Virus record (IMG/VR): IMGVR_UViG_3300044618_000117
Location: 1 to 25,617 of that record
Direction: 5' to 3' (one strand)
Length of the DNA stretch: 25,617 bases
From: a virus
Part shown: piece after piece, positions 1-25,617 of the stretch
Layout of the letters: every line of letters starts with the position of its first letter
Numbering within the stretch: the stretch's first letter is position 1
The notes under the pieces: generated by a model
What the model was told of the DNA's origin: nothing
Seen by the model: only the letters and a program-made list of their open reading frames with translations
The model's database searches: none
Program-made: the position numbers and the translations under genes

Positions 1-165
1 CACATAGGACTCACCACAACCTACTGCTGCTTCCAACAGTAGGACCAACAGGGCCGCTGCACACAGCAACGACCCCACAACTGTCAACGACTTACGGACA
101 ACACGTTTCCACAAGGTGTCGTTGATGCTCACCCCCATCGGGGGGATGGGCTTATGTCTCTTCAC
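1..165 (-). CDS. Partial small membrane protein, GTG start, C-terminus beyond window
   Basis: On the minus strand a frame stays open from a GTG at 165 to the window edge (55 codons visible). The GTG overlaps the TGA of the upstream gene (GTGA) and is preceded at good spacing by AAGGAG, so I prefer it to the in-frame ATG nine codons later, which has no ribosome site. The visible part starts basic (MKRHKPIPPM, later WKRVVRK). A hydrophobic stretch at about residues 27-44 follows, ending near a Gly-Cys, so it is either a signal anchor or a single-pass membrane protein. The Cys context is not a good lipobox. The function is unknown. It is translationally coupled to the gene before it and is the last visible member of the leftward early operon. 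Confidence 0.6.
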   Translation of the reverse strand, partial: MKRHKPIPPMGVSINDTLWKRVVRKSLTVVGSLLCAAALLVLLLEAAVGCGESYV

Positions 166-512
166 GCTGGCTCTCCTTGGAGTACACGTTCCTTGGCAAT
201 GGTGGCATAACCCCCCTCGGCAAGGCGTTTCATCCACTGGGCAGACAGCAGCACAGTGGGGCAGTGGGGATGACACTGGCTGCGGTGTCTCGCAGTGGAC
301 TGGGAATGCTTGTCCTTGTTCTCGAACCATGTGTTCCCAGCATGGATGAACAGCGGCCAGTGATCCCCGAAGGAGTACACGGCATACCACATGTCAGGGC
401 CATTGTCCCCATTGGGGTGGTTCTGGGTGTGGAACTGGGCATACAGGTTACTGCCCTCGAAGGGGTGTTCCTTCTGCACGAACTGTCGTGCGTCTCTATT
501 GGCGATCTTCAT
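162..512 (-). CDS. Conserved phage hypothetical protein (116 aa)
   Basis: The protein is rich in aromatic residues and His. Segments such as GSNLYAQF, WYAVYSFGDHWPLFIH, TWFENKDKHSQSTARHRSQCHPH look like a recurring family of small phage proteins of unknown function, recognised by eye only. An upstream in-frame ATG at 539 would add nine residues, but GGAG lies 8 nt before the ATG at 512, so the shorter form is preferred. It is fourth in the leftward gene string and overlaps the next gene by 4 nt. No membrane segment or catalytic motif is apparent. The conserved His and Ser/Thr residues could suggest a nucleic-acid or metal site, but that is a guess. Confidence 0.7.
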   Translation of the reverse strand: MKIANRDARQFVQKEHPFEGSNLYAQFHTQNHPNGDNGPDMWYAVYSFGDHWPLFIHAGNTWFENKDKHSQSTARHRSQCHPHCPTVLLSAQWMKRLAEGGYATIAKERVLQGEPA

Positions 513-589
513 AGCGTAAGCTCCAATGCAGTGCGACATTGCACCCAGCTACCCTCTGTCACAGGGCAGCAAGTTGACATGTCGTAGTG

Positions 590-841
590 TCAGGAATGGA
601 ATCCGTAGCGATCACCGTGCCATACAGCACCGATAACGAATGGCTGTTCCTTGTCCTCCCTGTGGTAGACAGCCACCAGATCAGCGTCACGATCCCGGTA
701 GATGCTGACCGTTTGATAGGCCAGATTCCAAGTGCTGAGGTAGCCAATGGCTTCCCACAGCTTGTCCCAAGTGCCGATTTTCTCGGCGATGGTGATCATG
801 TCCTCATTGGTGAGGGACAGTGTAACTATACGTTGTTTCAT
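590..841 (-). CDS. Small hypothetical phage protein (83 aa)
   Basis: A leftward ORF beginning MKQRIVTLSL and ending HGDRYGFHS, with a soluble acidic/aromatic composition. A GTG at 853 overlapping the upstream TGA would add four residues. The ATG at 841 is preferred because a purine-rich AAGTGAG precedes it and the GTG has no ribosome site. It is coupled to the 62-aa gene upstream, and 77 nt separate it from the next gene. No domain is recognised. The C-terminal part (YRDRDADLVAVYHREDKE) looks like a beta-sheet protein that handles a small ligand or nucleic acid, but nothing in the sequence settles this. Confidence 0.6.
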   Translation of the reverse strand: MKQRIVTLSLTNEDMITIAEKIGTWDKLWEAIGYLSTWNLAYQTVSIYRDRDADLVAVYHREDKEQPFVIGAVWHGDRYGFHS

Positions 842-849
842 GGTTGTTC

Positions 850-1038
850 TCACTTGGTTGTAATGTATGCACTGACACCGTCGTTGACCAGACGGTTGAG
901 GAAAGCGACAGCGGCACTGTCACGTTTGAACCACTGGAAATACATGGTATCGCCGATGACCCACTTGACCACATACCGGAGGGACTCCTGTTTACGTGCT
1001 TTACGGGGAGCTTTGGGAGGGATGACTTGAACTTGCAT
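850..1038 (-). CDS. Small basic hypothetical protein (62 aa)
   Basis: The start is fixed by a strong AAGGAG seven bases before the ATG. The N-terminus is basic and proline-containing (QVIPPKAPRKARKQ), followed by an alpha/beta-looking core with YVVKWVIGDTMYFQWF. A basic tail plus a compact core suits nucleic-acid binding, but no family is recognised. It lies 12 nt downstream of the 98-aa gene at the head of this leftward string and runs straight into the next ORF, so all are probably co-transcribed from the control region to their right. Confidence 0.6.
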   Translation of the reverse strand: MQVQVIPPKAPRKARKQESLRYVVKWVIGDTMYFQWFKRDSAAVAFLNRLVNDGVSAYITTK

Positions 1039-1050
1039 GATGTCTCCTTG

Positions 1051-1347
1051 TTAAGCCAGCTTTTGAACAGTGACCTTGACAGCACCCGGTGCCTTGCGTT
1101 CTGGCAACATAGCAATGTAAGGCTTGCCCCAACGGTCTGCCATCAGCAGTGGGGTGTCACAGTTCGTCTCATTCTCAGGCTTGAACACCCTGACTTCCAT
1201 CTTGTGTTTCTTGCCGAGTGTCAACATAGTTTTGTACAGTTCAGCGATATTCTCGTGGTTGAAATTGCCACTGTCATCAGGCTTGACAACAAGCTGCTTG
1301 TTGGAATTACTATACACCGATACTTTACCTTGATAAATCTTAGCCAT
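1051..1347 (-). CDS. Early protein, paralogue of the 2482-2781 product (98 aa)
   Basis: The frame is open upstream to 1434, but the ATG at 1347 is the start: AAGGAG sits 7 nt before it and the product then aligns end to end with the 99-aa protein at 2482-2781. Both begin M-(S)AK-x-(Y/F)-(Q/E)-G-x-VSV, carry (M/L)A(D/N)R(W/F)G(K/N)PYIA(M/L)LP(E/K)R near residues 75-90 and end in KLA. The family is unknown to me. The ordered pattern of short strands with a conserved NRxGxPYIA core suggests a small single-domain beta protein. It heads the leftmost operon, just downstream of a candidate minus-strand promoter, so early high-level expression is inferred. Confidence 0.75.
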   Translation of the reverse strand: MAKIYQGKVSVYSNSNKQLVVKPDDSGNFNHENIAELYKTMLTLGKKHKMEVRVFKPENETNCDTPLLMADRWGKPYIAMLPERKAPGAVKVTVQKLA

Positions 1348-1512
1348 GATAGGCTCCTTAGAGGTTGTTGTAATGCTGTATAAAGCCCAGCACCGAGGCC
1401 CAGCCAGTCTCGCCGGGGCCGGGACGAACGTCAAGTGGCGGCTCGTTGTCCAAGAACATGGGTTGCGTAAAGCGGCTTAAAGGGGGCTTGGCGCGTGAAC
1501 AATCTACGAATT

Positions 1513-1541
1513 GATGTAAACAATCTATAAATAAGTGTCAA
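1513..1541 (-). promoter_or_regulatory. Candidate leftward sigma70 promoter for the 1347-1 operon
   Basis: On the minus strand a perfect TTGACA (1541-1536) is followed after 17 nt by TACATC (1518-1513), a weak -10. It points at the gene starting at 1347, leaving a leader of roughly 150 nt. The -35 lies inside one arm of the inverted repeat, so a protein bound there could block it. Confidence 0.35.
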
Positions 1542-1814
1542 GTTAGATTGCTCGTAGATCGCAAAAATCCAATGAAATCAACGGGTTACGAGTGACGATC
1601 TAAACAATCTACGTTTTTGGAAGTAATGTCGCACTAAAAAGTTGGAAGACTTCATGCCACATTATGAAAAGTGTGGAGTCATCTCAGGGTTTATGTAGTA
1701 TACACTAAAAACCTATCTTTTCTATATCATATATATCGTTCATAGACTCATGGCTCATGGTAAAAATCACGTAAGTGGTTGATTTCATTGGACATTTCTT
1801 CTAACTTGACACTT
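1533..1814. repeat. Nested long-range inverted repeats
   Basis: Two perfect 15-bp inverted repeats are nested. The outer pair is AAGTGTCAAGTTAGA at 1533-1547 against its complement at 1800-1814. The inner pair is TCCAATGAAATCAAC at 1568-1582 against its complement at 1778-1792. A further TTACG/CGTAA pair lies just inside. The arms are separated by about 195 bp and differ in internal spacing, 20 nt versus 7 nt. A smaller hairpin-like CCACA/TGTGG pair sits between the arms near 1656-1675. Confidence 0.75.
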
Positions 1815-1913
1815 TACACATGTAAGGTTTCTCGATGTAAAGTACTGATTCCATGCCGAGTTAAAAATAGATTGTTGCATGTATAGTTAGATTGTGTCAG
1901 GTTAGCCCCTTAC

Positions 1914-1942
1914 TTGACACTTTACGTGTAATGTTGTATACT
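1914..1942 (+). promoter_or_regulatory. Consensus sigma70 promoter facing right
   Basis: TTGACA (1914-1919), a 17-nt spacer and TATACT (1937-1942) make an almost perfect promoter. TTAC-GT-GTAA dyad symmetry lies inside the spacer. No convincing + strand gene follows before the leftward genes begin at 2103, so the transcript would be a short untranslated or antisense RNA. Confidence 0.6.
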
Positions 1943-2010
1943 ACTGTGTCCCCCCTGTGTAAAGTCGTTCAGTACCGCAGCGTTGTGAGCTATAAACCCC
2001 CGACGTATGG

Positions 2011-2025
2011 TGTGTGTAACACACA
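2011..2025. repeat. Perfect 7-bp inverted repeat (operator-like)
   Basis: TGTGTGT-A-ACACACA is a perfect dyad with a one-base centre, about 70 bp downstream of the consensus rightward promoter. With a one-base centre it is more plausible as a protein-binding operator than as an RNA hairpin. Confidence 0.4.
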
Positions 2026-2070
2026 GAAGAAAGGGAGTTCCTCCGCAGTTCAGGCCAGTGGTCATCAGCA

Positions 2071-2098
2071 GACAAAGAAAAGCCCGCCGAAGCGGGCT
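2071..2098 (-). terminator. Rho-independent terminator after the 28-aa gene
   Basis: Read leftward, AGCCCGC (2098-2092), a TTCG loop and GCGGGCT (2087-2081) form a 7-bp GC-rich stem, followed by TTTCTTTGTC. It lies a few bases after the stop of the 28-codon gene and closes this leftward gene group. Confidence 0.8.
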
Positions 2099-2102
2099 GT
2101 GG

Positions 2103-2189
2103 TTAGAAGGACATCACTACAACCAGCAGGAAGTAGAAGATGGGTGCACCGATGGCGAGGCCAAGGGCGATCTTTGCATTGTCAGACAT
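2103..2189 (-). CDS. 28-aa membrane microprotein
   Basis: ATG at 2189 to TAA at 2105-2103 on the minus strand encodes 28 residues. GGAG lies six bases before the ATG. The N-terminus MSDNAK is polar; from about residue 7 to the end the chain is continuously hydrophobic (IALGLAIGAPIFYFLLVVVM), so it should span the membrane once with little outside it. It sits between two intrinsic terminators and has its own ribosome site, which argues that this is a real gene. The function is unknown. Small phage membrane peptides include lysis inhibitors, superinfection-exclusion factors and host-enzyme modulators. Confidence 0.65.
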   Translation of the reverse strand: MSDNAKIALGLAIGAPIFYFLLVVVMSF

Positions 2190-2202
2190 TACATTCTCCA
2201 GT

Positions 2203-2235
2203 GTAAAAAGAACCCGGAGCCTGTCACGCTCCGGG
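2203..2235 (-). terminator. Rho-independent terminator, copy 1 of an identical 33-bp repeat
   Basis: Read leftward, an 8-bp stem CCCGGAGC/GCTCCGGG (2235-2228 with 2220-2213) and a 7-nt loop are followed by TTCTTTTTAC. It follows the 61-aa gene and directly precedes the ribosome site of the 28-aa gene. The 33 bases are identical to 2442-2474. Confidence 0.85.
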
Positions 2236-2241
2236 GGTTGG

Positions 2242-2427
2242 TCAGTAGTTCCTGATCAGTGGTATTCCGGGCCATTCAACCTCGGCCCACTTCCTCGCGT
2301 CACGGTAGTACATAAACTTCAGTTGCCCAAAACTTACACTACCAACACCGGGCCACACTTTGTCAATCGTGTAGTACGTCTCACCGTTTTGCACGGCTTT
2401 GTTCACTCGCAGTTCAATTGGTATCAT
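2242..2427 (-). CDS. Small hypothetical protein (61 aa)
   Basis: The ATG at 2427 is chosen because GGAG lies 7 nt upstream; the frame is open to 2466, but that longer form would start inside the preceding terminator. The sequence begins MIPIELRVN and has a short beta-like core (GETYYTIDKVWPGVGSVSFG) and an aromatic basic segment (FMYYRDARKWAEVEWPG). No membrane segment or family is recognised. It lies between the two identical terminators, so it is expressed as a separate short unit unless readthrough or antitermination joins the three genes. Confidence 0.65.
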   Translation of the reverse strand: MIPIELRVNKAVQNGETYYTIDKVWPGVGSVSFGQLKFMYYRDARKWAEVEWPGIPLIRNY

Positions 2428-2441
2428 GTCTATCTCCAATG

Positions 2442-2474
2442 GTAAAAAGAACCCGGAGCCTGTCACGCTCCGGG
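2442..2474 (-). terminator. Rho-independent terminator, copy 2 of an identical 33-bp repeat
   Basis: The stem CCCGGAGC/GCTCCGGG (2474-2467 with 2459-2452) is followed leftward by a T-rich tail. It lies 7 nt after the stop of the 99-aa gene and about 15 nt before the next ATG, so hairpin and ribosome site are adjacent on the RNA. Confidence 0.85.
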
Positions 2475-2481
2475 ATTCAAC

Positions 2482-2781
2482 TTAGGCCAACTTGGTTACT
2501 GCGTTCTTCTTGCCGCTACCAGCGCCACGCTTGGGAAGCAGGGCGATGTAGGGGTTGCCGAACCGGTTAGCCAACATCACAGGCTCTGTGCCGTCTTTGG
2601 CAATGAACAACGAATACTTGTTGATCGGAAACTTGAGCTTTTTGGAAAGCTCGGTCATCTTTGCATAGCATTCGCTAGCATTGGTCACCGAGTATTTACC
2701 CTCAGCATCTTTTTTCAGAGCAATCTCATCTTTGGTGTTCTTAACCACAGACACGGAACCCTCAAAGGTCTTTGCAGACAT
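2482..2781 (-). CDS. Early protein, paralogue of the 1051-1347 product (99 aa)
   Basis: AGGAG lies 7 nt before the ATG at 2781. An upstream in-frame start at 2808 has no comparable site and would break the alignment with the paralogue. Shared features with the 98-aa protein at 1051-1347 are the N-terminal GxVSV, a Lys-rich D-x-x-G-(K/N) segment, LxKKxK near the middle, ANRFGNPYIALLPKR near the C-terminus and a terminal KLA. The family is unknown to me. Being the first gene of its leftward group, behind a boxA-like leader and before a strong terminator, it is probably the most abundant product of the group. Confidence 0.75.
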   Translation of the reverse strand: MSAKTFEGSVSVVKNTKDEIALKKDAEGKYSVTNASECYAKMTELSKKLKFPINKYSLFIAKDGTEPVMLANRFGNPYIALLPKRGAGSGKKNAVTKLA

Positions 2782-2865
2782 AACTATCTCCTCAGTGATG
2801 ACCCTCATCCGGTGGCGGAATGCAACCTTCTAACGAAGGTCATCATGCAAGGAGACGCTATGTAT

Positions 2866-2877
2866 TGTTAAAGAACT
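2866..2877 (-). promoter_or_regulatory. boxA-like antitermination element in the leftward leader
   Basis: Read leftward the sequence is AGTTCTTTAACA. It matches the bacterial rRNA boxA TGCTCTTTAACA at 10 of 12 positions. It lies about 85 nt upstream of the 99-aa gene, in the leader of a transcript that meets three intrinsic terminators in series. I see no clear boxB stem next to it. Confidence 0.4.
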
Positions 2878-2948
2878 TTGAATCTTTGCAGCGAGATCAC
2901 TGCATCGACAAATTCAGACTCGCCGATCTTGCCAAAAGTGTCAAGTTG

Positions 2949-3025
2949 CCTCGCGCATAATGCGCGTAATGCGCATGTGCGCACATGATGTGCGTGCGCA
3001 CGTGATGCGCGTGCGTGACGCGAGG
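2949..3025. repeat. Alternating purine-pyrimidine palindrome cluster (Z-DNA/cruciform-prone)
   Basis: A 77-bp tract bounded by the inverted pair CCTCGCG (2949-2955) and CGCGAGG (3019-3025). Inside are a perfect 14-bp palindrome CATGTGCGCACATG (2974-2987), a perfect 10-bp palindrome CGTGCGCACG (2993-3002) and several variants of RTGCGY. Long stretches alternate strictly purine/pyrimidine. It lies about 140 bp upstream of the terminase genes. Confidence 0.75.
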
Positions 3026-3128
3026 GGGAGGGGGGTACATGGCTTGAGAAAAGCGAGGCCCCCGGTAGTTGTAGGCAACCTCTTAAACCAAGACCCAAAA
3101 AATAGGACGTGTAAAGTTACCTCATCCC

Positions 3129-3159
3129 TTGACACCCCCGTAACCCCCCGTGCTATATT
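3129..3159 (+). promoter_or_regulatory. Extended -10 promoter of the packaging genes
   Basis: TTGACA (3129-3134) and TATATT (3154-3159) are separated by 19 nt. The long spacer is compensated by an extended -10, TGC directly before TATATT. The expected transcription start falls at about 3165-3167, on the ATG at 3166. Confidence 0.6.
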
Positions 3160-3165
3160 GCGCTC

Positions 3166-3645
3166 ATGGACAACCTACCTCTCAATCACACCAAGTGGAA
3201 TGACCGTCTGGCCTTTGACGTAGCCCTGACCCTTGAGGGCAGTGGTGATACCTTGCAGGAGGTCATCACACGGCACCGCATCTCGGCCAACGACATCCTC
3301 ACGTTCAACGCCGACCCCATCTTTCTCAAGAAGGTGGAGGGCTACCGCACCGAAGTTCGGGAGAAAGGGCTGACGTTCAAACTCAAGGCCCGCGCCCAAG
3401 CCGAGGAGTTGCTGACAACCTCGTGGTTATTGATCCATGATGCGTCTGTGTCCCCCGCAGTCAAGGCCGACCTGATCAAGTCCACCGTGAAGTGGGCCGG
3501 GTTGGAGCCGAAGGACGCTGGCCCGCAGGACAACGGCACCGGTGGTGTGAAGATCACCATCAACCTTGGCAGCGACGCCCGCGATGCCCGTACCATTGAA
3601 GCAACCACTGTGGACGTACAAGATGCAACTGCCATCGAAAATTGA
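3166..3645 (+). CDS. terS: Putative small terminase subunit (159 aa)
   Basis: The small terminase would recognise the packaging site and deliver DNA to the large subunit. The assignment rests on position, directly before the large terminase with one small ORF between, on size, and on composition. The N-terminal half contains a helix-turn-helix-like stretch (GDTLQEVITRHRISANDILTFN, about residues 27-48). A charged helical segment follows (KKVEGYRTEVREKGLTFKLKARAQAEELL), suited to oligomerisation. The C-terminus is acidic, Thr-rich and probably flexible. No Shine-Dalgarno precedes the ATG, and the promoter -10 ends only six bases upstream, so the mRNA is probably leaderless. Homology was judged by eye only; it could be another DNA-binding protein. 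Confidence 0.65.
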   Translation: MDNLPLNHTKWNDRLAFDVALTLEGSGDTLQEVITRHRISANDILTFNADPIFLKKVEGYRTEVREKGLTFKLKARAQAEELLTTSWLLIHDASVSPAVKADLIKSTVKWAGLEPKDAGPQDNGTGGVKITINLGSDARDARTIEATTVDVQDATAIEN

Positions 3646-3892
3646 AGACCTGTTCACCCAAAACTTCAACGGCTTTCGCGCCGTGAAACTGCGCACCGCC
3701 ACCGAGGCCGTGGCCGTGGAGAACGCGCTGGGCCGCGCCAGCCTGTCGTTCCAGACCAAGATCACCCGCAGCAAGAAGCACGGACGCGAGTTCGTGATCT
3801 CGTTGGTGGACAGATTGACGAACATGGCGTGTACCCAGAACTGCGTGCAGGGGCGTGCCTGTACCTGTGCAAAGGCCCCCGATGGCGCTTGA
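3623..3892 (+). CDS. Small protein with Cys-rich C-terminus between terminase genes (89 aa)
   Basis: The ATG at 3623 overlaps the last 23 bases of the small terminase gene; upstream in-frame starts would overlap it further. The frame ends by overlapping the large terminase start. The protein begins MQLPSKIEDLF and contains a basic middle (FQTKITRSKKHGREFVISLVD). It ends in a Cys cluster, C-T-Q-N-C-x5-C-x-C, within the last 20 residues, which may bind a metal ion. The function is unknown. Its position and double overlap imply co-translation with both terminase subunits, so an accessory packaging role is a reasonable inference. Confidence 0.6.
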   Translation: MQLPSKIEDLFTQNFNGFRAVKLRTATEAVAVENALGRASLSFQTKITRSKKHGREFVISLVDRLTNMACTQNCVQGRACTCAKAPDGA

Positions 3893-5270
3893 CATCAACT
3901 ACACGCCGCCGCCCACGGGCAAACAGTTCATGGCCTCGGACGCCAAGATGCGCGTCCTCATGGGGCCAGTGGGTTCGGGCAAGTCCGTCACCTCCAGCTT
4001 TGAGATCGTGCGCAGGGCGTCCATGCAGGAACCCAACGCGCAGGGTATCAGGAAGACCCGAGCGGCCATCGTGCGGGAAACCGCCCGCCAGTTACAGGAC
4101 ACGACCATCAAGACGTTCCTCGACTGGTTCCCGCCGGGTGTGTGCGGGCAGTACATGCGCACCACCAAGACCTATTTCTTCAAGGTGGGGGACGTGGAGT
4201 GCGAGATCATGTTCCGGGCGCTGGACGACGCTGATGACGTTGCCAACTTGAACTCGCTGGAGTTGTCCTTCGCATGGTTCAACGAGTGCCGGGACATCCA
4301 CCCTGACATCATGGACGCCATGTCCAAACGTATTGGGCGATTCCCGTCGGCCAAGGACGGCGGGCCGACGTGGCACGGCATGTGGGGCGACACCAACCCG
4401 CCGACGATGGACGGCTGGTGGTACTACCAGATGGAAGGGCTTGACCCCAAGGACGGCGTGTCACCCAACAACAACGGGTGGGATGTGTTCCGGCAACCGT
4501 CGGGGCGCAGTCCCTACGCCGAGAACATTGAGAATCTGCCGGATGGGTACTACGACACTCAAGGCCGCAGCGAGGAGTACATCCGGGTTTACATCGACGG
4601 CGAGTACGGCCTCAGTTCAGCCGGTATGCCGGTGTACAAGTACTTCCGGCCTGACTACCACATGGCGAAGGATCGCCTGCGGGCCATCGTGAACGGGGTG
4701 CGGCCCATCGTCATCGGTATGGACTTAGGGTTAACCCCAGCAGCGGTGCTCGGTCAGCAAGACCCACGAGGGCGGGCGCTGATACTTGACGAGGCTGTCT
4801 CGTTTGACATGGGCATCCAGCGGTTCATCCGCACCATGCTCAAGCCGTTGCTGTACGAGCGGTACCCCGGCTCCCCGGTTCTCATCGTCGTTGACCCAGC
4901 GGGCGTGCAGCGGGCGCAGACTGACGAGCGCAGCGTGGTGGACATCATCAAGGCCGAGGGGATGCGTGTCATCCCGGCCAGAACCAACAGCATCTCGGCA
5001 CGCATCAACGCCGTGGACGAGTACCTCATGCGGCAGGTGGACGGCGACCCGGCGTTCCTCGTTGACCCACGCTGCACGCAACTCAAAGCGGCCATGATGG
5101 GCGGCTACCGGTACAAGCCCAAGGGTGACGGCGACATCGACAAGAACAAGCACTCGCACGTGGCCGAGGCGCTCCAGTACCTGATGTTGCATATTGCCAA
5201 CGTCGGTGAGGGGCACGCGCTCCAGCAGCGCCGGGACGTTAAAAGAACTTCTGCTCTGGGCTGGACGTGA
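3882..5270 (+). CDS. terL: Large terminase subunit, ATPase and nuclease (462 aa)
   Basis: This is the packaging motor that pumps DNA into the prohead and cuts concatemers. Numbering from the ATG at 3882 (AAAGG six bases upstream; a GTG at 3855 would add nine residues), the Walker A motif GPVGSGKS is at residues 28-35. The Walker B/catalytic carboxylate is in WFNE with Glu135. The RNase H-like nuclease has Asp281 in IGMDLG, Asp338 in VVDPAG and Glu429 in SHVAEALQY, the usual third acidic position. The length is normal for a podovirus large terminase. It overlaps the upstream 89-aa gene by 11 nt and is followed by an intrinsic terminator. Confidence 0.95.
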   Translation: MALDINYTPPPTGKQFMASDAKMRVLMGPVGSGKSVTSSFEIVRRASMQEPNAQGIRKTRAAIVRETARQLQDTTIKTFLDWFPPGVCGQYMRTTKTYFFKVGDVECEIMFRALDDADDVANLNSLELSFAWFNECRDIHPDIMDAMSKRIGRFPSAKDGGPTWHGMWGDTNPPTMDGWWYYQMEGLDPKDGVSPNNNGWDVFRQPSGRSPYAENIENLPDGYYDTQGRSEEYIRVYIDGEYGLSSAGMPVYKYFRPDYHMAKDRLRAIVNGVRPIVIGMDLGLTPAAVLGQQDPRGRALILDEAVSFDMGIQRFIRTMLKPLLYERYPGSPVLIVVDPAGVQRAQTDERSVVDIIKAEGMRVIPARTNSISARINAVDEYLMRQVDGDPAFLVDPRCTQLKAAMMGGYRYKPKGDGDIDKNKHSHVAEALQYLMLHIANVGEGHALQQRRDVKRTSALGWT

Positions 5271-5336
5271 TATGCTCACATCACTGCTCGCGCAGTTGTC
5301 TCCCTCCTCCCCCTCCCTGTTCGATTGGCAGGGTTT

Positions 5337-5372
5337 ACCCCCATCGAGGAAACTCTGGGGGTTTCTTTTTTC
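5337..5372 (+). terminator. Rho-independent terminator after the large terminase
   Basis: ACCCCCA (5337-5343) pairs with TGGGGGT (5356-5362). An additional GAG/CTC closes a GAAA tetraloop, and the stem is followed by TTTCTTTTTTC. It separates the packaging transcript from the head operon. A pyrimidine-rich tract lies just upstream at about 5299-5322. Confidence 0.85.
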
Positions 5373-5401
5373 TTGACAGCATGTATACTTGTTGGTAGAA
5401 C
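5373..5401 (+). promoter_or_regulatory. Candidate promoter of the head operon
   Basis: TTGACA (5373-5378) begins immediately after the terminator T-tract. A 17-nt spacer leads to TAGAAC (5396-5401). TATACT at 5384-5389 is a better -10 in isolation but has no matching -35. A hairpin-like CCTGT-CGA-ACAGG (5402-5414) lies right at the expected start and could be an operator. Confidence 0.5.
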
Positions 5402-5426
5402 CCTGTCGAACAGGTAAGGAGCGACC

Positions 5427-6092
5427 ATGAAATGTAGCCAGTCGAAGCCGTTTACGATGACATCCACCAACGCGAAGATGGGTGGCCCAGCCGTCAGGTC
5501 TTACGAAAAGGGCGGAATAGTGGAGGGGCCGAACCCCAATATCGACGACGACACGCGAGAACGCGCACGGCGGTATGTCGATGACAGCGGCGGCTCACGG
5601 ATGTCTGCAAGCTCCAGCAGGGCCGCAAGCCCAGCGCCCAAAGTAGTCACCAAGGAAGAACTGGCGAAATCCGGTATGTCTTTGCGGGACTACATGAACA
5701 AGCAGCAGGGGCTTACACGTAGGGGCGCTCCCGCCGCTGACACTCCCAACGCCTACGGCAAAGAGCAGCAGTACCAGAGAGCGCAAGAAGCCGCGCAATC
5801 CCCAGAGGCCAAAGCGCGGCGTCGGGCGCAAGAGCAGTCGCAGGCGCTGGAAGGTTCTTACCCCCTTGAAAACATTGTGGGCGGAGCGGCTACCGCTGGT
5901 ATCAAAACCGTTGCCAAATTGGCCCAAAATCTAGCCAATCGAGGCGGCGGGGCTAAAGCCGTAGTTAAGCGGCTGGAGCGCGTAGAGCCGACTTTCCGCG
6001 AAAGAGAATTGGAAATTATCAAGGAAGTACCACGGGAACTCTCAGGACGCGCCAAACAATTGGCGTTGCCAGTACCCGTGAGAAAGAAATAA
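5427..6092 (+). CDS. Hypothetical protein with KGG motif upstream of portal (221 aa)
   Basis: AAGGAG seven bases before the ATG marks the start. The N-terminus contains Y-E-KGG-I-V (residues 26-32), a short motif common in small phage proteins and also present in the 49-aa protein at 22258-22407. The middle (about 45-145) is low complexity: Ser, Ala, Gln and Arg rich, with charged helical stretches (KARRRAQEQSQALEG). A short Gly/Ala-rich, weakly hydrophobic segment (NIVGGAATAGIKTVAKLAQNLA) is near 150-170, followed by a basic tail. It stops directly against the portal ATG. An internal head or DNA-associated protein is plausible; no family is recognised. Confidence 0.7.
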   Translation: MKCSQSKPFTMTSTNAKMGGPAVRSYEKGGIVEGPNPNIDDDTRERARRYVDDSGGSRMSASSSRAASPAPKVVTKEELAKSGMSLRDYMNKQQGLTRRGAPAADTPNAYGKEQQYQRAQEAAQSPEAKARRRAQEQSQALEGSYPLENIVGGAATAGIKTVAKLAQNLANRGGGAKAVVKRLERVEPTFRERELEIIKEVPRELSGRAKQLALPVPVRKK

Positions 6093-8159
6093 ATGGCCGG
6101 ACTGACATTCCTGCGAGTCGTATCGAACTCTGAACTTGCTCGGCAAGAGCGAGAGGTTTCGGATCGTGCTTTGCAAGAGCGACAGAATCAGCCCGTCATC
6201 CTCGGCTTGGCCGGGTACCTGCGCCAGTGCTGGGATGTTGCCCAGATGGCGAAGAAGCCCATCGAGTACATCATGCTGCGTGCGCTGCGACAGCGCAACG
6301 GCCAGTACGACGCAGACAAGCTGCAACAGATTCGTGGACAGGGCGGCTCCGAGATTTACATGATGATCACGGAAGTCAAGTGCCGCGCTGCGGAGTCTTG
6401 GTTGCGGGACATCTTGCTTGACAATGGCTCCCCGCCGTGGGACTTGCAGGCCACACCCATCCCTGACCTCAGCCCAGCGCAGACCAAGGACGTGCAGGCC
6501 ATCTTCGCCGAGCGCGTGATGAAGATGATCGAGGAGTACGGCAAGGCCCCCACTCGGGAGGAGATGGCCGAGATGCGCGAGGCGGTCGGCCAAGATTTTC
6601 GTTTTGCTGTCCTGCAACAAGCACAGATGCGTGCCGACCGGATGAAGGTCAAGATTCAAGACCAGTTCGCCCAAGGCGGCTGGGAGTCATCCTTCAACGA
6701 TTTCATCACCGACCTTGTGACGTTCCCTGCGGCGTTCATCAAGGGGCCGGTTGTGCGCCGCCAGCGGGCGCTGGGGTGGAAGACCAACGCGCAAGGCCAG
6801 ACTGTGGTCGAACCCATTGAGCGCCTTGGGCCGGAGTACGAGCGGGTCGATCCGTTCTACATCTACCCCGAGCCGGGGATCAGCACGATCAACGAAGGCT
6901 ACCTGTTCGAGTACCACCCCCTGAGTCGGATGCAACTGTCCGATCTCATCGGCGTTCCGGGCTACGACGAAGACGCCATCCGCAAGGTGTTGGAGATTGG
7001 CAACGGCCAATCGTGGATCAATCAGGACGTGGAGCTTCAGAAGGACGAGGAGGAGCGCAAGTACTACTCGTACATGAAGCCGACCACCGAGTTCGATGCT
7101 CTGGAGTTCTGGGGCAAAGTCAGCGGCAAGATGCTGCGCGAGTGGGGTCTGACCGAGGAAGACGTGCCTGATGAGGCCCGCGAGTACGACGCCAACGTCT
7201 GGATGGTGGGCAACTACGTCATCAAGGCGGTGCTCAACTATGACCCGCTGGGCGAGAAGCCCTACGCCAAGACTTCGTTCATCAAGTGCCCCGGCGCGTT
7301 CTGGGGCAAAGCCATACCCGAGATCATCGAAGACTTGCAGGGCGTGTGCAACGCCGCTGCCCGTGCGCTGGTCAACAACATGGGTATCTCCAGCGGCCCA
7401 CAGGTCGAGGTCAACGTGGAGCGCCTGCCGCCCAACGAGGACATCACCCAGTTGACGCCTTGGAAAATCTGGCAGACTATCAACGACCCCGTGGGTTCGA
7501 GCGCACCGGCTATCCGGTTCACGCAGCCCGACTCGCGGGCGACTGAACTCATGGGCGTGTACGAGAAGTTTAGCCGCTTGGCGGACGATCACTCGGGCAT
7601 CCCGGCCTACGTCTATGGCGACCTAAATGTGCAGGGCGCTGGGCGTACTTCATCCGGCCTGTCCATGCTGATGGGCGCGGCGGGCAAGGGTATCCGCCAA
7701 GTCGTGATGCACATTGACACAGATGTCGTGAAGCCCATCGTGCTGCGCCAGTTTGTGTACAACATGCGGTACGATGAGGATGAGTCCATCAAGGGCGACG
7801 TTGAAGTTCTTGCTAGGGGCGCGATTAACCTCGCGGTCAAGGAGACTGTCAACATCCGCCGCATCGAATTTCTCAATGCAACCGCCAACCCGATTGATCT
7901 TGAGATCATCGGCAAGGAGGGACGTGCCAGTATCCTTCGGGAGATCGCAAAAGGGTTGCAAATGTCCGTGGAGGACGTTGTTCCGTCTCGGGAGAAGGAA
8001 GGGTATACCGGTCGTATCACCGCACGGGCTGCGATGGCCGCTGCACAGCAGCAGGCACAGCAACCCCAAGGTGGCGCACCGCAAGGCCCTGACGGCTCTC
8101 CCAAGGGCGGGATGGAGGCCAATACGGTACAGAGTCGTGTAAGTGGGATGGCGGCATGA
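6093..8159 (+). CDS. Portal protein (688 aa)
   Basis: The portal forms the dodecameric ring at one capsid vertex through which DNA enters and leaves and to which the tail attaches. The assignment rests on its place after terminase and before scaffold and coat, the large size typical of podovirus portals, and family-like segments. An early helical region carries RGQGGSEIYMMITEVKCRA. Mid-protein there are YERVDPFYIYPEP and SFIKCPGAFWGKAIPEI. Near residues 500-540 there is a Gly-rich IPAYVYGD followed by RTSSGLSMLM. The C-terminus is Gln/Gly/Pro rich, as in portals with a flexible tail. The ATG follows the previous stop without a gap. It overlaps the next gene by ATGA. Confidence 0.9.
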   Translation: MAGLTFLRVVSNSELARQEREVSDRALQERQNQPVILGLAGYLRQCWDVAQMAKKPIEYIMLRALRQRNGQYDADKLQQIRGQGGSEIYMMITEVKCRAAESWLRDILLDNGSPPWDLQATPIPDLSPAQTKDVQAIFAERVMKMIEEYGKAPTREEMAEMREAVGQDFRFAVLQQAQMRADRMKVKIQDQFAQGGWESSFNDFITDLVTFPAAFIKGPVVRRQRALGWKTNAQGQTVVEPIERLGPEYERVDPFYIYPEPGISTINEGYLFEYHPLSRMQLSDLIGVPGYDEDAIRKVLEIGNGQSWINQDVELQKDEEERKYYSYMKPTTEFDALEFWGKVSGKMLREWGLTEEDVPDEAREYDANVWMVGNYVIKAVLNYDPLGEKPYAKTSFIKCPGAFWGKAIPEIIEDLQGVCNAAARALVNNMGISSGPQVEVNVERLPPNEDITQLTPWKIWQTINDPVGSSAPAIRFTQPDSRATELMGVYEKFSRLADDHSGIPAYVYGDLNVQGAGRTSSGLSMLMGAAGKGIRQVVMHIDTDVVKPIVLRQFVYNMRYDEDESIKGDVEVLARGAINLAVKETVNIRRIEFLNATANPIDLEIIGKEGRASILREIAKGLQMSVEDVVPSREKEGYTGRITARAAMAAAQQQAQQPQGGAPQGPDGSPKGGMEANTVQSRVSGMAA

Positions 8160-8371
8160 TTAAGCCTGAGCCACACATCATCAAAGGACTGGCGCAAGCT
8201 GTCCGGCAACACCCAGAACTTCTGGCGTGGATGGAAGGTGTGCTCGCGCATGAGATGAAGCGTCTCCCGTATGCGGTTGACAATCCGGCAGTGTTTCAGG
8301 GGCGCTGTCAGATTGTGGTCGAACTCATTGAGTTCGCTAAAAACACCCCTGCTATAGCGGCAAAGTTATGA
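8156..8371 (+). CDS. Small helical protein coupled to portal (71 aa)
   Basis: The start overlaps the portal stop (ATGA), so translation is coupled. The sequence is almost entirely helical: GLAQAVRQHPELLAWMEGVLAHEMKRL, then NPAVFQGRCQIVVELIEFAK. Proteins of this size and pattern (a helix ending in a Leu-Pro turn, then QGRxQxxxEL) recur directly after portal genes in podoviruses, from memory. The function is unknown. The fixed position suggests a role in head assembly, such as assisting portal or scaffold, at portal-like amounts. Confidence 0.7.
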   Translation: MIKPEPHIIKGLAQAVRQHPELLAWMEGVLAHEMKRLPYAVDNPAVFQGRCQIVVELIEFAKNTPAIAAKL

Positions 8372-8417
8372 TGCAACTCGCCGTCTTTAATCACGCACAC
8401 CAATAGGAGCGTTCAAC

Positions 8418-9452
8418 ATGGCAATCCCAGAGCAAATTCGCAAACAGACCGAGGCAGTTCAGGAGTTGTACAAGCAACTCAACACGGACGACAACACAGG
8501 CGCAGCAACACAGGCTGCTGCCGATGGCACCGTCACGCCCGTTGAAAACAATGGCAACCAGAACTACGCCGACGAGAATCCTGCCCCGAATAATGCCGCT
8601 CCGGCACCCACCAATGAGCAGAAACCGGGTGCCGACAATGTGCCGGATGAAACTGTTACCCAGAAGTACCGAACACTTCAGGGTATGTACAACGCCGAAG
8701 TCCCCCGTCTGCACCAGCAGAACCGGGAGATGCAGCAGCGAGTCCAGCAGATGGAACAGTTGCTTGCTTCGATGACTGCCACAAACCCCCAAGCTGCACC
8801 AGCAGCCGAGCGTCTGGTCACTGACCAAGATGTTCAGGATTATGGTGAGTCGATTGATATGATGCGCAAAGTGACCCGCGAGGAACTCGGGGCCGTCGCC
8901 CAGCGCATTGCATCTGTCGAAGCAACGCTGCGTCAAATGCAGGTGAATGTGGTACCACAGGTGCAAGCCGTGGCCCAACGCCAGCAGATGAGCGCAGAGC
9001 AAGCGTTCTGGGCTGACTTGTCTGCGAACGTCCCAAATTTCCGTCAGATCAACGACAACGCCGACTTCCAGTCGTGGCTGTTGGAGTTCGATCCGATGAC
9101 TGGGGTGACTCGGCAGACGTTCCTCGATGATGCCCAGCGGTCGCTCGACTCTCGGCGTGTCGTCAGTTTTTTCCGCACTTGGCTCGCGTCCACTGGACAA
9201 GCCGCCGTTGCTCAATCCACTGGGAACTCTCCTAACTCTGAGTTGGAGAAACAGGTTTCCCCCGGTCGCTCACGCAGCACCGGAACCCCTGTATCCGCCA
9301 ACCAAGGCAAGACCTACAGCCCTGCTGACATCCAGAAGTTTTTCGACGATGTTCGTTCCGGGAAGTACAAAGGCCGAGAGCAGGAGCGTTCCCGAATCGA
9401 ACGCGATATTTTCGCTGCCCAGCGAGAAAACCGCATTACCGCAAATGCCTGA
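8418..9452 (+). CDS. Capsid scaffolding protein (344 aa)
   Basis: The scaffold guides coat assembly and then leaves or is degraded. The evidence is its position between portal and coat and its composition. An Ala/Asn/Pro/Gln-rich disordered N-terminus (about 25-75) is followed by the characteristic YRTLQGMYNAEVPRL. A Gln-rich coiled coil (about 95-120) comes next, then a second helical region (170-210). The C-terminus is strongly charged and basic (KFFDDVRSGKYKGREQERSRIERD), suited to binding coat subunits. TAGGAG precedes the ATG. Confidence 0.85.
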   Translation: MAIPEQIRKQTEAVQELYKQLNTDDNTGAATQAAADGTVTPVENNGNQNYADENPAPNNAAPAPTNEQKPGADNVPDETVTQKYRTLQGMYNAEVPRLHQQNREMQQRVQQMEQLLASMTATNPQAAPAAERLVTDQDVQDYGESIDMMRKVTREELGAVAQRIASVEATLRQMQVNVVPQVQAVAQRQQMSAEQAFWADLSANVPNFRQINDNADFQSWLLEFDPMTGVTRQTFLDDAQRSLDSRRVVSFFRTWLASTGQAAVAQSTGNSPNSELEKQVSPGRSRSTGTPVSANQGKTYSPADIQKFFDDVRSGKYKGREQERSRIERDIFAAQRENRITANA

Positions 9453-9468
9453 TTAAAGGAGTTACATC

Positions 9469-10392
9469 ATGTCTTATCCCGTCGCCCCCGGTCGCCCGAA
9501 TTACAGCGGCAACTTTATCCCCGAAATCTGGTCGGGCAAACTGATCGAGAATTTCTACGACGCCACCGTGCTCGCAGCGATCTCGAACACCGACTACGAA
9601 GGTGAAATCCGCCAGTACGGCGACACCGTGAATATCCGCACTACGCCGGAGATCACCATCCGCGACTACGTGAAGGGCCAAACCCTGACCGTGGAAAATC
9701 CTGACAAGCCGAAAATCCAGTTGGTCATTGACAAGGGCGAATACTTTGCCTGCGTCGAAGACGATGTGGACAAGGTTCAGTCGGACATCAACCTGATGGA
9801 CACTTGGACGAAGGACGCTTCCGAGCGTATGAAGATCAAGATCGACCAGCGCGTGTTGACCGACATCCTGCCCGGTATCGCTGCGACCAACAAAGGTCTG
9901 ACCGCTGGTGAGCAGTCTGCCTCGTTCAACCTCGGCACCACTGCCGCTCCGCTGACCGTGACCAAGGACGGCGCTTCCAGCACCACCTCCATCGTTGACC
10001 TGTTGGTCGATCTGGGCACCGTGCTGGACGAGGCCAATGCCCCTGAAGGCGACCGCTTCGTGGTCATCCCTGCCAAGATGGCTGGCTTGATCAAGAAGTC
10101 CGAACTGAAGGACGCTTCGCTCACCGGCGACAGCATGTCCATCGTTCGCAATGGCCGTCTGGGTATGGTTGATCGCTTCACCATCTACGTCAGCCACAAC
10201 CTTGCCGTGTCCGCTGGCAAGTACAACATCATCGCCGGTCACAAGATGGGCTTCACGTTCGCATCGCAGATGACGAACATGGAAACCATCCGTTCCGAGT
10301 CTACCTTCGGCAACATCGTCCGTGGCCTTCAGGTCTACGGTTACAAAGTTGTCAAAGGCGAGGCTCTGTCCACCGCCGTCGTCAGCTTCTAA
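9469..10392 (+). CDS. Major capsid protein (307 aa)
   Basis: This is the icosahedral shell subunit, probably HK97-fold. It follows the scaffold gene by 16 nt with a strong AAAGGAG. The N-terminus FIPEIWSGKLIENFYDATVLA, a central GDTVNIRTTPEITIRDY and the Asp-rich KGEYFACVEDDVDKVQ are typical of podovirus coat proteins. The C-terminal part contains VVIPAKMAGLI, GMVDRFTIYVSHNL and MTNMETIRSESTFGNIVRGLQVYGYKVV, matching the usual late P-domain/A-domain order. A UUCG hairpin lies just after the stop. High expression is expected. Confidence 0.92.
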   Translation: MSYPVAPGRPNYSGNFIPEIWSGKLIENFYDATVLAAISNTDYEGEIRQYGDTVNIRTTPEITIRDYVKGQTLTVENPDKPKIQLVIDKGEYFACVEDDVDKVQSDINLMDTWTKDASERMKIKIDQRVLTDILPGIAATNKGLTAGEQSASFNLGTTAAPLTVTKDGASSTTSIVDLLVDLGTVLDEANAPEGDRFVVIPAKMAGLIKKSELKDASLTGDSMSIVRNGRLGMVDRFTIYVSHNLAVSAGKYNIIAGHKMGFTFASQMTNMETIRSESTFGNIVRGLQVYGYKVVKGEALSTAVVSF

Positions 10393-10397
10393 TGAAC

Positions 10398-10413
10398 AGG
10401 GGCTTCGGCCCCT
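10398..10413 (+). terminator. UUCG hairpin after the coat gene
   Basis: AGGGGC-TTCG-GCCCCT, a perfect 6-bp stem with a very stable UUCG loop six bases after the coat stop. The following TTCTCCCAT is a poor T-tract, so it may be a weak terminator or an mRNA 3' stabiliser rather than a full stop. Confidence 0.6.
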
Positions 10414-10442
10414 TCTCCCATAAACACTGAAAGGAAATCAAA

Positions 10443-10898
10443 ATGACTGCTTTTACCGACTCCCTTGGCTTCAATAAGGGTACCGCTGCGTACCCCGCGA
10501 ACGTCACCGACATCTCTAAGTTTCAGGTCGAACTGGACTTCGCTGCAATCATCGCTGCTCGTTCCGCTGCTGGCGTTGCCGCGCTGGCTGCGACTGACAC
10601 GCTGCAAGTGATTTCGCTACCTGCTGGTTCCATCGTTTTGTCGGCTGGCGTGAATGTAACCTCTGCGGAGACTACCAACACGACTGCTACCTTCGACCTT
10701 GGTTTCACAGGCGGTTCGCCATACGCTGCAAATGCGTATGCCAACGACGTTGCGTCTAACGCTACCGGCCTAAAAGCGGCTGATCTTGCAAACCCATCCG
10801 TTGTAGTTACTGCCGACACGATTGATCTTCTGCTCAATACCGCTGCTCCAGTTGACTGCGTGATGAATGTTTTTGCTATCGTTGCCAACGCCAACTAA
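10443..10898 (+). CDS. Putative capsid accessory or decoration protein (151 aa)
   Basis: A beta-rich, Ala/Thr/Val-rich protein directly downstream of the coat gene with its own ribosome site (AAAGGAAAT). The N-terminus AFTDSLGFNKGTAAYPANV is followed by LQVISLPAGSIVLSAGVNV and ATFDLGFTGGSPYAANAYANDV. This is the pattern of a family of phage virion proteins next to coat genes, in which a T-x-DLG-x-TGG loop recurs. It carries no membrane or catalytic motif. Decoration of the capsid or a minor head component is the likely role; the exact function is unproven. Confidence 0.75.
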   Translation: MTAFTDSLGFNKGTAAYPANVTDISKFQVELDFAAIIAARSAAGVAALAATDTLQVISLPAGSIVLSAGVNVTSAETTNTTATFDLGFTGGSPYAANAYANDVASNATGLKAADLANPSVVVTADTIDLLLNTAAPVDCVMNVFAIVANAN

Positions 10899-10903
10899 AC
10901 CTC

Positions 10904-10923
10904 GTGGGGGCTTCGGCCCCTAC
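10904..10923 (+). terminator. UUCG hairpin, second copy
   Basis: GTGGGGGC-TTCG-GCCCCTAC (one G-T wobble) lies between two capsid accessory genes, followed by TTCTAAAAGGAG. The downstream ribosome site is adjacent, so folding here also defines the 5' end of the next message. Confidence 0.55.
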
Positions 10924-10941
10924 TTCTAAAAGGAGAACATC

Positions 10942-11508
10942 ATGGGTGTTTATCGTGGTATTACGCAAGACAATGTGACGCTGAACGGGGGTACGGCTTA
11001 CAACCTAAACCTCGTCACTCCGTCCATTGGTGGGACTGCACTCGCTGCTACGGCGGCTGAGATCAACGCTGCGGCGGATGTGTCTACACGGCTCGTGTCG
11101 GCTACTGCTGCAACTCTGGCTGTGACTGTTGCCGATCACGACAGCAAGATCATCGTCTTGAATCGTGCTGCTGGGGTAACGGCGACATTGCCTGCTGCTA
11201 CTGGATCGGGGGCTGTGTTCCGGTTTGCAGTGGGCACTCTCGTAACGAGCAATAGCTACAAGGTTCAGGTTGCTGACGCTACCGATGTCATGTCGGGTTC
11301 GCTGTATCTGACTGATCAAGCTGCTGGTACGGGTACTGAATTCAGTACTACCACTACCAGTGACACGATCACAATGAACGGCAGCACAACTGGCGGTTTG
11401 GCCGGGGGTCTTTTCACGTTTGTTGATCTTGCAACGAACTTGTATGCGGTTCAGGGCAACCTCATCGCAACAGGTGCTGAGGCTACTCCGTTCAGCGCGG
11501 CAGTGTAA
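10942..11508 (+). CDS. Putative virion beta protein (188 aa)
   Basis: AAAGGAG precedes the ATG. The chain contains VTVADHDSKIIVLNRAAG, then TLPAATGSGAVFRFAVGT, then SNSYKVQVA and TTTTSDTITMNGSTTGG. This is a recognisable arrangement seen in phage structural proteins: LN-x-AAG, then TLP-ATGSG, then SDTITLNGSTTGG. A jelly-roll-like or head-decoration fold is likely. The C-terminus ends GAEATPFSAAV. Position between the coat and fibre genes supports an external capsid or head-fibre base role. No enzymatic motif is seen. Confidence 0.75.
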   Translation: MGVYRGITQDNVTLNGGTAYNLNLVTPSIGGTALAATAAEINAAADVSTRLVSATAATLAVTVADHDSKIIVLNRAAGVTATLPAATGSGAVFRFAVGTLVTSNSYKVQVADATDVMSGSLYLTDQAAGTGTEFSTTTTSDTITMNGSTTGGLAGGLFTFVDLATNLYAVQGNLIATGAEATPFSAAV

Positions 11509-11513
11509 ACTGG

Positions 11514-11534
11514 CAGGGGGCTTCGTGCCCCCTG
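11514..11534 (+). terminator. Hairpin with UUCGU loop, third of the series
   Basis: CAGGGGGC / GCCCCCTG, an 8-bp perfect stem closing a TTCGT loop, six bases after the preceding stop. It is followed by TTCACATAGGAG, so there is no long T-tract. The design is the same as the other two hairpins. Confidence 0.6.
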
Positions 11535-11552
11535 TTCACATAGGAGATTAGG

Positions 11553-11912
11553 ATGACAGCCAAGCGTATTCCGGCACTGACCGTATTGACCGGCGCACAG
11601 TCTGCGACGGACGACAAGCTCGTCATCTTTGATGCGACCGCCAACGAGACGAAGGCGATCACACGACAGGAACTTGCCAAGGGTTTGGCGGTTGACCTTG
11701 CTGGTATCCAGCGAGTACAAAATTTCACCGGCGACGGAAGCACAGTTGCTTTCACGCTGACCTACGATCCCGGCAATGAGAACAACACGCAGGTGTTTGT
11801 CAATGGGGTATACCAGCAAAAGAATACCTACGGTGTGAGCGGCACGACACTGACGTTCTCGCAAGCTCCGCCGTTGACTTCGACCATCGAAGTAATGATC
11901 CAGAGGGCCTGA
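11553..11912 (+). CDS. Fibre-associated adaptor protein (119 aa)
   Basis: GGAG lies before the ATG. The N-terminal half (MTAKRIPALTVLTGAQSATDDKLVIFDATANETKAITRQEL) resembles the short attachment segment found at the start of many phage fibre proteins. It is related in style to the MADKKISALTAAST start of the gene at 18979. The C-terminal half, QNFTGDGSTVAFTL, NNTQVFVNGVYQQKNTYGVSG and TTLTFSQAPP, is a small beta module seen repeatedly in phage fibres. So this is a minimal fibre: anchor plus one beta module. It is one nucleotide away from the large fibre gene that follows and probably works with it. Confidence 0.7.
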   Translation: MTAKRIPALTVLTGAQSATDDKLVIFDATANETKAITRQELAKGLAVDLAGIQRVQNFTGDGSTVAFTLTYDPGNENNTQVFVNGVYQQKNTYGVSGTTLTFSQAPPLTSTIEVMIQRA

Positions 11913-11913
11913 C

Positions 11914-13146
11914 ATGCCAACCAACCTTACCGGCTCCACCATTGCCTCCACCTTCGATCAACTGCTGCATGTTGACGACGGCCCAACCGCGACCGAGAAG
12001 ACGGTCTACAGCGGCACGGGCGTCGCCACAGCCATGAAGGTCGGCACCACGTCGGCTTCGGTTGGCAACGTGCAGTTGACTGGCAACACAGTGCAGGCCA
12101 CCACGGGCGACCTCACACTCGGCTCCAACATTGCATTCGGTAGTGCCAGCAACGCCCGCACGGCGCTGGGCCTCGGCACGATGGCGACCCAGAACTCGGG
12201 TGCTGTTGCCATCACAGGCGGCACTGTGTCGGGTGTGGTGTTCAGCGGCTCGTTCTCCGGCATGACGCTGGTCGAGTCCACAACACTGGCTACCAGTGCG
12301 GCAGCAGCCGGTGTGAACCTCAACGGCAACACGCTGGCCGCTGACGGTACTGACACCAACATCGACATCAACATCACGCCCAAGGGCACAGGCCGCACAG
12401 TTGTAGGGGCGCTCTCGGCTACGTCGCCTCGTGTTGCCACGGGGGTCAACGACACCAACGGCAACGAGTTGCTGAAGGTCACGGCGACTGCTTCGGCAGT
12501 CAATGAACTGACGCTGGCAAACGCTGCGACGGGCAATGGCCCCACGTTGTCGTCCACGGGCGATGACACCAACATCGACATCAACATCACGCCCAAGGGT
12601 ACGGGTGAGGTGAACGTCACCAACATCGACGTGGTGAGCGGCAAGGTACCGTTCAACACGATCACGAGCCTTGCCTACGCCTCGTTCTACGATGCTGATA
12701 CGGCAGATCAGACAGGCAGTACGACTGCGGCTACTGCGGTTGAGTTCGCCACGGCTGCGGTTGCTGGCGCTGGTATTACGATAGCGAGCAACACGCGCAT
12801 CACGTTCGCTGCCGCGGGTACGTACCGCATCAACGCCAGCTTGCAGTTCAACAATTCCAGTGCCACTGATAGGTTCGTCGATATTTGGTTTTCCAAGAAC
12901 GGTACCAATATCGCTAACTCCAACGGGCGCGTAGCGGTGCCTAAGATCGGGGATGGAGGGACATACCTCCTCGCATACGAAATTTTTGAGACTGTGACCG
13001 CTGGGCAGTACATTGAGATTTATTGGTACCCTGAGAACGTAGCTGTGACGTTGCACTACCGCGCTGCGGTTGCTGCCAGCCCCGGCGTGACGCCCGCAAT
13101 TCCCGCAACTCCGCCAGCAATCGTTGTTGCACAGAGGGTCGCATAA
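11914..13146 (+). CDS. Head or tail fibre protein with C1q/TNF-like tip (410 aa)
   Basis: The N-terminal portion (1-270) is Thr/Gly/Asn rich and repetitive, typical of an extended trimeric shaft. It includes two copies of a 14-residue block DTNIDINITPKGTG that are also identical at DNA level. The last about 130 residues (from TSLAYASFYDADTADQTG) have a globular C1q/TNF-like pattern: GITIASNTRITFAAAGTYRINASLQF, DIWFSKNGTNIANSNGR, VTAGQYIEIYWYPENVAVTLHYR. Such tips bind host surfaces or other virion proteins. Position among capsid accessory genes, before the adaptors, fits a head fibre as well as a tail fibre. Its stop overlaps the next ATG (TAATG). Confidence 0.75.
   Translation: MPTNLTGSTIASTFDQLLHVDDGPTATEKTVYSGTGVATAMKVGTTSASVGNVQLTGNTVQATTGDLTLGSNIAFGSASNARTALGLGTMATQNSGAVAITGGTVSGVVFSGSFSGMTLVESTTLATSAAAAGVNLNGNTLAADGTDTNIDINITPKGTGRTVVGALSATSPRVATGVNDTNGNELLKVTATASAVNELTLANAATGNGPTLSSTGDDTNIDINITPKGTGEVNVTNIDVVSGKVPFNTITSLAYASFYDADTADQTGSTTAATAVEFATAAVAGAGITIASNTRITFAAAGTYRINASLQFNNSSATDRFVDIWFSKNGTNIANSNGRVAVPKIGDGGTYLLAYEIFETVTAGQYIEIYWYPENVAVTLHYRAAVAASPGVTPAIPATPPAIVVAQRVA
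12351..12599 (+). repeat. 36-bp direct repeat inside the fibre gene
   Basis: 36 bases at 12351-12386 and 12564-12599 are identical, encoding (T/D)-DTNIDINITPKG in the same frame, 213 bp apart. Each lies at the end of a shaft segment, so recombination between them would shorten or lengthen the shaft by exactly 71 codons. Confidence 0.85.
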
Positions 13147-13691
13147 TGGCAAAGACACCAGCATGGTGCGATGCAGCGCACACGAGCAAGCTCTGTACAA
13201 AGTGCGGGGAAGCGCGGTCATTGACGGCGTTCTACACGACGGGGTGCAAAATTGATGGTTCGCCCAAGTACAACTCATGGTGCAAAACGTGTATTTCCAA
13301 GAAGCAATCGGAATACCACCAGCGCACGTGGGGCGTAGCCGCCCTGCAACGCACAGCGTACAAGCGCACGCAGAGTGTTAGGGCATATCTAACGTATCTA
13401 CGAGCTAAGGCTGTGAAGCGCGGTGGAGCGTGCGTGTCCTTAGATGCGCTTGAAACGCTTTGGGCGGTACAGGAAGGGCGGTGCGCTATAACCGGATGGC
13501 CGATGACAATGGAGCTTGGACGAGGAGTGGTGCAAACCAACGCAAGTATCGACCGTATTGACTCCAAGCAAGGGTACGTTCCGGGGAACGTACAGTTGGT
13601 TTGTCGGTGTGTAAATATTGCAAAAAGCGATTTGACGGCCAGCGATTTTGCAAACATGTGTCGGGCCGTTGTGGAGATGTGCGATGTCTAA
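13146..13691 (+). CDS. Free-standing HNH endonuclease with zinc ribbon (181 aa)
   Basis: A DNA-cutting enzyme of the HNH superfamily, probably a mobile homing nuclease. An N-terminal treble-clef-like finger has Cys17-x2-Cys20 and Cys46-x2-Cys49. A helical DNA-contacting region follows, then the catalytic module RCAITGWPM (residues 112-120) with SIDRIDSKQGYVPGNVQLVC (134-153), containing Asp136, Asp139 and Asn148. It starts by a 1-nt overlap with the fibre stop and ends overlapping the next gene by 8 nt. Its first seven residues, MAKTPAW, mimic the start of that gene (MSKTPAW), suggesting insertion at this site. Confidence 0.9.
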   Translation: MAKTPAWCDAAHTSKLCTKCGEARSLTAFYTTGCKIDGSPKYNSWCKTCISKKQSEYHQRTWGVAALQRTAYKRTQSVRAYLTYLRAKAVKRGGACVSLDALETLWAVQEGRCAITGWPMTMELGRGVVQTNASIDRIDSKQGYVPGNVQLVCRCVNIAKSDLTASDFANMCRAVVEMCDV

Positions 13692-13938
13692 AACACCAGC
13701 GTGGCAACGAAAAGAGGGTAAAGCTGAATCTGGCGGCTTGAACGCCAAGGGTCGTGCGTCCTACAACAAGGCCAATCCGGGTAAACCCGGACTGAAGGCT
13801 CCGCAGCCCGAAGGTGGCCCGCGCAAGGATTCGTTCTGTGCCCGGATGGAGGGCATGAAAAAGAAACTCACCTCCGAGAAGACAGCCAACGACCCTAACA
13901 GCCGGATCAACAAGAGCCTGCGGGCTTGGAAGTGCTGA
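13684..13938 (+). CDS. Conserved small basic phage protein, DUF6321-like (84 aa)
   Basis: The start is ATG at 13684, eight bases inside the HNH gene. The sequence MSKTPAWQRKEG, GGLNAKGRASYNKANPG, FCARMEGMKKKLTSEKTANDPNSRINKSLRAW matches from memory a widespread phage family I know as DUF6321, though the number is uncertain. It is highly basic and Gly-rich with a single conserved FCARM segment. The function is unknown. It begins a run of three short basic proteins, which could be internal DNA-binding or capsid-associated factors. Confidence 0.8.
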   Translation: MSKTPAWQRKEGKAESGGLNAKGRASYNKANPGKPGLKAPQPEGGPRKDSFCARMEGMKKKLTSEKTANDPNSRINKSLRAWKC

Positions 13939-13939
13939 C

Positions 13940-14134
13940 ATGGCAACCAAGCCCAAAGCCAAGTCCACGGTCAACGCCGCTGGCAACTACACCAAGCCCG
14001 AACTGCGCAAGCGGATCGTGTCACAGGTGAAGTCTGCTGCGGTGCAGGGTACCGGTGCTGGGCAATGGAGCGCACGCAAGGCACAACTTGTTGCCAAGAA
14101 GTACAAGGCCGCTGGTGGCGGATACAGGGACTGA
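13940..14134 (+). CDS. Small basic phage protein (64 aa)
   Basis: One nucleotide after the preceding stop, with GGAAG as ribosome site. The product carries the conserved pattern YTKPELRKRIVSQVKS, then GAGQWSARKAQLVAKKYKAAGGGYRD. This Q/E-WSARKAQxLAxxYKxxGGGY motif recurs in many phage small proteins and in some environmental bacteria. The protein is strongly positively charged. It probably binds nucleic acid. It is transcribed with its two basic neighbours. Confidence 0.8.
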   Translation: MATKPKAKSTVNAAGNYTKPELRKRIVSQVKSAAVQGTGAGQWSARKAQLVAKKYKAAGGGYRD

Positions 14135-14135
14135 C

Positions 14136-14369
14136 ATGAAAGCCCCACAGAAAAGCCTCAAAGACTGGGGCGATCAAAAATGGAGAACCAAAAGTGGTAA
14201 AAAATCTTCTGACACGGGTGAACGATACCTTCCTGAAGCTGCAATTAAGAGTCTTAGCCCTGCTGAGTACGCTGCAACAACACGTGCAAAACGCATGGGC
14301 AAAGCTGCGGGGAAGCAGTTCGTAGCCCAACCAAAATCTGTCGCAAAGAAAACTGCGAAGTACCGATAG
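14136..14369 (+). CDS. Small basic phage protein, DUF5872-like (77 aa)
   Basis: ATG at 14136 is chosen over in-frame upstream starts because it directly follows the previous gene and AGGGA lies before it. The sequence KSLKDWGDQKWRTKSGKKSSDTGERYLPEAAIKSLSPAEYAATTRAKRMGKAAGKQFVAQP is a well-conserved phage motif string, which I associate with DUF5872 (not certain). It is rich in Lys and Ser with no predicted membrane part. The function is unknown. Confidence 0.8.
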   Translation: MKAPQKSLKDWGDQKWRTKSGKKSSDTGERYLPEAAIKSLSPAEYAATTRAKRMGKAAGKQFVAQPKSVAKKTAKYR

Positions 14370-14391
14370 TCAACCAAGAGAAAGAATCCCA

Positions 14392-14670
14392 ATGAGCAAG
14401 ATGTACATTCGAGTCAAGGCCGATGGCTTCATTTATGACTTCAACCCGATTCTGGCAAAGAACCCAGATTGTGAAGTCGTGCCAGAGGAGATCGCCTACC
14501 CTGAGCGGTTCATCCCTCCGGCTGCTGCACAGCGTGTTGCAGAGGCTGTTAGGGTAACTGGACGCAAGAAGAAGGGTGCGCTTGACCTGTCAACTGATGA
14601 CATTCCAGAGGCTCCAGCGTATACTTCCCCGGAACTGGCTGAAGAAGCCGCACGAGGATTGCCTGCATGA
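14392..14670 (+). CDS. Hypothetical virion-region protein (92 aa)
   Basis: The N-terminal part MYIRVKADGFIYDFNPILAKNPDCEVVPEEIAYPERF is a compact alpha/beta segment seen in small proteins next to head-tail adaptor genes in several phages. The rest is Ala/Glu-rich and helical. The stop overlaps the adaptor start (ATGA), implying coupled synthesis and possibly a shared complex. Only a weak ribosome site (AGAGAAAG) precedes it. No catalytic motif is seen. Confidence 0.7.
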   Translation: MSKMYIRVKADGFIYDFNPILAKNPDCEVVPEEIAYPERFIPPAAAQRVAEAVRVTGRKKKGALDLSTDDIPEAPAYTSPELAEEAARGLPA

Positions 14671-15311
14671 CACCCAACGAAGTCATCACCGAAGCGCGTC
14701 GTCTGATCCAAGACACCAAGGTACCGTTCCGCTACAGCGACACGGTGCTGCTGGGGTTCGTCAATCAGACGCTCAAGCGCATGGTGATGCTTCGCCCTGA
14801 TCTGTTCGCAGTGATCGGGGATATTCCGACAACTCCGTCCACCGTGTTGCAAAGCTGCCCTGCGGACTCGACACGGCTGATCGAAATCTTCCAAGTCAAG
14901 GACGGCGATGCCGTCACGGAAGTCAACCGCGAGACACTGGATCGCACGGCCCCCGGTTGGGTGCGCGAGACTCCCGGCCAGCCTGTGAACTTCATGCGCC
15001 ACGTGCGCAATCCCAACAGGTTCTTCGTCTACCCTGCCCCTGTGGCGGGTGTCGTGCTTGTCGGGGAGTACGCCCAGACTTCGCCCGATTACACCCTCGA
15101 CCAAGAGATCACGTTCCCCACCGACGCCTACTTCCCTACGACTGTAGACGGCGTGGTGTTCTTGGCCGAGTCCATTGACAACGAGCACGTCAACTCAGGC
15201 CGCGCCAAGCTGTTCCAAGACTCGTTTATCCAAGGGTTGGGCGTGTCGTTGCAGTCGCGCACGATTACTGATACCGAAGCAGGCGGGCAAGACCCGAAAC
15301 AGGTGATCTGA
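14667..15311 (+). CDS. Head-tail adaptor-like protein (214 aa)
   Basis: Probably one ring of the neck beneath the portal. The opening helix bundle pattern, NEVITEARRLIQDTKVPFRYSDTVLLGFVNQTLKRMVMLRPDLF, is characteristic of podovirus adaptor proteins (family related to DUF6682 by memory). It is followed by a beta region ending in RNPNRFFVYPAPVAGVVLVGEYAQTSPDY and a helical C-terminus. GAGGA precedes the ATG. The stop overlaps the next ATG (TGATG), so the two adaptors are made together. The head or tail side cannot be fixed from sequence. Confidence 0.75.
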   Translation: MTPNEVITEARRLIQDTKVPFRYSDTVLLGFVNQTLKRMVMLRPDLFAVIGDIPTTPSTVLQSCPADSTRLIEIFQVKDGDAVTEVNRETLDRTAPGWVRETPGQPVNFMRHVRNPNRFFVYPAPVAGVVLVGEYAQTSPDYTLDQEITFPTDAYFPTTVDGVVFLAESIDNEHVNSGRAKLFQDSFIQGLGVSLQSRTITDTEAGGQDPKQVI

Positions 15312-16087
15312 TGGCCGACCGTACCTTCGCTTCCCTCGTGCCCCGTGTGCAGGCTTCTGTGCCGGGGTGCCCGAACGCCACCATTGTGCAGTACATCCGT
15401 GACTCGGCCATCCGCACGTGCGAGCGCACGCTGTACTGGCGCTACCAAGTGCCGCTGTTCAACTTGTTGCCCGGTGTCAGTGAGTACGCCTACAACAAGC
15501 CGGTGACTACCGACGTGCATGTGATGTTCGAGGCGGTGGTCAACGACCGCCCCTTGGAGCGCCTGACGATGGAGAAAGCCATCGAGTTGTACCCCCAGTG
15601 GGCTGACCTCTACAGCGGGCAAGACCCGGCTGTGGCGTGGAGCCTGACACCGCCCAGCGGCACGTTCAACGCGCCTGAGTACAACGAGGCTCTGTTCAAC
15701 GACCAGCCCGTGTACACGGTGCCCGACGCCATCATCGCGGACGCCAGCACCCCCCAGTCCATCACGCAAGTGACCCCGGACAAATACATCATCCTGCCGC
15801 TTCCCAACAACGACAAGCCGTACCGGTGCCGCATGTTCTTGGCGCTCAAGCCTAAGCGCAGCGCCAGCGCGATGGATGAGGTGATCTTTGACGAGCTTGA
15901 GGAAGTCATCATGCACGGGGCGCTGCAACATCTTCTGGTGTTGCCGAGCCAAACGTGGTCTGATCGTGAGCTTGCTGCGTACCACGCCAAGCAGTACGTG
16001 TTCCAGACCTCTGAGCGTCGTGCTCGGGCCAACCTCGGCAATGTGCGCGGCACCATGCGGGTGCGGATGCAACCCTTTGGAGCCTGA
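15311..16087 (+). CDS. Second adaptor / tail connector protein (258 aa)
   Basis: It begins with a helix-rich SLVPRVQASVPGCPNATIVQYIRDSAIRTCERTLYWRYQV and continues with LNPG-like turns (FNLLPGVSEYAYNKPVTTDVHVMFEAVV). It ends in FDELEEVIMHGALQHLLVLPSQTWSDRELAAYHAKQYVFQTSERRARANL. This is the arrangement found in podovirus adaptor or tail-tube A-like proteins that follow the first adaptor. It overlaps the upstream gene by 1 nt and precedes the fibre cluster. The exact equivalence to a T7 or P22 protein is not determined. Confidence 0.75.
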   Translation: MADRTFASLVPRVQASVPGCPNATIVQYIRDSAIRTCERTLYWRYQVPLFNLLPGVSEYAYNKPVTTDVHVMFEAVVNDRPLERLTMEKAIELYPQWADLYSGQDPAVAWSLTPPSGTFNAPEYNEALFNDQPVYTVPDAIIADASTPQSITQVTPDKYIILPLPNNDKPYRCRMFLALKPKRSASAMDEVIFDELEEVIMHGALQHLLVLPSQTWSDRELAAYHAKQYVFQTSERRARANLGNVRGTMRVRMQPFGA

Positions 16088-16088
16088 C

Positions 16089-16418
16089 ATGGGAATCAAA
16101 CTGACCAACAACGCTTTCGCCACCGTACCCAGTGCGGTGTCCAGCACGCAGACATCGCTCACCGTTGCGACGGGTAAGGGGGCGCTGTTCCCCATCCTTG
16201 GCGGGGGTGACTACTTTTACGCAACGCTGATGGATGTCAGCAGCAACTTTGAGATCGTGAAGGTCACGGCCCGCACAGACGACGTGATGACGATGGTACG
16301 TGCCCAAGAGGGTACGCTGGCGATCCCGTTCCCGGCCAACAGCCGGTTTGAGCACCGCATCACTGCGGCGACGATTCTGGCGATCATCGACGAAACAGAC
16401 GACTACTTGCTTCTCTGA
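16089..16418 (+). CDS. Stand-alone anchor domain, paralogue of the spike N-terminus (109 aa)
   Basis: ATG at 16089, one base after the preceding stop; upstream in-frame starts lie inside the adaptor gene and are rejected. The whole protein, MGIKLTNNA, DYFYATLMDVSSNFEIVKVTARTDDVMTMVRAQEGT, SRFEHRITAATI, aligns with the first about 95 residues of the spike at 16916. It ends where that spike's fibre part begins. So it is the virion-attachment domain without a receptor-binding part. It may fill or cap the same socket on the tail, or build a base for the spike. Confidence 0.75.
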   Translation: MGIKLTNNAFATVPSAVSSTQTSLTVATGKGALFPILGGGDYFYATLMDVSSNFEIVKVTARTDDVMTMVRAQEGTLAIPFPANSRFEHRITAATILAIIDETDDYLLL

Positions 16419-16429
16419 AAGGACACAAC

Positions 16430-16783
16430 ATGGCTACCGTAACCCCTGCATTTGATTTCGTCGCCACCCAGTCGGGTAAAACGCCCCGTGTGACGTGGGC
16501 GGACATCGTGACTGGCGACACCCTTACGACATTCCCTGTCGCCGCACAGGCCGCTGTAGCGGGCGCTGTGCAGTTCGGCGGCACCTTCGGCGGCGCAACC
16601 ATCGGGCTGCAAGTTTCCAACGACGGCACGACCTACTTCGACATGAGGGACTTGGGCGGCACCGTGATCAGCGCCACAGCGGCTGCGCTGTTTGAGTTCA
16701 CGACTGCTGCAATGTATATCCGCCCGGTGATCACGGGTGGCGCGGCCAACGCCGTTGACGTGACTGTGGTGCTGCGAGGCTGA
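16430..16783 (+). CDS. Small beta virion protein (117 aa)
   Basis: AAAGGA precedes the ATG. The protein is Ala/Thr/Gly/Val rich with FDFVATQSGKTPRVTWADIVTGDTL and FGGATIGLQVSNDGTTYFDMRDLGG, then FEFTTAAMYIRPVITGGAANAVDVTVVLRG. This reads as a compact beta sandwich of the kind found in phage tail or fibre-associated proteins. It is sandwiched between the anchor-domain gene and the spike, so a structural role at the tail is likely. There is no catalytic or metal motif. Confidence 0.7.
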   Translation: MATVTPAFDFVATQSGKTPRVTWADIVTGDTLTTFPVAAQAAVAGAVQFGGTFGGATIGLQVSNDGTTYFDMRDLGGTVISATAAALFEFTTAAMYIRPVITGGAANAVDVTVVLRG

Positions 16784-16784
16784 C

Positions 16785-16913
16785 ATGGCACTGAACATCG
16801 TCCTGATCATGCGGCGCATTCGGAGGCAGACCTCTGCGCTCCTCGACAACCTGCTGCTTGAAGACGGCGATGATATGCTGCAAGAAGACGGCTCGTACAT
16901 CCTGCTGGAGTGA
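16785..16913 (+). CDS. 42-aa protein with L-x-EDG tandem repeat
   Basis: ATG at 16785, one base after the previous stop with GAGG upstream, and a TGA at 16911-16913 just before the spike ATG. A basic N-terminus (MRRIRRQ) is followed by two 8-residue units, LLEDGDDM and LQEDGSYI, and a final LLE. These are encoded by a 24-bp tandem repeat from 16854. Short Leu-Glu-Asp-Gly repeats of this type occur in phage structural proteins. Tight placement between virion genes supports a real product. The function is unknown. Confidence 0.65.
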   Translation: MALNIVLIMRRIRRQTSALLDNLLLEDGDDMLQEDGSYILLE

Positions 16914-16915
16914 CT

Positions 16916-18976
16916 ATGGGAATCCAACTTAAAAATAATGCCTCTGGCACACTGGCGACCTCGATCAACGCCTCGGACACGGGCATTGTCCTAACGACGG
17001 GCAACGGGGCCAACTTCCCTGCGCTTGGCGCGAGCGACTACTTCTACGCCACGCTGGAGAGCACAGGCGGCACGTTCGAGGTGATCAAGGTCACGGTGCG
17101 GTCGGGCGACTCCATGACCGTGGTGCGGGCACAGGAAGGCTCCACGGCCAACTCGTTTGCTGCGGGTTCCCGCATTGAGTTGCGCGTGACCGGGGCAGCG
17201 GTTACAGATTTTACGCAAGCAGGAACGGGCGTGGTCGTTCGTAATTTTCGGAGCAAACTCGCGGAAACTGTCAGTATTACCGACTTCGGCGGCGCGGCTG
17301 GCGCAGGCGACAACACAGCGGCCATGAATGCTGCCGCTGATTACCTGAACAGTGTAGGCGGCGGCGTCATTCTGATCCCCTACGTCGGCGAATGGCGGAT
17401 GAACTGGGTCTGCCTATACAACAGCATCACAGTGCGGGGTGTTGGGGGAAAAGTGGAGTTCAACGAGAACTGCATCAGACCGTATGTCATCTCAAGCGCA
17501 GCCATCACGTTTGGCGATGGAACCACCATCGTTCGCTATTGTGGTCTGGACAACGTACACATCAGCGGCGTGCCTGTTGCGGGTTCTGGTGCTGGTGGTG
17601 TAACACAATACGCCCTGAACGCCCCGCACGGTTTGCTTTTGCGTGGTGGTGTCGTCAACTTTACTGCGAATCTTGTGGGGGTTTACAACGGTAAGAGATC
17701 GGTGGCGATTGAGCCGAGTGCCACGCAGCCAGTCACTGGGCTTCGCTTTATTAGCGGCACAATTCGCAATGACATTACCGACAGCAATCTGTCTCGCGCA
17801 ATTTACACACTGCGATTAGCCGATCCCGGCTACAACACCGACAACAAATTCGTTCTTACTAAACTCAACAAGCCCAATGATGGCTATGCGGCGGAAGTTG
17901 ACGGCACCGCCACCGGTATTGCGTTTGAGGTTTATCAGTCGTACTGGGACTTTAAGCCCGGATGGGGGATTCTTCTCAAAGGTAGCTCGGGGCTGGTTTG
18001 CGATGACTTGCAACTTGACCCCGGCACCAACGGAGCCATCATCATTGAGGCTGACAGCGACGGCGATGTTGGTCGCGCTATCACTGGTGTCATGCGGCAC
18101 GGCGGTCAAAAATTCAAGTTCCCGAGCTACACGGTTGACATCCCAGCCGAGGCCGATACGTTCGCGTACAAAGCGCGGTTGCCAAGTGCGCATCTTGGCT
18201 TGCAAACCTTCTGGGGGTTGGCTAATAATCCATACGCTACCGTTACGCAACTCGTAGCCAACCCCGGCGTTGGTGGTTCTTTACGTCTTGAAAGCGCAGA
18301 CCTCATAGTCAACGACGATATTTTTGTCCGGGGCGGTAACGCAGCAAACAGCATGTACCTCGCCGCCGTCACTGCCAGCGGCGGCGCGTATATGGAAGCA
18401 CTTGGTACTAATCAGGCAGTACGTCTAGTCGCCAGTGGAACCGGCCCGATTGTTTTGGAGAGCACCACTGCGGTTCGACCTAACTCCAACGGTAGTGTCA
18501 GCCTTGGTACGTCCGGGTTTCGCTGGTCTGAGGTTCATGCTGTTAACGGCACCATTCAGACCTCAGACGAGAACGCCAAGCAGCAGATCGGCCCTGTCGA
18601 TTCTGCTGTGCTCCGTGCGTGGGGCAAGGTCAACTACTGTCAGTACAAGTTCAATCATGCTGTTGAGAAAAAGGGCGGTAAGGCACGCTGGCACATCGGT
18701 GTAATTGCGCAACGCATTCAGGAAGCGTTTGAGTCTGAGGGTGTCGATCCATTTGCCTACGGCATCTTGTGCTACGACGAATGGGACGATGAGTACGAAG
18801 ACGTGCGCGAGGCATACACCACTATCGAGCAGGCCACTGGGCAGGAGTTGACGCAGTATCGGTTCACCGGCGAGAAGCGCCTCGTTCGCGCCGCTGGTCG
18901 TCAGCTTGGTGTGCGGTACGACGAAGCACTGGCACTCGAATGCGCATACCTGCGCAGTAAACTTCAAGGAATGTAA
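16916..18976 (+). CDS. Tailspike/fibre with beta-helix and S74 self-cleaving chaperone (686 aa)
   Basis: ATG at 16916 is preferred over the GTG at 16910; GGAG lies upstream. Residues 1-95 are the anchor domain shared with the 109-aa protein. From about 115 (VSITDFGGAAGAGDNTAAMNAA) a pectate-lyase-like right-handed beta-helix begins and extends to near 500. The C-terminal about 137 residues are an intramolecular chaperone of the peptidase S74 family. Ser550 and Lys555 in TSDENAKQQI form the expected dyad, followed by ARWHIGVIAQRIQEAFESEG. The family releases this part by self-cleavage before the Ser after trimer folding. The spike probably binds or cuts host polysaccharide. Confidence 0.88.
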   Translation: MGIQLKNNASGTLATSINASDTGIVLTTGNGANFPALGASDYFYATLESTGGTFEVIKVTVRSGDSMTVVRAQEGSTANSFAAGSRIELRVTGAAVTDFTQAGTGVVVRNFRSKLAETVSITDFGGAAGAGDNTAAMNAAADYLNSVGGGVILIPYVGEWRMNWVCLYNSITVRGVGGKVEFNENCIRPYVISSAAITFGDGTTIVRYCGLDNVHISGVPVAGSGAGGVTQYALNAPHGLLLRGGVVNFTANLVGVYNGKRSVAIEPSATQPVTGLRFISGTIRNDITDSNLSRAIYTLRLADPGYNTDNKFVLTKLNKPNDGYAAEVDGTATGIAFEVYQSYWDFKPGWGILLKGSSGLVCDDLQLDPGTNGAIIIEADSDGDVGRAITGVMRHGGQKFKFPSYTVDIPAEADTFAYKARLPSAHLGLQTFWGLANNPYATVTQLVANPGVGGSLRLESADLIVNDDIFVRGGNAANSMYLAAVTASGGAYMEALGTNQAVRLVASGTGPIVLESTTAVRPNSNGSVSLGTSGFRWSEVHAVNGTIQTSDENAKQQIGPVDSAVLRAWGKVNYCQYKFNHAVEKKGGKARWHIGVIAQRIQEAFESEGVDPFAYGILCYDEWDDEYEDVREAYTTIEQATGQELTQYRFTGEKRLVRAAGRQLGVRYDEALALECAYLRSKLQGM

Positions 18977-18978
18977 TC

Positions 18979-19830
18979 ATGGCCGACAAAAAAATCTCTG
19001 CTCTAACTGCTGCATCGACCCCGCTCGGCGGTACTGAAGTCGTTCCGCTTGTCCAGAGCAGCACGACCAAGAACGTATCCATTGCAAACCTAACGGCTGG
19101 TAGAGCCGTCAGTGCTGCATCGTTAAGCACGACTGGGAACATCGTCAGCGACACGCTCCTGCGTGTGACTGGTGCAGGCCAGATTGAGCAGAACGGCGGC
19201 AACGGCGGGTTGTACTTCCTGAACATACCAGTCGGCGGCGGCGCGTCCAACATGCGCTTTCTCACTACCAATGGGTCTGGTGCAGCACAGTTGCAGTTGC
19301 AGTTGGCAGGTGGGACAAACCAGATCAACAACCTCTACGGCGACACACGCCTTGAGACGGGCAACCTGCTGGTTGGTGGAGGTACGCTCCCCACGGCGTC
19401 TGGCACAGGCTCGCCCAAGATACTCATGCTCAATGACATGCTCGTTATATCCGGGCGCGCGAGCATACCTAGTCCCTACACGCAGAATCTCCAGATCGAC
19501 ATTGTGTGGGGCAACTGGGGCGGTAATCCTGTACTCACGCTTGTTGATCTTGCTGTCGCAATGCGGCAGTATGCGTCTACTTCAGGGGCGGCATTTGGTA
19601 AGATTCTTGCAACGAACTCTGCAAACGATGCGGTACTCGACACGTTTACCACAACAGATATTACAGCCAGTCGGTGTACTGTGACTGCATCAAGTGGCGG
19701 TAACTATACCCTTCGGGTAACGATCAATCCGACTGGCGATACAGACGCCATTGGGTACACAATCACTATCCCAACGTCCTCGGGGGCTACTGGATCGGCG
19801 GTTACTTCAGTCACGGCGTCGTTGGTGTAA
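18979..19830 (+). CDS. Tail fibre protein (283 aa)
   Basis: It starts two bases after the spike stop. The N-terminus MADKKISALTAASTPLGGTEVVPLVQSSTTKNVSIANLTAGRAVSAAS is the common attachment segment of many phage fibres. The middle is a Gly/Thr/Asn-rich shaft, and the C-terminal about 130 residues form a beta-rich globular domain (LMLNDMLVISGRASIP, NLQIDIVWGNWGGNPVLTLVDLAV, GNYTLRVTINPTGDTDAIGYTITIP). The tip does not match a family I can name. It shows no S74 chaperone. Confidence 0.75.
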   Translation: MADKKISALTAASTPLGGTEVVPLVQSSTTKNVSIANLTAGRAVSAASLSTTGNIVSDTLLRVTGAGQIEQNGGNGGLYFLNIPVGGGASNMRFLTTNGSGAAQLQLQLAGGTNQINNLYGDTRLETGNLLVGGGTLPTASGTGSPKILMLNDMLVISGRASIPSPYTQNLQIDIVWGNWGGNPVLTLVDLAVAMRQYASTSGAAFGKILATNSANDAVLDTFTTTDITASRCTVTASSGGNYTLRVTINPTGDTDAIGYTITIPTSSGATGSAVTSVTASLV

Positions 19831-19846
19831 GTAGAGGGACAGTACA

Positions 19847-21670
19847 ATGAGTCTGACAAAAGTTTCCTACTCAATGATTCATGGGGCACCTGCGAATCTT
19901 CTTGATTTTGGCGCGGTTGGCGACGGCGTAACGGATTGCGCAACTGCTATCCGCGCCACACTCGAGTCCGGTGCCCAGTTTGTCTACGTACCTCCGGGTA
20001 CATACGCAATGGCGTCGAATATCTCGGTGACGCTGGCAACCTCTGTCACGTTCTTCGGGCACGGTACGATTGTCTACACCGGGTCGTCGGGGAACACAAA
20101 TCCGCTGATCGCCGTTGAGACTGGTAACAACACGTTCACCATTGACGGGCTGACGTTTGACGGCGATGACAAGATCGCAGCAGGTATCCGTATCTACAAC
20201 ACCGCGACGCCGAGCAGCAACACGTTGCCGAACTGCACGGTGTCCAACAACCTGTTTATCCGGTTCAGAATGACGGTGGCCGGAATTTGGAACGAAGCTG
20301 TCTACCTTGCGGGGTCGTATCAGTTGGTGACAATTGCTAACAACCGAATTCGGTTGATCACCCGTGCGGCTGGCACTGGCACTCCCAGTGTTACTGGGAC
20401 AACAGGTATTTCTATCTCGCAATACAGCGATACGCAGTACGTTCGGGAGTGCCTGCATTACGGTAATCAGTACGCCGCAATTGTGGGTGGCGATCTTGTC
20501 GGTTCCGCAAACAACGTGGACTACGACGGGTTCAAGTTTTTTAGCCCTTCTCCTGCCGCCGACTCGGGGCAATACGCTCAATCAACTGTGACTTCGTATG
20601 GGAACGTCTATCGCAACTGCCGTGGTCGTGCGGTCAAGATACAAGCCATCGGCACCGTGCGAGACGAAACCATCATCCGCGACGATGACTACACTCTTTA
20701 CGGTGGAAGTGCTGAGATCAATATGCAGTACGGCGTCGGTATGGTGTCTAACTGCCAGTTCATCTACCGCCCGTACAGCGGTGGGGCCGCTTCGCCAATC
20801 CAGACAGCCGTGAGTCTAGTTGTCTTCTACCAAGGTGCGGACTACGGTGAGGATACTGGATCGGCTATCGTTAACGGCATCCAAGTCTTCAATTCCATTG
20901 CTGCGGGAGTTGGGAACAATATCTCGTACATTGTTCAGGCCGGAGTAGGGGCAGGTGTTGCAACGCCACTAAAACCGCTAATTTCGGTCAGCAATGTGTC
21001 TGTAAACAAGAACCCAATTACTGCCATCGCACAGATTGGGTACGAGGCGACAACCTATGGCACATTGCGTTTGGACAATATCACTGTGCCTGCATTGGTG
21101 TGGGGCGCTGTGGCAACCAATGGTACTGACACCAACTTTGACATTGTGGCGACCAATGTGGTGAACGTCGATGGGGTATCAACACCTGCAAATGCTAAAC
21201 CGTTTGTTACCTCGACCACGGGCACATCTGTCGTCTATGGTGGTGCAATTCTCGGTGGGGTAAACCAAGGTTTCTTAAACGCCTACGCCAACGCTTCCAG
21301 TGTCAACAAAGGGCCGTTACTAGCTAATAGTGCTTTGGCTGGGGCTGCAAATGGCGGTGCGGCGTCTGTTCAGTCTATCGCACTGGCCGACGACGCATCT
21401 TATGCGTTCGATTCGCGGTTCTACAACATCACTCGTGGATTGTTTATGGTCAGTGTGGACTATGACTACACCACGCAGGGAGTATTTGCAACGGGCGGCA
21501 ACGCAATCTATTCAATTGCTGCTCCGGTAGGTAGCTTGTTTGAAGTATCCACTGCGGGGACTAATCCTGACGTGGACAACAGATTCAACATGTGGTACAC
21601 GGGTGGGAAGCTGAACGTCAAGAATAGGCTTGGCGCGGTGTATGTGGTAACTGTTATGTTCATGGGTTAA
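19847..21670 (+). CDS. Tailspike with pectate-lyase-like beta-helix (607 aa)
   Basis: AGAGGGA precedes the ATG. After a very short N-terminus, ANLLDFGAVGDGVTDCATAIRATLESGAQFVYVPPGTYAM (about residues 16-55) is the signature start of phage pectate-lyase-type beta-helices. A long Asn/Gly/Val-rich helix follows (GNNTFTIDGLTFDGDD, CTVSNNLFIRF). The C-terminal about 110 residues are a separate beta domain. Such proteins are usually trimeric depolymerases that degrade capsule or O-antigen, but no catalytic residues can be assigned by eye. It lacks the anchor of the 16916 spike, so it must attach differently, perhaps through the fibre before it. Confidence 0.85.
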   Translation: MSLTKVSYSMIHGAPANLLDFGAVGDGVTDCATAIRATLESGAQFVYVPPGTYAMASNISVTLATSVTFFGHGTIVYTGSSGNTNPLIAVETGNNTFTIDGLTFDGDDKIAAGIRIYNTATPSSNTLPNCTVSNNLFIRFRMTVAGIWNEAVYLAGSYQLVTIANNRIRLITRAAGTGTPSVTGTTGISISQYSDTQYVRECLHYGNQYAAIVGGDLVGSANNVDYDGFKFFSPSPAADSGQYAQSTVTSYGNVYRNCRGRAVKIQAIGTVRDETIIRDDDYTLYGGSAEINMQYGVGMVSNCQFIYRPYSGGAASPIQTAVSLVVFYQGADYGEDTGSAIVNGIQVFNSIAAGVGNNISYIVQAGVGAGVATPLKPLISVSNVSVNKNPITAIAQIGYEATTYGTLRLDNITVPALVWGAVATNGTDTNFDIVATNVVNVDGVSTPANAKPFVTSTTGTSVVYGGAILGGVNQGFLNAYANASSVNKGPLLANSALAGAANGGAASVQSIALADDASYAFDSRFYNITRGLFMVSVDYDYTTQGVFATGGNAIYSIAAPVGSLFEVSTAGTNPDVDNRFNMWYTGGKLNVKNRLGAVYVVTVMFMG

Positions 21671-21685
21671 ACGAAAGGAAAAATC

Positions 21686-21949
21686 ATGGCTCTCCGTAAA
21701 AATCTGACTTTGCGCAATAACTTTGGGGGGGACAGCACCTTTCCAGATGCGTATCTGCGCGTTATGCAGGTGATTGGTACAAAGCGTTCATGCAACGCCT
21801 TTGTTCAGTTCTGTAAATCTGCTGACGGCGACGTTCTACAAACGCAGGAGTACGTATTTGATGTGGATTTGAACGGCGGTAACTTTGTGCAGCAAGCCTA
21901 CGAACACCTTAAAACACTGCCCGAATTTGCCGGTGCAGTCGATTGCTGA
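21686..21949 (+). CDS. Conserved small phage protein after spike (87 aa)
   Basis: AAAGGAAAAATC before the ATG is a good ribosome site. The N-terminus MALRKNLTLRNNFG and C-terminus QQAYEHLKTLPEFAGAVDC match from memory a common small protein found between fibre and lysis genes in phages. In between lie predicted strands (YLRVMQVIGTKRSCNAFVQFC, YVFDVDLNGGNF). It resembles a short beta-sandwich, possibly a fibre tip or assembly factor. The function is unproven. Confidence 0.75.
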   Translation: MALRKNLTLRNNFGGDSTFPDAYLRVMQVIGTKRSCNAFVQFCKSADGDVLQTQEYVFDVDLNGGNFVQQAYEHLKTLPEFAGAVDC

Positions 21950-21966
21950 TTAAGTAGAAACCCGCT

Positions 21967-22254
21967 ATGGATCAGACGATTGTCAACTGGTTGTTTGCAG
22001 GACTAGGTGCCGCCTTCGGGTGGGTGCTGAAGGTCGTCTGGGATGCCATTAAAGAGTTGAAGGCCGACATGAAGCAGATTGAACGTGACCTCCCTGAAGT
22101 CTACGTCCGCAAGGACGACTTCAAGGTTGCAATGACTGACATCAAGGACGACTTCAAGGAGTTGAAGCACGACATGAAAGACGGCTTCAACAAAATCGAC
22201 AGTACTCTCGGGCTGCTGTTTAAAAAGCTCGAATCCAAGTCCAACAAGGAGTAA
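21967..22254 (+). CDS. Membrane-anchored coiled-coil protein (95 aa)
   Basis: One hydrophobic helix near the N-terminus (IVNWLFAGLGAAFGWVLKVVWDAI, about residues 5-28) is followed by a strongly charged, probably coiled-coil region (ELKADMKQIERDLPEVYVRKDDFKVAMTDIKDDFKELKHDMKDGFNKID). The topology is that of small phage inner-membrane proteins in lysis regions. It is followed by three further membrane proteins, so a lysis-timing, spanin-like or ejection role is possible. Only a weak ribosome site is seen. Confidence 0.7.
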   Translation: MDQTIVNWLFAGLGAAFGWVLKVVWDAIKELKADMKQIERDLPEVYVRKDDFKVAMTDIKDDFKELKHDMKDGFNKIDSTLGLLFKKLESKSNKE

Positions 22255-22257
22255 ATC

Positions 22258-22407
22258 ATGCCCGGAATGATGATGAAAAAAGACAAGCCCGCCTCCAAGC
22301 CTATGGCTTACAAAAAAGGCGGAATGGTGTTCAAGCCATGTGCTGCGTGCCCCAATGCCGCCAAGTGCAAAGCAATGGGCAAGTGCATGTTGAAATCTAA
22401 AAAGTAA
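22258..22407 (+). CDS. 49-aa KGG and Cys-cluster protein
   Basis: ATG at 22258, with AAGGAG inside the end of the preceding gene. A basic Met/Lys-rich start (MPGMMMKKDKPASKP) leads to Y-K-KGG-M-V (residues 18-24). Four cysteines follow in the pattern C28-x2-C31-x5-C37-x5-C43, which could hold a metal ion, and a Lys-rich tail ends the chain. The KGG motif recurs in the 221-aa protein at 5427. The function is unknown. Nucleic-acid or membrane-surface binding is possible from charge alone. Confidence 0.7.
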   Translation: MPGMMMKKDKPASKPMAYKKGGMVFKPCAACPNAAKCKAMGKCMLKSKK

Positions 22408-22412
22408 CTGCG

Positions 22413-22886
22413 ATGATTGATCCGATCACCGCCTTTGCTGTAGCCCAAGGGGCAATCAAAGGCGTCCAAGCCGCAATCAAGATGGGCAAGGACATCAATA
22501 GCATCAGCGGTGATCTGATGAAATTTTTCGAGGCAAAAGATGTCATCGCAAAAGAGTCGGTCAAAAAGCCCAAGTTTGGCAAGAGCGATACGGCGGTGGC
22601 GTTTGAGACGGTGATGCAACTCAAACAGCTTCAGGATGCTGAGAACGAATTAAAACAGATGCTGATCTGGTCAGGTAATGATGATGTCTGGAACGCCATC
22701 ATGTTGGAGCGTAACCGCATGGTTACAGAGCGAAAAAAGGCAGAGGTTAAAGTAGCTCACGCCAAGGCGGTAAGAGCAGAGGAAATTAGCGACATTGTGA
22801 ATTTTGGATTGTGGACTGCGCTGGTGTCATCCATAGTCGGATTAGTGGCGTATTTGACTTGGCAAATTGTTGGAGATGGAAGATGA
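22413..22886 (+). CDS. C-terminally membrane-anchored helical protein (157 aa)
   Basis: A helical protein: an N-terminal AFAVAQGAIKGVQAAIKMGKDINSISGDLMKFF, a long charged helix (VMQLKQLQDAENELKQ, then RNRMVTERKKAEVKVAHAKAV) and a single membrane segment at about 132-152 (LWTALVSSIVGLVAYLTWQIV). The tail-anchored design suits a virion protein that enters the membrane at ejection, or a lysis-region factor. Its stop overlaps the next ATG (ATGA). No homologue can be named with confidence. Confidence 0.7.
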   Translation: MIDPITAFAVAQGAIKGVQAAIKMGKDINSISGDLMKFFEAKDVIAKESVKKPKFGKSDTAVAFETVMQLKQLQDAENELKQMLIWSGNDDVWNAIMLERNRMVTERKKAEVKVAHAKAVRAEEISDIVNFGLWTALVSSIVGLVAYLTWQIVGDGR

Positions 22887-23185
22887 ATGACGACAAAGGC
22901 GCACTGATTGAGAAGGCTACGTTTGCAATACTGCCACTGTTGTTTAGCTGCGTTGTCTATTTGATGAGCGCCTTGTCCAATTTAAGCCATGAGGTGACTA
23001 TCCTCAACAGCAAGATTTCCCTTGTTGTCACATCCGACAACAAACAGGCGTCTAACAGTGGCGCTGAGTTAGCAAGGGAAAAATTGCGGCAAGATTTGGA
23101 AAAAGAAATCCAAAAGAATCGGGATGACATCATGCACAACAGACAAGAGATTGCCGTCATCAACACAAAGTTGGAGAAGAAATAA
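22883..23185 (+). CDS. Membrane protein with coiled coil, possible spanin-like (100 aa)
   Basis: ATG at 22883 overlaps the previous stop, with GGAG seven bases before it; an in-frame start 72 nt upstream is rejected because it lies deep inside the previous gene. One N-terminal membrane segment (FAILPLLFSCVVYLMSALSNL, about 13-33) is followed by a helical, charged region to the end (AREKLRQDLEKEIQKNRDDIMHNRQEIAVINTKLEKK). Type II topology with a periplasmic coil, directly upstream of holin and endolysin, is what an inner-membrane spanin looks like. An embedded outer-membrane partner was not found, so the call is tentative. Confidence 0.65.
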   Translation: MNDDKGALIEKATFAILPLLFSCVVYLMSALSNLSHEVTILNSKISLVVTSDNKQASNSGAELAREKLRQDLEKEIQKNRDDIMHNRQEIAVINTKLEKK

Positions 23186-23682
23186 TGGACTGGCTCAAAC
23201 AGATTGCACCGACTATCGCCACCGCAATGGGTGGCCCGCTTGCTGGTATGGCTGTGTCGGCCATCTCCAAAGCCATTGGGGTTGACCCTGACAAAGTTGG
23301 CGACATGATCTCCAACAACAAGTTGTCAGCCGAGCAGATCGCACAGGTCAAGATTGCCGAGATCGAACTGCAAAAGCAGGCGCAGGAACTTGGCCTCAAC
23401 TTCGAGAAGCTGGAGGTTGAGGATCGCAAGAGCGCACGGGAGATGCAGGCTACCACCCGCTCAATGATGCCACCCCTTCTGGCTGGCGCAGTCACCATCG
23501 GCTTCTTTGGCATCATGGTGATGATGTTCTTCAACCAGATCGACAGCAGCAACCCAGCCATCCTGATGATGCTTGGCTCACTCGGCACCGCATGGACGGG
23601 CATCATCGCCTACTACTTCGGCAGCAGTGCTGGCTCACAGGCCAAGACCGACCTGCTCTCTAAATCGGGGTCAGCAAAATGA
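23185..23682 (+). CDS. Holin, GTA_holin_3TM-like (165 aa)
   Basis: It makes the membrane holes that let the endolysin reach the cell wall. The N-terminus is hydrophobic and amphipathic (IAPTIATAMGGPLAGMAVSAISKAIG). A charged helical middle ends in EVEDRKSAREMQATTRSMMPPLLAG. Two membrane segments follow, at about 98-118 and 125-145, and the end is YYFGSSAGSQAKTDLL. This ordered string is characteristic of the holin family first named for gene-transfer agents. TAATG couples it to the previous gene and ATGA to the endolysin. Confidence 0.88.
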   Translation: MDWLKQIAPTIATAMGGPLAGMAVSAISKAIGVDPDKVGDMISNNKLSAEQIAQVKIAEIELQKQAQELGLNFEKLEVEDRKSAREMQATTRSMMPPLLAGAVTIGFFGIMVMMFFNQIDSSNPAILMMLGSLGTAWTGIIAYYFGSSAGSQAKTDLLSKSGSAK

Positions 23683-24143
23683 ACCTGACTAAAAACTTCA
23701 CACTGTCCGAGATGACCAAAAGCGAAACCGCTTTGCGCCACGACATGGACAACTCGCCCGACCAGACGGCGATCAGCAACTTGCAGGCGCTGGCTGTACA
23801 CGTACTTCAACCTGTGCGCGATCACTACGGCAAGGGCGTGAAAGTCAACTCTGGGTACCGCAGCCCCGATGTCAACGCCAAGGTCGGTGGCTCCAAAACG
23901 TCTGACCACTGCCGGGGTATGGCGGCGGACATCGAAATCCCCGGCGTACCCAACGCAGAACTGGCGGAGTGGATTCGCAGCAATCTCTTGTTTACTCAGG
24001 TGATCCTTGAGTTCTATACTCAGGGTGTGCCGGACAGCGGCTGGGTGCATGTGTCGTATGACCACGAAAACCTGAAGAAGCAGGCGCTGACTGCCGTCAA
24101 GGAAGACGGCAAAACGGTTTACCTACAAGGACTGGTCGCGTAA
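23679..24143 (+). CDS. Endolysin, peptidase M15 family (154 aa)
   Basis: A zinc peptidase that cuts peptidoglycan cross-links. After an N-terminal helix set (FTLSEMTKSETALR), the core reads VKVNSGYRSPDVNAKVGGSKTSDHCRGMAADIEI. Ser75, His77 and Asp84 sit in the SxHxxGxAxD motif, and the second zinc His124 is in GWVHVSYD. The length is normal for a single-domain phage M15 lysin. No signal peptide is seen, so it depends on the holin. It overlaps the holin by 4 nt and the next gene by 1 nt. Confidence 0.93.
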   Translation: MNLTKNFTLSEMTKSETALRHDMDNSPDQTAISNLQALAVHVLQPVRDHYGKGVKVNSGYRSPDVNAKVGGSKTSDHCRGMAADIEIPGVPNAELAEWIRSNLLFTQVILEFYTQGVPDSGWVHVSYDHENLKKQALTAVKEDGKTVYLQGLVA

Positions 24144-25617
24144 TGGCTGGCGTCAAGATCATAGGCTTCCTCGGTACCGCACCGAAAATCTCGCCGGAGT
24201 TGCTTCCCAACACGGCGGGCCAGATTGCGAACAACTGCAAGCTGTACTCCGGTGATCTGATCCCCTACCCACAACCTGTTGTGGTTGCCAACACGGGCCG
24301 GACTGGTGCGATCAAGACGCTGTTCGCGCTGCGCGACCCAGACACTGATGAGAAGAAGTGGCTCTCGTGGCTCACTGACGTGGACATTGCCGTCGCCTCC
24401 AAGACCGACAAGGACGAGCAACGGTTCTACTACTCGGGTGACGGTAAACCCAAGGTCAGCAATTACGAACTGGCGACGACTGGCGCAGCGCCGTACCCCG
24501 TGGGGTACTATGACCTCGGACTGGCCCCGCCTGACGATGCGCTACAACTGACAACGACCGCTGCGGCCTTCACCGAGAAGACGACCACCTCGTATGCCCG
24601 TGACGCAGCCAACATCGTGACCATCGTGACTTCCGCAGTGCATGGTCTGCGCACCGGCAACTCAATATCCGTTTCCGGGTTCAGCTACATCAACGGTACG
24701 TACACGCAGGCAGGATCGACCCGCACCGGTACATACAGCCAGAATTCTGGCACGCTGTCGCTGGCCGTCGTAATCACTGATCATGGTCTTCAGACCGGCA
24801 TGGTGACAAACCTCCAGTTCAGCGCCGACGCTACCATCAACGGCGCGTACTCGGTCAGCGTGATCGACAAGGATACCTTTGCTATCACAGCCCCGGCAGC
24901 AGCCGCTCGGTCGGGCAACATCACGTGGACAAACTCTGGTACCACGACCATTCAGGTCACGCTTACCGCCCACGGACTGTCGAACGGCGCTCAGGTGACG
25001 CTGGACTTCACGTCCGGCACCGCCGCCGACGGCACGTACACCGTTACCAACGTCGCGGCCAACACGTTCGACATCATCACAACGATACCCAACACGACCA
25101 GTGGCACTGTGAAGTGGGACATCCGCAACCTGAATGCAACCAATGTGGAATGCACAGTCACCGACCCCACGACCTTCACTTACTTCAGCCCCGGCCCTCA
25201 AACTACTACGACCACGAGCAGTGCTGGCAAGGTCAACCTCGGCGGGCTGACGCAAGCGCGGTCGTACACCTTCACATGGATCACGCCTTGGGACGAGGAG
25301 TCCATCGCGGCCAAGCCGTCCGACGACTTGTTCATCAAAGAGGGCATCTCCGTCACGGTGTCCAACATCCCTACGGTCAAGCCATCTGGCGACAACTTTG
25401 TACGTGGTGTGAAGCTCTACCGCACGCTGGCGGCTGCATCGGGCACGGAGTTCTACTTGCTTCAGACCCTGTGGTTTCCCACTGGGCTGGCCTCGGTGCA
25501 GCGCACAGCCAACGTCTCACGTGTCGCGCTGATTTTCCCCCACAACTTGTCGGTCGATGATCGCTTCAAATTTAGCGGCTGCACCGTGGCATCCTTCGAC
25601 ATCACGGGCGGCATCGT
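24143..25617 (+). CDS. Tail nozzle-like structural protein, 5' part (491 codons in window)
   Basis: A frame stays open from the ATG at 24143 (TAATG overlap) to the window end. The N-terminus, VKIIGFLGTAPKISPELLPNTAGQIANNCKLYSGDLIPYPQP, is the start of a podovirus tail protein family placed at the tail nozzle. From about residue 145 to 330 there are three beta repeats with the pattern HGL-x-(T/N)-G ... G-(T/A)-Y ... D-T/F-F, such as LTAHGLSNGAQVTLDF and GTYTVTNVAANTFDI. A fibronectin-like region (TFTWITPWDEES, VKLYRTLAAASG) follows. This would make an elongated structural protein; the C-terminus is missing. Confidence 0.75.
   Translation, partial: MAGVKIIGFLGTAPKISPELLPNTAGQIANNCKLYSGDLIPYPQPVVVANTGRTGAIKTLFALRDPDTDEKKWLSWLTDVDIAVASKTDKDEQRFYYSGDGKPKVSNYELATTGAAPYPVGYYDLGLAPPDDALQLTTTAAAFTEKTTTSYARDAANIVTIVTSAVHGLRTGNSISVSGFSYINGTYTQAGSTRTGTYSQNSGTLSLAVVITDHGLQTGMVTNLQFSADATINGAYSVSVIDKDTFAITAPAAAARSGNITWTNSGTTTIQVTLTAHGLSNGAQVTLDFTSGTAADGTYTVTNVAANTFDIITTIPNTTSGTVKWDIRNLNATNVECTVTDPTTFTYFSPGPQTTTTTSSAGKVNLGGLTQARSYTFTWITPWDEESIAAKPSDDLFIKEGISVTVSNIPTVKPSGDNFVRGVKLYRTLAAASGTEFYLLQTLWFPTGLASVQRTANVSRVALIFPHNLSVDDRFKFSGCTVASFDITGGI

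Follow-up and report, generated by a model that had tools for sequence, protein, structure and literature searches.

Mirrored iteron dimers and IHF-type boxes in a noncoding region of an uncultured freshwater phage family: a probable replication origin

The repeat region, its genes and its relatives

The window considered here is the whole analysed stretch of 25,617 nt of the viral record IMGVR_UViG_3300044618_000117, which carries terminase, portal and capsid genes. Within it, a noncoding stretch filled with repeats is bordered on the left by a leftward operon and on the right by a terminator-like stem (2098-2081) of small leftward genes. From left to right, the following features are found in and around this region:

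1051-1347, minus strand: 98-aa gene standing first in the leftward operon
1406-1434, minus strand: promoter-like TTGACG-N17-GAGACT in front of the leftward early operon
1499-1527, minus strand: outer iterons TAGATTGT, left set (1499-1506 and 1520-1527)
1533-1547, minus strand: outer arm, O repeat TCTAACTTGACACTT
1544-1562, plus strand: two reversed iteron-like units (1544-1551 and 1555-1562)
1563-1590, plus strand: left inner arm, box TCCAATGAAATCAACGGGTTACG with IHF consensus AATCAACGGGTTA
1595-1611, minus strand: tandem 9-bp iteron dimer TAGATTGTTTAGATCGT, pointing left
1612-1722: core between the mirrored dimers, 111 bp, 64% A+T, presumed melting region
1723-1739, plus strand: tandem 9-bp iteron dimer TATATCATATATATCGT, pointing right
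1770-1797, minus strand: right inner arm, box TCCAATGAAATCAACCACTTACG with IHF consensus AATCAACCACTTA
1800-1818, plus strand: outer arm and O repeats TCTAACTTGACACTTTACA
1836-1843, 1880-1887, 1912-1919 and 1958-1965: further O-like copies on the right side
1868-1895, plus strand: outer iterons TAGATTGT, right set (1868-1875 and 1888-1895)
1989-2012, minus strand: M4, a conserved block CACCATACGTCGGGGGTTTATAGC occurring once, at the region's right edge
2081-2098, minus strand: terminator-like stem at the end of the leftward genes that lie right of the region
2482-2778, minus strand: paralogue of the 98-aa gene

In regard to the phages themselves, the window belongs to a widespread, uncultured freshwater family of bacterial viruses. 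Its relatives reach about 56 kb; one of them (G011; 56,281 bp) shows an overlap of 59 nt between its ends, like that of a circular assembly, while another (G003) looks unit length, with the contig end about 150 bp before the small-terminase gene. The leftward operon in the relatives encodes DNA polymerase A, an SNF2-type helicase and a protein with a DUF927 domain. The relatives are apparently lytic, and neither a tyrosine integrase (20 contig searches, one contig, G013, being counted twice) nor a resolvase (14 contigs searched) was found.

Relatives were gathered by way of the operon's first gene (29 loci), through the terminase (the best 80 of at least 599 candidates) and through the M4 block (50 contigs, with 37 for its second form). 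Clustering at 85% identity reduced 122 regions to 38 non-redundant ones, all of which carry an exact M4 form, either of the two, by construction. A fresh scan with an alignment of the 98-aa protein returned almost only contigs that were already known.

Nested arms and mirrored iterons

The earlier note on this DNA described two perfect 15-bp inverted pairs, nested one inside the other around an AT-rich core, and read them as a symmetric element, such as a bidirectional origin, a looping operator or the scar of a mobile element. Both pairs are present, the outer at 1533-1547/1800-1814 and the inner at 1568-1582/1778-1792, and they do exceed chance expectation, being the only perfect inverted pairs of at least 13 nt within 300 nt in the window, against a mean of 0.1 in 60 dinucleotide shuffles. 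The interval between the inner arms (1583-1777, 195 bp) is also AT-rich as described, with 64% A+T against 44% in the window. The outer arms are identical over 15 nt (100%), and the inner arms sit in a 28-nt match of 82%. The note gave no coordinates for its third short pair; several inverted pairs of 10-14 nt occur as well, the strongest further pair being an imperfect one, not named in the note, formed by the iteron dimers at 1595-1611 (minus strand) and 1723-1739 (plus strand). A search of Rfam gave a single sub-threshold match, to rsmX, which was taken as chance since its 22.6 bits fall far under the gathering score of 56.

Conservation in relatives had been proposed as the check on the arms, and its outcome is divided: distant relatives keep the genes without the arms, yet they retain iteron dimers and IHF boxes. 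The conserved symmetry of the region is that of mirrored tandem dimers of 9-bp iterons, not the perfect inner palindrome. Tandem dimers of such units (typical form TAGATTATTTAGATTGT) number 86 in the 38 regions against 0.2 in shuffles. Both orientations are present in 29 of the 38 regions, and in all 29 the order is mirrored, with the left dimer pointing left and the right dimer pointing right. The gap between the mirrored dimers ranges from 87 to 168 bp and is mostly 97-113 bp. The other nine regions are short of a dimer, eight having one orientation only and one (L176) having none. Among single units, the polarity of T units comes to 178 of 212 against 157.2 (sd 4.8) when labels are assigned at random.

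Part of the data had been seen before the dimer pattern was defined, and the pattern was therefore tested on 48 terminase loci without an exact M4. Dimers were found in 20 of them, and 12 hold a pair in two orientations at 17-400 bp, which is mirrored in every case (12/12) and opposite in none; in L086, another of the 20, plus and minus matches overlap, closer than that range, and this locus was left out of the pair count. As the relatives share ancestry and are partly redundant, 29/29 and 12/12 are not to be read as independent events. In the five sequences scanned whole, the window and four long relatives, dimers are confined to the region: two of two in the window, two each in G003, G011 and G002, and three in G014.

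Furthermore, the iteron unit shifts in concert from lineage to lineage while the layout stays constant. The forms met are TAGATTGTT, TAGATAGTT (in L058 and L061), CAGATAAAA (in L125) and TATATTATT (in L144 and L160).

The inner arms turn out to be copies of a box of about 22 nt, of which 45 copies occur in the 38 regions against 0.27 in shuffles. The centre of the box is WATCAAnnnnTTR, described as the consensus of IHF, a protein that bends DNA (PMC10380432). The strict consensus is found in 38 of 38 regions, with 66 sites against 2.35 over 60 shuffle rounds, and none of the sites falls between the dimers. In the whole window it has exactly two matches, which are the two inner arms. Likewise, in 19 of 20 dimer-carrying loci outside the 38, several of them near-duplicates, a consensus match lies at most 250 bp away. 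The inner arms would be bound by IHF.

According to a tally from the listing, the box that follows the right-hand dimer is inverted in 6 of 20 regions and direct in 14, at nearly the same place. Because the orientation varies in this way, the arms are regarded as putative binding boxes tolerant of orientation. The same tally bears on the possibility that the arms base-pair as DNA or RNA into a stem or cruciform, for which the two perfect 15-bp pairs would be the natural material: a stem is ruled out at the right inner box in the 14 regions where it is direct and not inverted, and 195-252 nt separate the arms, so that such pairing has next to no probability. The perfect inner palindrome is therefore no stem, but the way in which a single lineage has arranged two IHF-type boxes. 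Of the earlier claim of a symmetric element, the guess of an origin is the part that gained support, being the best-supported reading, while the perfect inner palindrome did not hold as a conserved feature.

Outer arms, promoter-like sequences and the M4 block

Each outer arm is a copy of a second repeat, O, with the core ACTTGACA/ACTTTACA/ACTATACA. At least two copies of ACTTGACA are present in 30 of the 38 regions, while in shuffles no 8-mer reaches this in more than four. In the related regions, where their order was tested, the O repeats have no mirrored polarity.

The earlier note also pointed to TTGACA promoter cores in opposite directions within these arms. The hexamers are there, in opposite directions (1541-1536 on the minus strand and 1806-1811 on the plus strand), but they are part of a repeat whose middle varies from copy to copy (AACTTGACA/AACTTTACA/AACTATACA), and for the TTGACA of the arms no -10 element at 16-18 nt passes the promoter scan. 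With a variable middle and no conserved -10, the O repeat is unlikely to be a promoter, and the promoter reading of these cores was set aside as probably wrong. A TTGACA-N17-TATACT at 1914-1942 is not retained in most aligned relatives.

A better promoter candidate is TTGAC[AG]-N17-GAG[AT]CT, which occurs twice in the window (1434-1406 and 2944-2916, both on the minus strand), once before each of the two copies of the 98-aa gene, and is conserved in relatives. A wider pattern, in which TA[TC]ACT is also allowed as the -10, matches 24 of the 38 regions. The -10 of the pair is unlike the sigma-70 consensus. A conserved 33-codon frame, MFL(D/E)N..., seen by eye in the alignment, overlaps the promoter-like pair (1356-1461, minus strand) and may encode a small peptide or be an accident of the promoter. 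The structure model of the 98-aa protein, with a pLDDT of 53, is unusable.

These observations are the ones that would speak for an early control region, in which iterons and O repeats are operators of a repressor or activator and an IHF-shaped loop controls the leftward early operon. That operon and the promoter-like pair at 1434-1406 lie directly downstream of the region, control by looping would also agree with IHF and mirrored operators, and the 98-aa gene family is found on both sides. However, there are no divergent genes, no repressor was recognised and the relatives look lytic, while the mirrored dimers, the AT-rich core at the G+C minimum and an initiator-type helicase in all contigs of at least 40 kb fit an origin better. 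Control of the early operon as the explanation of the region is therefore rather unlikely, although a transcription regulator could just as well use these sites and both roles may coexist.

At the right edge of the region, M4 has a single match in the window even with up to three mismatches allowed. Its exact, invariant 21-mer is found in 50 viral contigs and a second form, ATACGTCGGGGGGTCAYGGC, in 37. M4 directly follows the terminator, and a small hairpin of variable sequence often precedes it. A stem of at least 5 bp is present in 17 of 43 flanks against 2.4 in shuffles; as the remaining 26 of 43 have none, the hairpin was rejected as a universal structure and retained only as a lead. The idea of an N4-like virion RNA polymerase with an M4 hairpin as its promoter was likewise dropped, the giant protein of 2,608-2,774 aa that came into question having no family support and no HD pair in the four aligned copies. 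A search for the T7-type RNA polymerase family (PF00940) gave no match, with the control likewise unmatched. The giant 2,608-aa protein of one relative (L114:10169-17995, plus strand) belongs to the virion module; it has an HETLGH (HExxH) motif, and no motif of a polymerase was recognised in it.

A short invariant block next to repeats and IHF consensus sites also recalls an attachment site, with M4 as the crossover core, the repeats as arm-type sites and IHF acting as in lambda attP. Such a reading was rejected because no tyrosine integrase (20 contig searches) and no resolvase (14 contigs) was found; moreover, M4 has two matches in bacterial genome assemblies, about chance, one in a phage-like contig and one in an apparent ribonuclease PH gene. 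An attachment site is thus very improbable, and the scar of a mobile element suggested at the outset is unlikely for the same want of recombinases. The second of these matches is an exact M4 21-mer in a Nitrospirae contig (L166:232-252), inside what by eye appears to be a ribonuclease PH gene; by our own arithmetic, about 0.1 chance matches to the 21-mer are expected in that bacterial collection.

Packaging could be another function of the region, as a pac or cos site upstream of the terminase genes, since it lies 1.2 kb before the small-terminase gene and the end of the unit-length-looking G003 is about 150 bp in front of the same gene. Against this, contigs end near M4 at differing places, the contig break of G003 is outside the repeat region, and packaging has no need of mirrored iterons, an AT-rich core and IHF boxes, which leaves it improbable. 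Upstream of the small-terminase gene, at 2955-3025, there is an alternating, palindrome-rich GCGC/TGCG tract which, given where G003 ends, may be near the physical end of the genome.

A candidate initiator and comparison with known origins

One DUF927 protein is encoded in 19 of 22 contigs of relatives, including 16 of 16 of those of at least 40 kb, and in 1 of 14 control genomes. The three contigs without it measure 26-38 kb, and the window fragment stops before the gene, which in G003 is about 17 kb from the repeat region. The protein, of about 950 aa, fuses a primase and a helicase, its N-terminus being primase-like (PHROGs) and its other half a helicase. Primases fused to DUF927 have been described as predicted helicases of mobile elements (PMC5862659). 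The profile of the helicase half matches the SaPI helicase 8tch (4.9e-11) and the SCCmec helicase Cch 5dgk (9.7e-11), and an AlphaFold model of modest quality (pLDDT 60) has Cch as its sole significant fold match, over 510 columns. Cch is reported to contain DUF927 and to be related to the Rep of SaPIbov1, and SaPI Rep to recognise iterons, apparently as two hexamers (PMC7581432). Identity of the C-terminal helicase to that of G003 is 0.53 in L058 and 0.49 in L125, L144 and L160. Diverged helicases thus accompany changed iterons, as co-evolution predicts and ordinary descent predicts equally. A cultivated relative, Pseudomonas phage Rollin, has a full-length DUF927 homologue (26%). Its AT-rich unannotated stretch L217:1-1000, with the palindromic repeats AAAAGGTAG/CTACCTTTT, has different repeats and no dimers and is a candidate origin.

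The G+C minimum in 400-bp windows coincides with the region in G003, G011 and G014, and in G002 the region is second lowest. Minima of the cumulative G-C skew do not fall consistently on the region, and the skew was discarded as evidence for an origin. No DnaA box with at most one mismatch occurs at 1400-2080 of the window, and an exact one is present in only 5 of the 38 related regions.

Taken from the letters and their comparison, the stretch from about 1499 to 1896, perhaps to 2012, is probably an IHF-assisted origin with a double set of iterons, of the type known from phage-parasitising DNA islands (PICI/SaPI). In such an origin, the phage's own DUF927 primase-helicase would bind the 9-bp iterons in the mirrored tandem dimers, and host IHF, bound to the boxes next to the dimers on their outer sides, would bend the flanking DNA and join the initiator assemblies. 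The AT-rich core of about 111 bp would then melt, and two hexamers would load head to head and start divergent forks. The outer arms belong to a second repeat family, O. A more specific version, in which an uncultured lytic family has a PICI-type origin with two divergent hexamers of a self-loading primase-helicase on IHF-joined mirrored dimers and M4 is the site of the first primer of the fused primase, is put forward only tentatively.

To our knowledge, origins of uncultured lytic phages have rarely been located from sequence; here, symmetry, IHF boxes and an initiator-type helicase converge in one place. The concerted change of iterons between lineages offers natural material for the study of initiator-iteron recognition. 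Among the matches listed in a search of the open-access literature, no description of such a phage origin was found.

Several known systems share parts of this layout. The origin of phage lambda likewise combines inverted-repeat iterons with an adjacent AT-rich region (PMC5043065). Its iterons, however, are 19 bp long, adjoin the AT-rich stretch and are bound by O, whereas here 9-bp tandem units mirror each other on the two sides of the core, and a homologue of O was not seen. The pSC101 and R6K gamma origins combine iterons, an AT-rich stretch and IHF, which is needed for the opening of pSC101 and R6K (PMC5043065); most of their iterons are direct repeats, and they depend on DnaA, whereas the region in the window is without a DnaA box. 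In the SCCmec elements with Cch or Cch2, it is Cch that, along with the SaPI helicase 8tch, comes nearest to the helicase half among solved structures. The origin proposed for Cch2 consists of three direct 5-nt iterons, and the available text of the source describes no mirrored layout for it (PMC7581432).

The closest likeness is to the origins of PICIs and SaPIs (SaPIbov1, E. coli PICIs), which are described as always having an AT-rich region flanked by two sets of iterons (PMC6092414). Two sets around an AT-rich region are also found here (both sets in 29 of 38 regions), together with an initiator-helicase of the DUF927/Cch/SaPI Rep kind, encoded in the relatives. On the other hand, the present phages are apparently lytic and of about 56 kb, primase and helicase are fused, and IHF boxes are present, which the available parts of the sources do not mention for PICIs. 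The candidate origin is found where the early operon begins, while the PICI origin is immediately 3' of rep; because it is not directly 3' of rep, it is filed as a variant of the PICI/SaPI origin and not as a member. A lytic family with the PICI layout would bear directly on where PICI replicons came from and, if the reading is true, PICI replicons and a phage lineage would share one type of origin.

Follow-up and report, generated by a model that had tools for sequence, protein, structure and literature searches.

The window analysed here is a stretch of viral DNA of 25,617 nt (25.6 kb), positions 1 to 25,617 of IMG/VR record IMGVR_UViG_3300044618_000117. A palindrome-rich tract at 2949-3025 is flanked in it by a leftward gene (2482-2808) and a rightward small-terminase-like gene (3166-3645). 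The rightward order after the site is small terminase, large terminase (3855-5270), portal and major head genes. The product of the leftward gene has no family match. The features of the region are the following.

2482-2808, minus strand: leftward gene for a small conserved protein, downstream of the left block
2906-2946, no strand: left block, 41 bp, with CGACAAATTCAGACT (2906-2920), a fixed step of 32-33 bp, then TGTCAAGT (2939-2946)
2947-3029, no strand: hypervariable, helically phased spacer, unrelated in sequence among relatives, lengths on a ladder of ~10.7 bp
2949-3025, no strand: tract with CCTCGCG/CGCGAGG ends, 14-bp and 10-bp palindromes and an alternation of 0.88; structure not conserved
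3030-3119 (about), no strand: right block, roughly 85 bp, conserved over 51 clusters
3129-3159, plus strand: TerS promoter-like element, TTGACA (3129-3134) and TATATT (3154-3159, preceded by TGC), ending 6 bp ahead of the TerS ATG
3166-3645, plus strand: putative small terminase subunit (TerS), directly upstream of TerL, with a predicted N-terminal helix-turn-helix, helical hairpin and short beta tail
3855-5270, plus strand: large terminase subunit (TerL), PHROG phrog_2 at 1e-30, Pfam Terminase_3 at 35.1 bits (cut-off 23.2)

The gene at 3166-3645 is termed small-terminase-like from its place before TerL, its predicted secondary structure and its fold matches, the best of which include the small terminases of E217, NV1, PaP3, Sf6 and G20c with weak but repeated scores. 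TerL is related to that of Mx8 (43% over half the query) and belongs to Terminase_3, a family that includes headful packagers; the Myxococcus phage Mx9 has been called headful by PhageTerm (PMC10281127). In 49 clusters the -35 element stands 34-37 bp from the TerS ATG, and no fitting ribosome-binding site lies between the promoter-like element and the ATG (window 3129-3166). Judged by sequence, the TerS transcript is probably leaderless, a trait conserved in the group.

The tract opens with CCTCGCG (2949-2955) and closes with CGCGAGG (3019-3025), enclosing perfect palindromes of 14 bp (CATGTGCGCACATG, 2974-2987) and 10 bp (CGTGCGCACG, 2993-3002). The G-rich run GGGGGAGGGGGG (3024-3035) follows, and 140 bp separate the end of the tract from the ATG of the small-terminase-like gene. 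These features had been described in an earlier note together with a near-strict purine-pyrimidine alternation and a location between divergent units, and all of them are found in the DNA, the alternation covering 88% of dinucleotide steps, whereas 51 related tracts average 53%. When the tract is folded together with its flanks as single-stranded DNA, both strands give multi-arm structures that are better than those of dinucleotide shuffles (z -4.2 and -5.1). Without the flanking G-run the excess is small only (z ~ -1.8 to -2.5), and the self-complementarity of the tract only modestly exceeds that of TGCG-type repeats.

The same note had read the tract as a cruciform- or Z-DNA-prone element, a claim that does not survive comparison with relatives. 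Over 51 tract clusters, which are sequence-distinct relatives clustered at 80% identity, there is no fold excess (mean z -0.18/+0.07 versus shuffles) and alternation stands at the random level, with the window (0.88) as an outlier from the mean of 0.53. Eight distinct tracts from the window's own clade have differing best folds (z +0.7 to -1.9) and none in common. Since relatives keep neither fold nor alternation and the clade shares no fold, a conserved cloverleaf, cruciform or Z-DNA element with functional palindromes is rejected as highly improbable, despite the better-than-shuffled folding of both window strands and the window's alternation. As far as the compared tracts indicate, palindromes and alternation are a peculiarity of the window's clade. 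A known structured RNA was also rejected, there being no Rfam match in the window, as was a palindrome of the protelomerase telRL type, since the palindromes are missing from most relatives. At the position of the tract, relatives carry unrelated GC-rich sequence or repeats, such as (GAGCC)n, (GTGC)n, GGCTGGC, GAGCGAGT and GGCTTGCTTTT; further types are TGCG palindromes and a semi-conserved AGGG..CCC..AGGGTTATTGC half. In one contig (L051) TerS is only ~81% identical to that of the window, yet the tract is nearly identical, which suggests that the site is exchanged separately from terS.

The relatives number several hundred IMG/VR contigs, gathered with TerS queries; the phages that carry the site form a common group in lake water. 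The phage records searched contained no DNA-level relative of this region, and the Pseudomonas phage Rollin, with a TerS 34% identical, has no comparable block upstream. Near-complete genomes of the group measure ~55-59 kb; one half is structural and points rightward, the other is replication-type and points leftward, and the two diverge where they meet at the site. The rightward half of four of them (G001, G003, G004, G005) ends with a giant virion-type protein of ~2,750-2,820 aa, ~25-37 kb from terS.

Nearly all relatives carry both a left and a right block upstream of terS. The distance from CGACAAATTCAGACT to TGTCAAGT in the left block is 32-33 bp in all of the 51 tract clusters, and on the minus strand this block gives TTGACA-N17-GAGTCTG, which resembles a promoter for the leftward gene. 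The right block of the window is composed of the G-run (3024-3035), ACATGG (3037-3042), a loop, a C-run (3059-3063), ACCTCTTAAACCAAGACCC, an A6 tract (3097-3102) and CGTGTAAAGTTA (3108-3119). Across relatives the order is G-run, ACATGG, ~13 variable bases, C-run, GTAGTAAACCTCTTAAACCAAGACCC, A-tract and CGTGTAAAGTTA, the closing box after the A-tract also being given as GTGTAAAGTTA; ACATGG and the CGTGTAAAGTTA box are 69-71 bp apart in the 51 clusters. Each of five near-complete genomes contains one copy of the right block, with one further chance-like match, without the C-run, in G007. Exact matches to the right block in IMG/VR are followed by terS within 1.2 kb downstream in 111 of 116 cases; the remaining five comprise two with terS 1.4-3 kb on and extra DNA between, two at a contig edge and one chance match.

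A leader peptide starting from the right-block ATG (MDWxxxxPPxL) was considered and rejected as not coding: the loop length varies by 1 nt, and the reading frame stops after 2 codons in the window's clade. Four contigs (L056, L081, L099, L155) carry the CGTGTAAAGTTA box in two or three tandem copies. L008, L014, L043, L041, L079, L169, L358 and L382 have extra DNA inserted after the GTGTAAAGTTA box and ahead of the TerS promoter, and several of these inserts contain homing-endonuclease-like (HNH) reading frames.

Between the two blocks the length of the DNA is restricted. Measured from TGTCAAGT to ACATGG in 104 non-redundant sequences, spacer lengths pile up near 73, 83.5, 94, 106 and 116-120 bp, leaving empty gaps at 76-81, 86-90, 99-102 and 109-115 bp. 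The Rayleigh resultant for 51 clusters, which are not fully independent and whose G-run lengths are error-prone, is 0.67 at 10.8 bp, and none of 10,000 samples from a smooth null reached the observed maximum (p<=1e-4). The best-fit ladder step is 10.71 bp, with rungs at 73, 84, 94, 105 and 116 bp. Because the ladder was seen before it was tested, data outside the fit were used as a hold-out. The phase also holds for lineages that the first anchors had not picked up (n=20, p 9e-6; n=22, p 2e-5 with two visible misassemblies included) and for tracts found via the right block alone (n=11, p 0.014). Length changes were also reconstructed on the terS tree, since shared ancestry could mimic clustering. 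Of 48 such changes, 27 are of 1-3 bp, none of 4-6 bp and 21 larger, most of the latter being 9-12 bp (V-test p ~0.004). A single indel of exactly 11 bp separates the members of two near-identical pairs. The control interval, between right block and TerS start, shows no phasing (p 0.21), so the phasing belongs to the left-right spacer.

Two individual spacers deviate from the ladder: the window's own, with a left-to-right anchor distance of 98 bp, misses the nearest rung by 3.3 bp, which is more than a quarter turn, and the 103-bp spacer of L008 misses by ~2.4 bp. On the reading favoured here, the letters of the spacer hardly matter and its length in whole helical turns does. No strong 10-10.5-bp periodicity of WW, SS, TG/CA or GC steps, as is typical of wrapped DNA, occurs in the spacers, and WW and AA/TT show a weak excess at 11-12 bp. 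Spacers of the 51 clusters also exhibit a strong half-turn periodicity of 5-5.5 bp (z ~5 for CG, SS and AA/TT versus shuffles), which probably stems from their repeat units.

Free sequence combined with fixed rotation implies that one complex holds both blocks, by looping or wrapping. The phasing on which this builds is well supported, whereas the identity of the bound protein is not. Tentatively, the site is best read as a putative packaging-initiation (pac) region with a TerS-wrapped spacer, a reading that may well be correct and that is favoured because the wrapping model for SF6/SPP1 would predict just such a free-sequence spacer of 7-11 whole turns. In this three-part site of left block, spacer and right block, the whole-turn length would keep both blocks on one face of the DNA for a single nucleoprotein complex. 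Through its helix-turn-helix motifs the TerS ring would wrap the 7-11 turns of the spacer, making one sequence-independent contact per turn; specific recognition and/or cleavage determinants would come from the right block, and the complex would also cover the leftward promoter. TerS as the bound protein, the wrapping of the DNA and the start of packaging at this site are what we infer from this arrangement. In a stricter version, the spacer would evolve only in whole turns and the terminase ring would gauge 7-11 turns of any DNA lying between two fixed marks; this is on balance unlikely. The earlier guess of a packaging site (cos/pac) is retained as the leading functional reading on other grounds, namely the phased spacer between the blocks, the single copy per near-complete genome and the constant place upstream of terS.

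Several findings count against the pac reading. The spacers of the window and L008 lie off the rungs (3.3 and ~2.4 bp), the spacers are GC-rich, unlike the AT-phased bent DNA of SF6/SPP1, the strong 10-10.5-bp dinucleotide periodicity is missing, and the fold match of TerS is weak. Regulation would be as good a fit as packaging for the left block, which is promoter-like, and for a related block at ~1400 that stands before a second leftward gene and has no right block.

Contig ends may bear on the kind of site. More than 100 metagenomic contigs read through the block, and they share no end position. For unsorted DNA such as this, in which intracellular molecules could hide a cut, that tentatively disfavours a cos site cut in every genome. 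There is a modest excess of contig ends within 500 bp of terS, at no single base. When end overlaps were tested in six long contigs, four (G003, G004, G005, G007) placed them away from the site, a fifth (G001) placed them at the right block, and G006 shows none. A single cos-like contig end was rejected for lack of a shared base; several contigs start in the G-run or in repeats, which is better explained by assembly faults at the G-run, for example the fold-back start of G001. The start of this 56-kb contig (L026, position 1), GGGGCGGGCCCC at the G-run, differs from the contig's other end and is an assembly or sequencing artefact.

The main rival to the pac reading is a looped or wrapped repressor/activator switch, which is quite possible. 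Here, a phage regulator other than TerS would bind the left-block dyad and the right block, touching across the phased spacer, and would control the leftward and the late units. The left-block consensus contains this symmetric dyad, TTGACA...TGTCAA, which overlaps the -35 of the leftward promoter, and the block, itself promoter-like, lies upstream of the leftward gene. Short regulatory loops typically have spacings of ~80-115 bp in whole turns, which also speaks for a switch. Three points argue against it: the second leftward promoter-like block has neither a right block nor a phased partner, right block and TerS promoter are not phased with each other, and no candidate regulator was identified. 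That second block (CAGTCTCGCC..GTCAAGT, window ~1400-1436) resembles the left block and is also present in relatives.

A replication-origin element is less likely than the switch and rather improbable overall. An initiator would wrap the spacer, with the G-run/C-run dyad aiding unwinding or priming; the two halves of the genome diverge at the site, and in five near-complete genomes the cumulative GC-skew minimum is found at terS or within ~7 kb of it. This minimum varies in place, however, the dyad is too invariant for covariation to show, and the AT-rich region at 1434-1890 appears more origin-like. The latter is non-coding (~37% GC) and contains the repeated motifs AACAATCTA/TAGATTGT and TTGACACTTTACA/TGTAAAGTTA as well as a box similar to CGTGTAAAGTTA; it resembles a replication origin or a multi-operator region. 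Relief of supercoiling between divergent promoters, proposed in the earlier note along with an origin-linked role, is like the origin idea conceivable from the promoter-like left block, the divergent centre and the nearby GC-skew minimum, but neither has specific support.

The preferred pac reading can be compared with well-studied packaging sites. SPP1 pac is located at the terS gene and its promoters (PMC6316719). In the model for SF6/SPP1, TerS binds pac DNA sequence-independently, with neighbouring helix-turn-helix motifs about one DNA turn apart, ~100 bp wrap the TerS ring and sequence variation is highly tolerated (PMC4737164). As with pacL-pacC-pacR of SPP1/SF6, the site described here adjoins terS, overlaps promoters and accompanies a TerL of the Terminase_3-type family, and the proposed wrapping shares the extent of ~100 bp, the one-turn contacts and the tolerance of drift (PMC4737164, PMC6316719). 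In contrast to SPP1/SF6, two strongly conserved blocks here bracket a hypervariable, GC-rich spacer of 7-11 turns with quantised length. The pac DNA of SPP1/SF6 is ~80% identical, bent by AT tracts and equipped with other repeats; cutting at the present site is putative.

Lambda-type cos (cosQ-cosN-cosB) is likewise a multi-part site upstream of terS, in which the positions of binding sites and bends matter and the cosN-cosB spacing positions the cut (PMC4856287). The lambda spacer I2 is conserved in sequence, and deletions of 7 and 11 bp are both lethal, unlike the whole-turn changes tolerated here. The reading through of more than 100 contigs is a further difference from lambda cos, disfavouring a cut in every virion genome. 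Among regulatory systems, loops of the lac O1-O3 and gal type connect two protein sites ~8-10 turns apart on the same face, with free sequence between them. They differ from the present site in its ~85-bp, very conserved right block, and no candidate regulator is at hand here.

No description of a helically phased variable spacer at a packaging site was found in the literature searched. Conserved blocks, a hypervariable spacer, its phasing and the linkage to terS are directly observed in this group of phages. How small terminases pick their own DNA is an open question, and the arguments for ring wrapping come from a few model phages. Should TerS bind the spacer, its hundreds of natural variants, free in sequence and whole-turn in length, would be a ready-made experiment on this question. 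Even with a regulator as the bound protein, the natural 11-bp length series between conserved blocks makes phasing directly testable.
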